The notes below the pieces were generated by a model that was not told where the DNA came from, did not search any database, and saw nothing but the letters and a program-made list of their open reading frames with translations. A program made the translations under genes and the position numbers. Below are positions 1 to 64,000 of a stretch of 64,000 bases of DNA, one piece after another. Position 1 is the first letter of the stretch; every line of letters starts with the position of its first letter. This DNA comes from an uncultured Clostridia bacterium. GTDB lineage: Bacteria; Bacillota; Clostridia; Christensenellales; Borkfalkiaceae. Location: positions 1 to 64,000 of the forward strand of contig CANREM010000007.1 of assembly GCA_947629675.1 (NCBI GenBank), in the 5' to 3' direction.

Positions 1-225
1 TACAAGAACAATGTCCTCACGGGCACGGTGAAGGATGACTGTGTAGGGAGCGTGTTCTCCATCAAGGAGGACTTTGCCAAGGAGGCGACGCCCAAGGGCA
101 TGACGCTGGAGATCGAGACGGACGGGACCCATGTCACCGCGATCGAAGTCACTTACACCTCCCACGACGCGACCGGCCAAACCTCCGACCCCGATGTGAC
201 CATCACCCTGAAGTTCACCTATTAA
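1..225 (+). CDS. C-terminal fragment of a truncated CDS (5' end outside window), hypothetical
   Basis: Frame open from base 1 to TAA at 223-225, followed by a hairpin terminator. Confidence 0.6.
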   Translation, partial: YKNNVLTGTVKDDCVGSVFSIKEDFAKEATPKGMTLEIETDGTHVTAIEVTYTSHDATGQTSDPDVTITLKFTY

Positions 226-240
226 AGAACATCAAAACAC

Positions 241-270
241 CCGCCCGAGGCTTTCGCCCCGGGCGGTTTG
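241..270 (+). terminator. Rho-independent terminator of the partial CDS
   Basis: CCGCCCGaGGC-tttc-GCCcCGGGCGG stem followed by TTT. Confidence 0.6.
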
Positions 271-275
271 CATAG

Positions 276-327
276 CCTTCCCCATTCATGGGGGAAGGTG
301 TCTCCTTTGCGACGGATGAGGGTTGGG
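276..327 (+). repeat. Two-hairpin dispersed repeat module
   Basis: CCTTCCCC-attcat-GGGGAAGG then TGTCTC..GCGACGGATGAGGGTTGGG; same architecture as many intergenic copies in the window. Confidence 0.7.
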
Positions 328-531
328 TCACCCGCGTCATTCCGAGGGCGTAGCCCGAGAGAATCCCCCCATACGCAGTCCGTGCCCCCTCCCGAGGAGG
401 GGGGTAGGGGGGTGGGTACGAGTTCAAAATGTCGCCCCACCTCAGTCACGCTCACGCGCGACAGCTCCTCCCACGGAGGAGCCATCAGTTGCCCCCACTT
501 ATTCCCATTGCTGGGGCGATGCTTCGCTACA

Positions 532-618
532 TTGTGCCGACCTTAGAATACGAATAGAAGCCTCGGTCGGGGCGAACGCGACGCGTTCTACGTGAACGCA
601 TATTTACCATGAAAAAAG
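532..618 (+). repeat. ~87-bp direct repeat, copy 1
   Basis: ttgtgccgaccttagaata..gaagcctcggtcggggcgaacgc..accatgaaaaaa; near-identical to 652-739. Confidence 0.85.
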
Positions 619-651
619 AGATAGCGCGACTACTGCGCGGGCGAAGCCCGC

Positions 652-739
652 TTGTGCCGACCTTAGAATAACGAAAAGAAGCCTCGGTCGGGGCGAACGC
701 AACGCGTTCTGCGTGAACGCCTATTCACCATGAAAAAAG
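652..739 (+). repeat. ~87-bp direct repeat, copy 2
   Basis: Near-identical to 532-618. Confidence 0.85.
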
Positions 740-769
740 GAAGAGCTTGTACTCTTCCTTTTTTCATGG
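728..769 (-). terminator. Perfect 18-bp stem hairpin with T-run, terminator of the tRNA
   Basis: ccatgaaaaaaggaagag-cttgta-ctcttccttttttcatgg. Confidence 0.7.
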
Positions 770-842
770 TGGAGATAGCGCGACTCGAACGCGTGACCTC
801 TGCGTTGCGAACGCAGCGCTCTACCAGCTGAGCTATATCCCC
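767..842 (-). tRNA. tRNA-Ala (anticodon CGC), CCA encoded
   Basis: Reverse complement GGGGATATAGCTCAGCTGGTAGAGCGCTGCGTTCGCAACGCAGAGGTCACGCGTTCGAGTCGCGCTATCTCCACCA folds as cloverleaf; anticodon loop TTCGCAA. Confidence 0.93.
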
Positions 843-978
843 GCGCAACAATGTGATTATACCATATTTCCCCAAAAATGCAAAGCTTTTTCCGCGGCTT
901 ACAAAAAATTTTTGCGTGCGGCACGAAATATTTTGCGTATCGGAACGCGGCGGGCGGGCAAAACATACAATAAAAGGT

Positions 979-1767
979 ATGAGAAAACTTGCGGCATTTT
1001 ACTTTTCCGGGACGGGGAACACCCGTTTTATCACCGAATATCTCCTTAAAAAACTCAGGCCCGTATACGATGCCACCCTCTTTGACATCACAACAAAAGC
1101 AGATTTTGAGGGGGCTATCAGAGGGAGCGACACCCTCCTTTTCGCCTTCCCGATCTACGGCTCTGCACCGCCTATCCCCATGCGCAACTTCGTACATGGG
1201 TATGGGCAATTACTTCAAGACAAGAAGATCATCCTCGTCGAAACGCAATATTTTTTCTCGGGAGACGGTGCGGCTTCGCTCGGCAGGACCATCAAAAAAT
1301 ATGGCGGACGCATCATCGCCGCCGAGATGTTCGACATGCCCAACAACCTCGCGGACGTCAAAATTTTCCCCATAAAGAACGGAAGCGAGATCTCTTCAAA
1401 ACTTGCGCGGGCAAAGAGGCGGGCGGATAAGTTTGCCGAAAAGATCCTCGAAAACAGGGCACATTGCCGCGGTTTTTCGCGCATATCCCACGGCATCGGA
1501 TACTATTCCCAACGGAAATTCTGGTGGAAGGGGGAGGCGGAAAAGCGCGCGAAACTCCGCATCGACCCCGCCGCGTGCGTGGGGTGCGGGCTGTGCGTTA
1601 AGAGCTGCCCCGTAGAAAACCTCGCCCTGCCGGACAAGAAAGCTTCGCCAAAGGGCCACTGCGTCCTATGCTACCGCTGCGTCAACCTCTGCCCCAAAAA
1701 GGCCATCACGCTCTTCGGCAAATCCCCGCCCAAGACGCAATACATGGGACCTGTTTCAAATTCATAG
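979..1767 (+). CDS. EFR1-type protein: flavodoxin-like domain plus 2x[4Fe-4S] ferredoxin domain
   Basis: FYFSGTGNTRFITEYLL flavodoxin-like N-term; CVGCGLCVKSCP and CVLCYRCVNLCP cluster motifs; internal ATG chosen as start. Confidence 0.85.
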   Translation: MRKLAAFYFSGTGNTRFITEYLLKKLRPVYDATLFDITTKADFEGAIRGSDTLLFAFPIYGSAPPIPMRNFVHGYGQLLQDKKIILVETQYFFSGDGAASLGRTIKKYGGRIIAAEMFDMPNNLADVKIFPIKNGSEISSKLARAKRRADKFAEKILENRAHCRGFSRISHGIGYYSQRKFWWKGEAEKRAKLRIDPAACVGCGLCVKSCPVENLALPDKKASPKGHCVLCYRCVNLCPKKAITLFGKSPPKTQYMGPVSNS

Positions 1768-1976
1768 CCACTTTTTAACTGCGGCACCGAATGGATGCCG
1801 CAGTAATTTATATATGCGTGATGTGGATGCAAAACGTATGAATATTTTTACGAATTTATTCTAAAATCCAACGAAAAAATATTCTAAAAATATCCCGTTC
1901 AATTTCTTGAGAACAAATGACAAGATAAAGCCGATATGATACCATAACATCGCAAATTTTCGACAATGGTGAAGCT

Positions 1977-4900
1977 ATGACAAAATCAAGACCCGCTGTT
2001 TGTCTCCTTACCCTCGTTTTCGTCTCCTCGCTCTTTCTCGGAGGAGTGAGTCCGGACGCCCTTATGCGGCATGCGGAGGCTGCCGAAACTTCCTCGGAAG
2101 AAACCACGTCCGATACGTTGCCGACGCCTCAAAGCTCGGGCATGGTACGCCCTGAATCGCTCGCTGAGGGTCTGTCGCGCAAAAGTTTCGAGGAGATCGA
2201 AGGCCGTCGCGTGACTCTTCGTCAGCCCGTGATGGATGTCACCGACCGCAATGTGGCGCGTGATGAAACCACCGTTTTAAGTGACGTGTTCCGATTCATC
2301 GACCCCGACACACATGAATTCTATCAAGGGGAAGGCGAGGAGTACGCGCAGATCGACTTTGCCGCCGAGCATGCAAAATATGAGGCTCAAAAGATCGCGG
2401 ACGGTACACACGTGAAAAAGGAATACCCCGTCTATCCGAAGAAGGGCCTCGATAAGGGCGCGGACTTCTATTTTTCCAATTTCACAAAATACATGCTTTT
2501 GCGTCAAACCTGGTACTATCGCGGTCATTCCATGGCTCCCGCAGATGAGGCGGGATTTACGGATGAGTTCAAAAAACACCCCGCGGCGGACGGCATTTAT
2601 GGAGGGATCGATAGGAGCGAGAGGGCGGTCAGCAAGCACATCGTTTCCGATCCCGTCTACCGTTCTCCGCTCACGACGGGACTCTATCTTCCTGCCGGCG
2701 AAGTCGTCACGGTCACAGTGAGCGGACTAAAAGAGGGACAAAAGGTACGTCTTACCACCCATCAACAGGATTCCCTCGGCTATGACGGCTCCATTCCCGA
2801 TGCCGATCAGGCAGCGGTAAACAGCGATCCCACATATAAGAACTTAAGCAGCACAGAGAGATATTTCCGCTATTGGGATAAAAAGCTCATCGAAGAGGCT
2901 GTGGCGGCAAAAAAAGAGGGTCGCTCTCCCGAATATGACAAGCTAGCCTTCAATCTCATGCCGCAATGGCGCGATCAGAATCAAAAGGTCCCCTGCATGG
3001 GAAATATCTATGACTTCGAGCATGATGGCGAATATCAGATCGGCAGTATCTACGGCGGCCCGCTCTATTTGCAGCCCACGGACGGCACGGTCGATCTTGT
3101 GATCACGGGCGCAGTGGAAACGCCGCACTTCATTCTCGGCGTGACGACCAAGGAGGAATTCGAAACCTATCTCCGCGAAGCTCCCGGCCCCATTGCCACC
3201 CTCGACGTCGAGAACGGCCAGCTCGTCGGTTTTTCCGAATATATGGCAAAGACCGACGATATCGAAAAGGTCGCCTACTTCTGGCACTCTGTCTTTGCCA
3301 TCAATTCCTCCCTCAACGGCAGGGCATATAATTACAATATTACGATGGCTTACGATATGCACGTTCCCGCAGGGGAAGCCGTTGCCCTTAACTCCTCCTT
3401 CTGTGCGCAGCCATACGGCTGGTTTGAGGCGTGCATGAACTATGAAACACTCACCACAAAAGGGAATTGGGGGACTTTCCACGAACTCGGGCATGTGCAG
3501 GCAAAGACTTACGGCGTAAATTGGGGCATGTGTTCGCGTTGCTCCGGAAGCGGCGTGGACGGCGAAGTCTGGAACAACACGCTCATCATCCTCATGTATT
3601 CCATGCTCTGCAATATGGATCCCCGCGTGGTGCAGGTGGAACACGGCGAATTCACCCATCCCTTTACCGTGGTCGACCGCTCCATGAAGACCGACCAAAA
3701 TGTCGTGGATTATCATGGGTTCAACAGCGGGAAATCGCCTCACTTCGACCAGCTCTCCCTCTATGCGACCCTCATCCATTCTTTCGGGCCGGAACGCTTT
3801 GTAGACTTCTTCTATACCTATAACGTGCAACCGGTCTATTGCGATCAGCCCTCGAGCGATCCCATCATCAAATCGCGCGCGGACTTTATCTATCGCATCG
3901 GTCTCGTCGACCATGTCAACATCTTTGATTGGGTCAATAAGTATTATCACGGAAATGTGACGAAAGATGACTTTTCCGAGGAGCAGTGGGAGTATCTCTC
4001 CCTTCTTCCGGATTTCTGGCCTGTGGCCTATCGCTGGGCGAACGGGATCGACGGCAATGAAACGGCGAGAAAGTACGACGTGGACGGCAAGTATCCGACC
4101 GTCTTTGACCTTTCGGAGGGGAATATCGTTTCCCCCGAGGAGTTTGAGATCGTCGATGTCACACAGCCCGCACACGGCACGCTTGTCTATGACAAGACGG
4201 GCGAACGCGTCACCTATACCCCGCCCAAGGAGATCACAGAGGAGGACAGCTTCGACATCGTCGTCATGTCGGCGGGGGAGCGGCTCGTCACCCTCAACGT
4301 CAACCTCCGTCTGAACTACCGCGGCACCTATGCCGAAGTATGGAAGCTCAACGGAGAGGCTTCCGCCAAACAGAGCGTGGACGCTGCCCTCGAGGAGATC
4401 GGAGTGCGCGCTCCCGACCGCACCGAGGAAAGCAATGTCGCGGGCAAGGCGACCTTCCAGGCGGCGAGTACAGAGCGCGAATACTATCATCTCCGCTTCC
4501 GCTTTAACGCGGCGGAGGAGGGACTGCACACCTTCTATCTGAAGGCAGACGATGCCTCCCGCGTGGACTTCAGAAAGGACAGCGAGGATGCAAATGTTGT
4601 CGGCACCCTTTATACGACGCAAGACAGACCCAGCTACGAACAGAACGGCAAGGTCGAGATCACACTCAAGAAGGGGGAGGCCGTCTATGCGGATTGCCAC
4701 CTCGTCAATTGGGGCGGAAAGGGCTATCTGTATGTCGGTGTGAAACTCCCCGGGACGGATACGATCGTAGACATACCCGCCTCCTATCTCTCCAATGCCG
4801 CCGCGAGCGATGAAGATCTCGCAAAGGCGGACGATTTCAAAGGTTGGCAGCCGGAGTTTCTCGACAGCATCAAGGATACGAGTTTTGACTATCAGCCGGA

Positions 4901-6746
4901 AAAGTCGAATTGGAAAATGTTGAAAGTTCCAACTTTCTCCGCCACATCGGAAGGCGCGAAAGACCCGCACAACCTCATCGACGGGAAGGACAGCACTTTC
5001 TATCATACGAGCTACGGAAATCCGAGTTACGACGACAAGACCAACCCCCGTACGCACTTCCCGCATGAATATATCCTCGACTGCGGCGGGGAGGAGAGTT
5101 TCAATTACTTCGAATTTACCCGCCGCAACACCTCGAACAATGAGAAAGTCTATGAATATACTCTCTATGCTGCTCCCGACGGCGTCGATCCGTTGAAGGA
5201 GGAGGGCTATCAAAAGCTCGCCCATACCGTCGTTTCCGACATCAATATTGCACGCTATACCGAGCGTTTCGACACCGCGACCTACCGCTATTTCAAGCTT
5301 GTGATCGAGAGGGCGCAGAGTGATTTCACCGTCCTCGCCGAGCTATATGCGGGCATCCGTACCGATCTCAATGAAACCGTTCGTCCCAAGAATTTTGAGA
5401 AGAACAACGTCGGCTTTGAGGAAAATTCCGCAAACGGCAAACTCACCGCAAAGAGCGTCGGTTCCGAATATGAGTTCTCCTTCCTCGGCACGGGTTTTGA
5501 TATCTTTGCAGATACCGCAACAAATTACGGAAATGCAAAGGTATATGTGGACGGCGTCGAGGCAGGGGAGATCGACCTTGCCGACAGACCTCTTTTCAAT
5601 AAGCGCGTATTCGGCCTTGACGGGCTTTCCATCGCGCAGCACAACGTGCGCATCCGTGTGTGCGAGGCCCCCTTCAACATCTCCTTCATCAATGTTGCCT
5701 ATGCGACGCCTGTGGAGAAGAAGGACTATCCCGCCATGGATGAAGAGTGGGGAAGCGGCGCGGACCTCGAATTTACCACCGAGTGGCGCACCTATGTGCA
5801 GGACTACGATGCGCTAACGAGCATCCGGTTCACCTCGTCGGTCCCCGCGGGATATGAGGACACTCTCGTGCGGCTCTCCCGTTATATCCGCGTCTACCGC
5901 ATGCAGGGGGATGCAAATAAGATCGCCTTCGTCTACAAGGGGACCATCGTATCGCCCATGGACGCGAGTTCCCTCTTTGCGGGGTGCAGAAAACTTCGGG
6001 AGCTTGCCTTTGAGAATTTCGACACCTCCTCCATGCGGAATGCCGTATCGATGTTCAACGGCTGCACTGCACTCGAGGCACTCGATCTCTCCGGGTTCGA
6101 TACCCATCAGACGCTCTACATGGGTACCATGTTCGAGGACTGCAGCACGCTTCGCACTCTGGATCTCTCGGGATTCGAGGTGAAAACAGGTACAAATCTT
6201 GTCCGCATCTTCGACGGATGCACCGCCTTGGAAAAGATCGTCGCACCCGCACAATTTACGGGGAACCTCGATCTTGCGGGTAATTTCGTCGATCATGAGA
6301 GCAAGAAGTTTACACGCGCGATCACATCCGAAAACGCAGGGCACGTCCTTACACGGCACGAGGACCACACCTTTGTCCATTATGACGCCGTCGATGCGGG
6401 CTGCGAAACGGAGGGGCGTAAGTCGTACGACCTCTGCCCCTGTGGCGAACTTCGTATCGATGGTGCGACCGCAGATGAGGCCGATCTCGTTCTTCCCGCA
6501 ACGGGACACCATTGGGGCGAATGGCACACCGTGAAGGAGCCGACCGAAACGGAAGAGGGCCTCGAAGCGCGTGACTGCACGGGCGGTCACAGCGAAACGC
6601 GTTCCATCGCAAAACTTGTTCCCGCCAAGGGCAAGGGCAGTAACGTCGGACTCATTGCGGGGGTCGCGGGCGGGGCGGCGGCCGTGGCGATCGCGGGCGT
6701 TGTCGTGGCAATTGTCCTCTCCAAAAAGAGGAAGAGAATCAAATAA
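1977..6746 (+). CDS. M60-family (enhancin/mucinase-like) surface metallopeptidase with PA14-like, discoidin-like and BspA/DUF285-type repeats, C-terminal TM anchor
   Basis: Signal peptide; HELGH-x23-E (GNWGTFHELGHVQAKTYGVNWGMCSRCSGSGVDGEVWNN); SMFNGCTALEALDLSGFDT repeats; C-term GLIAGVAGGAAAVAIAGVVVAIVLSKKRKRIK. Confidence 0.85.
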   Translation: MTKSRPAVCLLTLVFVSSLFLGGVSPDALMRHAEAAETSSEETTSDTLPTPQSSGMVRPESLAEGLSRKSFEEIEGRRVTLRQPVMDVTDRNVARDETTVLSDVFRFIDPDTHEFYQGEGEEYAQIDFAAEHAKYEAQKIADGTHVKKEYPVYPKKGLDKGADFYFSNFTKYMLLRQTWYYRGHSMAPADEAGFTDEFKKHPAADGIYGGIDRSERAVSKHIVSDPVYRSPLTTGLYLPAGEVVTVTVSGLKEGQKVRLTTHQQDSLGYDGSIPDADQAAVNSDPTYKNLSSTERYFRYWDKKLIEEAVAAKKEGRSPEYDKLAFNLMPQWRDQNQKVPCMGNIYDFEHDGEYQIGSIYGGPLYLQPTDGTVDLVITGAVETPHFILGVTTKEEFETYLREAPGPIATLDVENGQLVGFSEYMAKTDDIEKVAYFWHSVFAINSSLNGRAYNYNITMAYDMHVPAGEAVALNSSFCAQPYGWFEACMNYETLTTKGNWGTFHELGHVQAKTYGVNWGMCSRCSGSGVDGEVWNNTLIILMYSMLCNMDPRVVQVEHGEFTHPFTVVDRSMKTDQNVVDYHGFNSGKSPHFDQLSLYATLIHSFGPERFVDFFYTYNVQPVYCDQPSSDPIIKSRADFIYRIGLVDHVNIFDWVNKYYHGNVTKDDFSEEQWEYLSLLPDFWPVAYRWANGIDGNETARKYDVDGKYPTVFDLSEGNIVSPEEFEIVDVTQPAHGTLVYDKTGERVTYTPPKEITEEDSFDIVVMSAGERLVTLNVNLRLNYRGTYAEVWKLNGEASAKQSVDAALEEIGVRAPDRTEESNVAGKATFQAASTEREYYHLRFRFNAAEEGLHTFYLKADDASRVDFRKDSEDANVVGTLYTTQDRPSYEQNGKVEITLKKGEAVYADCHLVNWGGKGYLYVGVKLPGTDTIVDIPASYLSNAAASDEDLAKADDFKGWQPEFLDSIKDTSFDYQPEKSNWKMLKVPTFSATSEGAKDPHNLIDGKDSTFYHTSYGNPSYDDKTNPRTHFPHEYILDCGGEESFNYFEFTRRNTSNNEKVYEYTLYAAPDGVDPLKEEGYQKLAHTVVSDINIARYTERFDTATYRYFKLVIERAQSDFTVLAELYAGIRTDLNETVRPKNFEKNNVGFEENSANGKLTAKSVGSEYEFSFLGTGFDIFADTATNYGNAKVYVDGVEAGEIDLADRPLFNKRVFGLDGLSIAQHNVRIRVCEAPFNISFINVAYATPVEKKDYPAMDEEWGSGADLEFTTEWRTYVQDYDALTSIRFTSSVPAGYEDTLVRLSRYIRVYRMQGDANKIAFVYKGTIVSPMDASSLFAGCRKLRELAFENFDTSSMRNAVSMFNGCTALEALDLSGFDTHQTLYMGTMFEDCSTLRTLDLSGFEVKTGTNLVRIFDGCTALEKIVAPAQFTGNLDLAGNFVDHESKKFTRAITSENAGHVLTRHEDHTFVHYDAVDAGCETEGRKSYDLCPCGELRIDGATADEADLVLPATGHHWGEWHTVKEPTETEEGLEARDCTGGHSETRSIAKLVPAKGKGSNVGLIAGVAGGAAAVAIAGVVVAIVLSKKRKRIK

Positions 6747-6768
6747 ATAAAAGCGACTTCACGCAAAA

Positions 6769-6804
6769 CGCCCCGACCATGTCTGCGGTCGGGGCGTCGA
6801 TTTT
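6769..6804 (+). terminator. Rho-independent terminator
   Basis: CGCCCCGACC-atgtctgc-GGTCGGGGCG then TTTT. Confidence 0.8.
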
Positions 6805-6818
6805 ACAAAATCACACAA

Positions 6819-6852
6819 AAAAAGAACGGCCTCAAAAGAAGCCGTTCTTTTC
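6819..6852 (-). terminator. Terminator of PFOR gene
   Basis: AAAAGAACGGC-ctcaaaagaa-GCCGTTCTTTT. Confidence 0.7.
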
Positions 6853-6860
6853 ATGCTTTG

Positions 6861-9800
6861 TTATTCTCTTCCCGCCATCTTCTTGTAGCCGGCAAGACGC
6901 TCCTTGGAGCTTTCTTCCGTCTTCTTGAAGAGTTCGTCCGCGAGGGCGGGCTGTGTCTTCTTGAGGGAGGCATAGCGGGTCTCGCCGAGGATGAAGGCCT
7001 GATAGTCGCCCGTCGGATCCTTGCTGTCGAGGATGAAGGGGTTCTCGCCCTTTGCGGCAAGTTCGGGGTTGTAGCGGTAGAGCTGCCAATAGCCGCAATC
7101 CACCGCGTTCTTTTCCTCGGACTGGGACTTCGTCATGTTGATGCCGTGATTGATGCAGGGCGCGTAGCAGATGATGAGGGAAGGTCCCTTGTAGGCCTCG
7201 GCCTCTTTGAGGGCCTTGACGAGCTGGTTCTTATCCGCGCCCATCGCGCACTGCGCGACGTAGACATAGCCGTAGGAGGCGGCGATCATGCCGAGATCCT
7301 TCTTCTTGACGCGCTTGCCCGCGGAGGCGAACTTCGCGACCGCGCCGATGGGGGTGGACTTACTTGCCTGCCCGCCCGTGTTGGAGTAGACCTCGGTGTC
7401 GAGGACGAGCACATTCACATCTTCGCCCGAAGCGAGGACGTGGTCAAGCCCGCCGTAGCCGATGTCATACGCCCAGCCGTCGCCGCCGATGATCCAGAAG
7501 GACTTCTTGACGAGGCAATCTTTGTCGGCAAGGATCTCATCGACGAGGGCAAGTTCCTCTCCCTCGCAGTCCTTGCGGCAGTTTTCAAGGTCGGCAACAA
7601 GTGCGGCGGAAGATGCTTTGCTGCCCTCGGCATCGTCCATATTGTCGAGCCAATCGCGAAGAATTTTTTCGCATTCGGGATATTCCTTCCACATCTCGGC
7701 GAGCTTTGTCACCTTCTCGGCGAGCGTCGCCCTGCGTGCCTTGTAGGCGAGGTTCATGCCGTAGCCGAATTCGGCGTTGTCCTCGAAGAGGGAGTTCGCC
7801 CAAGCGGGGCCGTGGCCCTGCTTGTTCTTGGTGTAGGGGCAGGTGGGGGAGGAGCCGCCGTAGATGGAGGAGCAGCCCGTTGCGTTCGCGACGATCATCC
7901 TGTCGCCGAAGAGCTGGGTGACCACCTTCACATAGGGGGTCTCGCCGCACCCTGCGCACGCGCCCGAGAACTCGAAGAGGGAAGGGGTGAACTGCGATCT
8001 CTTCACATCCGCCATCTTCACACTCGTAAGGTCAACGTCGGGAAGATCGACCGCATAATCCCAATTCTTTGCCTCGACCTCTTCGACCTCCGCAAACGGC
8101 ACCATGACGAGAGCCTTGTTGCCGCGCATGCCGGGGCACTGGTCGGCGCAGACGCCGCAGCCCATGCAGTCGAGCGGGGAGACCTGCATTCTGAATTCAT
8201 ATCCGGGGATACCGGTCGCGGGCTTCGTCTCGAAGGCCTCGGGACGGGTTTCTCCCGTCTTGACGAGGGCGGGACGGATGCACGCGTGCGGGCACACGAA
8301 GGAGCAGAAGTTGCACTGGATGCAGTTCTCCTTGACCCACTTCGGCACCATGACGGCGACGCCGCGCTTCTCGAACTTCGTCGTGCCCGTGGGAACGGTG
8401 CCGTCGGCGTTGAAGGCGGAGGAGGGGAGCTTGTCGCCCTCGAGCGAGAGGATGGGCGCGATGACCTTCTGGAAGTAGGGATCGCTTGCCGCCTCGTGCA
8501 TGGGTGCGCCCTCTGTGGTCGTCGCCCAAGCCTTGGGGATGGCGATCTTCTTGAGGTTGGCCTTCGCGGAGTCGATGGCGTTGTAGTTCATCTGAACGAT
8601 GGCGTCGCCCTTTCTCGCGAAGGACTTGTATGCCATCTTCTTCATGTAATCGACGGCGTCGGTGTAGGGCATGATCTGCTCGTTGATGAGGAAGAATGCG
8701 GACTGCAGAATGGTGTTCGTCCTGCCGCCGAGGCCGAGCTTCTTGGCGATCTTGATGGCGTCGATGACGTAGAGCTTCGCCTTCTTCGCGGCGAGGGCGT
8801 TCTTCACCTTGGCGGGAAGGTTCTTGTCGAGTTCCTTGACCGTCGTCCAGGGGGCGTTGAGAAGGAACGCGCCGCCCTTCTTGAGATCGGTCGTCATGTC
8901 GTAGCGGGTCACATAGGAGGGATTGTGGCAGGCGATGAAGTCGGCCGCGTCGATGAGATATTCGCTCTGGATGGGCGTCTTGCCGAATCTGAGATGCGAG
9001 ACGGTGATGCCGCCCGACTTCTTGCTGTCGTAGAAGAAGTATGCCTGTGCATACATATCGGTGTGGTCGCCGATGATCTTGATGGAGTTCTTGTTCGCAC
9101 CCACCGTGCCGTCCGAGCCGAGGCCGTAGAACTTGCACGAGGTGGAACCTGCGGGCGCGGCGTCGAACTTTTCGGAGAAGTCGAGCGAGCTGTTCGTCAC
9201 GTCCTCGTGGATACCGATGGTGAAGTGGTTCTTGGGCTCCTTCTGTTCGAGGTTCTTATAGACGGCGAGCACCATCGAGGGGTTGAACTCCTTGGAGCCG
9301 AGCCCGTACCTGCCGCCGACGACCTTGACGCCGCCCACGCCCTTTTCGAGGAGCGCGGTGCACACGTCGAGGTAGAGAGGTTCGCCGAGGGAACCGGGTT
9401 CCTTCGTCCTGTCGAGCACGGCAACTTTCTTTGCCGTCTTGGGAAGGGCGGCGACGAAGGCGTCCGCGACGAAGGGGCGATAGAGACGCACTTTCACAAG
9501 GCCGTACTTCTTGCCCTGCGCATTGAGTTTGTTGATGGACTCTTCCACCGTCTCGGCGCCCGAACCCATGATGACGACGACCTCTTCCGCATCGGGTGCG
9601 CCGACGTAGTCGAAGAGGTGGTAGCTCCTTCCCGTGAGGGCGGAAACTTCGTCCATCATCTCCTGCACGATGGCAGGGGTCTTTTGGTAGTAGCCGTTCG
9701 CGGTCTCCCTGTTCTGGAAGTAGGTATCGCCGTTCTGCGCGGTGCCCCTCTGCACGGGGTGTTCGGGGTTGAGTGCCCTTGCACGGAAGGCGGCGACGTC

Positions 9801-10403
9801 CTTTTCGAGGCCCTTCTTGTCGAAGATGGCCTTCATCTCGCTATAGTCGATGACGTCGATCTTGGAGACCTCGTGAGAGGTGCGGAAGCCGTCGAAGAAG
9901 CTGAGGAAGGGAACGCTCGAGCGTAGGGTGGAAAGGTGGGCGACGAGGGCGAGGTCCATGACCTCCTGCACCGAACAGCTTGCGAGCATCGCAAAGCCTG
10001 TCTGGCGGCATGCCATGACGTCGGAGTGGTCGCCGAAGATGTTGAGAGAGTGTGCGGCGAGCGCGCGTGCGGAGACATGCATGACCATGGGGAGAAGTTC
10101 GCCCGAGATCTTATACATGTTGGGGATCATGAGGAGAAGCCCCTGCGACGCGGTGTACGTCGTGGTGAGCGCGCCCGCGGTCAATGCGCCGTGGACAGCA
10201 CCTGCTGCGCCGCCTTCGGACTGCATCTCGGTGATGCGCAGCTTCTGTCCCCACATGTTCACCCTGCCCTGTGTCGCCCATTCATCGGCGGATTCCGCCA
10301 TGGGGGACGAGGGGGTGATGGGGTAGATGGCAGCCACTTCCGAGAAGGCATAGGCGACATGCGAGGCGGCGGTATTGCCGTCGATAGTCATCTTTGTCAT
10401 CAA
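6861..10403 (-). CDS. nifJ: Pyruvate:ferredoxin (flavodoxin) oxidoreductase
   Basis: 1180 aa; N-term [12 protein letters not shown], two ferredoxin motifs ([25 protein letters not shown]), TPP-binding region [39 protein letters not shown]. Confidence 0.97.
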   Translation of the reverse strand: [1180 protein letters not shown]

Positions 10404-10468
10404 CTAACCTCCAATAAATATGTTTTCCATGTGATGTGTTGCGGGAAAGGTATCCCCGCACTTTCCTT

Positions 10469-10496
10469 ATTATAATGATTTTTTTTGTAAAGTCAA
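10469..10496 (-). promoter_or_regulatory. Sigma-A-type promoter of nifJ
   Basis: Minus strand TTGACT-N16-TATAAT. Confidence 0.75.
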
Positions 10497-10558
10497 CTTC
10501 AATCACGCACAAAATAGGGGGTCTTGCATAAAAATTTCCCCAAAATCTTCACAAAATC

Positions 10559-10587
10559 TTCACAATCGCCTCCTGTTGTGCTATAAT
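10559..10587 (+). promoter_or_regulatory. Promoter for the 10594 CDS
   Basis: TTCACA-N17-TATAAT. Confidence 0.6.
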
Positions 10588-10593
10588 CGAGGC

Positions 10594-12033
10594 ATGCAAA
10601 GAAGAACCCGGACCAAACTTTTCGCAACTTTTTCGGCAACTTTTTTCGCTACCGCCCTTCTCCTTGTCCCCGCCCTCGGCGTGCGGGGAAGCGTTTCGGC
10701 GTCCGCAAATTCGGGGATCGCCTATTGGAGCGGCACGGACGGCGTCGGCGTCCTTCCCGGGGAGGAGAACTGTCCCGCCGAAGTCGAAAGGGAGGAACTT
10801 ACCTTCGAGATAAGTTCCCTTCCCGTGACATTCGATTCGCAGGAGCAGTTCGAAAGCTATACTTCCCGCGTCACGGCGGAATATACCCTCTTCAATCCGA
10901 CGGACGGGGAACTGAGTGTGCGGCTGATGTTCCCCTTCGGGGCGGCTCCCGAGTACCTCCGCTACTTTTCTTCCGAAACGGAGGAGTGGACGCAGCTCGA
11001 CGATTCTGCCCGCTACTTTGTGACGGTGAACGGGGAAAGGGCGGAGACGCAGCTCCGCCACACCTACGCCCATTCCTCTCTCGCCCTTCCGGGCACAGCG
11101 GCAAAAGACGGCTTTTTCCATGCGGACACACAGGTGAGAACATACAGCTATGAAGTGACGGATGACGAAAAAGGAGGGGACCATGTCCTTGAAGCGGTCC
11201 TCACATACAACCCTGACCGCACGAAGATCATGCTGGACGAATGGGACGGATGCTACCTCGAAAACGGCGACCTCGTCGTGCGGTTTGCCCTCGGCGGAAA
11301 GACGCCCTGCTTCTACGCCGCGGGGGACGCGCCGACGGTGAAGCAAAAGCGCGTCGTGCGCAAGGGGGGATACGGGAGCGGACCGGAGATCGTCGCAGGC
11401 GCGACCGTAAAGGAAGATGTCGCCTCCGCAATCTTTTCCGCATGGGCGGAGAGCTATCGCATCGAGGGGGTGGAAGCAAACGATTGGATGAGCATATGTG
11501 CCGCCTTTCTCGGAAACGAAGAGGAGAGCGTACACGGTGTCATCTACCGTGTGCCCGCATCCATCGAGGCGCGCGACCTCATGCGCTGGCTCGCATATAC
11601 CGTCGTCATCCCCGCAAAGGGGAGCGTAAAAAACACGGTCACCGCGCCCCTCTATCCCGACATCTCGGGGAGGAGCTACCGCTTTAGCTACCTTCTCTCT
11701 CCCGCGCGGAGCTGGGCCTCCTTCGGCAGTTTGTCGATGAAGATCTCGACGGACTATTCCGTGGAAGATTGCTCTCTCGATTTGACAAAGGAGGACGGAG
11801 GTTATACCCATGTCCGTGAGGGACTGCCCATCGACGAGCTGAGATTCACTATTTACGGGGAGAGCTTCGGCGGGGGCGAAGGGCAAGGTTCCCCGCAGGG
11901 CATCCTCATCGTGGTCTGCCTCGTCGTGATCCCCTTGGCGGGGATGCTCACCGTCGGGCTGACATTCGGGATATATTTCGGCGTCCGCGCAAGCAAACGC
12001 CGCAAGGCACGAAGGGAGCAAAACAGCAAGTGA
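10594..12033 (+). CDS. Uncharacterised exported protein with C-terminal TM segment
   Basis: Signal peptide (FATFSATFFATALLLVPALGVRGSVSASA); C-term ILIVVCLVVIPLAGMLTVGLTFGIYFGVRASKRRK; no family recognised. Confidence 0.75.
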   Translation: MQRRTRTKLFATFSATFFATALLLVPALGVRGSVSASANSGIAYWSGTDGVGVLPGEENCPAEVEREELTFEISSLPVTFDSQEQFESYTSRVTAEYTLFNPTDGELSVRLMFPFGAAPEYLRYFSSETEEWTQLDDSARYFVTVNGERAETQLRHTYAHSSLALPGTAAKDGFFHADTQVRTYSYEVTDDEKGGDHVLEAVLTYNPDRTKIMLDEWDGCYLENGDLVVRFALGGKTPCFYAAGDAPTVKQKRVVRKGGYGSGPEIVAGATVKEDVASAIFSAWAESYRIEGVEANDWMSICAAFLGNEEESVHGVIYRVPASIEARDLMRWLAYTVVIPAKGSVKNTVTAPLYPDISGRSYRFSYLLSPARSWASFGSLSMKISTDYSVEDCSLDLTKEDGGYTHVREGLPIDELRFTIYGESFGGGEGQGSPQGILIVVCLVVIPLAGMLTVGLTFGIYFGVRASKRRKARREQNSK

Positions 12034-12124
12034 TATGCGGTTTCCCGCCGCCCGCGCAGCAAACCTGCGGGCGGCGGTACTTTTTATATGTGACAAAATT
12101 TTTGCGAAAATCCCCCCTTTTTCA

Positions 12125-12153
12125 TTGTAAAAGACGGAAAGTTTTGGTATAAT
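12125..12153 (+). promoter_or_regulatory. Promoter of the ecfA-ecfA2-ecfT-truA operon
   Basis: TTGTAA-N17-TATAAT. Confidence 0.65.
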
Positions 12154-12187
12154 GAACGGGATATACAGAGGAAAAGCGGGAGAGCAA

Positions 12188-13033
12188 ATGCACGCCATTT
12201 CATTTGAGAACGTCGATTTCGCCTACTCGGAAGAGGGGAAGAAGGAGTTCTGCATCAAGGGATTGAATTTCGCCGTGGAAGAGGGGGAGTTTGTCGCCGT
12301 TCTCGGGCACAACGGGAGCGGGAAATCAACGCTCGCCCGTCTTTCCAACGGCATTTTGGTCCCCGACGGCGGCAAGATCACCGCTTTTGACACCCCGCTC
12401 GACGATAAGCATCTCTTCGATGTGAGGAAGCAGGTGGGTGTCGTCTTTCAGAATCCCGACAACCAGACGGTCGCCTCCATCGTCGAGGACGACGTCGCAT
12501 TCGGCGCGGAGAACGTCGCCCTCCCCCGCGAGGAGATCGGCCGCCGCATCGACTTTGCCCTGCAAGCCGTCGGGATGGAGGAGTACCGCCATGCGACGGT
12601 CGCAAGGCTCTCGGGCGGGCAGAAACAGCGCGTCGCCATCGCGGGCGTCCTCGCCTTGAAACCCCGCCTCATGATCTTCGACGAGGCGACCGCCATGCTC
12701 GACCCCAGGGGAAGAAGGGAGATCGCCGCCGTTGCGAAACGGCTCAACGAGGAGGAGAAGATCACCGTCATCCTCATCACCCACTTCATGGAGGAGGCCC
12801 TCCTTGCCGACCGCGCCATCGTGATGAACAAAGGGGAGATCGTGATGGAGGGCGCGCCGAAGGACATCTTCGCCCGCCACGAGGAGCTTTTGACCTACAA
12901 TCTCACGCTTCCGCGCATCGGGATCATCTGCAAGAGGCTGCGCGAGGGGGGCATGTCCGTGACAGACACCCTCGATACCGATTTGCTCGCGGATGAGATC
13001 GCACGCGAACTCAAGGGGGGAACTGCCTCATGA
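12188..13033 (+). CDS. ecfA1: Energy-coupling factor transporter ATPase 1
   Basis: GHNGSGKST, LSGGQKQR, LMIFDEATAMLDP; first of two ECF ATPases followed by EcfT. Confidence 0.93.
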   Translation: MHAISFENVDFAYSEEGKKEFCIKGLNFAVEEGEFVAVLGHNGSGKSTLARLSNGILVPDGGKITAFDTPLDDKHLFDVRKQVGVVFQNPDNQTVASIVEDDVAFGAENVALPREEIGRRIDFALQAVGMEEYRHATVARLSGGQKQRVAIAGVLALKPRLMIFDEATAMLDPRGRREIAAVAKRLNEEEKITVILITHFMEEALLADRAIVMNKGEIVMEGAPKDIFARHEELLTYNLTLPRIGIICKRLREGGMSVTDTLDTDLLADEIARELKGGTAS

Positions 13034-13959
13034 GGATCGTCTGCGAGAATCTGTCCTATACCTACAATGCGGCCTCGCCCTTCGCGGTGAGAGCCTTGGA
13101 TGGCGTCTCTCTCACCATCGAGGAGGGGGAATTTTTCGGCATCATCGGGCACACGGGGAGCGGGAAATCCACCTTCGTGCAGCACCTGAACGCCCTCTTG
13201 CGCGTGCCTTCCTCCCTCAAAAAATACAAGCCCAAGAAGCTCAAGAAGGGGGAAGTTCCTCCCCCCGCACCCGTCCTTCAGGTGGGGGAATACGACCTCA
13301 CGAATAAAAAGACGGACTTCTTTGCCCTCAGAAAGAGGGTGGGCATGGTCTTTCAATATCCCGAACATCAGCTCTTTGCGGAGACGGTGGAAAAGGACGT
13401 CGCCTTCGGCCTCAAGAACTTCTTGAAGAAGGGGGAAAAGCTCTCGGACGAGGAGAGAAAGGCGGCCGTTTCGGACGCACTCAAAACGGTCGGCCTCGAC
13501 TATGACGAGATCGCTTCGAAGTCTCCCTTCGACCTCTCGGGCGGGCAAAAGAGGCGCGTCGCCATCGCGGGGGTCATCGTGACAAAGCCCGAGATCCTCG
13601 TCCTCGACGAGCCTGCCGCCGGCCTCGACCCCTTGGGGAAACAGGAGATCATGCAGCTTTTGCACCGCATCCACGGGGATTGGTGCAAGACGGTGGTCAT
13701 CGTCTCCCACGATATGGACGAGATCGCCGAACACTGCACGCGTGCGGCTGTCTTTTCGGAGGGGAAGGTGGTCATGTGCGCCCCGCCGAAGGAGCTGTTC
13801 CGTGAGGCGGAGACCCTTCTCTCCCTCGGCCTCGACATCCCGCTCACCGCAAAGCTTTGCCGCGCCCTCAAGGAGCGCGGGATCGACATTGATTGCGACT
13901 ACACCTTGGAGGACTTCACGGCCAAGGTCCTCGCTTTGAAGGGAGGGGACGGGGCATGA
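13030..13959 (+). CDS. ecfA2: Energy-coupling factor transporter ATPase 2
   Basis: GHTGSGKST, LSGGQKRR, LVLDEPAAGLDP; overlaps ecfA1 by 4 nt. Confidence 0.93.
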   Translation: MRIVCENLSYTYNAASPFAVRALDGVSLTIEEGEFFGIIGHTGSGKSTFVQHLNALLRVPSSLKKYKPKKLKKGEVPPPAPVLQVGEYDLTNKKTDFFALRKRVGMVFQYPEHQLFAETVEKDVAFGLKNFLKKGEKLSDEERKAAVSDALKTVGLDYDEIASKSPFDLSGGQKRRVAIAGVIVTKPEILVLDEPAAGLDPLGKQEIMQLLHRIHGDWCKTVVIVSHDMDEIAEHCTRAAVFSEGKVVMCAPPKELFREAETLLSLGLDIPLTAKLCRALKERGIDIDCDYTLEDFTAKVLALKGGDGA

Positions 13960-14765
13960 AAGAAGTCTCCTTTGGACAATATTATCCCGTCGATTCCTTC
14001 GTCCACCGCATGGATCCGCGGCTGAAGATCGTCTTTCTCATCGGGTTCATCGTCGCCATCTTCGTCGCGAACAGCTTCTACGGGCTCATCGCGTGTACGG
14101 GGGTCCTCATCCTCATCATCGCCTTCTCGCGTGTGCCCTTTGTAAAAATATTAAAGGCGGTGCGCGGCGTCCTCTTTCTCGTCATCTTTACTGCGGTCAT
14201 CAACATCCTCTTCCACGGCGGAGAGCACGTCTATTGGAAGTGGAAGATCTTCACCGTCACGCGGGAGGGGATCATCTTTTCCGCCTACCTCATTCTGCGC
14301 CTTGTGCTGCTCGTCGTCTGTTCCTCCATGCTCACCTACACGACGACGCCCGTCTCTCTCACCGACGGCATCGAGAGCCTGCTCACCCCCCTGAAATGGG
14401 TGCATTTCCCCGTGCATGCCCTCGCCCTCATCATGAGCATCGCCCTGCGCTTCATCCCCATCCTCATGGAGGAGACGGAGCGCATCAAGAATGCCCAGAA
14501 GGCGCGGGGAGCGGACTTCGAAAGCGGGGGGCTCATCAAGCGCATCAGGGCGTTCATTCCCATTCTGGTGCCCCTTCTCATCTCTGCATTGAGGAAGGCG
14601 GAGGAACTCGGCGACGCCATGGACGCCCGCTGCTACGGTGGGAAGAAACGCACCAAATATAAGAAACTGCGCTTTACCTGGCGCGACCTTGTGGGATTTC
14701 TGACGCTCGCCCTTCTCATTACGGGCGTCGCACTTCTGAGAGTTTATGTGGGGGACATCGTATGA
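13956..14765 (+). CDS. ecfT: Energy-coupling factor transporter transmembrane protein EcfT
   Basis: FGQYYPVDSFVHRMDPRLKI start, multi-TM, NAQKARGADF coupling motif. Confidence 0.93.
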   Translation: MKEVSFGQYYPVDSFVHRMDPRLKIVFLIGFIVAIFVANSFYGLIACTGVLILIIAFSRVPFVKILKAVRGVLFLVIFTAVINILFHGGEHVYWKWKIFTVTREGIIFSAYLILRLVLLVVCSSMLTYTTTPVSLTDGIESLLTPLKWVHFPVHALALIMSIALRFIPILMEETERIKNAQKARGADFESGGLIKRIRAFIPILVPLLISALRKAEELGDAMDARCYGGKKRTKYKKLRFTWRDLVGFLTLALLITGVALLRVYVGDIV

Positions 14766-15535
14766 GATACGCCCTGCTCATCCAATATGACGGCACCTTC
14801 TTTTCGGGCTGGCAGCTGCAAAAAAAGGGGGAACGCACCGTGCAGGGGGAAATGGAACGGGCGGCGGCGGAAATTTTTTCCGTCCCCACGCGGGTGACCG
14901 CGAGCGGCAGAACGGACGCGGGTGTGCATGCAAGGGGGCAGGTCTGCACCTTCGACGCCGCGACCACCGTTCCGACGGAGAAACTTCCCGCATGTTTCAA
15001 CTGTCACCTTCCGCCCGATGTGCGCGTCCTCGCCGGCAATGCCGTTCCCGCGGACTTCGACTGCACGCGGCACGCGAAGAAAAAGACCTACCTCTACCGC
15101 GCATACTTTGCGCCCTGCGAGCTGCCCCTTTGCTCCCGCTATGCGTCTCGCCTGAAGGCGAAGCCGGACGAGGACAGGATGCGGGAGGCGGCCGCCCTCC
15201 TTTGCGGCGTGCATGACTTCAAGGCGTTCTCCTCTTCCGGCTCTTCCGCAAAGACCACCGTGCGCGAAATTTACGAAATTAAAGTGCGCGTGACGCAAAA
15301 CGGGCATACCATGTACGAGGTCGAGGTCACGGGAAACGGTTTTTTATACAACATGGTGCGCATCATCGCGGGCGAGCTTTTCGCCGTCGGATGCGGAAAA
15401 CCGACGCAGAATATTGTGCAGGCATTTGAGACGGGAAAGCGAACTTTTCTTGCAAAGACGATGCCCGCCGCAGGGCTGACGCTTCAAAATGTGGATTACG
15501 GCATCCCGCTCTTTTCGGATGCCGGGGAGGAATAA
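14762..15535 (+). CDS. truA: tRNA pseudouridine(38-40) synthase
   Basis: GRTDAGVHARGQV catalytic motif; FLYNMVRIIAG; classical position after ecfT. Confidence 0.95.
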   Translation: MRYALLIQYDGTFFSGWQLQKKGERTVQGEMERAAAEIFSVPTRVTASGRTDAGVHARGQVCTFDAATTVPTEKLPACFNCHLPPDVRVLAGNAVPADFDCTRHAKKKTYLYRAYFAPCELPLCSRYASRLKAKPDEDRMREAAALLCGVHDFKAFSSSGSSAKTTVREIYEIKVRVTQNGHTMYEVEVTGNGFLYNMVRIIAGELFAVGCGKPTQNIVQAFETGKRTFLAKTMPAAGLTLQNVDYGIPLFSDAGEE

Positions 15536-16543
15536 ATGGAATTTTTCGAATGGATGGGGATCGCACAGGGGATCGCGAGCTTTATCATCGGGATGGCGGT
15601 CAAGGAGGAATCCCTCGGGATCGCAAAGCGCGATGCAAGGATCGGCATCATCGTCGGGCTTTCGGCGGGGGCCGCGCTCTTCGCGCTCTGCCTCATTTTA
15701 GGCGGCTTCGGGCTATATAAGATGGCAAAGAACAAGGGGAAGAAGTATCGCTTCCTCGCCTTCATCCCCTTTGCGAACACCTTCTACGCGGGCTATGTCG
15801 CGGGGGAAACACGGGTATTCGGTCAGAAGATGAAGCGGATGGGGCTGTATGCCATGCTCGCCGAGATCGTCTATGTCGCTTTGAACGTCCTCATCCTCGT
15901 TGCCGACATCCTCATGATCAACTACTATCAAGAGATCGAGGTCACATCCTCCTATGACCCGGATTATCACTATATGACGTACGGCCCTACGTTTACGAGT
16001 GTTCCGTCCTCCCTCCGCTGGCTGTATACCGCCACCTATGCGAACAGCGGCTTCGGCTGGGCATATATCCTCAACTATGTTTTCTTTATCGTCTATGTCC
16101 TCTTCCTCGGCATTACGCTCAACGCACTCTTCAGGCAGTACGCCCCCCGCGGATATATCGGATATGTTCTGCTCTGCATCCTCTTCCCCGTGCGCGGTTT
16201 TGTATTCTTCGCGCTCCGCAACCGCGCACCCGTCGATTACGACGAATATATGCGCCGCCGCATGGAGGAGTATGCCCGCCGCCAGCAGCAGTACGGCCCC
16301 TATGGCCCCTATGGGCAAGGCCCTTACGGCCCCTACGGACAGGGACCCTACAATCAACCGCCCTATAATAACGGCCAACCGCCGTACAGTAGCGGCCAGC
16401 CGACCTACGGGCCGCAACAGGGGGAACCCTTCTCCGATTTCGGCGGTGCCGCGAACGGACAAAACGGCCAAGGCGGCCAAAGCAACGGGCAGGGCAACGG
16501 CCCGACCCCGCCGCCCGACGACGACCCCTTCAGCGACTTCTGA
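15536..16543 (+). CDS. Multi-TM membrane protein with low-complexity P/Y/G/Q tail and two PFSDF motifs
   Basis: Hydrophobic N-terminal segments then YGPYGPYGQGPYGPYGQGPYNQPPY and EPFSDF / DPFSDF-stop. Confidence 0.75.
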   Translation: MEFFEWMGIAQGIASFIIGMAVKEESLGIAKRDARIGIIVGLSAGAALFALCLILGGFGLYKMAKNKGKKYRFLAFIPFANTFYAGYVAGETRVFGQKMKRMGLYAMLAEIVYVALNVLILVADILMINYYQEIEVTSSYDPDYHYMTYGPTFTSVPSSLRWLYTATYANSGFGWAYILNYVFFIVYVLFLGITLNALFRQYAPRGYIGYVLLCILFPVRGFVFFALRNRAPVDYDEYMRRRMEEYARRQQQYGPYGPYGQGPYGPYGQGPYNQPPYNNGQPPYSSGQPTYGPQQGEPFSDFGGAANGQNGQGGQSNGQGNGPTPPPDDDPFSDF

Positions 16544-16562
16544 AAAACGAAGCAAAAATCAA

Positions 16563-16589
16563 AAAAAACCACCGCTTCGGTGGTTTTTT
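16563..16589 (+). terminator. Rho-independent terminator
   Basis: aaaaaaCCACCGcttCGGTGGtttttt. Confidence 0.85.
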
Positions 16590-16609
16590 GCATGTATTAG
16601 GAGAATGAT

Positions 16610-17053
16610 TTAATTTTCTCTTCCGATGAGGAAATCGACGGAACAACCGAAGAAATCGGCAAGCCGGATGAGGCTATCCACGGAGGGGACCGCCTTCCCG
16701 CTCAGCCAGCGATAGACCACAGACCCCGATACGGGCAGGTCCTTTTCGAGGCGGTACTGCGAGACGCCGAAGAGCTTCATCACTTCGCGAAGGCGAGGAG
16801 CGAAGGGTGGAACGGGGCGAAAATCCGCAGACTTGGAGGGGAGGTCGGTGCGGCCGAGGAGATAGTCGGCGGAACAATGAAAGCGTTCGAGCATCAGATA
16901 GAATACCCGCGTAGACGGAAGGAACGCACCGCGCTTGCACTCCGAGATCGTGGAGAGCGCGACGCCCAGCTCCGAGGCGAGCTTCGGACAGTTCAACCCC
17001 TCGTCCTTCATGAACTCTTTGAGCCGTTCGGAAAAATTCGACAAATTATCCAT
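16610..17053 (-). CDS. Transcriptional regulator with two tandem XRE-type HTH domains
   Basis: FSERLKEFMKDEGLNCPKLASELGVALSTISECKRG..DYLLGRTD and FAPRLREVMKLFGVSQYRLEKDLPVSGSVVYRWLSGKAVP..DFLIGREN. Confidence 0.85.
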   Translation of the reverse strand: MDNLSNFSERLKEFMKDEGLNCPKLASELGVALSTISECKRGAFLPSTRVFYLMLERFHCSADYLLGRTDLPSKSADFRPVPPFAPRLREVMKLFGVSQYRLEKDLPVSGSVVYRWLSGKAVPSVDSLIRLADFFGCSVDFLIGREN

Positions 17054-17105
17054 AACAAAGACAAATTCCTACAAAATATTATGCTCTCTTCGTCGATGGG
17101 ATGAC

Positions 17106-17134
17106 TTGCAACTTCGACGGAAAGATGATATAAT
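17106..17134 (+). promoter_or_regulatory. Promoter of the 70-aa CDS
   Basis: TTGCAA-N17-TATAAT. Confidence 0.65.
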
Positions 17135-17186
17135 CAAGGTACACAAAGGGTGCGCACCTTAGTGAAACACGCAAGGGAGAACAAGT

Positions 17187-17399
17187 ATGGACAAAAAGCA
17201 AGAAGAACAAACAAAAGAAAAAGCGGCAATGCAATTTGCCGCATGTGAAAAGCAGTTTCAAGGCAGGAGCCTGCTCGAAGAGATCGCGCCGATCCTGCCC
17301 GATTACTTTTTTGCGAAAGAGATCGACATGAAAGAGGACGCGATCGAAATGCGATTTTTCAACGGGCAGACCTTCCTCTTAAAGGCAGAAAAAGCGTAA
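17187..17399 (+). CDS. Small hypothetical protein (70 aa)
   Basis: Promoter upstream, RBS-like aagggag, terminator immediately downstream. Confidence 0.65.
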   Translation: MDKKQEEQTKEKAAMQFAACEKQFQGRSLLEEIAPILPDYFFAKEIDMKEDAIEMRFFNGQTFLLKAEKA

Positions 17400-17402
17400 A
17401 AG

Positions 17403-17429
17403 AAAAAACCACCGCCTCGGTGGTTTTTT
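17403..17429 (+). terminator. Rho-independent terminator
   Basis: aaaaaCCACCGcctCGGTGGtttttt. Confidence 0.85.
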
Positions 17430-17528
17430 GCGTATATGGGCTAACCGCGTCATCCTGTCCTGCTCTGCGATGTCATCCCGAGGGGCGTAGCCCCGAGAGG
17501 ATCCCCCGATACGAAGTCCCAAAAAAAG

Positions 17529-17628
17529 GCTTCCCCCTTGGGAAGGGGGAAGCTGTCACGCTTTGCGTGACTGATGAGGGTTGGCTTCCAATGGCCGACC
17601 TTATTCTTGCTGTCCCTGAAAGGGTCGC
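17529..17628 (+). repeat. Partial copy of composite repeat (module 1 and truncated module 2)
   Basis: gcttcccccttgggaagggggaagctgtcacgctttgcgtgactgatgagggttgg..ttattcttgctgtccctgaaaggg. Confidence 0.75.
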
Positions 17629-17820
17629 AAAACGCAATTCTGCACATCGGCACAGTGTGCCGTGTGCGGCGTTTTGCGGTGAGCGAGCGCATATGCCCGC
17701 GCGAACGCTGACCGCCCCGCCCGCACGTTCTGATCGTCATCGAAGGGCGGCACGAGCCGCAGGCGAAGTAGCGGAGGCGAAGCCGAAGTCGAAGGACCCC
17801 CATATACGAAGTCCAGTCCA

Positions 17821-18043
17821 AGGCTTCCCCCTTATGAAGGGGGAAGCTGTCACGCTCTGCGTGACTGATGAGGGTTGGGCTTCTCTTGCTGTCCCCGTAG
17901 GGGAAAGTACCCGCAGAGCGGGGGAAAGGGTTAACCCCTCTGTGCCCAAAGGCGATATCTCCCCTTGCAGGGGCGATGAGGTGTCCCTCATCCGTCACGG
18001 CAAGGACGCCGTGCCACCTTCCCCCCTGGGGGGGGGAAGGCTT
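17821..18043 (+). repeat. Composite intergenic repeat, copy A
   Basis: Left end AGGCTTCCCCC, right end GGGGGAAGGCT; same four modules as 21842-22048 and 62477-62755. Confidence 0.8.
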
Positions 18044-18071
18044 TTGCTCCCATTATTTTTGTTCGTTCACC

Positions 18072-20057
18072 TTATTTCCTCAAACTTAGCTTTGCCTTTT
18101 CGGCGACGTTGTCGGCTGTGAAGCCGAAGTGCTCGAAGAGGAGGGGGGCCGCGCCGCTCGCGCCGAAGTTGTTCATCGCAACGATCTCTCCCTTCTCGCC
18201 CGCATAGCGATACCAGCTGTAGGGCGAACCGGCCTCGACGCACACCCGCGCCTTGACGAAGGAGGGAATGACGCTCTCGCGGTACGCCTCGCTCTGCCTT
18301 TCAAACGCCTCGATGCAGGGCATGGATACAACGCGCGCCTTGATGCTTTCTTCGGCGAGCTTTTTCTTTGCCTCCACGCAGATCTCCACTTCCGAGCCGC
18401 TCGCGATGAGCAGGACGTCGGGCTTTCCCGGGCAGTCATCGAGGATATAGCCGCCCTTCATTGCTTCAAGTCCGCTCCTCTCGTAATTGGGCAGCGTCTG
18501 GCGGGAGAGGACGAGTGCGGTGGGAGCATGCTCCTTGAGGGCATACAGCCAAGCGGCGGCCGTCTCCTTTCCGTCCGCAGGGCGGAACACCTGCATGTTG
18601 GGAATGGCGCGAAGGCCGATGAGCTGTTCGACCGGCTCGTGCGTGGGGCCGTCCTCGCCGACGCCGATGGAGTCGTGCGTCAGCACATAGATGACGGGGA
18701 TCTCCATGAGCGCGCTGAGGCGCATCGCATGTTTGCAATAGTCGGAGAACACGAAGAAGGTCGCGCAGTACGGCCGAACGCCGCCGTGCAGGCACATGCC
18801 GTTTGCGATCGCCGCCATCGCGTGTTCGCGGATGCCGAAGTGGATGTTCCTCCCGCCGAAGTCCTCTTGCGAGAAGGAGCCGTAGTGCACATCGTCCGTG
18901 TCCTTCATCTCGGTGAGATTGGAGGGGGCGAGGTCGGCGGAGCCGCCGATGAGGGTGGGAAGCTCTTTTGCGATCTTATTGAGAACGACGGAGGAGGCCT
19001 GCCTTGTCGAGAGAGGCTTTTCGAAGGTGAGAAGGTCGTCGAGGTCAAAAGGAGGCAGAAGGCCCGACATCGCCTTCCGGTACTGCCCGGCGAGGAGGGG
19101 GTACTTCTTCGCATATTCGGTGAACATCGTCTGCCAATCGCGCCTTCTCTTCGCGCCCTTCTTTCCCGCCTTGCGGGTGTGGCGGTAGATCTCCTCGGGA
19201 ACGGTGAAGGGGGGATACTCCCAGCCGAGTTTCTTCTTCGTCTCGGCAAGGTTGTATTCGCCGAGAGGGGAGCCGTGGCACTTGGGCGTGTTCTCGAGGG
19301 GAGAGCCGTAGCCGATGTGCGTCTTGAAGATGATGAGAGAGGGACGCTTCGTCTCCCGCTGTGCCCTGCGGATGGCGTTCGTGATGAGGAGGATGTTGTC
19401 GGGCTTCGAGACGAGGTCCACCTTCAGGACCTGCCAGTTCTGTGCCTCAAAGCGTTTTGCGATGTCCTCGCGGAAGGTGATGGAGGTGTTTCCCTCGATG
19501 GTGATCTCGTTGCAGTCATAGAGGAGGATGAGCTTGCCGAGGCCGTTTGCCCCCGCAAAGGAGCAAGCCTCATAGGAGATGCCCTCCTCAAGGCAGCCGT
19601 CGCCGCAGAGGCAGTAGGTGTGGTGATCGACGACGGGAAAGCCCGTGCGGTTGAACTTTGCCGCAAGATGTGCCTCCGCCATCGCCATGCCGACGGCGTT
19701 TGCGATCCCCTGTCCCAAGGGGCCTGTCGTCGTCTCGATGCCGGGGGTGACGCCGTATTCGGGGTGGCCGGGGGTCTTGCTCCCGAATTTTCTGAAGTTC
19801 TTCAGATCCTCCATCGTCACGGGGTAGCCGTAGAGATGCAAAAGGGTATAGAGGAGGGCGGAGCCGTGCCCTGCGGAGAGGACGAAGCGGTCGCGGTCCT
19901 CCCATCCAATGTCCTGCGGGTCGAACTTCAAAAAGTCCTGAAAGAGGGAGTAGGCGATGGGCGCGGAGCCGAGCGGAAGCCCGGGGTGTCCCGACTTTGC
20001 ATTCTCGATGGCCTCGGCCGCGAGAACGCGGATGGCGTTGACTGTCAGATGTTTCAT
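18072..20057 (-). CDS. tkt: Transketolase
   Basis: 661 aa; N-term AIENAKSGHPGLPLGSAPIAY, GDGCLEEGISYEA, GVGEDGPTHEPVEQL. Confidence 0.96.
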   Translation of the reverse strand: MKHLTVNAIRVLAAEAIENAKSGHPGLPLGSAPIAYSLFQDFLKFDPQDIGWEDRDRFVLSAGHGSALLYTLLHLYGYPVTMEDLKNFRKFGSKTPGHPEYGVTPGIETTTGPLGQGIANAVGMAMAEAHLAAKFNRTGFPVVDHHTYCLCGDGCLEEGISYEACSFAGANGLGKLILLYDCNEITIEGNTSITFREDIAKRFEAQNWQVLKVDLVSKPDNILLITNAIRRAQRETKRPSLIIFKTHIGYGSPLENTPKCHGSPLGEYNLAETKKKLGWEYPPFTVPEEIYRHTRKAGKKGAKRRRDWQTMFTEYAKKYPLLAGQYRKAMSGLLPPFDLDDLLTFEKPLSTRQASSVVLNKIAKELPTLIGGSADLAPSNLTEMKDTDDVHYGSFSQEDFGGRNIHFGIREHAMAAIANGMCLHGGVRPYCATFFVFSDYCKHAMRLSALMEIPVIYVLTHDSIGVGEDGPTHEPVEQLIGLRAIPNMQVFRPADGKETAAAWLYALKEHAPTALVLSRQTLPNYERSGLEAMKGGYILDDCPGKPDVLLIASGSEVEICVEAKKKLAEESIKARVVSMPCIEAFERQSEAYRESVIPSFVKARVCVEAGSPYSWYRYAGEKGEIVAMNNFGASGAAPLLFEHFGFTADNVAEKAKLSLRK

Positions 20058-20344
20058 AAATTTTCTCCTATATCATATAAAATGTTTTTCGGCGTAGGAA
20101 GGAGCGGAAGAGAAATGGGGGAAATTCGCGCCTTTGACAAATTCGGGGGCACCCATGTCCGAGGTATAGCCTTCTTTTTCGTGCTTTCTCCTCCCGGACG
20201 GATGGGGCGGGTAAAGCGAATTTCCCTGTCCCCGTCTACCATTTTAACACAATTTTACAAGAAAGCAAGTTTTTTCAGTAGTTTGAAAACAACTTTCCTT
20301 TGCGAATTTTCTTCGTGCTTCCCCCTTTCAATGGGTCAAAATAA

Positions 20345-20373
20345 TAGACATTTCGAAAAGGGCATGGTATAAT
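20345..20373 (+). promoter_or_regulatory. Promoter of proS
   Basis: TAGACA-N17-TATAAT; -10 lies inside palindrome ATGGTAT-AAT-ATACCAT. Confidence 0.6.
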
Positions 20374-20406
20374 ATACCATGAACGAAGTTTTTACGGAGA
20401 ATTCTT

Positions 20407-21831
20407 ATGGCAAACGAGAAATTCGTATCGCAGATCGCGGACATCGAGAGCGACTTTCCGCAGTGGTACACCGACGTCGTCATCAAGACCAAGCTTGTCG
20501 ATTACGGTCCCGTGAAGGGGACGATGGTCATCCGCCCCTACGGCTACGCCATCTGGGAGAATATCCAGAGGGAGATGGACGCACGCTTCAAAAGGGCGGG
20601 CGTGGAGAACGCTTATTTCCCCCTCCTCATCCCCATGAGCTTCATGACGAAGGAGGCGGAGCATGTCGAAGGGTTTGCCCCCGAGGTCGCCGTCGTCACG
20701 CATGCGGGCGGCGCGAAGCTCGAAGAACCCCTCGTTGTCCGTCCCACTTCGGAGACGATCATCGGCCACATGATGGGCAAATGGGTGGAGAGCTGGCGCG
20801 ACCTTCCTCTCCGCATGAACCAGTGGTGCAATGTCATGCGCTGGGAAAAGACGACGCGGCCCTTCCTCCGCACGAGCGAATTTTTGTGGCAGGAGGGACA
20901 CTCCGTCTATGCGACGGGGGAGGAGGCGGAAACGGAGACCTTGAATATGCTCCACCTCTATGAGGAATTTGCGAAAAACGTCCTGTGCATGCCCGTTCTC
21001 GTCGGCCGCAAGACGGAGAAGGAGAAGTTTGCGGGTGCAGTTGCCACCTTTGGCATGGAGGCCATGATGCACGACGGAAAGAGCCTGCAGGCGGGCACCA
21101 CCCACTACATGGGACAGAATTTTGCGAAGGCGTTCGGCGTGCAGTTCACGGGCGCGGACGGGACGCTCAAATACGGCTATACCATGAGCTATGGCGTCTC
21201 GACGCGGCTCATCGGCGCGCTCATCATGACGCACGGCGACCAGCGGGGCCTCATCCTGCCGCCGCCCGTCGCCCCCGTCGAGGTCGTCATCGTCCCCATC
21301 GCCCAGAAGAAGGAGGGCGTTTTGGAGGCATGCAATAGTTTGGCGACCTCTTTGAAGGAGGCGGGCATCCGCGTCAAGGTGGACGACAGCGACAATTCTC
21401 CCGGCTGGAAATTCAACGAGTGGGAGATGAAGGGCGTGCCCGTGAGGATCGAACTCGGCCCGCGCGACATCGAGGGGGGCAAGATGCTCCTCTTCCGCCG
21501 CGACACCTGCGAAAAGACGGAGGCCGCGCTCGGCGACGTCGAAGGGGTCAAGAGGCTGCTTCAGGACATCTGTGTCTCCCTCTATGACCGCGCGAAGGAG
21601 CGCATGCAAAGCCGCATCGTGAATGCGGAGAGCCTCGAAGAGCTTTTACAGGGCGTGAACGGGGGGAACTTCGTCCGCGCCGGCTGGTGCGGAGAGCGCG
21701 CCTGCGAGGACAAGGTGAAGGAATTCGCACAGGCGACCGCCCGCGTCCTCGACGAGAAGTGCGACCATCCCACCTGCCTCTGCTGCGGAAAACCCGCAAA
21801 GCACACCGTGTTCTTCGCAAGAGCATATTAA
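20407..21831 (+). CDS. proS: Prolyl-tRNA synthetase (short, archaeal/eukaryote-like type)
   Basis: 474 aa; NQWCNVMRWEKTTRPFLRTSEFLWQEGHS; C-terminal CDHPTCLCCGKPA. Confidence 0.95.
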   Translation: MANEKFVSQIADIESDFPQWYTDVVIKTKLVDYGPVKGTMVIRPYGYAIWENIQREMDARFKRAGVENAYFPLLIPMSFMTKEAEHVEGFAPEVAVVTHAGGAKLEEPLVVRPTSETIIGHMMGKWVESWRDLPLRMNQWCNVMRWEKTTRPFLRTSEFLWQEGHSVYATGEEAETETLNMLHLYEEFAKNVLCMPVLVGRKTEKEKFAGAVATFGMEAMMHDGKSLQAGTTHYMGQNFAKAFGVQFTGADGTLKYGYTMSYGVSTRLIGALIMTHGDQRGLILPPPVAPVEVVIVPIAQKKEGVLEACNSLATSLKEAGIRVKVDDSDNSPGWKFNEWEMKGVPVRIELGPRDIEGGKMLLFRRDTCEKTEAALGDVEGVKRLLQDICVSLYDRAKERMQSRIVNAESLEELLQGVNGGNFVRAGWCGERACEDKVKEFAQATARVLDEKCDHPTCLCCGKPAKHTVFFARAY

Positions 21832-21841
21832 AAATTTCACA

Positions 21842-22048
21842 AGGCTTCCCCCATTCATGGGGGAGGCTCCGCCGTAGGCGGTGGTGGGGGTTTCGCTGTC
21901 CCTTTAGGGAAAGTACCCGCGTAGCGGGGGAAAGGGTTAAAACCCCTCTGTCGCCCAAGGGCGACATCTCCCCTATAAGGGGCGACAAGAAGATGCGACC
22001 CTCATCCGTCGCCAAAGCGACACCTTCCCCCATGGATGGGGGAAGGCT
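21842..22048 (+). repeat. Composite intergenic repeat, copy B, between proS and asnS
   Basis: Left AGGCTTCCCCC..., right ...GGGGGAAGGCT; internal modules shared with copies A and C. Confidence 0.8.
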
Positions 22049-22085
22049 TCAATCTCAAATAAATTCTTCTTTCGGAAGTGGAACA

Positions 22086-23459
22086 ATGAAGCACGAAGAT
22101 ATCAAAAAAGTACTGTCCGATCCGGACATGGTAGGCACGGACGTCGTCGTATGCGGCTGGGTAAGGACCTTCCGCGACTCGGCGCAAGTTGCCTTTTTGG
22201 AGCTTTCGGACGGCTCGAGTTTCCAAAAACTCCAGGTCGTCATCGACAAGAACGCCCTCACCGTCGACGGTGAGGCGACCAAGCTCGGCGCGAGCGTTGC
22301 CGTGAAGGGCACCGTCGTCAAGGCATACAGGGGAGAGGGGAACGAGCTGAACGCGAAGGAGGTCCTCCTTCTCGGGAGCTGTCCCGCCGACTATCCCATT
22401 CAAAAAAAGCGCACTACGATGGATTTTCTTCGCACCATTCCGCACCTTCGCCTTCGCACGAACACCTTCCAGGCCGTCTTCCGCGTGCGCTCCGTTGCCG
22501 CGCAGGCCATCCACCGCTACTTCCACGAAAACGGCTACTACTATATCAACGCCCCGCTCATCACGGCGAGCGACTGCGAGGGCGCGGGGGAGATGTTCCG
22601 CGTCACCACCCTCCCGTGGAATGCGGACTTTAAGTCGGCGGAGGAATATTTCAAGAACGACTTCTTCGGCGTCAAGGCGGGTCTGTCCGTTTCGGGGCAG
22701 CTCGAGGGGGAGGTCGCCGCGACCGCACTCGGGAAAATTTATACCTTCGGCCCCTCCTTCCGTGCGGAAAATTCCAACACCAAGCGGCACCTTGCGGAGT
22801 TCTGGCATGTGGAGCCGGAGGTGGCCTTTGCCGAACTCCCCGACGTCATCGAGATCGCCGAGGACATGCTCAAATATCTCGTGAACGCCGTCCTCACGGA
22901 GTGCCCCGAGGAGATGAAATTCTTCGACAGCTTCATGGAAAAGGGCCTCCTTGAGAAGCTCTCCCACGTCGCAAACGCGGAGTTTGCCGTCTGCACTTAT
23001 ACCGAGGCCATCTCCATTTTGGAAAAGGAGAACGCCCGCTTCGAATTCCCCGTGCATTGGGGGAGCGACCTTCAGTCCGAACACGAGAAGTTCCTCACCG
23101 AGCAGGTTTTCAAGCGTCCCGTCTTTGTCACAAATTACCCCAAGGAGATCAAATCCTTCTACATGAAGCAGAACGCGGACGGCAAGACGGTCGCCGCGAC
23201 GGACCTCCTCGTCCCCGGCATCGGCGAGATCATCGGCGGGAGCGAGAGGGAGGCGGACCTTGCAAAATTGCAGGCAGCCATGCGGGCGAGAGGGATGGAC
23301 GAGAGCGCGTATAAACAGTACTTGGACCTTCGCCGCTTCGGCAGCGTGCCGCACGGCGGATTCGGGCTGGGCTTCGAACGCTTCGTCATGTATTGCACGG
23401 GGATCGAGAACATCCGCGATGTCACCCTCTTCCCCCGCAGCGTCAAAAATATCATGTAA
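22086..23459 (+). CDS. asnS: Asparaginyl-tRNA synthetase
   Basis: VVCGWVRTFRDSAQVAFLELSDGSSFQKLQVV OB-fold; GLGFERFVMYCTGIENIRDVTLFPR motif 3; ATG at 22086 selected. Confidence 0.95.
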   Translation: MKHEDIKKVLSDPDMVGTDVVVCGWVRTFRDSAQVAFLELSDGSSFQKLQVVIDKNALTVDGEATKLGASVAVKGTVVKAYRGEGNELNAKEVLLLGSCPADYPIQKKRTTMDFLRTIPHLRLRTNTFQAVFRVRSVAAQAIHRYFHENGYYYINAPLITASDCEGAGEMFRVTTLPWNADFKSAEEYFKNDFFGVKAGLSVSGQLEGEVAATALGKIYTFGPSFRAENSNTKRHLAEFWHVEPEVAFAELPDVIEIAEDMLKYLVNAVLTECPEEMKFFDSFMEKGLLEKLSHVANAEFAVCTYTEAISILEKENARFEFPVHWGSDLQSEHEKFLTEQVFKRPVFVTNYPKEIKSFYMKQNADGKTVAATDLLVPGIGEIIGGSEREADLAKLQAAMRARGMDESAYKQYLDLRRFGSVPHGGFGLGFERFVMYCTGIENIRDVTLFPRSVKNIM

Positions 23460-23535
23460 AAAATTCTGCGCAAGGCATAATCATTTTCTCAAATTCGGGC
23501 GCGGTACTCCGCGCTCTTTTTCTTCCGAAGGCGGT

Positions 23536-25353
23536 ATGAGAGAATTTTTCAAAAATTCATTTCCATATTTCAAGCGGCACCTGCCCGCCCTCATCTTCTC
23601 GATGGTGTGCGGGATCGGGCTGACCCTTCTCACGCTCATCACGCCGCAGATCGTCTCCCTCCTCGTTGACAGGGTACTCACCCCCCTTCTCGGGGGTGAG
23701 GCCGCGCCGTCGAACAGCCCCTTCCTCTTCCTCATCTCGGGGGTAGAGGGGGATGCGTATACGAAAATATTCTTCATCCTCGCAGGGACGTTGCTCGCGG
23801 GGGCAGTCCTTGTATTTCTCTTTTCGTATGGGAAGTGGTACGTAGGTCACCTCGTCACCCTCAAGGCGGAGGGGAGGCTGCGCGCGGACGCCATGAAGAA
23901 GATCGGGGAGGCGAGTTCGCCCCTTCTTGAAAAGTATTCCTCGGGCGACCTCATCCTCATCGCCACCCGCGACCCCTCCAACGTGCGCGATGTGTATGTG
24001 CACAATGCGCAGTTCCTTCTGAACGGCATCCTGTCCGCCCTCATCGCCTCCGTATTCTTGGGGAACATTCACTTCTCTCTCCTCTTTCTGCCCATTGCGG
24101 GCGGGGCGGCGTGCGCCGTCATCGTCTTTCTCTTCAACGGCCGTGCGAGAAGGTATTACGACGACGTATGGAAGCATTCCTCCCGCCTCAACACCACCGT
24201 GCAGGAGAGTGTCTACGGCATTCGGACGGTGGCGTCCTTTGCGCGGGAAGGGGAGCGGCGCGCGCTCTTTTCGGGGGACAACGAGCGGCTCCTCAAAACG
24301 AACTATCGCGGCGTCGGGCTGTTCGCAAAGCGGGCGTTTCTGACGCAGGGGGTGCGCGCGGTCGTCTTTTGCGGAGAACTTGCCCTCGCCGTGTGGCTGG
24401 GCATCTCGCACCGCATCACCGCGGGGGAATTTACCGCCGTGATGGGGTATATGGGGACGCTCATCTGGCAGCTCACGAGCGTTCTCATCAACATCAACAA
24501 CATCCAGAAAAACCTCGTCTCCGCCCGCCGTCTCTTCGGATTTTTGAACACGCCCGATGAGGTCGCGGCGAAATACGGGCATACCATGCCCGCGATGAGA
24601 CCTTCTATTTGCTTTCGGAATGTGAGCGTGAAGAGCGGCGACGGCTACGCCCTCCATGACGTTTCCCTCGAGATCCCCTATGGGAAGAGGGTGGGCATCA
24701 TGGGCAGGACGGGCGCGGGAAAGACCCTCCTTTGCAAACTCATGCAGGGGATGGCGGAGTGCGACGAAGGGGAAATTTACATAGACGGGCAGCCCCTCCA
24801 TACATACGAGCGCGAGGAGCTTGCGCGGAGATTTTCCTACGCCATGCAGAACGTCTTTCTCTTCTCGAACACCATCTCCGCGAACATCGCCCTCTACGAC
24901 CCGTTCGCACCCGAGAAGGACATCCTGCGCGCGGGGGCACTTGCCGAAGTGGACGAGTTCGCCCGCCGCTTCCCCGAGGGGTATCAGACGACGGTCGGCG
25001 AGAAGGGCTTCGGGCTTTCGGGCGGGCAGAAACAGCGCATCTCCATCGCCCGCGCCCTCTTCAAGAACGCGCCCATCCTCGTCTTTGACGACGTGACGAG
25101 CGCGCTCGATATGGAGACGGAACACGCCGTTTTCAACAACATCCGGAAGGAATGCGGGGAGCGCACCCTCGTCATCGTCACCCACCGCGCGACCGCCCTC
25201 AAGGACTGCGACGAGATCTTATTTCTGGACGGGGGAGAGATCGTCGAGCGGGGCAGCTTTGCCTCCCTCATGGAAATGAAGGGGAACTTTGCCGAGATCT
25301 ACACCCGCCAGACGGGGGAAATGGTATTCGGAGGTGGAGAAGATGCACAATAA
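23536..25353 (+). CDS. ABC exporter half-transporter (TMD-NBD), degenerate Walker B
   Basis: GRTGAGKTLL, LSGGQKQR, ILVFDDVTSALD. Confidence 0.9.
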   Translation: MREFFKNSFPYFKRHLPALIFSMVCGIGLTLLTLITPQIVSLLVDRVLTPLLGGEAAPSNSPFLFLISGVEGDAYTKIFFILAGTLLAGAVLVFLFSYGKWYVGHLVTLKAEGRLRADAMKKIGEASSPLLEKYSSGDLILIATRDPSNVRDVYVHNAQFLLNGILSALIASVFLGNIHFSLLFLPIAGGAACAVIVFLFNGRARRYYDDVWKHSSRLNTTVQESVYGIRTVASFAREGERRALFSGDNERLLKTNYRGVGLFAKRAFLTQGVRAVVFCGELALAVWLGISHRITAGEFTAVMGYMGTLIWQLTSVLININNIQKNLVSARRLFGFLNTPDEVAAKYGHTMPAMRPSICFRNVSVKSGDGYALHDVSLEIPYGKRVGIMGRTGAGKTLLCKLMQGMAECDEGEIYIDGQPLHTYEREELARRFSYAMQNVFLFSNTISANIALYDPFAPEKDILRAGALAEVDEFARRFPEGYQTTVGEKGFGLSGGQKQRISIARALFKNAPILVFDDVTSALDMETEHAVFNNIRKECGERTLVIVTHRATALKDCDEILFLDGGEIVERGSFASLMEMKGNFAEIYTRQTGEMVFGGGEDAQ

Positions 25354-27133
25354 CCTCTACTATCAGGACGAATACGTTCGGCAGAAATTCAACTTCCGCA
25401 TGTTCTTCCGCCTCGCACGGCAGGCGGCAAGACACAAAAAGACGCTCATCTTCAGCCTCCTCATCGAAATGGTCACGGGCGTCCTCTCCCTCGTCCCGGG
25501 GCTTTTGTACTCCGTCATCATCTCCGCGATCTTCCCCGCGGACGGCGTCTTAAAGGGCGGCTACATGACGGTCGTCCTCCTCGCCGCAGGGGGTCTCCTC
25601 GCGACATGGGTGGGGTCCGCGCTCTTCAGCTTCCTCGAAAATCTCGTTCCCAAGCGGTTCGGCCACCTCTTCTCCGCGGAGCTTCGGTCGGAAATTTTCG
25701 ACCGCGTTTCCCGCCTCTCTTTCCGCTACTTCGACACCCATTCGACGGGGAAGATCCTCGTACGCGTCACGACCTATGTGGATGAGATCGCCGAGATCAT
25801 CGGCAACCTCTTCTACATCCTCCTCTACTGCGCGGGCGTCATCCTCATCGGCATCGTGTGGATGCTCTGCCTCGACGTGCGCATCGGCGGGGCGGTCGTG
25901 GGGGCGCTCCTTCCCCTCATCCTTCTCATCTATCTCTTGAGCAGGGTCATCCACGCCCGCGAGGGGAAACAGCGCAACAAGAACGCAAACTACACCGCCT
26001 TCGTCGCCGAGAGCATCGGCGGGGCGGAGGTCGTCCGCGCCTACAACCGCTCCGCGCTCAACGTGGAAGTTGCGGGGAATTTGTACGAAGAATACCGCAA
26101 GGCCTTCATGCATACGACGGCCGCCCGCGAGTCCTTCTTCCCCATCGCACACGGCTTTTCGAACGCCCTGCTCACGGGCATGGTATACGGCGTTGCGCTC
26201 GCGATCTGTCTTTCGGGTGGAAATCTTTCCCTCGGGACGGTCGTCGCCATCGGCTCCGCGCTCGGGGAGATCACCTCCGTCGTGGGCGCGGTCTGCGGGG
26301 AACTCGCCGATCTTTTCAAACTCACCGCCAACGTCGAACGCATCTACGATACCGTGGATACGCCCATCGAGATCTGCGACAGAGAGGATGCCGCCGAACT
26401 TGAAAATTGCAAGGGGGAGGTGGAGTTCGACCATGTCGATTTTTCCTACATCGAGGGGATGCCCGTCCTCAAGGACTTCTCCCTTCGCGTGGGTGCGGGG
26501 GAGACAGTCGCGCTCGTCGGGGCGACGGGTTCGGGCAAGACGACCATCGTGAGCCTCCTTTCCCGCTTCTACGACGTGCAAAGGGGGAGTGTGAAGGTGG
26601 ACGGCCGCGACATCCGCGAATACTCCCTCATGTCTCTTCGCAGAAGTGTGGGCGCGATGATGCAGGACACCTTTATTTTCAGCGGAACGGTCCTCGACAA
26701 TATCCGCTTTGCCCGCCCCGAAGCGACGGACGAGGAGTGCATTGCGGCCGCAAAGGCTGCCTGCGCCGACGCGTTCATTTCCCGCCTTCCCGAAGGGTAT
26801 CAGACGGAGATCTCGGAATCCTCCGCGCTCTCGGGCGGGGAGCGGCAGCTCCTCTCCTTTGCGAGGCTGCTCCTTGCGGATCCTCGCGTCATCGTCCTCG
26901 ACGAGGCGACCAGCCATGTGGATACCCAGACGGAACTCGAGGTGCAACAAAGCCTCAAAACGCTGCTTGCGGGCAGGACGAGTTTTGTCATTGCCCACAG
27001 GCTCTCCACTATTCGCGACGCCGACCGCATCGTCGTTCTTTCGGAGGGGAAAATCGCAGAGCAGGGCACCCACGGGGAACTCCTCGAAAGAAAGGGCCTC
27101 TACTATCACATGCTCTCCTCCCAGCGCACTTAA
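25343..27133 (+). CDS. ABC exporter half-transporter (TMD-NBD), canonical Walker B
   Basis: GATGSGKTTI, LSGGERQL, VIVLDEATSHVD; overlaps the upstream gene by 11 nt. Confidence 0.9.
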   Translation: MHNNLYYQDEYVRQKFNFRMFFRLARQAARHKKTLIFSLLIEMVTGVLSLVPGLLYSVIISAIFPADGVLKGGYMTVVLLAAGGLLATWVGSALFSFLENLVPKRFGHLFSAELRSEIFDRVSRLSFRYFDTHSTGKILVRVTTYVDEIAEIIGNLFYILLYCAGVILIGIVWMLCLDVRIGGAVVGALLPLILLIYLLSRVIHAREGKQRNKNANYTAFVAESIGGAEVVRAYNRSALNVEVAGNLYEEYRKAFMHTTAARESFFPIAHGFSNALLTGMVYGVALAICLSGGNLSLGTVVAIGSALGEITSVVGAVCGELADLFKLTANVERIYDTVDTPIEICDREDAAELENCKGEVEFDHVDFSYIEGMPVLKDFSLRVGAGETVALVGATGSGKTTIVSLLSRFYDVQRGSVKVDGRDIREYSLMSLRRSVGAMMQDTFIFSGTVLDNIRFARPEATDEECIAAAKAACADAFISRLPEGYQTEISESSALSGGERQLLSFARLLLADPRVIVLDEATSHVDTQTELEVQQSLKTLLAGRTSFVIAHRLSTIRDADRIVVLSEGKIAEQGTHGELLERKGLYYHMLSSQRT

Positions 27134-27161
27134 AAATTTCACCGAAAAAATAAAAGTTTTT

Positions 27162-27206
27162 TCCCGCGGAAATGGGGGAGACCCCTTTACGCCGCGGGAT
27201 TTTTTA
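27162..27206 (+). terminator. Terminator after ABC exporter operon
   Basis: TCCCGCGG...CCGCGGGA followed by TTTTTT. Confidence 0.75.
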
Positions 27207-27336
27207 TTGCTTTTATGCGCATAATTTTATATTAACATTTTTCATGCGCATATCCACATGAAAATTCCTCACTCCTCACATTTTTTGTGAATTTCGTTCA
27301 ATTAACCGTTTTTACACGGGGGTTAAGTTGAAATAC

Positions 27337-27364
27337 TTGACATGTGCGCGCGTGAAACTATAAA
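27337..27364 (+). promoter_or_regulatory. Promoter upstream of the giant LRR lipoprotein
   Basis: TTGACA-N16-TATAAA. Confidence 0.65.
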
Positions 27365-27467
27365 ATAATATAAAATCGGGCGCGTGTATCTTGTGTATAA
27401 ACTTGATAGGAAAACGCATAATCTTCACGCCGATACCGTCCCCGAAAATTTTCGATGAGGTGCAGTT

Positions 27468-30400
27468 ATGAAAATCAGGAAATTATTCGTTGCTTTTCTT
27501 CTTGCTGCGGCTACCTGCTTCGGCATCTTTGCCGTTGCGGCCTGCGGGATCAGCAAGAATGTCCCGGAAGGACCCGAGACCGGCGTCTATTACTATGACG
27601 ATGCGGCAAGCGGAAAGACGTATACCGTCTCTCTGCACGACGGCAACAAGGCCGACTTCAAGGTGAAGGCCTACGACGTCTCGGGGAAATACACCGTGGA
27701 GGGGGACAGTATCAGTTTTACCTTCAAGGACGAACCCAAGACGCTCTCGGGCGTTCTCGCGGATGAGGTCCTCACCGTCACGCTGGACGGGGACGTCATC
27801 CGTCTTTGGAAACAGGTGAATTACACGGTCACCTATCAGGCGGGCGGGAAAACCTTCAAGACGGACACCGTCATGAACGGGAAGTCGGCGGTCCGCCCCG
27901 AGACGGATCCCGTGAACGGCGAGAATGTGTTCATCGGCTGGTATACCGACAATAATACTTTCCGCAACCTATACGCGTTCACGCAGCCTGTCCGCGGGAA
28001 TATCACGCTGTATGCACGTTTCATCGTGCCCATCGAGCCTGAATTCAAGGCGACCCTCGACTATAACTATGAGGGCGCGCCCGAGCCTGAAGAGAGGGAG
28101 ACGGCGGGCGGAAAGCTCTTCAACCTTCCCACGCCCTCCAAAGCGGGGAGCGCGGAAGAGTTTGCGGGCTGGTGGGTGAGCCAGGACGGTACTTCCGACG
28201 CCCTTACCTATCGCTATCAGGAACAGCAGCTCTTTGAGAACACCACGCTCTATGCCGTGTGGGACGACGGTACTCCCCTCGTCTCCATCGATGAAAACGG
28301 CGTGAGCTGGACTTCGAAAGGGGTCAACAACAACTATACCTTCAAATTCACCGGCCCGGACGGCGAGACCATCGCAAATGGCCCGCGCAGTTCCACGAAT
28401 TATCCCTTCAACTTCGCGAATGCGGCCCCCGGCAAATATACGGCGGAAGTCACCCTCGCGGGCAAGACGGGCAGGGCAGTCTACAACAACAAGACGCTCG
28501 CCCATGTCTCCGTCCTCAAAGTGGAGGGCAACAAGCTCCTGTGGAACGCCGTGCCGAATGCCACACGCTACCGCGTGGACGTTGTCTGCGGCGATCCCGC
28601 ACATGTCCATGGCGGCGTTGTAGAGGGAGGCGCGCGCGAGTACGACTTCTCGGGCTGCACCATGCCCGAAGAAGGCGGCATCAAATTCACAGTCACGGCC
28701 GAGGCCGACGGCTTTATTTCCTCTGCTTCCGAGGAGCTTTCCTATGACCGCACCCTCGAAAAGACGGCAGGCCTTTCGATCGCCGAGGCGACCGCGACCC
28801 TTTCCTGGCAGGCGGTGGAGCATGCAGAGAGCTATAAAGTATTTGTGCAAAAGGATGGGGGAGAACCCACTCTTGTCGTGGAGACGGAAACGCTCTCCGC
28901 AACATTGAAATATCTGGATCCCGCGACGTACACCGTCTCGGTACTTCCCGTCGCACACGGTTGGCATTCGCCCGAGGCGACCGCCGTTTCCTATGAGAAG
29001 GTGCGCCTCGCCGCGCCGCAGGGCTTTACCCTCGACCGTTCCGAGGTCAGATGGCAGGCTGTCGAAGGCGCGGATTACTACCAGGTGACGGTCAACGGGA
29101 GCGTTCATACGACAAATGTCCCCTACTACGACCTCTCGGGAGAGGGCGGCACGGGGGCGTCCATCACCGTCCGTGCGATGAAAACGAATGATGATACCAA
29201 TGCGAAGGCATCGCCTTCCTCCGAGCCGTTCACCGTCTCGAACGGCACGATGGGCACCGTTTCCTACGAAAGGGGCGAGGCGAAGTGGGACGCCGTCTAC
29301 GGCACGACGGGTTACATCGTCAAAGTCAACGATGACGGCGAGGAGATGAGCGTCAACGCGACGAGCTGTGAGATCGTTTTCCAAAGAAAGGGAGAGAACA
29401 CGATCTACGTCTGTGGCGTCCTCGACGGAGGCAAGCGCACTCCTTGGGCGACGACGACGGTGGAGGTCTTTGCCGTCTACTTCGATGAGAACAACGGCGA
29501 TGCTCCCGTCGAGACCATCTACAAAGCGACGGGCGATCCCCTCGATCTCGGGGACAAGAGAGCGATCCGCACGGGCTACACCTTCACGGGTTGGTATACC
29601 GATGAAGAGGGCCAGGAGATCTATACATCTTCGACCTTCAGTTATAATACAGACATCACACTGTATGCGCAGTGGAGGGCAAAGACATACACAGTTACCC
29701 TTGTCCCGGACGACTACGGTACGCTCACAGATGCGCAGACGAAGGTCACCGTTACATACGATCAGCCCTACGACCTCAGCGTTCCCGAATTCCAGACGCT
29801 CACATATGCCTTTGTAGCATGGCGTAATCAGGCCGGGGGCGCAGGCATCCAATACACAGACGAACACGGCCACGGTCTCAACGTCTGGAAGGGAACAACG
29901 GATGTTATTCTCTATCCGCATTGGATGGAGATCTTCGAATTCTCCCTCAATGAGGATAAAGAGTCGTGGAGCGTCTCGAAGGGCGAAGGCATCAACTACG
30001 TCACCGAAGTCACCATCCCCGCGACCTATGTCACTGCGGAGACGGGGGATCCCAAACCCGTCACGGTCGTACAGGATTTCTCGAACTGCAATAAACTCGA
30101 AGTCATCAACATTCCCGATTGCGTGGAGGAGATCCCCGTCAGCGGCGTTGAAAATGTGCCCTTCATGGGGTGCAATGCCCTCCGTGCGATCAATATCATC
30201 GGGGAATCGAAGGATCCGACATTTGCCTCCGAAGGCGGCGTCCTTCTGCGCTTCAACGAGGCAGTGCAGGGCCGCAAGGAACTTATGTTCTACCCCGTCG
30301 GAAAGGCGGATATTGACTACACCGTACCTTACGGCGTGCAGGCGATCGTAAGCGGTGCATTCCGCAATTCGAAATTCAAGAATGTTACCATCCCTGTGAG

Positions 30401-33400
30401 CGTCTTTTACATTGGGACGGAGGCATTCTCTTCCTGCACAAAACTTGAGTCGGTCACCTTTGACGGCGGGCAGGGTGAGCCGCTCACGATCGGAGAGAAG
30501 GCCTTCCATACGCTGGCACAGCTCAAAGACGTCACTCTCTCCGAGCGGATGGTTGCAGTCGACTCCAAGATGTTCTACAACTGCAACGCGCTCTACAACA
30601 TCAATTTTGCCGCGAATACAGCACCTGAGGGATACAGCTCGGTGGACGGCCTCCTTGTGAAGATCAACGGCGGCGTCAGGGAACTCGCCTTCTATCCTTT
30701 GGGGCGGCCCGCGGAGTTCACCGTGCCCGAGGGGATCACCTCGATCGGGAAGGATGCCATTTCCCGTACGGTCAGCACGATCCCTTCTATAAAGGATAGG
30801 GACGACAGGTTGCAAAAAGATTGGGTTCAGAAGCAAAAGGGCTGGAACACCCAGATCACCTCTGTCACCATTCCGGGATGGGTGACGAATATCGCAGATG
30901 GCGCGTTCGAAGGCTGTACTTCGCTTACGCAACTCTTCTTCCAAGGAACGGCGGACAGCAATCATCTTACTATCGGCAAAGAGGCATTTGCATATTGCAA
31001 TATCCGTGAACTTAATTTGCCCGAAAATCTTGTCAGCATCGGCGAGTCTGCCTTCCACGCAGGAACGAGTGCCACGCAGGGTTTGAACCCCTACAAGAGC
31101 GTTACCCTTCCCGCAAGCCTCGAACATGTCGGTTCGTATGCGTTCGGCGGGAACAAGGAACTCACCGAAGTCACCGTCAATACCGTCTGCGACTCTACAG
31201 AGAGCAGAGAGATCTTTGCCGCCAACGTTTTCGGAACAAACGAACTCGGCGGATCCGTCGAACACAAGGCATATGTGACGGTCGTCCACATCAGCGCGGA
31301 GACCTTTGTCAACATCGCGGACGTATTCGGCGCGCAGGTGGAGGAGTTGGTTTTCGACGGCGGCGTGGAAAGCAATCCCTATTATTCTGTGGTCGACGGC
31401 GTCTACTACAACAAAGAGCAGACGGAGATCGTTTTCTTCCCTGCCGGACATACAGAACCCTTTACCTTCCCAGAGACCATCACCGAGATCCCTGCGAACC
31501 TCCTTCGAGGCAAGACGGATCTCACCGAAGTCACCATCCCCGCGACGGTCACAGCTATCGGCGATAACGCCTTCCAGGGCTGCACGGGGCTGACAAAAGT
31601 CACCTTCCTCACTGCCCTTGCGGAGGGGAGCGAACACACCGCTGCGACAGAACTCACGATCGGCTCGAATGCGTTCTACGGCTGCACACAGCTTACTTCG
31701 ATCGTATTGCCGGAATATACCACTTCGATCGGGGCAAAGGCATTTGCGCAAACAGGTCTCACATCCTTCACAATCCCGAAGGATGTCACTGAACTCGGTA
31801 TCACGAAGGACAATACCTATTCTATCGACTACTATGCGACATTTGAGGGCTGCAGCATGCTTGAAAGCATCGAAGTCGCTGCCGGGAACACGACCTTTGA
31901 GAGCCATAACGGCGTTCTCTATCTGAAGAATGAGGATGGCACGCTCGAACTTCTCACCGCGCCGACCGGGTGCAATCCGGAAGGCGGAAAGATCGTGATC
32001 CCTTCGAGTGTTACAAAGATATGGCCGCGCGCGTTCTATATTGTAGCAAATAACAATGCAGGAAACTACAGCGTCGAAGAGATCTGCTTTGAGAACAACA
32101 AGATCGATGGAACGCTCACGATCGGAGAATGGGCATTCTGGAGCATGTCGAGTGCGCGCACTGCCACGAAACTCTCCCTTCCCGAAGGGTTGACGGAACT
32201 TCTGAGCAATGCGCTCTACGGTGCGCAATTCGAGGAGATCGAACTTCCCGTATCGCTGACATTGATCCACGGAGGAGCGTTCAGCGGTTGCAACAAGCTC
32301 AATACCGTCACCTTCCGTGCGCCTGAAAAGGGCGCAGTTCGCCCCGGCCTCACCATCGGCGACGGGTCTGTCGGCGTATTCCAAAACAGTACGAGGCTGA
32401 CATCGATCGTTCTTCCCGAAGGGACGGTCGCGATCGGCGACATGGCGTTCTACAATTCCTCCATCTCATCGATCACCATTCCCTCGACGGTCACTTCGAT
32501 CGGCTCTAAGGCGTTCTACAGCCTGACCCTCACGCAGTTCACGATGACGCCTGCCGCGGAGGGGGCCTCCCTCACGATCGGCGAAGCCGCCTTCCAGTTC
32601 GTCAAAGGACTTCTGTCCATCTCCATCCCCAATGCAACGAGCATCGGGAAGGATGCCTTCAACGGCTCCTCCATCACATCGGTCACGTTCGGCGATGTTC
32701 TCGAGACGATCGGCGAGAATGCCTTTAAAGGGTCCTCGATCGCAGGGGAGATCTCCTTCCCCGCGACCATCAAGTCCATCGGCAAGAGCGCGTTCGAAGG
32801 GCTGGCCATCAGCAAGATCACCTTTGTAACGCCTGCCGAGATGCCCGCCGAGGCAGACCGCCTCGTTATCGGTGAGAATGCCTTCAAGAACTGCAGCTTG
32901 CTCAATGCGGCAGAGCTTGAAAAGAGCAGTGTGAAGGAAGTGGGCAACAGTGCCTTTGTGGGCACAAAGCTCACGGACGTGACCTTCCCGTGGACGATCG
33001 GGAAGATCGGCGATTCTGCATTTGCAGGGCTCACCAATCTCGGCAGTGTCACCTTCAAGGTGTATCCCGAGACAGATGAGGGCACAAGCTCGCTCTCTTC
33101 CATCGGCACGGGTGCCTTCAACTATACCTCCATCGAGGAATTCAATTTCCCGAACAGCAGTGCAAAAACGATCACGCTTGCCCAGAAGATCTTCGTCGGG
33201 TGCAGCAGCCTTACGAGCATCTATCTCTCCGCGCAGGTCCTCAGCATCGACGGCGTGTTCAACGGCTGCAGTTCCGTCACATCCATCAAAGTAGCTCCGG
33301 ACCATCCTAACTTTTCGACGAAAGAAGGGGATGGATCCATTCTGTACGACCAGCTCGGGAAATCTGTCATCCTCATCTATGCGGAGCTTCCGAGCGGGGA

Positions 33401-36400
33401 ATTCCAGATCGCGTACGGTGCGACCATGATCGGCGCGGGTGCCTTCAAGGGGCAGACCCAAGTCACGACGGTGAAGATCCCCAATACGGTGCTGACGATC
33501 GGCGACGAGGCTTTCCTCGGCTGTCTCGATCTTGAGAAAGTGATCTTCTATAGCGAAAATGAAGAGGAACAGGGGATCATGAGCAGTCTCACCTCGATCG
33601 GAGCGAGTGCGTTCAAGAACTGCATCAACCTCACCACCATCGAACTCGAAAAGGCGAGTCAGCTCACTTCGATCGGCGAGGAGGCCTTCAGGAACTGTCG
33701 CAAGCTCACCAAGGTGGACCTGAGCAAGAATGACGGCCTTACAGGTTTTGGCGATATGGCCAAAAATAAGGCTTACAGTTATATCTTTGCGGGCGCGGGC
33801 ACGGAGACGACGGAGGAGGCTCCCTTCACCGTCTCGCTCCCGAGCACGATGACCTTCCTCGGATTATATACATTCAACGGAAGCGGCCTCCGCAAGATCG
33901 ATCTGTCCGCCCTTACGGGCCTGATATGCTTTGGGGACAATCCCAAGGCGGCGATCGGCGGCAGCAAGACCTCTCTGTTCATGGACTGCGCGCTTCTCAC
34001 GGAAGTTGTCTTCCCCGAAAACCTTGCAAAGATCGGTGCCCATGTCTTTGAGAACTGCGTCGCACTCAAGAAGATCAATCTCGAGAAAGTGACGGATGTC
34101 GGCGAGAGTGCCTTTAACGGCTGCACTTCGCTCTCGGGCGATCAGCCCGAGAACCTTGGGACGGACCCGCTCGTCCAGCCCAATATCTCCGTCGATCTCT
34201 CTGAGGCAACGAATATCGGCAAGAATGCGTTTGCAAACTCCGGCGTCGTCTATGTGAAGGTCGGCAGTAACCTTGGCTCAAGCGGCTTGGGACAAAGCGC
34301 GTTTGAAAACTGCACCTCCCTGCGGAAAGTGGATCTTACGGCTGCGGCAAGTTTGACCAAGATCGGCCAGACTGCCTTCCACGGCTGTATCAATCTCACC
34401 TCCATCGAGCTTCCCGCAAGCGGAAAACTTACGACCATCGATAAACAGGCATTCGGCGATTCCGGTCTTACGGGCGAGCTGGTTCTCCCGGATAGCGTGA
34501 CGACGATCAATGCGCAGGCGTATGAGAACACGGGGATCACATCCGTGACCCTGCCTCAGAGCCTCACGAAGATCGACACCAAGGCGTTTGCGGGGACAGC
34601 TCTCACCTCGATCGTCATCCCCAACACGGTGACGTCGCTGGGCGCGGGCGCATTCTACAACTGCACGGCCCTTAAGACGGTCACCTTTGCAGGCACGGAT
34701 GCGACCCACAAGAGTAAATTCAGTGCGACCGGCATCAGTGGACCTTCGTCGGCCGACACGGCTTCCCGTACGAGCTATGGCGCGTTCGAGGGCTCGGGTG
34801 TCGACACTGTCAACTTCGGTGACCGCGTTGTGGCGATCGCAGCGTACATGTTCTACGGCTGTAAATCCCTCAAGAGCATCACGATCCCGTCGACCGTGAC
34901 GACGATCAACGCCTTCGCATTCGCAAAGAGCGGCCTTACGACAGTGACCATTCCCGAGACCGTGACGACGTTTGGGACGATAAAGAATGGTAGCATCGTC
35001 AACGGCGGTCACCAGTTCATGGGTTGCGAGTCTCTGACATCCGTCAAATTCGACACGGGCTTCGATGCCGCGATGTCTCCCTACATCTTCTCCGGCTGCA
35101 CGAGCCTCCAGAGCTTTACCTTCCCCGAGGGCATGACGGAGATCAGCATGGGGATGTTCAAAGATTCCGGTCTCAAGTCAATTGATCTTGAAGGGATCGA
35201 GACGATCAACGCGTATGCCTTCCAGAACACCAAGCTCGAAAAGCTCGTCATCCCCGCGACAGTCACGTCGCTTGTAGCATATCCCGGTTCAAATAAAGAT
35301 CACCTGATATTCGCCGATTGCAGCGAACTGCAGAGTGTGACTTTTGAGACAGACCCTGCGACCGGCAAGGCGGGCGTCACCGACCTTGGGATCGGAATGT
35401 TCCAGAACTGCCCGAAGCTTACACAAGTCGTATTGGCAGACGGGATCATCGATTTCGGCGACGATACCTTTGTCGGGTGCTCGCAGCTGCAGATCACCCT
35501 TCCCGAGTCCGTCGAACTTCTCACGCCTTATCTTGTGGATTTCCTCTTCCATGACAAGGGAAATGAGATCACCGTTCCCGATCAGATCAAGTACATCGGG
35601 GATAAGGCGTTCCAGAATGCACGCTTTACGAAGATCAACCTTCCCGACGGCGTCATCGGATTCGGCTCGTACGCATTTGCCGGTTCCGCGCTCTCGAGCA
35701 TCAAGATCCCCGCAAGCCTCCAGGTGATCGGCGATCAGACATTCAGAGATTGCCTCAACCTCGCCACCGTCGACTTCAGCGCGAATACGACGATCGAAGC
35801 GTTCGTGAAATGGAAGTCGGGTTCCCTGACGGATAAAGAGACCTCTTCAAGTTATGTCTTTGCGAATTGCCCGTTGCTCACGACGGTCGACCTTCCCGCC
35901 TCGCTGACCTATCTCGGACAGCACACCTTCGAAGGGAGCGGGCTCGAACGCATCGATCTCTCCGATCTCACGAGTCTCACCAAACTCACTTCGTTGACCA
36001 CGAGCAGCAGCATTGTCGGACAGAGCTCTTACCTCTTCGTAAATTGCACGAATCTCTCCGAGGTCATCCTGCCCGAAACGCTGACGGGGATCGGCAACTA
36101 CGTATTCCAAGGCTGCGTCAATCTCACGCAGATCGACCTCTCGCACCTTACCATGATCGGAAACAATGCCTTCGACGGCAGCGGTCTCACCGAGGCCCAT
36201 CCCATCGTGAACGTGACGGCGAATTTCGGTACGGCAGTCTTCCAGAACTGCAAAGACCTCAAAAAAGTCACTCTTCAAGAGGGGCTTACCGAACTCAAGG
36301 CGAATATGTTCAACGGTTGCTCTTCGCTCGTATCCGTCAACATTCCCGCAAGCGTCACAAAGATCGCGGCGAACACCTTCACGGGTTGCCCTTCGCTCAA

Positions 36401-37562
36401 GCTCACCGAGGACGTTGTCCTGAATGGGGCAAGCGGCTTCACGCTCGTAGGCGATTTCTATGAGAAGGACGGCACAATGTACGCCTATGCGGGCGGCACG
36501 CCTGCAGAGGATGCCGAATTCACCGTTCCCGCAAACATCAAAGTGACCGCGAACATGTTCAACGGCTTCAAAGTGAAGAAGCTCATCATCGCCGAGGGGA
36601 CCACGAAGATCGAGACCTCCGCCTATGCGGGCATCACCGCGGACGAAGTCGTCCTGCCCGAAACCTTGACGGAGATCGGAAACACCGCCTTCAGCAATGC
36701 CGTCATCGGCGAGATCACCATCCCCGAAGGCCTCCTGAAGATCGGGAACAAGACCTTCCAGAATGCGACCATCGGCCACATCACGATCAACAGCAAGACC
36801 GTCTGGACGACATCGGAGAGCCTTGTCTTTACGGGTGCAAACATCGGGAGCATCGACTTTGCCGCGGGCGTCACCATCGGACAGCAGTGGTTCGCCGTCA
36901 ACGGCTCGACCGATCCCGGCGCGACGCTCCCCGCAGACCTCGACCTCAGCGGCGTCGTCACGATCGGCAAGCAGGCCTTTGACAGCACCAACCTTCAGGG
37001 CACGCTCACCATCCCGACCTCCGTCACTTCCATCGGTGCCGCCGCGTTCAAGAACCTTCAGCCCGAACAGGTCGTCTTTGCAAAGGGCGAGGGGAACGCG
37101 CTCACCATCGAGGACGGCTCCTCCGCGAGCGACGCACTCTTCGGTACGACGTTGTTTGCGACCATCGAACTTCCCGAACGTCTCGTGAAACTCGGCGCGT
37201 TCGCCTTTGCGGGGAACGCCGAGCTTACGAGCATCGTCCTTCCCGAGGGCGTCACCGAGATCGGCAAACAGGCCTTCGACGGATGCACTTCGCTCACGAG
37301 CGTAAGCCTTCCTTCCACCCTCCTCACCATCGGGGAGAAGGCGTTCTTCGGCTGCGAGCAGCTCGGCGAGATCTTCATTCCCGCCAAAGTCGCCTCCATC
37401 GGCACGGATGCCTTCGCAGGTTGCAAAGAGGGCCTCGTCCTTCGCTTCGGCATGAGCAGGTACACCTACTTCTCGCTCTTCGGTGCGGACTTCTATCTCG
37501 ACAGCGGATTTGAGTTCCTCTTCGGTCAGCAACCCGACGCAGCGGAGAGCAAAGGCGAATAA
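27468..37562 (+). CDS. Giant (3364 aa) BspA-like LRR_5 lipoprotein with InlB/Listeria-Bacteroides-type repeats
   Basis: Lipobox FAVAAC; INITLYARF/DITLYAQW-type InlB repeats; dozens of GxxAFxxCxxLxxVxLPxxLxxIGxxAF repeats. Confidence 0.92.
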   Translation: MKIRKLFVAFLLAAATCFGIFAVAACGISKNVPEGPETGVYYYDDAASGKTYTVSLHDGNKADFKVKAYDVSGKYTVEGDSISFTFKDEPKTLSGVLADEVLTVTLDGDVIRLWKQVNYTVTYQAGGKTFKTDTVMNGKSAVRPETDPVNGENVFIGWYTDNNTFRNLYAFTQPVRGNITLYARFIVPIEPEFKATLDYNYEGAPEPEERETAGGKLFNLPTPSKAGSAEEFAGWWVSQDGTSDALTYRYQEQQLFENTTLYAVWDDGTPLVSIDENGVSWTSKGVNNNYTFKFTGPDGETIANGPRSSTNYPFNFANAAPGKYTAEVTLAGKTGRAVYNNKTLAHVSVLKVEGNKLLWNAVPNATRYRVDVVCGDPAHVHGGVVEGGAREYDFSGCTMPEEGGIKFTVTAEADGFISSASEELSYDRTLEKTAGLSIAEATATLSWQAVEHAESYKVFVQKDGGEPTLVVETETLSATLKYLDPATYTVSVLPVAHGWHSPEATAVSYEKVRLAAPQGFTLDRSEVRWQAVEGADYYQVTVNGSVHTTNVPYYDLSGEGGTGASITVRAMKTNDDTNAKASPSSEPFTVSNGTMGTVSYERGEAKWDAVYGTTGYIVKVNDDGEEMSVNATSCEIVFQRKGENTIYVCGVLDGGKRTPWATTTVEVFAVYFDENNGDAPVETIYKATGDPLDLGDKRAIRTGYTFTGWYTDEEGQEIYTSSTFSYNTDITLYAQWRAKTYTVTLVPDDYGTLTDAQTKVTVTYDQPYDLSVPEFQTLTYAFVAWRNQAGGAGIQYTDEHGHGLNVWKGTTDVILYPHWMEIFEFSLNEDKESWSVSKGEGINYVTEVTIPATYVTAETGDPKPVTVVQDFSNCNKLEVINIPDCVEEIPVSGVENVPFMGCNALRAINIIGESKDPTFASEGGVLLRFNEAVQGRKELMFYPVGKADIDYTVPYGVQAIVSGAFRNSKFKNVTIPVSVFYIGTEAFSSCTKLESVTFDGGQGEPLTIGEKAFHTLAQLKDVTLSERMVAVDSKMFYNCNALYNINFAANTAPEGYSSVDGLLVKINGGVRELAFYPLGRPAEFTVPEGITSIGKDAISRTVSTIPSIKDRDDRLQKDWVQKQKGWNTQITSVTIPGWVTNIADGAFEGCTSLTQLFFQGTADSNHLTIGKEAFAYCNIRELNLPENLVSIGESAFHAGTSATQGLNPYKSVTLPASLEHVGSYAFGGNKELTEVTVNTVCDSTESREIFAANVFGTNELGGSVEHKAYVTVVHISAETFVNIADVFGAQVEELVFDGGVESNPYYSVVDGVYYNKEQTEIVFFPAGHTEPFTFPETITEIPANLLRGKTDLTEVTIPATVTAIGDNAFQGCTGLTKVTFLTALAEGSEHTAATELTIGSNAFYGCTQLTSIVLPEYTTSIGAKAFAQTGLTSFTIPKDVTELGITKDNTYSIDYYATFEGCSMLESIEVAAGNTTFESHNGVLYLKNEDGTLELLTAPTGCNPEGGKIVIPSSVTKIWPRAFYIVANNNAGNYSVEEICFENNKIDGTLTIGEWAFWSMSSARTATKLSLPEGLTELLSNALYGAQFEEIELPVSLTLIHGGAFSGCNKLNTVTFRAPEKGAVRPGLTIGDGSVGVFQNSTRLTSIVLPEGTVAIGDMAFYNSSISSITIPSTVTSIGSKAFYSLTLTQFTMTPAAEGASLTIGEAAFQFVKGLLSISIPNATSIGKDAFNGSSITSVTFGDVLETIGENAFKGSSIAGEISFPATIKSIGKSAFEGLAISKITFVTPAEMPAEADRLVIGENAFKNCSLLNAAELEKSSVKEVGNSAFVGTKLTDVTFPWTIGKIGDSAFAGLTNLGSVTFKVYPETDEGTSSLSSIGTGAFNYTSIEEFNFPNSSAKTITLAQKIFVGCSSLTSIYLSAQVLSIDGVFNGCSSVTSIKVAPDHPNFSTKEGDGSILYDQLGKSVILIYAELPSGEFQIAYGATMIGAGAFKGQTQVTTVKIPNTVLTIGDEAFLGCLDLEKVIFYSENEEEQGIMSSLTSIGASAFKNCINLTTIELEKASQLTSIGEEAFRNCRKLTKVDLSKNDGLTGFGDMAKNKAYSYIFAGAGTETTEEAPFTVSLPSTMTFLGLYTFNGSGLRKIDLSALTGLICFGDNPKAAIGGSKTSLFMDCALLTEVVFPENLAKIGAHVFENCVALKKINLEKVTDVGESAFNGCTSLSGDQPENLGTDPLVQPNISVDLSEATNIGKNAFANSGVVYVKVGSNLGSSGLGQSAFENCTSLRKVDLTAAASLTKIGQTAFHGCINLTSIELPASGKLTTIDKQAFGDSGLTGELVLPDSVTTINAQAYENTGITSVTLPQSLTKIDTKAFAGTALTSIVIPNTVTSLGAGAFYNCTALKTVTFAGTDATHKSKFSATGISGPSSADTASRTSYGAFEGSGVDTVNFGDRVVAIAAYMFYGCKSLKSITIPSTVTTINAFAFAKSGLTTVTIPETVTTFGTIKNGSIVNGGHQFMGCESLTSVKFDTGFDAAMSPYIFSGCTSLQSFTFPEGMTEISMGMFKDSGLKSIDLEGIETINAYAFQNTKLEKLVIPATVTSLVAYPGSNKDHLIFADCSELQSVTFETDPATGKAGVTDLGIGMFQNCPKLTQVVLADGIIDFGDDTFVGCSQLQITLPESVELLTPYLVDFLFHDKGNEITVPDQIKYIGDKAFQNARFTKINLPDGVIGFGSYAFAGSALSSIKIPASLQVIGDQTFRDCLNLATVDFSANTTIEAFVKWKSGSLTDKETSSSYVFANCPLLTTVDLPASLTYLGQHTFEGSGLERIDLSDLTSLTKLTSLTTSSSIVGQSSYLFVNCTNLSEVILPETLTGIGNYVFQGCVNLTQIDLSHLTMIGNNAFDGSGLTEAHPIVNVTANFGTAVFQNCKDLKKVTLQEGLTELKANMFNGCSSLVSVNIPASVTKIAANTFTGCPSLKLTEDVVLNGASGFTLVGDFYEKDGTMYAYAGGTPAEDAEFTVPANIKVTANMFNGFKVKKLIIAEGTTKIETSAYAGITADEVVLPETLTEIGNTAFSNAVIGEITIPEGLLKIGNKTFQNATIGHITINSKTVWTTSESLVFTGANIGSIDFAAGVTIGQQWFAVNGSTDPGATLPADLDLSGVVTIGKQAFDSTNLQGTLTIPTSVTSIGAAAFKNLQPEQVVFAKGEGNALTIEDGSSASDALFGTTLFATIELPERLVKLGAFAFAGNAELTSIVLPEGVTEIGKQAFDGCTSLTSVSLPSTLLTIGEKAFFGCEQLGEIFIPAKVASIGTDAFAGCKEGLVLRFGMSRYTYFSLFGADFYLDSGFEFLFGQQPDAAESKGE

Positions 37563-37594
37563 AATTTCGCAGAAATTTCATCAAAAACGTCCGA

Positions 37595-37619
37595 CCTCAC
37601 GGCAGATATTGCCGTGAGG
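37595..37619. other. Perfect hairpin without U-tract in intercistronic gap
   Basis: CCTCACGGCA-gatat-TGCCGTGAGG, followed by cttggg. Confidence 0.7.
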
Positions 37620-37645
37620 CTTGGGCTTATAGAAAGGGGATATTC

Positions 37646-38767
37646 ATGAAAGACGATCTCTTGCGTGAACATTCAAAAAAACTGAAGAAGGAGGCGGCGA
37701 TAAAGTCCGCTCTCTACGGCATTCTCGCAGGTGCGGCAGCTCTTTCCGTCATCGGACTTTTCAGCTGGATCTTCGCCTTCAAAGAGGGGCTATTCGTCGC
37801 CCTCGCCGCGTTTGCCCTCGTCGGCACGGCGGTCGGCCTTCCGCTCTACTTTTTCGCATTCAAGCCGAAGAGGAAGGAGATCGCACGGCGGGTGGACGCC
37901 TTGGGCCTCGACGAGCGGGTCATCACCATGGTCGAACTCGACGGGGACAGCTCCGAGCTTGCCTCCCTGCAGAGGAAGGACGCCGAGCGCGCCATTTCCT
38001 CCTCCAAGGGGAACGCCATAAAACTTGCCCTCTCTCTCGTCCTTGTGTGCGTGACTGCGGCCGTTTTCGCCGTCGGCATCGGCACGACGACCGTCGACGC
38101 ACTCTACTATGCGGGGGCGATCGAGAGCGGTATCGGCATTGCCGAGAAGAACAAGAAGCCCGAACTCTACACCCTCTCCTATGAGATCGGGGAGGGCGAG
38201 GGGACCATCTACCGCGTCGACGAAAACAAGAATTTCCGCGAAATGGATCCCGCCGAAAAGGTGGAGGCGGGCGGAAGCGGGAGCATCGTCTATGCCTATC
38301 CCGCCCGCGATTGGGTGTTTGCGGAATGGTCGGACGGATACCCGCTTCCCTATCGGCAATTCACGGAGGTCGACAGGGACTATGCGGTCTTTGCACGCTT
38401 TGAAAAGTTGGACGATCCCGACGACAGCGAACCCGAGAGGGGAGATCCCGCCGAAGGAAAAGGCGACGGCGATGACGGATCCGGACAGGAGGGAAGCGGA
38501 GAGCCGAACCCTTCGCCCCAGCCCGGACAGACCGGAGACGGAGCGGGCGAAGCGGGAAGGGACAGCGCGAACAATCAGATCATCGACGGCAGCACCTATT
38601 ACGGTGACGAATTCGACAATGCCCACGACGACGCCATGGGGCGCGTTGACTCCGACGGCTCCCTCTCGGATACCCAAAAGGACGCCATTTCCGACTACCT
38701 CGATTCCATCGAGAAGGACGGCAGCGGGAATGACTCCGACGGGGGCGGCGGCACGGGCGAAAATTAA
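37646..38767 (+). CDS. Membrane protein with two N-terminal TM segments and bacterial-repeat-like extracellular region
   Basis: Two hydrophobic stretches; VEAGGSGSIVYAYPARDWVFAEWSDG..YAVFARF; acidic Ser/Gly-rich tail. Confidence 0.75.
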   Translation: MKDDLLREHSKKLKKEAAIKSALYGILAGAAALSVIGLFSWIFAFKEGLFVALAAFALVGTAVGLPLYFFAFKPKRKEIARRVDALGLDERVITMVELDGDSSELASLQRKDAERAISSSKGNAIKLALSLVLVCVTAAVFAVGIGTTTVDALYYAGAIESGIGIAEKNKKPELYTLSYEIGEGEGTIYRVDENKNFREMDPAEKVEAGGSGSIVYAYPARDWVFAEWSDGYPLPYRQFTEVDRDYAVFARFEKLDDPDDSEPERGDPAEGKGDGDDGSGQEGSGEPNPSPQPGQTGDGAGEAGRDSANNQIIDGSTYYGDEFDNAHDDAMGRVDSDGSLSDTQKDAISDYLDSIEKDGSGNDSDGGGGTGEN

Positions 38768-38808
38768 AGACAAAAAATCATAAAAAATAAACAGAAAGAG
38801 AGAACAAC

Positions 38809-39798
38809 ATGGTCACGGAAAACGACATCAGACAATTCAGCACACAATGCGAAGAGATCTTCAAACAGATCCGCAGGGACGTCATCGGGCAAAAGCCCGT
38901 TGTCGAAGGCACCGTCATCGCGATGATCGCGGGCGGAAACGTCCTTCTGGAGGGGGTCCCCGGCGTCGGCAAGACGAGGCTCGTGAGGAGCCTCGGGCGG
39001 GTGTTCGACCTGCCCTTCTCGCGCATCCAGTTCACCCCCGACCTCATGCCGGCGGACGTCACGGGCACGAATATCATCGTGAAGGATGAAAACGGCAATT
39101 CCAGGTTCTCCTTCCAGAAGGGGCCAGTGTTCGCGAACATCGTCCTCGCCGATGAGATCAACCGCGCGACGCCCAAGACGCAGTCCGCCCTCCTCGAGGC
39201 GATGCAGGAGCATACCGTCACCGTCATGGGGGAATCGAGAAAACTCCCCGAGCCGTTCTTCGTGCTTGCGACGCAGAACCCCATCGAACAGGACGGCACC
39301 TATCCTCTCCCCGAGGCGCAGATGGACCGCTTCATGTTCAAGCTCCTTGTCCCCAATCCCGCTCTCTCCGAACTCATGGACATCGTCACGATGACGCAAA
39401 AGACGATGGCGGAAGTCGCGGACAAGGCCTGCACGGGCGAACAGCTCCTCAGGATGCGGGAGACGGCGAACAAGATCCCCGTCGCGGAGGATGTCCTTCG
39501 CTATGCCATGGTGCTTACCTCTGCCACCCATCCGGACAGCGAATGCGCCTCTTCGGCGGCGAAAAAGTACGTCCGCGTCGGTGCCTCCCCGCGTGCGGGA
39601 CAGGCTCTCATCTCGGCCGCGAAAGTTATGGCCCTCATAAAGGGCAGACTGAATGTCGCCTATGCGGATATCGACGAGCTTGCCTATCCCGTCCTTCGTC
39701 ACCGCATCAAGCTGAATTTCGAGGCGATCGCCGAGCGCGTGAGCGCGGACGACATCATCAAAATGATCCTCACAGAGATAGAAAAGATCAAAAAATAA
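38809..39798 (+). CDS. MoxR-family AAA+ ATPase
   Basis: EGVPGVGKTRLVRSL Walker A; IVLADEINRATPKTQSALLEAMQE. Confidence 0.95.
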   Translation: MVTENDIRQFSTQCEEIFKQIRRDVIGQKPVVEGTVIAMIAGGNVLLEGVPGVGKTRLVRSLGRVFDLPFSRIQFTPDLMPADVTGTNIIVKDENGNSRFSFQKGPVFANIVLADEINRATPKTQSALLEAMQEHTVTVMGESRKLPEPFFVLATQNPIEQDGTYPLPEAQMDRFMFKLLVPNPALSELMDIVTMTQKTMAEVADKACTGEQLLRMRETANKIPVAEDVLRYAMVLTSATHPDSECASSAAKKYVRVGASPRAGQALISAAKVMALIKGRLNVAYADIDELAYPVLRHRIKLNFEAIAERVSADDIIKMILTEIEKIKK

Positions 39799-39807
39799 GA
39801 GACCATC

Positions 39808-40707
39808 GTGAAAATTACGCAGCTTAGTGACGCGTTCTTCAAACGGTTGGAGACGATGTCATTGAACTTAAGATCCCGCCTCGACGGATATTTCGGGGGC
39901 AAACACCTTGTCAAGACTTACGGACAGACGGTGGAATTTGCCGATTTCCGCGAATATCGTTTGGGTGACGACATCCGCCGCATCGACTGGAATCTATACA
40001 GCCGCTTCGAGAAATACTTCCTCAGGCTGTATACCGATGAGCGGCAGATGCAGGTGCAGGTATTCCTCGACATGTCCGCATCCATGGGCAGGGTCGCACC
40101 CGGGAAGGGGGAATACGCCGTCTCGGCCGCCGCCGCTCTCGGCTTTCTCGCCGTGCAGAACATGGACAGACTCTCCATGTATCTCATGCGTGAAAAGAGC
40201 GCGGAGGATCCGTTCGGCAAGATCGTCGGGAAAAACGCCTTTTTCCGCGCGATCTCTTCCCTCGAAGAGTGCGAATTCGACGGCGATACCGACCTCTATG
40301 CCGCCATCACGGGATGCCCCGATACGGGCGTCAACAACGGGCTGACCGTCATCATCTCCGACTTTATGACGGACAGCGATTGGAAGAAAGCGGTCGATTA
40401 TCTCCTCTATAAGAAACGGCAGATCCTCCTCATGCAGGTGATGACGCCCGACGAGCTTGACCCCGCCTATGAGGGAAGGGTGCATCTTCTCGACGCCGAG
40501 AGCCTCGACGCCGCCGACCCGCGCAACATGAAACTGCGCATCAACCGCAACATGCAGCGGGCATATGCGGCCGCTCTCCGCGATTTCCTCGGGGACATCC
40601 GCTCTTTTGCCGCCAAGCGCGATGTGGGCTATCTCATGTTGAATACGGGGGAGAGCATCGAGCGCGCCCTCTTCGGAGAACTCTTACAGGGAGGTGTCAT
40701 GTCATGA
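39808..40707 (+). CDS. DUF58 domain protein (vWA-like)
   Basis: GDDIRRIDWNLYSRFEKYFLRLYTDERQMQVQVFLDMSASMG. Confidence 0.92.
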   Translation: MKITQLSDAFFKRLETMSLNLRSRLDGYFGGKHLVKTYGQTVEFADFREYRLGDDIRRIDWNLYSRFEKYFLRLYTDERQMQVQVFLDMSASMGRVAPGKGEYAVSAAAALGFLAVQNMDRLSMYLMREKSAEDPFGKIVGKNAFFRAISSLEECEFDGDTDLYAAITGCPDTGVNNGLTVIISDFMTDSDWKKAVDYLLYKKRQILLMQVMTPDELDPAYEGRVHLLDAESLDAADPRNMKLRINRNMQRAYAAALRDFLGDIRSFAAKRDVGYLMLNTGESIERALFGELLQGGVMS

Positions 40708-42671
40708 CGTTGCTCCTTCCTTTAGGGCTTATCGGCCTTCTCGGCGTCGCAGCCCTCATCGTCATCTACGTCATCCGTCCCAACTATGAGACGCGGCATA
40801 TCTCCAGCTCCTACATCTGGAAACTCAGCTTGAAATACCGCAAAAAGCGGCTCCCCACGAACAGACTACGCAATATCCTTCTGTTTCTTGCCCAGCTCCT
40901 CATCCTCCTTCTGATGGCCGCGATCCTCGCCCGCCCCGCCCTCGCTTTGAACACTTCTTCGGACAGGACGGACGTCATCGCGATCATCGACTCTTCGGCG
41001 AGCATGAGCGCGGGCTACAACGAGGACACCCGTTTTCGGCGTGCCCTCGACGAAGTGAAGGATCTCTCGCAAAAGACGCTCCGCGGCGGTGGATATATGA
41101 CCATCATCCTCGCAGAGGAGAAAGCCCGCTTTATCGAGCGCACCGCGCCGGGCGCGAAACTTCTCGACATCTATGAGGAACTTGACGAGCTTGCCGAGGG
41201 GGACGGCTGCTCCTATGGCGTCGCCGACATCGCGGGGGCGATCTCCCTCTGCGAAGAGGTCCTTGCGGAAAACAGCTCCGCAAGCATCTGCCTCTACACA
41301 GACACCGAATACGACTATGTCCCCGAGGGCATCACAGTCTATCAGATGGACGAAGCCGGGGAGTGGAACGCCGCCGTTCTCGATGCCTATACCGAGATGG
41401 AGGACGGCTATTACCGTCTCACCGTCGAAATGGCATGCTACGGCGGAATGGACAGGAGCATCCCCCTCCATGTGAGCATCGAAGGCAAGAACGCCCACGA
41501 CGCCACCGAAGAGGGGAGCAATGCCACCTTCGACCTCAGCGTCCCCTGCAACGACGACCGCACGAAGAAGGTGATCTTCTGCACGGGCGGTGCGGACACG
41601 GAGGCTGCGGATGAGGACACGATGTATATCGACCTCAGCAACGAAGAGCGGTTCTTCAGCTACCGCTCCATCAACGTCTACATCGATGCGGACGATTCCC
41701 TCCCCGCGGACAACAGTCTCCAGATCTACGGCGGCCTCAAAGAGGTGCTGAAAGTCGAGTATGCGAGCGGCGATCCCAATATCTTCTTCAACGGGGCACT
41801 TCTCACCCTCAAGAACTTATACGGCGAGAACTGGGATATCCAGATCACCTCCGTCAAGAAGGGGGAGCCGCCCAAGCTCGAGGGATTCGACTTCTACATC
41901 TTCGAACATACCATGCCCGAGTCTCTGCCCGCGGACGGCGTCGTCTTTCTCATGGACCCCGATATCGCCCCCGTGAATGCGGGATTCTCCGTTCTCGAGG
42001 ACACGGGCCTCATGGGGGGAAGCGTCTCGCTCACGGGCGGGGAATCGCATCCGCTCCTTCGCAACATCCTTGCCGACCGTATCACGGTGAGCCGCTACAA
42101 AAAGCTCGCCCTCGAGCCGGAATTCGGGTACGAAGTCATCATGACGTGCGACGGATCGCCCCTCTTTGCGGCGGTCAGGGAGGAATCCCGCCAGATCCTC
42201 GTCATGCCGTTCAGCGTACACTTTTCCAACATCAGCGTCATGCCCGAATTCATCCTGCTCTTCATGAACATCTTCGACGAGTACTTCCCCGCCACGGTGA
42301 ACAAGACGTCCTTCGAAGTGAATGAAGAGATCCTTCTCTCGGGAAGGGGGGAGAGCATCTCCCTCTCCCGCGGAGGGAACGAGGCGGACGAAGTGTTCAC
42401 GGAGTACCCTGCGACGGCGGCGAGAAGCACCCCGGGCACCTATTCGATCAGGCAGACGACCTATTACGGTAAGGAGCTTTCTCCCATCGACATCTTTGTG
42501 CGCATCCCGCGCTATGAGAGCAATATACGGCGCGTCGAGGCGACCCTCGAAGGCCCCGTCCGCGATGGGAGCGATGCCCTTCGGTACAGAGAACTTTTCA
42601 TCTATCTTGCCGCGGCACTCGTCGCCCTTCTCTTTGCGGAGTGGATGCTGCAGGCGAGGGAAAACAGGTAA
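40704..42671 (+). CDS. BatA/vWA domain membrane protein
   Basis: N-term LLPLGLIGLLGVAALIVIYVIRP; MIDAS AIIDSSASMS; ATGA overlap with DUF58 gene. Confidence 0.88.
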   Translation: MTLLLPLGLIGLLGVAALIVIYVIRPNYETRHISSSYIWKLSLKYRKKRLPTNRLRNILLFLAQLLILLLMAAILARPALALNTSSDRTDVIAIIDSSASMSAGYNEDTRFRRALDEVKDLSQKTLRGGGYMTIILAEEKARFIERTAPGAKLLDIYEELDELAEGDGCSYGVADIAGAISLCEEVLAENSSASICLYTDTEYDYVPEGITVYQMDEAGEWNAAVLDAYTEMEDGYYRLTVEMACYGGMDRSIPLHVSIEGKNAHDATEEGSNATFDLSVPCNDDRTKKVIFCTGGADTEAADEDTMYIDLSNEERFFSYRSINVYIDADDSLPADNSLQIYGGLKEVLKVEYASGDPNIFFNGALLTLKNLYGENWDIQITSVKKGEPPKLEGFDFYIFEHTMPESLPADGVVFLMDPDIAPVNAGFSVLEDTGLMGGSVSLTGGESHPLLRNILADRITVSRYKKLALEPEFGYEVIMTCDGSPLFAAVREESRQILVMPFSVHFSNISVMPEFILLFMNIFDEYFPATVNKTSFEVNEEILLSGRGESISLSRGGNEADEVFTEYPATAARSTPGTYSIRQTTYYGKELSPIDIFVRIPRYESNIRRVEATLEGPVRDGSDALRYRELFIYLAAALVALLFAEWMLQARENR

Positions 42672-42685
42672 GGAGGGGAGAGAGG

Positions 42686-45487
42686 ATGCATCATTTCCGT
42701 CTGCAATTTGCATATCCGTGGGCACCATGGCTCTTCTTCCTGCTCGTTCCCGCGCTCGCCGTCATGCTCTTTCTGTATTTCAGGCAGAACAAGCGGTACA
42801 GGAGGACGCGCAACCGTGTCATCTCCATGGTGCTGCACATGCTCGTCATGACGCTCTCCGTCACCGTACTCACGGGGCTTGTCTTTGTGTATGACGTCGT
42901 CAATCTCAACAACGAGGTATTGCTCCTCGTCGACCTCTCGGACACCGAGCAAGGGGCGGAGGAGGTTCGCGACGCCTTCCTCGGAGACGTCATCCGCGAC
43001 TGTGGCTACGACGGGTTCAAAGTGGGCATCGTGACCTTCGGGTTCACACAGGAGTACGCCGTGCCCTTCACCTATGATACGGACAAAGTCCTCGAGACCT
43101 ACCATGCCGCGCCCCTTCCCGATACGACGGCGACGGACATCGCGGCGGCACTCACCTTCTCACGGGGACTTTTCGAGAACCCCGAGACCTCCAAGATCGT
43201 CCTCATCACCGACGGCATGGAGACGGACGAGGATGCGAACACCGTCATCCGTTCGATCGCGGCGCAGGGCACCAAGGTGGATTGCGTCCGCCTTCCCTCC
43301 GCGCTGGAGGGAGACACGGCGCGGGTGACGGGCATGACCTTCCCCGACTATCACCTCGAAGTGGGGGATCCGTGCAGGATCGCCGTCTCCGTCACAAGCG
43401 ACAGGGCGCAGAATGCCACCGTCGACCTCTATGACAACGGCGAAAAGGTCGCCACATCGGGAGTACAGTCTCTTGCCGTCGGGACACAGGCGGTCTATTT
43501 CGACGTCACCTTCGAAGAGGGGGGCCTGCATGAGATGTCCGCCCGCATCTCCGCCCCGGAGGACGGTTTTGACGCAAACGACAACTTTACTTCCTATTAT
43601 TATATCGAAGTTTTCAACAAGGTCCTCGTCCTCGAGGAATTCGAGGGGAATTCCGAGGAACTTGAGGCCCTTCTTCGGGAGGACGGCGCGGACTATGAAG
43701 TGACAAAACTCAACTTCGAGACGGACAGCGACAAGATCCCCAAGAGTTTGGACGCCCTGCGCGCCTACGATCAGGTGATCTTGAATAACGTCGCACAGGC
43801 CGACCTTCCCGCGGGATTCGAAGATCTGCTCTTTGAATATGTCTATGACTGCGGCGGCGGACTGTTTACGCTCGGAGGAAGGGAGGAGGACGGTTTGGTC
43901 GCGCATGCCTACAACCGGCAGGACCTTCTGGGCACCCGCCTTCAGCAGATGCTCCCCGTGCAGGCGATCGACTATACGCCGCCCGTCGGGGTGATCATCA
44001 TCATCGACATCTCGTCGAGCATGGACAACGAGTTCGGCGGGCTGACCAAGCGCAAATGGGCGACGGAGGGTGCGTACGAATGCCTCGGTGCCCTCACGGA
44101 TCGGGATTATTGCGGCATCATGACGCTGGATACGAACTATGCCAAGATCCTCTCTCCCACCCCCTGCACCCAGCTCGACGTCATCCGCGATGCGATCTAT
44201 GAGGTGGCTGACCTCGACGGGGGCATGACGCAGTATGCGGACGCCATCGATAGCGCGGGACAGGAACTCGTTACGCTCAAGAACGTCGACCGCCGCCACG
44301 TCATCCTCATCACGGACAGCCAGCCGACGGAGCCGGAGGACAGATATCTCCCGCTCATCAAGCAATACTATGAAAGAAACGCGATCACGTTCTCCACGGT
44401 CGGCATCGGGGTCACGGACAGCGACCCGGCGTCGAACAAGATCAAGAGGATCGCAGAGGAAGGGCACGGCAGGGCACACTTCTACGACCTCTCCAACCGG
44501 GATAAATTGCTTACGGATATGATCGGGGACGTGCAGGCAGAACACATCGAAGAACTGCAGGAGGGAGATTTCTCCCCCGGCGTTTCCGATGCTCTTTCAC
44601 CCCTTCTGCGGGGCGTGGAGCTATCGGACGGGAAGCTCGGCGGGACGCTCGGCGGCTTCTACGGCGTGCGCGTGCGTTCGAGCGCGGAGCTTGTCCTCGT
44701 CGGCGAATACGACGTCCCGATCTATGCGCAGTGGAAATTCGGCGCGGGGAAGGTCGGCAGCTTTATGTCCGATCTCCACGGGAAGTGGGCGGAAGGGTTC
44801 CTTGCGGACGGCGGCGCGAAGCGGTTCCTTCTCAACGCCGTCAACGGCCTCATGCCCGTCTCGAATATCCGCCCGAAGAGCATCTCCGCCACCCTCACCG
44901 AGGGGAACTACATCAACCGTCTCAGCATCTTCTCCGACCTGAAGGAAGGGGAGAGCATCCGTGCTGTCCTCACGCCCGTCTCCGGGGAGGGAGAGGATAT
45001 CTCCCTGAATGCGACGGGAGATGCTACAAGCAACGTCTACGTCCTCTCCGCGCTCGGCAGTGAGAACGGCTTCAGCCGCGCCACCTTCATCATCAAGGAG
45101 GCGGGAGTGTATCGCATCCGCATCGAGAAGGTGGACGCCGCGGGAAATGCGGATGAAAACGAGACGGTCACCTTGTATAGATCCTTTGCCTACTCCAAGG
45201 AATACGACGCGGAAGAGGGGGATGCAGACCTTGCGAAGAAACTTGCCGCGCTTGCGGAGAGCGGCGGAGGAACGCTCATCGGGGACCTCTCCGATCCCTA
45301 TGAGATCTTCGAAAACTTCGATATCTATCTCACGCGGAAATTTGACCCGACAGTTCTCTTCATCTCTCTCGCCATGGCTCTCTTCCTTCTCGATATCGTC
45401 GTGAGGAAATTCCGCTTCAAGTGGCCGCACGAGATCGTGCGGGAGCGTAGGGCGCGCAAAGAAGCAGAAAATAAGGAGGAGAAATGA
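42686..45487 (+). CDS. Large vWA-domain membrane protein with two vWA-like segments
   Basis: N-term TM segments; VDLSDTEQGAEEVRD and IIIIDISSSMDNEFGG; C-term TM FISLAMALFLLDIVVRKF. Confidence 0.85.
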   Translation: MHHFRLQFAYPWAPWLFFLLVPALAVMLFLYFRQNKRYRRTRNRVISMVLHMLVMTLSVTVLTGLVFVYDVVNLNNEVLLLVDLSDTEQGAEEVRDAFLGDVIRDCGYDGFKVGIVTFGFTQEYAVPFTYDTDKVLETYHAAPLPDTTATDIAAALTFSRGLFENPETSKIVLITDGMETDEDANTVIRSIAAQGTKVDCVRLPSALEGDTARVTGMTFPDYHLEVGDPCRIAVSVTSDRAQNATVDLYDNGEKVATSGVQSLAVGTQAVYFDVTFEEGGLHEMSARISAPEDGFDANDNFTSYYYIEVFNKVLVLEEFEGNSEELEALLREDGADYEVTKLNFETDSDKIPKSLDALRAYDQVILNNVAQADLPAGFEDLLFEYVYDCGGGLFTLGGREEDGLVAHAYNRQDLLGTRLQQMLPVQAIDYTPPVGVIIIIDISSSMDNEFGGLTKRKWATEGAYECLGALTDRDYCGIMTLDTNYAKILSPTPCTQLDVIRDAIYEVADLDGGMTQYADAIDSAGQELVTLKNVDRRHVILITDSQPTEPEDRYLPLIKQYYERNAITFSTVGIGVTDSDPASNKIKRIAEEGHGRAHFYDLSNRDKLLTDMIGDVQAEHIEELQEGDFSPGVSDALSPLLRGVELSDGKLGGTLGGFYGVRVRSSAELVLVGEYDVPIYAQWKFGAGKVGSFMSDLHGKWAEGFLADGGAKRFLLNAVNGLMPVSNIRPKSISATLTEGNYINRLSIFSDLKEGESIRAVLTPVSGEGEDISLNATGDATSNVYVLSALGSENGFSRATFIIKEAGVYRIRIEKVDAAGNADENETVTLYRSFAYSKEYDAEEGDADLAKKLAALAESGGGTLIGDLSDPYEIFENFDIYLTRKFDPTVLFISLAMALFLLDIVVRKFRFKWPHEIVRERRARKEAENKEEK

Positions 45488-48354
45488 TGAAACGTAAAAG
45501 TCTGTTCTTCATCCTTCTTCTTGTCATCTTCTCCCTCGTTCTCGGCATGACGGCATGCGGCGGAAGAAAATTGGAGACGCCGCGCATCTACGGCATCAGC
45601 GACGAGGACTTGCTCACATGGTCCGAAGTGGAGGATGCCCGCCAATATGAGATCGAGATCGTAAACCCCGCGGGCGGACAGCCGAGGACGGAGATCGTCC
45701 GCAGGACGAGTTTTTCCCTCTCGGGACTTGAAGAGGGGGACTATGAGATCCGCATCCGTGCGACGGGAGGGAGCAGGAATGCCGTCACCTCCGATTGGTC
45801 GGCAAGGGAATTCTTCCAAAAGGGACACGAATCGGGTATGCTGTATACCCTCATCGCACAGGGAACGGAATATGCCGTCAAGAGCGTCGGCTCCGCGGAG
45901 GGCGAGGTCGTCATCGAGGACGAATACCGCAAGAAACCCGTCACGGAGATCTCCGCATCCGCCTTCCGCGCCGCCAACCATGTGACGGGCGTCAAGGTGG
46001 GGAAAAATGTGCGCACGGTGGGCGACAATGCCTTCTACAACTGCGCTGCCCTCACGCGGGTGGAACTTCCCGACAGCGTCACTGCGATCGGAAAGTCCGC
46101 CTTTCAGGTGTGCGGGAAGCTCGAAAGCGTCCGCCTTCCGTCCGCACTTACCGCCATTCCCGAATATCTCTTCGCCTACTGCCGCGCGCTCTCCTCGGTT
46201 GAGATCCCCGAAGGCGTCACATCCATCGGCGAATCCGCCTTCTACGGCTGTTCCGCCCTCATGGAGATCGTCTTGCCCGAGAGCGTGGAGCGGGTGGGCG
46301 AGTACGCCTTTGCCACGGCGAACGCCCTCCGAAGGGTGCGGTTCGGAAGCAAACTTCAAAACATCGGCCCGCATGCCTTCTATGCGGATCCCGCCCTTGA
46401 AACGCTCGAATTTTCTCCTCTCGAAGGGGAGATGGCGATCGGGGACGAGGCTTTCTCCAAATGCACCGCCCTCAAAGAGATCTCTCTTCCCGAGGGAACG
46501 GCGGGCATCGGAAACAATGCCTTTCTTTCCTGCAAACAGCTCGCAGCCGTCACCCTTCCCGCGACGGTGAAAAAGATCGCCGCATACGCCTTTGACGGCA
46601 CCGCGCTCTACAAGATGCAGGAGGAAAACGGTCTCATCTATGCCGGCAAATGGATCGTCGGGGCGACGCAAGAGCTAAAGCGCGGCAAGCCGCAGGGGGG
46701 CACCGCCGAGGGCGAGGAGGAGAAGCTGCGCTTCTCGCTCGTATCCGAAGATTTCAACGGGGTCTCCTTCACGGATGACATCGTGAAGGTCAGATCGGAT
46801 ACCGTCGGCATCGCGTCCAACTGCTTTGCACAGTGCAGTGCCCTTCAGGCGGTGAGACTGACGGGCGTCCGCTATCTCTGTTCGTACAGCTTCTATCAGG
46901 ATCCCACCCTGACCGACGTCCTTCTTCCGGGCGCAGAGATCGTCTCCGAATATGCCTTTGCGGATTGCAGATCTCTCGGCAACCTGAGATTTCATGTGAG
47001 TTTCAAGGAAAACATCACCCTGAAGGAGATCGAGAGCTACGCCTTCTACAACTGTTCGGGGCTGAATTGCCAGGAGGTGGAAGCTCCCGGAACGCTCACC
47101 CGTATCGGCACCTACGCCTTCTACGGGACACAGCCCTATCTGATGAAAGACGAGCAGGCAAGGGGCCTCGTCTATTTCGGGGATTGGGTGGTCGGTTACT
47201 TCGATAAATTTTCCGAGATCGTCTTAAAAGAGAACACGCGCGGCATCGCAGACTATGCCTTCTATAACGATGATATCGTTACGACGGTCAGGGCCTCCTC
47301 CGTCGGGATCGTCGGGCGGGGAGCGTTCGCAAACTGCTACGATCTCCTCAATGTGAGTTTCGGGCGCAATGTCAGAGAGATCCCCGACTATGCCTTCCGC
47401 AACTGTGCGGCCATGATCAATATCAGCCTTCCCATCCGCCTCGAGCGCGTCGGGAAGTATGCCTATGAGAACTGTGTCGCCCTCCTTCAGGCGGATGCGG
47501 AGGGGACCGCTCTCACGCAAGTGGACGAGGGCGCGTTCTATGGCTGCACCCTCCTCGGGAAAGTCACCCTCCCCGAGACCGTCGAAGAGATCGGGGCGTA
47601 CGCCTTCTACAAGACCGCCCTCACCTCTTTGGAACTTCCCGCATCCGTGCGGACGGTGGGAGAGCGGGCGTTTGCGATGGACACTGCCCTCGAGAGCGTC
47701 ATCCTGCATGAAGGACTTCTCGAGATCGGCGACTTCGCCTTTCGCGGGTGCAGCAGTCTTGCTTCCATCGACCTTCCTGCGACCCTTTCAAAGATCGGAA
47801 GATACGCCTTCTATCAGTGTACCGCCTTGAGATCGGTCACATTCCGGGAGGGGCTTGAGGAGATCGGCGAGTACGCCTTTGCGGGGGATATCGCCCTCGG
47901 GAGCGTCCGCTTCCCCGCGACCCTTTCAAAGATCGGAAGCTACGCCTTCCGCGGCTGTGAAGCTCTCACCTATGCCGTCCTGCCGGGGACTGCGGTCTCC
48001 GTCGGCAAGCACGCTTTCAACGGATGCGGGAAGCTCACCTTCTATACGGAAAACACGAATGCCGCCGACATGGCCGGGCAGTGGAATTCCTCCTACTGTC
48101 CCATCGTACTCGGCTGCACCTTCGGGGAGGAGGGATATCTCATTTCCGTAACGACGGCGGGCGTCGTCAATCCCTATTGCTTCTTCGGGCTTTCGGCTCC
48201 CGTGCGCGAAGGGTACACCTTTGCGGGCTGGGCAGAAGCGGCGGATGCAACAGAGGCGGAATATTCTTTGGATGAGATCTGCGATCTTCCCGCGGGCAGG
48301 ACGCTCTATGCGTTATGGACCGCTCTTCCCGAAGAGGGAGAAAATTTACAATAA
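45484..48354 (+). CDS. BspA-like LRR_5 lipoprotein with C-terminal InlB-type repeat
   Basis: Lipobox LGMTAC; many AFxxCxxLxxVxLPxxVxxIGxxAF repeats; GYTFAGWAEAADATEAEYSL..LYALW. Confidence 0.92.
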   Translation: MMKRKSLFFILLLVIFSLVLGMTACGGRKLETPRIYGISDEDLLTWSEVEDARQYEIEIVNPAGGQPRTEIVRRTSFSLSGLEEGDYEIRIRATGGSRNAVTSDWSAREFFQKGHESGMLYTLIAQGTEYAVKSVGSAEGEVVIEDEYRKKPVTEISASAFRAANHVTGVKVGKNVRTVGDNAFYNCAALTRVELPDSVTAIGKSAFQVCGKLESVRLPSALTAIPEYLFAYCRALSSVEIPEGVTSIGESAFYGCSALMEIVLPESVERVGEYAFATANALRRVRFGSKLQNIGPHAFYADPALETLEFSPLEGEMAIGDEAFSKCTALKEISLPEGTAGIGNNAFLSCKQLAAVTLPATVKKIAAYAFDGTALYKMQEENGLIYAGKWIVGATQELKRGKPQGGTAEGEEEKLRFSLVSEDFNGVSFTDDIVKVRSDTVGIASNCFAQCSALQAVRLTGVRYLCSYSFYQDPTLTDVLLPGAEIVSEYAFADCRSLGNLRFHVSFKENITLKEIESYAFYNCSGLNCQEVEAPGTLTRIGTYAFYGTQPYLMKDEQARGLVYFGDWVVGYFDKFSEIVLKENTRGIADYAFYNDDIVTTVRASSVGIVGRGAFANCYDLLNVSFGRNVREIPDYAFRNCAAMINISLPIRLERVGKYAYENCVALLQADAEGTALTQVDEGAFYGCTLLGKVTLPETVEEIGAYAFYKTALTSLELPASVRTVGERAFAMDTALESVILHEGLLEIGDFAFRGCSSLASIDLPATLSKIGRYAFYQCTALRSVTFREGLEEIGEYAFAGDIALGSVRFPATLSKIGSYAFRGCEALTYAVLPGTAVSVGKHAFNGCGKLTFYTENTNAADMAGQWNSSYCPIVLGCTFGEEGYLISVTTAGVVNPYCFFGLSAPVREGYTFAGWAEAADATEAEYSLDEICDLPAGRTLYALWTALPEEGENLQ

Positions 48355-48377
48355 CCCTTGCAAAAGGAGACATCGAT

Positions 48378-51300
48378 ATGAAACGGAAAACAAGGATCTT
48401 TTTGGCTGCGTTTCTCGCGCTCATCGCCGCGCTCTGCCTGTTTGCGGCATGCGGCGGCGGGAAGAAGGTCAAGCTCTCCTTCGAGCCAAACGGCGGGCAC
48501 ATGGAGAGGACCTCTTACTCGGTCAAAGTCGGGGAGGAGTTCACCCTGCCCGAGCCGGAGCGCGACGGCTATGCGTTCGAAGGCTGGTACGAAAGCGAGA
48601 ATTATAACGGGGCAAAGGCTCCCTCCGTCGTCACGGCCGAAAAGAATACGAAGTACTATGCAAAATGGTCGCAGCTCTTCAAGGTCACCTTCGACCTCGG
48701 CGGCGGAACGATGACAGTCGGCGAAGTCCCCGTCGCGGAGGGGGCCAACCTTCTCTCCGCGCTCACCTCCGCGCTGGACGGCAAAGTTCCCCAAAAGAGC
48801 GATCACCTCTTCGGAGAATGGCTGCTTTCGGGCAACCCCGTCACGGAAAGCACCGTCATGCCGAAAAACAATATCACCCTCACCGCGCACTACAAGGTCA
48901 AATGCACCGTCGAAGTGTATCTTCAGGGCGCGAACGGCTATGAGAAGGGGGAGACGCAGACGGAATACGCTTATGCGGGGACTTCATATACGCCCGTATT
49001 CCTTCCCGAAGGGTATGAGCTGAACCCCGACGCAGCCGGGTCCGTTGTGACGAAAACGGTCTCCGAGAATGCCGCCGATAACGCGTTCGTACTCTACTTC
49101 GACCGCGCACGCATCACCGTGACCTATATCGCCGATCTTCCCGGGGATGAGACCGCCCAGCCCGCCGTCCGCACCTATTCGTACGGAGAGAGCGTCACCG
49201 CCCCCGAGATCTTCGGGCAAAGCGGCTACCTCTTCCTCGGCTGGGCGGCGGAGGAGGGCGGCGAAGTCCTCTATCACACGGATGCCATTGCAAGCCGTCT
49301 GCACGGCGAAGGGGCACCCGAGGCGGACAGCTTTACAGCCGAAAAGAGCATGACGCTCTACGGCGTGTGGGCAAAGGCCTATCTCGACGTCTTTCACGGG
49401 AGCGACTTCCTCTACCTCGATCCCGAGGAGCCGTCAGCAGCCTATCTCGAGCGCGGCGGCATCCTCTTCAAGGGGAGCTACCGTGCATCGACAAAACTCT
49501 TCACCTTCAACGAAGATTCAACGAATACGATCGACGGGAAGATCGTCGGCGAGGGCGCGTTCGTCCTCTACAGCGAGGCCCGTCTCGGGCGCGTCAGTAC
49601 CCTCTATCAGAACAACGCGCTCGAGGAAAGCGTCCATCTCACCTTTGACGAATACAACGGCGTGACCTACAGAAGGGACACGGATCTTTCCGAAGGGACG
49701 TATACCGTCGACGATGAGGGCGAATATGTCGCCACCTTCACATCGGGGCCTCTTTCGGGCAAGACGCGCGTCTTTCTCCTCGGCACCCTCACGCGGATCA
49801 CCGATGAGGGGGCAACGGACGAACGCTCCGTCTTTATGGAACGCAACGAAGAGGAGTTCGCCATCGGCAGGCTCGTACACTACTATGTGCTTGAGAACGG
49901 CGTCTACAACTCCATCGCTCCCTACGACAGCATCACCTTCAACGGCTTCGGCGTGTGCAGTTATGTAGACCAAAACGGCGAGACACAGTACTATTATTAT
50001 GAGAAAAACGAGGACGGCACCTACGACCTCCTCTACTCCGACCGGGAAAACGTCTTTATGACCGTCTCCCTCGACGGGGACGGCGAGGGATATTGGACAT
50101 ATTCCTCCGCCCTCGATACGTGCTACTCTCTCAAAGACGGCGGTACGCTCGAGCTTGACGGATGCGGCAAGGGCAAATATACGGATAAGGACGGCACCCT
50201 CTTCGAGGGCTACTTCATGACCGCCGAGTCCGCCTTCGGGGGAAGCATCATCCGTCTCTTCAAAATAGAGGATCCGACGGGCGGCTATACCTTCCTCGTC
50301 ACGCCCATCATCGTCCCCGGCATCCCCACGCCCATGGGATATGAGACGGAGATCGTCCCGAACGGCTACGGCGAATATCACTATTGCGACGCATCTTCCG
50401 TCTACTATGCACCTCTCATCGTCATGGACGAAGAGGGGGAGGGGACGGCCAAACTCTACGGCTATATGAGCGACCAGAGCTACGCACTCGTCGCCCGCGG
50501 GAAGTATACCTATGACGCAAAGCTGATGCGCTATACCTTCACCGCGGAAACATATCCCGAGATCATGCCCGACATCCTCACAAGCCCCTTCGACGTGAGG
50601 GAAGTGAAGTCCTTCGTATTCGGGCTTGGCATTCGCGCAACTTCCACCTCCACCCGTCAGATCGCCTATTGGTACGAGATGACGCTCAAGAATGAAAGCA
50701 AAGAGGTATATTCCGAGACCTATAAGAATGGGGACGCGGAACTTACTTTCATCGGCGCGGTCGTCATCTATAAGGACGCGAGTGGAAACGTACGCTCAGG
50801 CTCCTTCATCGAGGACTACGAGGGCTACACCGCGGTCGTTCTCTCCAACGGTCAAAGGGAACCCACCGTCCTCATCGTCGATCTCGACGAAGAGGCGGGG
50901 ACATTCTCCGTCATCTCGGGGTTTGTCGGCACCTACAACGCCCTCACGGCAAACGGCTCGGGCGCGGACGGCGACACCCTCCGCTTCACGGGCAACGGGC
51001 AGGAGGCGATCTACACGCAGAAGGCGCAGGAGGAAGAGGGCGAGGATACCGTCTACAACGGCACTTACCGGACGACGGGCGAATACAAGGGGCAGGCCCC
51101 CATCTATGTATTTACGGCGGACGGACTTTCTTTCCGCTTCATCATGGTCGGTTCCTCTTCATCGAGCTACTTTGCCCGTTTTGCGGAGGACACCGCGGGA
51201 GAATACTTCGAAGCGGAAGAAAAAGAAGGCCAATATGTCCAAAAGGAGGGCGGCACGACCTTGCGTCTGGACGGCTACGGCATCGAGGCCGTCTATACCC

Positions 51301-53465
51301 CCAAGGAGGGCGATCCCATCGAGGGGAACTACAGCTACGCGGACGGCGTCGTCGAATTGCTCGTCGCGAACGAGCAGGGCACGGTCGTCGGCAGGATCGT
51401 CTTTGACCTCCGCGGCGGCAAGCTGTTCACGGCCCGCGGCGGCGAGGCGGACACCTACTTCCTCGCAGACAATCAGGAGGTGAAAAACCTCGGCTTCATT
51501 CTCGACGGCTACGGCCACCTTCAGGTCTATACGACGGTGCGGGACAACGAGGGGAGCAGAGTGGAATTCATCGACAGAGAGGGCACTTACGCCCGCAACG
51601 GCAATTCCTATCTTCTCAGCTATCGTGAAAACAATGCACCCGTTGAGGTCAAGGGGCACAGCGGATATCTCACGCTCGGCGGCAACATGTACCGCTGTAT
51701 CATCGCCGAACATCCCGAGTCCGCCCGCAGCTATGTGTGCGAGGAGGACCTCACCGTCATCACCCTCGACGGCTACGGCGGCGCGACGAGGTATAAGGCG
51801 GACGGGGGCGTCGAGGAGGGCTTCTATACCCTCATCACAGAGGGCATGTTCTACTATACCAACGGCGGCGATGCGAACTCCTTTGACGGCTGCATCTACC
51901 ACTATGACATTGAAAAGGGCGTAGCGGTCGCATCCGACCTCAAGGAGATGGGGTACTACACATCCGACCTCGAGGCCATCCGCTTCTCCGAATACGGCAC
52001 GATGGTCTACAACGACACCAACTATTTCTACGATGTGGATGCGGACGGAAAGGTCACCATCTATCACCGCGGCGGAGACGCACCGAACGTATACGGCTTT
52101 GTGGGCGAGGTTTTCGGCACCTTCGATGCAGAGAAGATCTGGGACGGCAAGACCTACCACCGCTCCTCGAGTGCCAGCGTGCCCTTCGAGCGTGCGAGCG
52201 GAGATGAGGGCAACTATCCCATCATCCAGACGGAGAACGTAGAGGGGGAGGACGGCTCCACGACGGAGAAAAAGACCGCCCTTCAAGTCGAACGTCTCGT
52301 ATTCGCCCCCGCCGGAAGCGGCACCTTCCGCGTGTCCGGCACCGCCACGATCGGCGGCAGGGGATATACTTGCACCGTCGTCAAGGAGACGGACGCCTTC
52401 TATTTCACCGTAGGGAATTTCCGCTTCGACATCACGGTGAATTACAGCGGCTATGACGCCGAGAGCGGGAGCGGAGCAAACGACAATACCTTCACGGTCA
52501 CGGCGATGCACACGCAGATGTCCCTGCGTTCGGAGACCTTCATGTATGAGTATCTCATGCTCTATCTCTACCTCGGCATCCAGATCCCCGATGACTTCGG
52601 TACGATCGACCTTATGAATGAATACAACACGTCGGGCGAGGTGGGAAGACGGTATGTGAATGCAAACTTCGGCGAAGATTCCCTCATGTATGATGCGAAC
52701 GGGAACATCGTCTCCATCCGGGAGAAGGCATACGAATTCGATGAGGAGAGCGGCCTCTACACCGTCGACCTCGGTGAACTTGAGGACGGCTACAGCTACA
52801 TTCTCCGCTTCTATGTGACGACGAGCTTTGTGAGCTTCGGTGCCTCTTATACCTACCGTGTGGCGGGCTTCAACCGTGTGCAGACGCTTGTCAGCGGCGA
52901 ATACACCCTCGAGATCGAGCGCGTCATTGCAAGCGACATGATCGCCATGGGCAGCATCTACTCCGTTCCCACCCTCAAAAAGAACGGCACCTCGATCGTG
53001 ATCGATCCCGAAAAGGACGACGTGGTCCGCAGCGGCGTTGCGAAGATCTGCTTCATCCTGCGCACACAGAACGAAGAGGGGAAGGCCGTCTCCGCCAAGT
53101 ACTTTGTCCTCTCTCTGACGGAGAAGGACGCAGAGATCATGGAAGGGGAGGAGCGCGTTCCCGGCTACGCGCCCTTCGCATCCTTCACCGTGGAAGAAAA
53201 GGAAGCGACGACCCGCTACACCGCGGACGGCAAGAGCTATGTCGACATGACGGCGGACGGGGAAGTTCTGCTCCTTTGCATCGCCTCCGAGGAAGAGGGG
53301 GCTGCTCCCACCTACTACATGCCTTCCGCCACAACGCATAATACGGACGGAAGCTATACGGCGACGGTCTCCGACGTCCTCGACTACACCGTCAGGATCG
53401 AGAGCGACGGAATGGTGACGCTCACCGCCGTCGAAAAGACGCCCGCCCCCGAAGCGGGAGAGTAA
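48378..53465 (+). CDS. Large lipoprotein with InlB-type repeats and an unassigned LDGYGxxxY repeat
   Basis: Lipobox CLFAAC; GYAFEGWYESENYNGAKAP..KYYAKW; repeated LxLDGYGxAxYxxxxGxxxxGxY segments. Confidence 0.85.
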   Translation: MKRKTRIFLAAFLALIAALCLFAACGGGKKVKLSFEPNGGHMERTSYSVKVGEEFTLPEPERDGYAFEGWYESENYNGAKAPSVVTAEKNTKYYAKWSQLFKVTFDLGGGTMTVGEVPVAEGANLLSALTSALDGKVPQKSDHLFGEWLLSGNPVTESTVMPKNNITLTAHYKVKCTVEVYLQGANGYEKGETQTEYAYAGTSYTPVFLPEGYELNPDAAGSVVTKTVSENAADNAFVLYFDRARITVTYIADLPGDETAQPAVRTYSYGESVTAPEIFGQSGYLFLGWAAEEGGEVLYHTDAIASRLHGEGAPEADSFTAEKSMTLYGVWAKAYLDVFHGSDFLYLDPEEPSAAYLERGGILFKGSYRASTKLFTFNEDSTNTIDGKIVGEGAFVLYSEARLGRVSTLYQNNALEESVHLTFDEYNGVTYRRDTDLSEGTYTVDDEGEYVATFTSGPLSGKTRVFLLGTLTRITDEGATDERSVFMERNEEEFAIGRLVHYYVLENGVYNSIAPYDSITFNGFGVCSYVDQNGETQYYYYEKNEDGTYDLLYSDRENVFMTVSLDGDGEGYWTYSSALDTCYSLKDGGTLELDGCGKGKYTDKDGTLFEGYFMTAESAFGGSIIRLFKIEDPTGGYTFLVTPIIVPGIPTPMGYETEIVPNGYGEYHYCDASSVYYAPLIVMDEEGEGTAKLYGYMSDQSYALVARGKYTYDAKLMRYTFTAETYPEIMPDILTSPFDVREVKSFVFGLGIRATSTSTRQIAYWYEMTLKNESKEVYSETYKNGDAELTFIGAVVIYKDASGNVRSGSFIEDYEGYTAVVLSNGQREPTVLIVDLDEEAGTFSVISGFVGTYNALTANGSGADGDTLRFTGNGQEAIYTQKAQEEEGEDTVYNGTYRTTGEYKGQAPIYVFTADGLSFRFIMVGSSSSSYFARFAEDTAGEYFEAEEKEGQYVQKEGGTTLRLDGYGIEAVYTPKEGDPIEGNYSYADGVVELLVANEQGTVVGRIVFDLRGGKLFTARGGEADTYFLADNQEVKNLGFILDGYGHLQVYTTVRDNEGSRVEFIDREGTYARNGNSYLLSYRENNAPVEVKGHSGYLTLGGNMYRCIIAEHPESARSYVCEEDLTVITLDGYGGATRYKADGGVEEGFYTLITEGMFYYTNGGDANSFDGCIYHYDIEKGVAVASDLKEMGYYTSDLEAIRFSEYGTMVYNDTNYFYDVDADGKVTIYHRGGDAPNVYGFVGEVFGTFDAEKIWDGKTYHRSSSASVPFERASGDEGNYPIIQTENVEGEDGSTTEKKTALQVERLVFAPAGSGTFRVSGTATIGGRGYTCTVVKETDAFYFTVGNFRFDITVNYSGYDAESGSGANDNTFTVTAMHTQMSLRSETFMYEYLMLYLYLGIQIPDDFGTIDLMNEYNTSGEVGRRYVNANFGEDSLMYDANGNIVSIREKAYEFDEESGLYTVDLGELEDGYSYILRFYVTTSFVSFGASYTYRVAGFNRVQTLVSGEYTLEIERVIASDMIAMGSIYSVPTLKKNGTSIVIDPEKDDVVRSGVAKICFILRTQNEEGKAVSAKYFVLSLTEKDAEIMEGEERVPGYAPFASFTVEEKEATTRYTADGKSYVDMTADGEVLLLCIASEEEGAAPTYYMPSATTHNTDGSYTATVSDVLDYTVRIESDGMVTLTAVEKTPAPEAGE

Positions 53466-53484
53466 ATTTTCAGCCCGATACAGA

Positions 53485-53514
53485 GGAGGCCTGCTTATTT
53501 TGCAGGCCTCCTTT
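53485..53514 (+). terminator. Terminator-like hairpin ending the operon
   Basis: GGAGGCCTGC-ttatttt-GCAGGCCTCC-TTT. Confidence 0.65.
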
Positions 53515-53596
53515 CCGCGCTATAAGGCAGCGGTAGAACTCTTGAAAATATTGCAAAAATTGCTTGACAAAAGTTTCATTTTCTTTTCACAATACG

Positions 53597-53625
53597 TTGA
53601 CATTTCATGCGGGGGGAACTATAAT
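53597..53625 (+). promoter_or_regulatory. Perfect-consensus sigma-A promoter
   Basis: TTGACA-N17-TATAAT. Confidence 0.9.
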
Positions 53626-53660
53626 AGGGAAAGTAAAATTTTTCTGTAAAGGAGAAGAAT

Positions 53661-54818
53661 ATGAAAAAGACAGTCATTATAGCAGGTGTTCTCGCCACCG
53701 CACTCTTTGCAAGCGTCGGTCTCGGCGCATGCTCGATCACAGACGGCGGGAACTACAGCGAGACCTTCGAGGGCGTGATCTCCACCGAGACGTACACGTC
53801 ACAGGATGCTGCCGCCAAGGCATTCATCGAACACGAGATCGTGGACGGTTCCGCGACAGTCGCCTATGAGAAGCAGGCGGACCTCACACAGGAGGAGATT
53901 GCCGCGCTCAATCTCGGCGATGTGAAGGCGGAGGACGTCGTCTCTGCGGAGATGGGTTCCGTTACCTATTCCCCCGTGTCGAAAGCGCGCGCCGCACAAT
54001 TTGCCGCGGATACATCCGTTTCCGGCGGGAAAGAGGTCAGCCTCATCATTTTGGGCTTTGAGGACAACGCCTTCCGTTACTACATCCCTCAGCCGAGCGT
54101 AGGAGAGACGATCTCCAAGAGCTATCTCGACAGCGTTTGCGACCTCTCTTCCTATACGAACTTCACGATGACCGCTAAGTCTACGACCTCCGTGAATTCG
54201 ACGGTCACCGTGCAGGGCCGTACGCAGAGCGTCAAGTACACGATGGACCTTTCCATCACCCTCAAAGTGACGGAGACGGCCGCCATGATCAAGACGACCA
54301 CCTCCGCGAAGGGCAACTTCCCCGCAGAGGAAGGCATGCCGGAAGGGACACAGAGCGCGACCGTCTACATCGTGGTCGAAAATGGCGCACTCGTCGCCTA
54401 TTCGCAGACAAACGGCGGGACTTACCAGAGAAACGACTATGCCTTCGCCGACTACGACTCGCTCGCAGAACTCTTCAATTATCAGCAACCCGACATCGAC
54501 CATACCCTCTTCGAAAAGACCAAGACGGGCTTCAAGCTCTCCCCCGATAAGTTCGACGAATATGTCGAGGAATATCTCGGCGACGAAATGGACAACTTCA
54601 ACGGTCTGATCCCCCAGATCAAGGGCGAAGCGACCTACTTCGTGACGGACGGCAGGCTCGCAAAGGGCACGGCAAAAGTCTCCGCCAAGGGCGGTGCCTC
54701 CGAGCAAGGTATGTCGATCTCCATCTCCATCGGTGCCTCCGCGACGACGACTTACACCGATTTCGGCACGACGGTCGTCACCCTTCCCGCCGAGATCGTT
54801 GTTCCCTCCGTTTCATGA
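53661..54818 (+). CDS. Hypothetical lipoprotein (385 aa)
   Basis: Lipobox SVGLGAC; consensus promoter, RBS aaaggagaag. Confidence 0.85.
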   Translation: MKKTVIIAGVLATALFASVGLGACSITDGGNYSETFEGVISTETYTSQDAAAKAFIEHEIVDGSATVAYEKQADLTQEEIAALNLGDVKAEDVVSAEMGSVTYSPVSKARAAQFAADTSVSGGKEVSLIILGFEDNAFRYYIPQPSVGETISKSYLDSVCDLSSYTNFTMTAKSTTSVNSTVTVQGRTQSVKYTMDLSITLKVTETAAMIKTTTSAKGNFPAEEGMPEGTQSATVYIVVENGALVAYSQTNGGTYQRNDYAFADYDSLAELFNYQQPDIDHTLFEKTKTGFKLSPDKFDEYVEEYLGDEMDNFNGLIPQIKGEATYFVTDGRLAKGTAKVSAKGGASEQGMSISISIGASATTTYTDFGTTVVTLPAEIVVPSVS

Positions 54819-54827
54819 TACTAAACA

Positions 54828-54859
54828 AAAAGAGGACCTGCGTTGCGCAGGTCCTTTTT
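54828..54859 (+). terminator. Rho-independent terminator
   Basis: AGGACCTGCG-ttg-CGCAGGTCCT-TTTT. Confidence 0.85.
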
Positions 54860-54956
54860 CTGTAAACGAAAACCACGCGATAGTCGCGTGGTTCAAAAGA
54901 GGCTTAGCCGATGAACAGAAAAAATGTAGAGCAATGAAAGGGAAGAATGTCTCTTG

Positions 54957-55005
54957 GCTGCCCCTTGAGGGGGAGCTGTCGAGGCGAAGCCGAGACTGAG
55001 GGGGT
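54957..55005 (+). repeat. Two-hairpin dispersed repeat module
   Basis: gccccttgagggggagctgtcgaggcgaagccgagactgaggggg. Confidence 0.75.
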
Positions 55006-55030
55006 GTCATTCTATTAAGTCCTTTGATGT

Positions 55031-55762
55031 CTATTCGGGAAGATAATTTTCGAAGATGATGTTGTCGACGAATTTTCTCGCCTGCGCCTCGTCCTCTTCG
55101 GAGCGCACCGTCCAGCCGAGTTTGAACCCCTTGAACTTCGTGACCCGTTTTCTCGGCAGGTCGGCAAAGCAGTAGCTCACAAAGTCGGGCTTCACCGTGA
55201 AGTTGAGGGAAAGATTTTTCACGATGCGCGCCTTTATCCGCCAAAGAGGAGAGCCGCCGAAGTCCTCCTTTGTCGTTCTCGCCGTGGCAAGCACGCCGCA
55301 AAGAATGTGCGGGCGCAGCTTTTTGAACGCCTTCACATAGAGGGGCTGGAAGGATTGGATGGCATATTCGCCCGTGTAGCCCTCGAGGGCGTCGGAGAGG
55401 GCGGAGGCGATCTCCTTTCCCTTCACGCCGTCCATGCTCTTGATTTCGATGAGAAGGGGCGTGCGTCCCCCGACAAACCGCAGAAATTCCTCGAAGGTCG
55501 GGATGCGTTCCTTCCCCTCGAGCAGGAGGGCTTTGACTTCCTCGAGGGTGCAATCGGCAACCGCCCGCCCATCTCCCGTCATGCGGAAAAGGGTGTCGTC
55601 GTGGAAGATGACGAGCTTTTTATCCTTCGTAAAGCGCACATCCGTCTCGATGGGAAAGCCGTGCAAAATGGCTGCCTCGAAGGCGGGAAGGGAGTTCTCG
55701 GGCCGTATTTCATCGTGCAGTCCGCGGTGCGCGATCGGCGTTTTCAGCAAAAAATTTTCCAT
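55031..55762 (-). CDS. Glycerophosphodiester phosphodiesterase
   Basis: IAHRGLHDEIRPENSLPAFEAAILHGFPIETDVRFTKDKKLVIFHDDTLFRMT; start MENFLL chosen from promoter position. Confidence 0.93.
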   Translation of the reverse strand: MENFLLKTPIAHRGLHDEIRPENSLPAFEAAILHGFPIETDVRFTKDKKLVIFHDDTLFRMTGDGRAVADCTLEEVKALLLEGKERIPTFEEFLRFVGGRTPLLIEIKSMDGVKGKEIASALSDALEGYTGEYAIQSFQPLYVKAFKKLRPHILCGVLATARTTKEDFGGSPLWRIKARIVKNLSLNFTVKPDFVSYCFADLPRKRVTKFKGFKLGWTVRSEEDEAQARKFVDNIIFENYLPE

Positions 55763-55769
55763 ATCCATG

Positions 55770-55798
55770 ATTATAGCGCATCGTTTACAAAATTGCAA
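55770..55798 (-). promoter_or_regulatory. Promoter of the phosphodiesterase gene
   Basis: Minus strand TTGCAA-N17-TATAAT. Confidence 0.75.
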
Positions 55799-55829
55799 CC
55801 CCGCATTTTTTGCTTTTTGCGCAAAATGC

Positions 55830-55859
55830 TTGCAAATTTCTCCCGCCTTGTGCTATACT
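55830..55859 (+). promoter_or_regulatory. Promoter driving the structured RNA / lipoprotein leader
   Basis: TTGCAA-N18-TATACT. Confidence 0.65.
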
Positions 55860-55863
55860 GACA

Positions 55864-56020
55864 TTGCGACACAAATGAATATTTTGTTGATAATGGGCTA
55901 TACCATGGGCATAGGTGTATCCTCTTTTTCCCATTTTCAACCGAAGGAAAAATCATTTGTGTCGCAACAATATGGGATACTACTTACGCGGCGTCCCGTA
56001 TTGGGGCGTCTTTTATTTTA
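55864..56020 (+). ncRNA. Candidate structured RNA or attenuated leader: long nested hairpin followed by intrinsic terminator
   Basis: 15-bp perfect outer stem (55864-55878/55953-55967), inner 11/12-bp stem (55886-55897/55930-55941), apical 6-bp stem (55899-55904/55914-55919), then 8-bp hairpin 55990-56010 with T-rich tail. Confidence 0.55.
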
Positions 56021-56113
56021 TTCGCCCCTCATCCCGAGGGCGTTTATTCACCCCTCATCCCGAGGGCGTTAGCCCGAGCGGATCTTTCCCGAAAATTTTT
56101 TGGAGGTATTCCT

Positions 56114-57844
56114 ATGAAGAAGAAGTTTTGGCTCATCCTGCTCGCCCTTGCGAGCGCACTCTGCCTTGCTTTGGGTCTCGCTGCCTGCGGCGGAGGCGGG
56201 CCGAAGGAGAAGAAGGTCGCTCTCGGCGATTCTCCCGAACAGGTCGTAAAGCTCCTCGGCGAGCCATACGAGGAAGAGAGCAGCGAGACCCACTATGTGT
56301 ATCTTGGCAGCAATTACCTCTCTTTGCTGAAGAGATCGGCGGAGCTTGAAGAGCGTATGCTGAATGTGAAGAACGAAAAGGAGTTCGAGCAGATCTTCCG
56401 GGAGATGGCGAAGATCGAGACGACGCTCGCATCCCTCGTCTACACCAGGACGGAGATCTCATTCAAAAAGAATGAGGACGGCCAACTTGCCGTGAGCGAA
56501 GTTTGGTATGATGCCGCCTGTAGCGAAAACGCGCCCGAAAAGACGCTTGCAGGCGTGCTGCTCGACGGCGTTGAGAAGTGCTCTCATGAGGATCTCGTGC
56601 AGGGCACGATCGATGGCATCGGCATAACGGAGAGATATACCGACGGAAGCTATCGCACGACTCCGCTTGGAGATCGGGAAATTTCCTTTTACGCCGTAGG
56701 CAAAAATGTGACGTGGAATTGGGAGGACGATGGCGTCGAGCATACCCTTTCATCCTCCTTGAAGGCTTCCATCCCCCTTGGCATGGGGGCAACGGGGATC
56801 TATGGGAAGACGGGCGCATATACCATCCCCGAGGGCATGACCGAGATCGGAGACTATGCGTTCAGGGATTGCGATTGGCTCACGTCCATTGTGATCCCCG
56901 AGGGCGTAACTTTAATCGGAGAAAGCGCGTTCAGGAATTGCCGTTCGTTTACAAGCATTACGATCCCCGAAAGCGTGACCGAGATCGGAGAGTGGGCGTT
57001 CTATGGTTGCTATAAACTCGTGGAAGTTTGGAATTATTCCGACCTTTCGATTGAAAAAGGTGACATTACCTGTGGATATGTAGCGTATTACGCAAAGCAA
57101 GTCTACACGACGAACGAAGAGAGCAAGCAGACAGTGACCGATGATGGCTATATCTTCTATGAGGATGGCGCAAAGATTTATTTGATTGGCTATAAAGGGA
57201 CGGATACGAAACTTACCCTTCCTGCCAAAAGCCCGTGCGGGAAAGATTATGCCGTCAATGAATATGCGTTCTCTTATTGCAATTCGCTTAAAAGCATTGT
57301 GATTCCCGAGGGCGTGACCTCAATTAGAAGTTCTGCATTCGAGGGTTGCAGCGGGCTTGAAAGCGTTACGATCGGGAGCGGCGTGACCTCGATCGGATAT
57401 GGTGCATTCGTTGGTTGCAGCGGGCTGACGAGCATTTCGATCCCCGAGGGCGTGACCTCAATTGGAAGTTCTGCATTCGAGTTATGTCGCGGGTTGACGA
57501 GCATTACGATTCCCGAGAGCGTGACCTTGATCGGAGATCATGCGTTCTCAAATTGCACCGGGCTGACGAGCATTACGATTCCCGAGAGCGTGACGTCGAT
57601 CAGAAGTGCTACGTTCTATAATTGTAGCAAGCTGAAATCCGTTTACTATCAAGGAACTGCCGACGAGTGGGGGAATATTTCTATCGACAATACATATTCT
57701 GAAAATTCCTATCTCCTCAACGCCACCCGCTACTACTTTACCGAGGACGCGCCGACGGAGGAAGAGTGGGCGGAATGGGACTATTGGTGGCACTTCGATG
57801 AGACGACGGGAGAAGTCATCGAATGGGCAAAGCCGCAGGCCTGA
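56114..57844 (+). CDS. Lipoprotein with BamE/SmpA-like N-terminal motif and BspA LRR_5 repeats
   Basis: Lipobox LGLAAC; GDSPEQVVKLLGEPYEEES; repeated SxFxGCSGLxSITIPEGVTSIG. Confidence 0.88.
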   Translation: MKKKFWLILLALASALCLALGLAACGGGGPKEKKVALGDSPEQVVKLLGEPYEEESSETHYVYLGSNYLSLLKRSAELEERMLNVKNEKEFEQIFREMAKIETTLASLVYTRTEISFKKNEDGQLAVSEVWYDAACSENAPEKTLAGVLLDGVEKCSHEDLVQGTIDGIGITERYTDGSYRTTPLGDREISFYAVGKNVTWNWEDDGVEHTLSSSLKASIPLGMGATGIYGKTGAYTIPEGMTEIGDYAFRDCDWLTSIVIPEGVTLIGESAFRNCRSFTSITIPESVTEIGEWAFYGCYKLVEVWNYSDLSIEKGDITCGYVAYYAKQVYTTNEESKQTVTDDGYIFYEDGAKIYLIGYKGTDTKLTLPAKSPCGKDYAVNEYAFSYCNSLKSIVIPEGVTSIRSSAFEGCSGLESVTIGSGVTSIGYGAFVGCSGLTSISIPEGVTSIGSSAFELCRGLTSITIPESVTLIGDHAFSNCTGLTSITIPESVTSIRSATFYNCSKLKSVYYQGTADEWGNISIDNTYSENSYLLNATRYYFTEDAPTEEEWAEWDYWWHFDETTGEVIEWAKPQA

Positions 57845-57874
57845 GAAAGAGAATGTGAAAAAATAGGGAGACTG

Positions 57875-57912
57875 CCGAGGTGGGCACCATGTCCGCCCCG
57901 GCGGGTTTTTTA
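57875..57912 (+). terminator. Rho-independent terminator
   Basis: CCGAGGTGGGCA-cca-TGTCCGCCCCGG then cgggtttttt. Confidence 0.75.
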
Positions 57913-58180
57913 TGTGACGAAACCCCCTCCTTGGGGAGGGGGAAGAAAAGGGGGTGGGGCGTCGCTTCTTAATCGTTATGTTGAGCCGCGCGGCACGCGC
58001 GTGTCAAAACATCACCTTATTCTTGCCCCCTCCCGTTCGGAGGGGGTAGGGGGTGGGTACGAATTCAGAACACGCCCCACCTCAGTCACCCCAAGGGGTG
58101 ACAGCTCCTCCCACGGAGGTGCTTTGCCCTCATCAGTCACCTGCGGTGACCGCTTCCCCCGTAGACGGGGGAAGCCCCCG

Positions 58181-58276
58181 TCATGTTGAGCCGCGCGGCA
58201 CGCGCGTGTCGAAACATCACCGCAGTATAAAAAAAGGTGATACTTCGACTTCGCTACGCTACGCTCAGTATGACGA
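58181..58276 (+). repeat. ~95-bp fold-back repeat, copy 1
   Basis: tcatgttgagccgcgcggcacgcgcgtgtcgaaacatcaccgcagtat..gtgatacttcgacttcgctacgctacgctcagtatgacgaattt. Confidence 0.8.
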
Positions 58277-58307
58277 ATTTAAGGGGGTGGGGTGTCGCTT
58301 CTTGATC

Positions 58308-58407
58308 GTCATGTTGAGCCGCGCGGTACGCGCGTGTCGAGACATCACCGCAGTATTAACATAATGTGATACTTCGACTTCGCTGCGCTACGCTCAGTAT
58401 GACGAAT
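58308..58407 (+). repeat. ~95-bp fold-back repeat, copy 2
   Basis: Near-identical to 58181-58276. Confidence 0.8.
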
Positions 58408-58491
58408 TTTAGAAGCAGTCATTCCTCCTTCCTCATCTCGATGCCGCGCCGCCAAAAGGCGGCGCGGCGGAGGAGACCCCCTCACAAACAC

Positions 58492-58520
58492 TTGCAATCT
58501 CTTTTCAAAACCGTTATAAT
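58492..58520 (+). promoter_or_regulatory. Promoter of lepA
   Basis: TTGCAA-N17-TATAAT. Confidence 0.75.
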
Positions 58521-58526
58521 AAAATC

Positions 58527-60338
58527 ATGGCAAAACCCAGCAAGTACTTACGCAATTTTTGCATCATCGCGCACATCGACCACGGCAAAAGCACCATCGC
58601 AGACCGAATCATGGAGCTTACCGGGCAGGTCTCCAAGCGCGACATGGAGGAACAGCTCCTCGACAGCATGGACATCGAGCGGGAGCGCGGCATCACGATA
58701 AAGCTCGCCCCCGTCCGCATGTATTACACCGCCCTCGACGGGAACGAGTACGAATTTAATCTCATCGATACCCCCGGCCACGTTGACTTTACCTATGAAG
58801 TCAGCCGCTCCCTCGCCGCCTGCGAAGGGGCGATCCTCGTCGTGGACGCGACGCAAGGGGTGGAAGCGCAGACGCTCGCGAACGTCTACCTCGCCCTCGA
58901 GAACAACCTCGAGATCGTGCCCGTCATCAACAAGATCGACCTCTCTTCCGCCCGCATCGAGGAGACCAAGGCGGAGATCGAGGACGTCATCGGGCTGGAC
59001 GCCTCCGAGGCTCCCTGCGTCTCCGCCAAAGAGGGGACGAATATCCGCGATATTTTAGAGGCGGTCGTAAAGCTCATCCCGCCCCCCGACGGCGACACCG
59101 ACGCGCCCCTTTCCGCCCTCATCTTCGACAGCTATTACGATAACTACAAGGGCGTCATCCTCTTTGTCCGCATCAAGGACGGAAGCGTAAAGGTGGGGGA
59201 CGCCATCAAGACCTTCCGCTCGGATCGCATCTACGAAGTGACCGAGGTGGGGGCGTTTGCGCCCGCCCTCCAGCCGAAGGACATCTTAAAGGCGGGGGAA
59301 GTGGGCTACATCGCCGCGAGCATTAAATCCATCGAGGACGTCGCCGTGGGCGATACGGTGACGGGCGCACTGCGCCCCGCAAGCTCGCCCCTTCCCGGGT
59401 ATAAGGAAGTCCAGCCCGTCGTCTTTTCGGGCATCTATCCCCTGGACGGGAGCAAGTTCCTCGACCTCAAAGAGGCAATTTTGAAGCTCAAACTCAACGA
59501 CGCTTCGCTCACTTTCGAGCCGGATAATTCCATTGCGCTCGGCTTCGGTTTCCGCTGCGGATTTTTGGGACTTCTGCATATGGAGATCGTCGAGGAGCGC
59601 GTCGAGCGGGAATTCAACCTCGAGATCATTACGACCGCTCCCTCCGTCTCCTACATCGTCCACAAGACAAACGGGGATACCATGTCCGTGGATAACCCCT
59701 CACATTTGCCGCCCGTCTCCGAGATCGACTACATGGAAGAACCGATCGTGAAGGCGGAGATCTTCACCCCGCCCGATTACCTCGGCTCCATCATGGAACT
59801 GTGCCAAGACCGCCGCGGCGTGTTCAAAGACATGACCTATCTCGACACGAGAAGGGTCAAGCTCGAGTACCGCCTCCCCCTCAACGAGATCGTGTACGAC
59901 TTTTTCGACGAACTCAAGTCCCGCACCAAGGGCTACGCGAGCTTCGACTACGAGCTTGTCGGCTACGAGAAAAGCCCGCTCGTCCGCCTCGATATTCTCC
60001 TGAACGGGGAAATTTGCGACGCGCTCTCCCTCATCGTGCATGAGGACAGGGCGTATGCGCGCGGCAGGATGCTGTGCGAAAACTTGAAGGATGCCATCCC
60101 CCGCCAGCTCTTCGAAGTGCCCGTGCAGGCCGCGATCGGCGGCAAGATCATCGCCCGCGAGACGGTGAAGGCTGTCAGGAAAGACGTCCTTGCCAAGTGC
60201 TACGGCGGCGACATCACGCGGAAGAAGAAGCTCCTCGAGAAGCAAAAAGAGGGCAAAAAGCGCATGCGCAAAGTGGGCACCGTCGAGGTCCCCTCCGAAG
60301 TTTTCATGCAGATCTTAAAGACAAACAAGGATAAATGA
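58527..60338 (+). CDS. lepA: Elongation factor 4
   Basis: [47 protein letters not shown]; full length. Confidence 0.98.
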
Positions 60339-60640
60339 TGACCTTTTTCGAAGCGGTATACGAAGTTGTAAAGCGCGTGCCGAGGGGGAAGGTGATAACC
60401 TACGGCATGATCGCACGGGCGATCGGGCATCCGCGTGCGGCAAGGCAGGTGGGAAACGCCCTTCACCATAACCCCACGCCCGTCGTCATTCCCTGCCACA
60501 GAGTGGTGAATAGAGTTGGCCGTCTCGCTCCCGCGTTCGCCTTCGGCGGCCCCGATGTGCAGGCCCGCCTTCTCGAAGAGGAGGGCGTCCCCGTCACCGA
60601 CGCCCTCGTCGATTTGACGAAATACTTATGGCGCGAATAG
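60338..60640 (+). CDS. MGMT-family short methyltransferase/alkyltransferase domain protein
   Basis: VPRGKVITYGMIARAIGHPRAARQVGNALHHNPTPVVIPCHRVV; PCHR motif retained, no N-terminal domain. Confidence 0.9.
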   Translation: MTFFEAVYEVVKRVPRGKVITYGMIARAIGHPRAARQVGNALHHNPTPVVIPCHRVVNRVGRLAPAFAFGGPDVQARLLEEEGVPVTDALVDLTKYLWRE

Positions 60641-60687
60641 CTGCCCCCTTTGAAGGGGGCGGCTCCCGCGGAGCGGGTGGTGGGGGT
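60641..60687 (+). repeat. Two-hairpin repeat module upstream of DUF559 gene
   Basis: gctgccccctttgaagggggcggctcccgcggagcgggtggtggggg. Confidence 0.75.
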
Positions 60688-60693
60688 TGAATT

Positions 60694-61047
60694 ATGCGCA
60701 CCAAAATTAAAAATCATAATCTCGTGAGAAATGCGAAATCTTTGCGAAAAAATGCGACAGACGAAGAGAAAAAACTATGGTATCGCTTTTTGGTTAACCT
60801 GCCTGTGAAATTTACGAGGCAAAAGGTGATTGATCGTTATATCGTTGATTTTTGTTGCGCGAAGAAAAAAATCGTGATCGAATTGGATGGTGCGCAACAT
60901 TTTGAAGATGCCGCAAAGGAACAGGACAGACTTCGTGACGCCTTTCTCGAAGAGATGGGCTATACCGTTCTCCGCTATTCCGATAAAGAATTAAATTCAA
61001 ACTTTAAGGGCGTTTGCGAAGATATTTATAATCATCTGGGGATATAA
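60694..61047 (+). CDS. DUF559 (Vsr-like endonuclease fold) protein
   Basis: LRKNATDEEKKLWYRF, FTRQKVIDRYIVDFCCAKKKIVIELDGAQH, YTVLRYSDKEL. Confidence 0.9.
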   Translation: MRTKIKNHNLVRNAKSLRKNATDEEKKLWYRFLVNLPVKFTRQKVIDRYIVDFCCAKKKIVIELDGAQHFEDAAKEQDRLRDAFLEEMGYTVLRYSDKELNSNFKGVCEDIYNHLGI

Positions 61048-61049
61048 AA

Positions 61050-61103
61050 GCCCCCACCTGTCTCACTTCGTTCGCCACCCGCCCCCATAAATAGGGGCAG
61101 GTA
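61050..61103 (-). repeat. Two-hairpin repeat module downstream of DUF559 gene, inverted relative to 60641-60687
   Basis: Reverse complement cctgcccctatttatgggggcgggtggcgaacgaagtgagacaggtgggggct. Confidence 0.75.
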
Positions 61104-61116
61104 AAAGGAGGCACCC

Positions 61117-62226
61117 ATGCCCGGGATATATGTTCATATTCCATTCTGCAAGCACAAATGCACCTACTGCGATTTCGTCTCTTTTCCCAACCGTTTGAAC
61201 TTCGCCGAGGCGTATATGGCCTGCCTTACAAAGGAGGCGGAGATGCGTGCGAAGGAGCTTGAAAAGTTCACCTTCGACACCGTCTACATCGGCGGGGGAA
61301 CGCCCTCCGTCGTCGATCCCAAATACATCTATGCCCTCATGGCGAAGATCGTCAAAAGCTTTCACCTTACAAAAGACCCCGAGGTGACCATTGAACTCAA
61401 CCCCGGGACGGTGGACGCGGAAAAAATACAAATTTACAAGCGGGCGGGTATCAACCGCTTCTCGGTTGGCCTTCAAACGGCGAACGATTCTCAGCTCGAA
61501 GAGATCGGCAGGATCCATAATTCCAAGGACTTTGTCGCCTGTGCAAAACTTCTTCACGGACAGAACTTTTCCGCCGACGTCATGCTCGGCCTCAAGGGGC
61601 AGACAAAGGAGGACGTCGCGGCGACCATTGCCCTCGCAGACGACAACGGGGCCACCCATGTCTCGATGTACGCCCTCACGCCCGAGGACGGCACGCCCAT
61701 TTACACCGACTACCTGAACGGCGAACTGCCCGACGGGGACGAGGTCGCCGCCCTCTACGACTTCGGCTATGATCTTCTCAAAAAACGGGGCTACATGCGC
61801 TATGAGGTGAGCAACTTCTGCAAGCCGGGCTTTGGCAGCCGCCACAACCTCAACTATTGGAAGAGGGGGGAATATATCGGGCTGGGTGTCTCGGCGAGTT
61901 CCTTCTTCTTCGGCAGACGGTTCACCAACACCTTCGACTTGGACGAGTATATGAAGTGCATCCTCTCGGGGAATTTCCCCGTCATCGAGAGCGAGGAGGT
62001 CTCGGAAAAGGATGCGAAGTTCGAGTTCGTCATGCTCGCCCTCCGCACCGTATTCGGCATTTCTGCGGCCGCCTACAAAAAGCAGTTCAAGAGCGATTGG
62101 AAGGAGGACTTCAAGGGGGCATACGAGCGGACGAGGCAATATCTCGAGGAGACGGGGGACATTACGAAGATCAAGGACGAATACCTCTACGTGCAGAACC
62201 AAATCCTGACGGAATACATGGAATAA
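61117..62226 (+). CDS. hemW: HemW-like radical SAM protein
   Basis: YVHIPFCKHKCTYCDFVSF; YIGGGTPSVV; GVSASSFFFGRRFTN. Confidence 0.93.
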   Translation: MPGIYVHIPFCKHKCTYCDFVSFPNRLNFAEAYMACLTKEAEMRAKELEKFTFDTVYIGGGTPSVVDPKYIYALMAKIVKSFHLTKDPEVTIELNPGTVDAEKIQIYKRAGINRFSVGLQTANDSQLEEIGRIHNSKDFVACAKLLHGQNFSADVMLGLKGQTKEDVAATIALADDNGATHVSMYALTPEDGTPIYTDYLNGELPDGDEVAALYDFGYDLLKKRGYMRYEVSNFCKPGFGSRHNLNYWKRGEYIGLGVSASSFFFGRRFTNTFDLDEYMKCILSGNFPVIESEEVSEKDAKFEFVMLALRTVFGISAAAYKKQFKSDWKEDFKGAYERTRQYLEETGDITKIKDEYLYVQNQILTEYME

Positions 62227-62246
62227 AGCATGACAGTATAAAAACC

Positions 62247-62278
62247 AACGCCCCGCGCTTCCTTGCGCGGGGCGTTTT
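62247..62278 (+). terminator. Rho-independent terminator
   Basis: AACGCCCCGCGC-ttcctt-GCGCGGGGCGTT-TT. Confidence 0.85.
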
Positions 62279-62476
62279 CCGTACATTATGTCCTCATCTC
62301 GACGACACGATAGTGGCGCACGAGCCGAAGGCGAAGTACGGTTCTATCGCGGCGGAGGAGACCCCTACAGACCCACTTCGGCGCATTGAGAGGGGATCTC
62401 CTCACTTCGTTCGAGATGAGGAAAGGGGGACCGCGTCATGCTGAGCTTGCCGAAGCATCCCCTCATACGAAGTCCG

Positions 62477-62755
62477 AGGGCTTCCCCCTTATGAAGGGGG
62501 AAGCTGTCACGCTCCGCGTGACTGATGAGGGTTGGGCTTTCAATGGCCGCCCTTATTCTTGCTGTCCCTGAAAGGGAATGTACCCGCCTTTGGCGGGGGA
62601 AAGGGTTTTAACCCCTCTGTCGCTAACGCGACATCTCCCCTTGCAGGGGCGACGAGAATCCTCTGTCGCTAACGCGACATCTCCCCTTTGCAGGGGCGAC
62701 GAGTGCCCTCATCCGTCGCCGAAGGCGACACCTTCCCCCCGAGGGGGGAAGGCTT
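62477..62755 (+). repeat. Composite intergenic repeat, copy C, with one module tandemly duplicated
   Basis: Same four-module order as copies A and B; cctctgtcgctaacgcgacatctcccctt(t)gcaggggcgacgag occurs twice. Confidence 0.8.
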
Positions 62756-62881
62756 TCAAATCATGTCATGTTGAGCTTGTCGAAACATCACCTTATTATT
62801 CGGACCTCGCACCTCGGGATTCTTCGGCCGCTTTGCTCCTCAGAATGACGCTGACCGATCCCGCCGCATCTCGCTCTTTCC

Positions 62882-63634
62882 TTACACCAATTTGTCATAT
62901 TCCTCATCGGAGACACGTTCGAGCCACTCGTTGGAAGTGTTCTCCCCGGGGACTTCGACGGCGAGATGCGAAAACCAGCTGTCCTTCGCCGCGCCGTGCC
63001 AATGCTTCACGCCCGCGGGGATGTTGACGACGTCGCCCGGTTTCATCTCCACGGCCTCCTTGCCCCACTCCTGATAATACCCGCGCCCCGCGACGCAGAT
63101 GAGGATCTGCCCGCCGCCCTTTTCGGCATGGTGAATGTGCCAGTTGTTGCGGCAACCCGGTTCGAAGGTGACGTTGAAAATGCCCACCTGCTCCTTGGAA
63201 ATGGGGGCGAGGTAGCTCCTTCCGCTGAAATACTGCTTGAAGCCGTCGTTGGGTGCGCCGATGGGGAAGACCATCTCGCTTGCATGCGCCGCCATCTCGG
63301 AGGAAGCGTCCTCCTCCGTCCATACATCTTTGGCCATATTGAACACCGCCCACGCCTTCGGCCAGCCCGCATAGAAGGCGACGTGGGTGACCGTGGCGGC
63401 GATTTCCCTCTTTGTCACGCCCGCTTTTTTGGCGTTTTCGAGGTGATATTTGAGCGACGAATCGGTGACGCCCGAGGCCATGAGCGCGACGACCGTGACA
63501 AGGCAGCGCGTCTTGTGATCGATGCCCGGATCGTTCCAATTTTCGCCGAAGAGAACGTCGTCGTTGAAGTGCGCAAATTCGGGAGCAAATTCCCCGAGTG
63601 CCTTTCTTCCTGCATCCTGTGTGATTTTTTTCAT
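62882..63634 (-). CDS. Carboxymuconolactone decarboxylase-like domain fused to a C-terminal cupin
   Basis: ALMASGVTDSSLKYHLENAKKAGVTKREIAATVTHVAFYAGWPKAWAVF; WHIHHAEKGGGQILICVAGRGYYQEWG..MKPGDVVNIPAGVKHWHGA. Confidence 0.9.
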   Translation of the reverse strand: MKKITQDAGRKALGEFAPEFAHFNDDVLFGENWNDPGIDHKTRCLVTVVALMASGVTDSSLKYHLENAKKAGVTKREIAATVTHVAFYAGWPKAWAVFNMAKDVWTEEDASSEMAAHASEMVFPIGAPNDGFKQYFSGRSYLAPISKEQVGIFNVTFEPGCRNNWHIHHAEKGGGQILICVAGRGYYQEWGKEAVEMKPGDVVNIPAGVKHWHGAAKDSWFSHLAVEVPGENTSNEWLERVSDEEYDKLV

Positions 63635-63650
63635 ATCAAACTCCTTTTTA

Positions 63651-64000
63651 TTAGCTATCTGTATTGAAGCTGTTCACCCAAGTTTCAACGTTGCTCTGCG
63701 CAACGTTTCCTTCAAAGCGTCTGCCCGAAAGCCAGGTGGAACCACTTGCGAGGGCTTGAATTTCGGATAGACTTCCGTTTATAGAACTCGATCCCGAGGT
63801 GCAGAACGGCACGATGGTCTTGCCCGAAAAATCGTAACTCTCGAGGAAGGTATAGATGATCTTCGGTGCCTTGCTCCACCAGATGGGATAGCCGAGGTAG
63901 ACGACGTCGAAGGCACCCATGTCCGAGACAGAGCTTTTGATTTCAGGGCGGGCGGCATCGTCTCTCTGCTCGCGGTTTGCGCGGCAGTCGGTGCCGTAGT
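63651..64000 (-). CDS. Flavodoxin, partial (N-terminus outside window)
   Basis: FDVVYLGYPIWWSKAPKIIYTFLESYDFSGKTIVPFCTSGSSSINGS; frame open to the window edge. Confidence 0.88.
   Translation of the reverse strand, partial: YGTDCRANREQRDDAARPEIKSSVSDMGAFDVVYLGYPIWWSKAPKIIYTFLESYDFSGKTIVPFCTSGSSSINGSLSEIQALASGSTWLSGRRFEGNVAQSNVETWVNSFNTDS

Follow-up and report, generated by a model that had tools for sequence, protein, structure and literature searches.

A class-wide family of putative transcription-attenuation leader RNAs upstream of surface-protein genes in Clostridia

A nested hairpin upstream of a lipoprotein gene

The window (the whole stretch of DNA analysed, 64,000 nucleotides) encodes on its forward strand a lipoprotein of 576 amino acids with BspA-type leucine-rich repeats, and the region immediately upstream of this gene contains a promoter, a long nested hairpin and an intrinsic terminator. 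The features of the region are listed below, where P1, P2 and P3 are the stems of the nested hairpin from its foot to its apex, PK is a pseudoknot, AT an antiterminator and T the terminator.

55830 to 55859, + strand: sigma-70 type promoter from a consensus scan; -35 TTGCAA (55830-55835), 18-nt spacer and extended -10 TATACT (55854-55859) with an upstream TG
55864 to 55878, + strand: P1 5' arm, TTGCGACACAAATGA, one half of an inverted repeat; expected transcription start at about 55866
55878 to 55881, + strand: AAUA at the P1/P2 junction, mostly unpaired and conserved in genus, order and class
55886 to 55897, + strand: P2 5' arm, hypervariable in sequence and always complementary to its partner (partner-swap test)
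55899 to 55904, + strand: P3 5' strand (fold, pair counts, swap test)
55912 to 55922, + strand: PK 5' strand, UAGGUGUAUCC, made up of the end of the P3 loop and the P3 3' strand, with the core GUAUCC at 55917-55922 (swap tests, compensated variants)
55923 to 55929, + strand: U-rich tract 3' of the PK strand, a conserved pyrimidine tract
55930 to 55941, + strand: P2 3' arm (inverted repeat, pair counts, swap test)
55953 to 55967, + strand: P1 3' arm, TCATTTGTGTCGCAA (inverted repeat, pair counts)
55968 to 55977, + strand: AT 5' strand, CAATATGGGA (swap test; present in the minimum free energy fold)
55975 to 55986, + strand: PK 3' strand, GGATACTACTTA, overlapping the AT 5' strand (compensated variants, swap tests)
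55990 to 56010, + strand: intrinsic terminator hairpin, of which 55994-56003 doubles as the AT 3' strand (pair counts)
56011 to 56022, + strand: U-rich terminator tail, TTTTATTTTATT (from sequence)
56102 to 56106, + strand: Shine-Dalgarno sequence GGAGG of the downstream gene (from sequence)
56114 to 57844, + strand: lipoprotein gene (open reading frame; Pfam LRR_5, E 3.7e-65)

An earlier note on this DNA had described the promoter TTGCAA-N18-TATACT, a perfect 15-bp inverted repeat (P1), an inner stem with one mismatch (P2), an apical stem (P3; 55899-55904 with 55914-55919) and a terminator hairpin with its tail, and every one of these was recovered at its proposed position. The description was confirmed as correct but proved understated: beyond it there is a long-range pseudoknot (55912-55922 with 55975-55986) and an alternative antiterminator hairpin (55968-55977 with 55994-56003), and the element is multi-copy and distributed class-wide. 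Folding of 55860-56025 gave -54.5 kcal/mol by comparison with -36.2 (sd 3.9) for dinucleotide-shuffled sequences (z = -4.7), none of the 200 shuffles being as good.

The distance from terminator to ATG in the window is unusually long at 92 nt, and this is due to a stretch of approximately 65 nt at about 56021-56085. The stretch is repeat-like (CCCCTCATCCCGAGGGCG...GAGCGGATC), and the orthologous locus L056 lacks it; similar CATCC-rich repeats occur near other copies of the element.

Copies across the class and the genes that follow them

BLAST comparison of the element with the rest of its genome, at the DNA level, located seven further places with 69-76% identity to the window element, each with its own promoter, stem and terminator, and each upstream of a start codon, mostly that of a lipoprotein-like protein. 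A covariance model (R1) built from eight of the copies in this genome raised the number of real, diverged copies to 11, including the element at 55864-56022 of the window; a twelfth match was discarded as the antisense of a palindromic stem, and antisense matches elsewhere that arise in the same way, such as L020, were also removed. These copies, seven further ones from BLAST and 11 in all from the covariance model, provide the comparative evidence that argues most strongly against a chance hairpin. Of the 37 genomes of the genus, 33 had one or more R1 matches, the maximum being 15 per genome.

A second model (R2), built from 98 copies, was positive in 95/396 genomes of the order (35/142 genera, from many families) and in 55/288 genomes of the class. 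In a further 298 genomes sampled from the phylum, just nine of them members of the class, R2 had no match at all, and this result serves as a specificity control as well. The named public records among the matches listed were 'uncultured Clostridia' metagenome-assembled genomes from rabbit gut. Nearly all copies of the family are preceded by the same promoter layout as in the window. Two strict patterns had zero matches in viral contigs; a relaxed pattern had ten, none of which was the RNA.

The earlier note recognised no known riboswitch, 6S, SRP or T-box signature, and this agrees with a search of the window and of 35 loci around copies (the window's own locus included), in which no Rfam 15 family was matched by the element at gathering or relaxed thresholds. 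The same searches did recover tRNAs and a separate T-box; relaxed cut-offs otherwise produced only chance matches (CsrB antisense, miRNAs). No description of the family was found in the literature, where an unannotated entry in the supplementary tables of earlier screens is possible.

The position of the copies with respect to genes was informative. A co-directional start codon preceded by a Shine-Dalgarno sequence lies just downstream of 118/179 copies (66%), as against 8/179 when the direction was reversed and 4% for randomly chosen positions; a median of 22.5 nt (26 nt in an earlier, looser count) separates element and start, and some copies have no detected gene start nearby. The downstream genes often encode lipoproteins with BspA-type LRR_5 repeats or membrane proteins with zinc ribbons: among 114 downstream proteins, 33 have LRR_5 repeats of the BspA type and approximately 10 have zinc ribbons, with DUF6273, List_Bact_rpt or collagen repeats in others; a simple pattern detected a lipobox-like signal in 69/125. 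By eye, the proteins encoded after class-level copies in other families likewise include LRR-like surface proteins. At three class-level relatives (L306, L307 and L308) the leader is followed by short cysteine-rich proteins (..ECCCDECDYMMC..). The downstream genes are too varied to suggest a ligand.

In the window's own genome and in genome G009 the element is located about 2.5 kb upstream of lepA, with the lipoprotein gene adjoining the element. A regulatory link to lepA was rejected, as the element was present in the fetched flank of only 2/30 lepA loci.

Pairings, covariation and exchange between copies

A total of 192 copies were collected, and alignments were made of 98 genus-level and 35 class-level copies. 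Across the 98 copies P1 was 99% paired with 9/10 pairs changed on both sides, and the terminator 98% paired with all nine of its pairs changed on both sides; P2, P3 and T were also supported by the alignments, T being 98-99% paired. Cells with double changes numbered 561 by comparison with 148 in shuffles for the genus alignment, and 266 with 81 for the class alignment. Compensatory changes in the two main stems, which the earlier note had proposed as a check, are abundant in both.

The alignments had been fitted to the model, and a far less alignment-dependent partner-swap test was therefore added, in which each copy's strand was paired with its own partner and with the partners of other copies. 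The own partner was better for P1, P2, PK, AT and T in the genus, order and class sets, with 0/3000 permutations as good, a count that is not an exact probability given that the copies are phylogenetically related. For P2 the means were -15.4 kcal/mol (own) and -5.1 kcal/mol (swapped), the own partner being better in 95/95 copies. For PK they were -14.4 and -12.7 kcal/mol in the genus, -15.0 and -9.4 in the order, and -15.2 and -10.0 in the class; for AT, -13.8 and -7.9 kcal/mol in the genus (71/71 copies), -11.1 and -5.8 in the order, and -11.8 and -7.2 in the class. Two negative-control segment pairs showed no swap effect, which argues against relatedness of the copies as its cause.

The pseudoknot joins the P3 loop and 3' strand to the segment just 3' of P1 over 11-16 bp. 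Its core in genus-type copies reads GUAUCC/GGAUAC, compensated variants of which include GUAUCU/AGAUAC, and it is longer in other families, as in L239 (AAAAACGUACACUCUC/GAGAGAUGCGUUUUU, pairing judged by eye). The antiterminator pairs the segment after P1 with the 5' arm and loop of T. Conserved unpaired positions comprise the AAUA at the P1/P2 junction, a GGYA-type loop, the U-rich tract that follows the PK strand and the ACAA on the 3' side of P1; these are candidates for a binding pocket or base triples.

The copies form a structure family of six overlapping pairings placed before co-directional genes. The P3 3' strand is used in either P3 or PK, the PK 3' segment overlaps the AT 5' strand, and the AT 3' strand overlaps the T 5' arm. 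Mean energies in the genus set were -15.8 (T), -14.5 (AT) and -14.5 kcal/mol (PK), and those of the window copy were -14.2, -14.8 and -12.9 kcal/mol respectively. Given this overlap and these near-equal energies, the arrangement resembles a tuned attenuator; in some copies T and AT are weak or unequal.

At orthologous loci a whole P2 stem can be exchanged for another whose two arms are again complementary, the flanks, P1, P3 and the terminator remaining nearly identical. L027 and L028 have upstream flanks that are 94% identical, with identical promoter, P1, P3 and AT/T, and P2 arms that are unrelated to each other; L009 and L021 differ in P2 and have 94% identity across a 1.7 kb region that takes in the gene; and L011 has one type of interior and L035 another, the exchange extending over the whole interior. 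L050 and L061 are also among the genus-relative pairs with a replaced P2 or interior, and in the copies from the window's own genome P2 looks different in each by eye. An ordinary origin of such exchange would be gene conversion between copies or the repair of palindromes by template switching. Nine loci (L013, L027, L028, L029, L030, L031, L033, L036 and L065) have one upstream flank in common, and beyond the leader the genes differ in most cases, a pattern like that of a cargo-exchange hotspot. Tandem complete units before one gene, each with its own promoter, occur in L070 (1024 and 1290), L041 (1286 and 1501), L250 (840 and 1063), L299 (644 and 886), L309 (968 and 1181) and L313 (1954 and 2179).

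Proposed mechanism, alternatives and relation to known systems

Based on these comparisons, we consider it likely that the element belongs to an undescribed family of cis-acting leader RNAs that would act on transcription as riboswitches do, by attenuation. This reading is favoured by the class-wide homologues, the compensatory changes, the swap tests, the shared strands, the nearby gene starts and the lack of a conserved leader ORF. The family is probably an orphan riboswitch class; it combines a 5' leader position with a covariation-backed, aptamer-like fold and mutually exclusive structures of the kind found in expression platforms. The earlier note had left a choice between a candidate novel structured RNA and a leader of the 56114 lipoprotein gene with premature termination; both parts of that proposal are supported by the missing Rfam match and the compensatory changes, and the cis-acting leader is far better supported than a stand-alone RNA of about 150 nt, given gene starts at 66% of copies versus 4% at random positions and the conserved antiterminator.

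In the mechanism we propose, RNA polymerase would start at the foot of P1 and the P1-P2-P3 hairpin would form. The P3 loop and 3' strand could then pair over 11-16 bp with the segment emerging after P1, and this would open P3. If the pseudoknot is stabilized, presumably through binding of a signal that touches the AAUA junction, the U-rich tract, the GGYA-type loop and the ACAA linker, AT would be blocked and transcription would terminate; if it is not stabilized, AT would form and the surface-protein gene would be transcribed. We infer that the element is transcribed, that the switch works in this direction and that it responds to a small molecule or ion. A more specific proposal, which we offer tentatively as one that may hold, is of a new riboswitch class, confined to a single class of Clostridia that are mostly uncultured, which senses a cell-envelope or global signal, governs a many-gene surface-protein regulon by way of a strand-exchange pseudoknot and has its P2 actively exchanged between copies.

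The same attenuator could instead respond to an RNA-binding protein that acts in termination or antitermination, with no small molecule or ion as its signal. There are well-known attenuators with stems for terminator and antiterminator that respond to proteins, and the broad regulon and the small number of strictly conserved unpaired bases would suit such a factor; however, regulator genes are often found downstream of these attenuators and none was recognised among the listed downstream genes, and the obvious candidate, a NusG paralogue of the LoaP type, is absent, as there is one NusG per genome. We regard control by a protein as unlikely. A leader-peptide attenuator was rejected, as no conserved small ORF was found: by a loose rule, a Shine-Dalgarno-preceded frame of at least six codons is present in only 34/192 leaders.

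The complete tandem units, each with its own promoter, count against a simple leader, which needs none, and together with the promoter-to-terminator organization and the many copies per genome they would suit a self-standing, trans-acting small RNA gene that has been duplicated through the genome. Such a gene would have no use for an antiterminator that destroys its terminator, yet this is conserved class-wide, and the near-fixed distance of copies to co-directional gene starts also speaks against it; we consider this explanation very improbable. Least probable of all, in our judgement, is a mobile or recombining DNA element (a MITE or a cassette recombination site) with hairpins acting at the DNA level. 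The dispersed copies, the exchange of P2 or the whole interior at orthologous loci and the upstream flank common to copies with different downstream genes are all compatible with it, but the copies are far from identical while PK, AT and T maintain their pairing throughout the class, placement is gene-orientated and the relaxed viral-contig matches were not the RNA. The earlier note held that many dispersed identical copies would indicate a MITE; the structured-RNA reading survives this, as the copies are diverged (69-76% identity in the window's own genome), conserved in their pairs and orientated with respect to genes. Our verdict is that this is a real, class-wide and undescribed family of probable attenuation leaders.

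Through this family a large and poorly cultured gut lineage gains a well-supported regulatory RNA whose three-way switch is unusual, and dozens of uncharacterized surface proteins are grouped in one putative regulon. The signal, once found, could reveal a messenger or an envelope stress sensed by these bacteria; with the covariance model and a defined set of base pairs for mutation, the proposal can be tested directly.

By comparison with known systems, the family resembles the candidate structured RNAs of human microbiomes (PMC8040213) in its gut-microbiome origin and in that some of those lie directly upstream of genes; the main text of that study names no lipoprotein-linked motif, and unannotated overlap in its supplementary tables is possible. 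With T-box leaders (RF00230) it shares an attenuation leader in which an antiterminator competes with a terminator, but no copy scanned matched RF00230, and aminoacyl-tRNA or amino-acid genes do not dominate downstream. The separate T-box leader mentioned above lies in L041 at 1973-2190 (+) and scored 88.8 bits against a gathering score of 93. LoaP is a NusG paralogue, and LoaP or dfn-type antitermination leaders are likewise hairpin leaders of Clostridia and Bacilli that govern read-through; a LoaP-type leader is disfavoured by the single NusG-domain protein per genome, with no paralogue beside the core NusG.

The riboswitches for c-di-GMP are many-copy regulators of surface genes. Our family differs from these and from other Rfam riboswitches in having no sequence or structure match to them, and c-di-GMP itself is disfavoured as the signal, as GGDEF proteins are absent from the window's own genome with its 11 copies, from G009 with 15 element matches and from 21 of the 24 congeners searched. 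What the family has in common with the pseudoknotted, terminating riboswitches of the c-di-GMP type is a conserved fold in the 5' mRNA, alternative antiterminator and terminator structures, and many copies before surface-protein genes.
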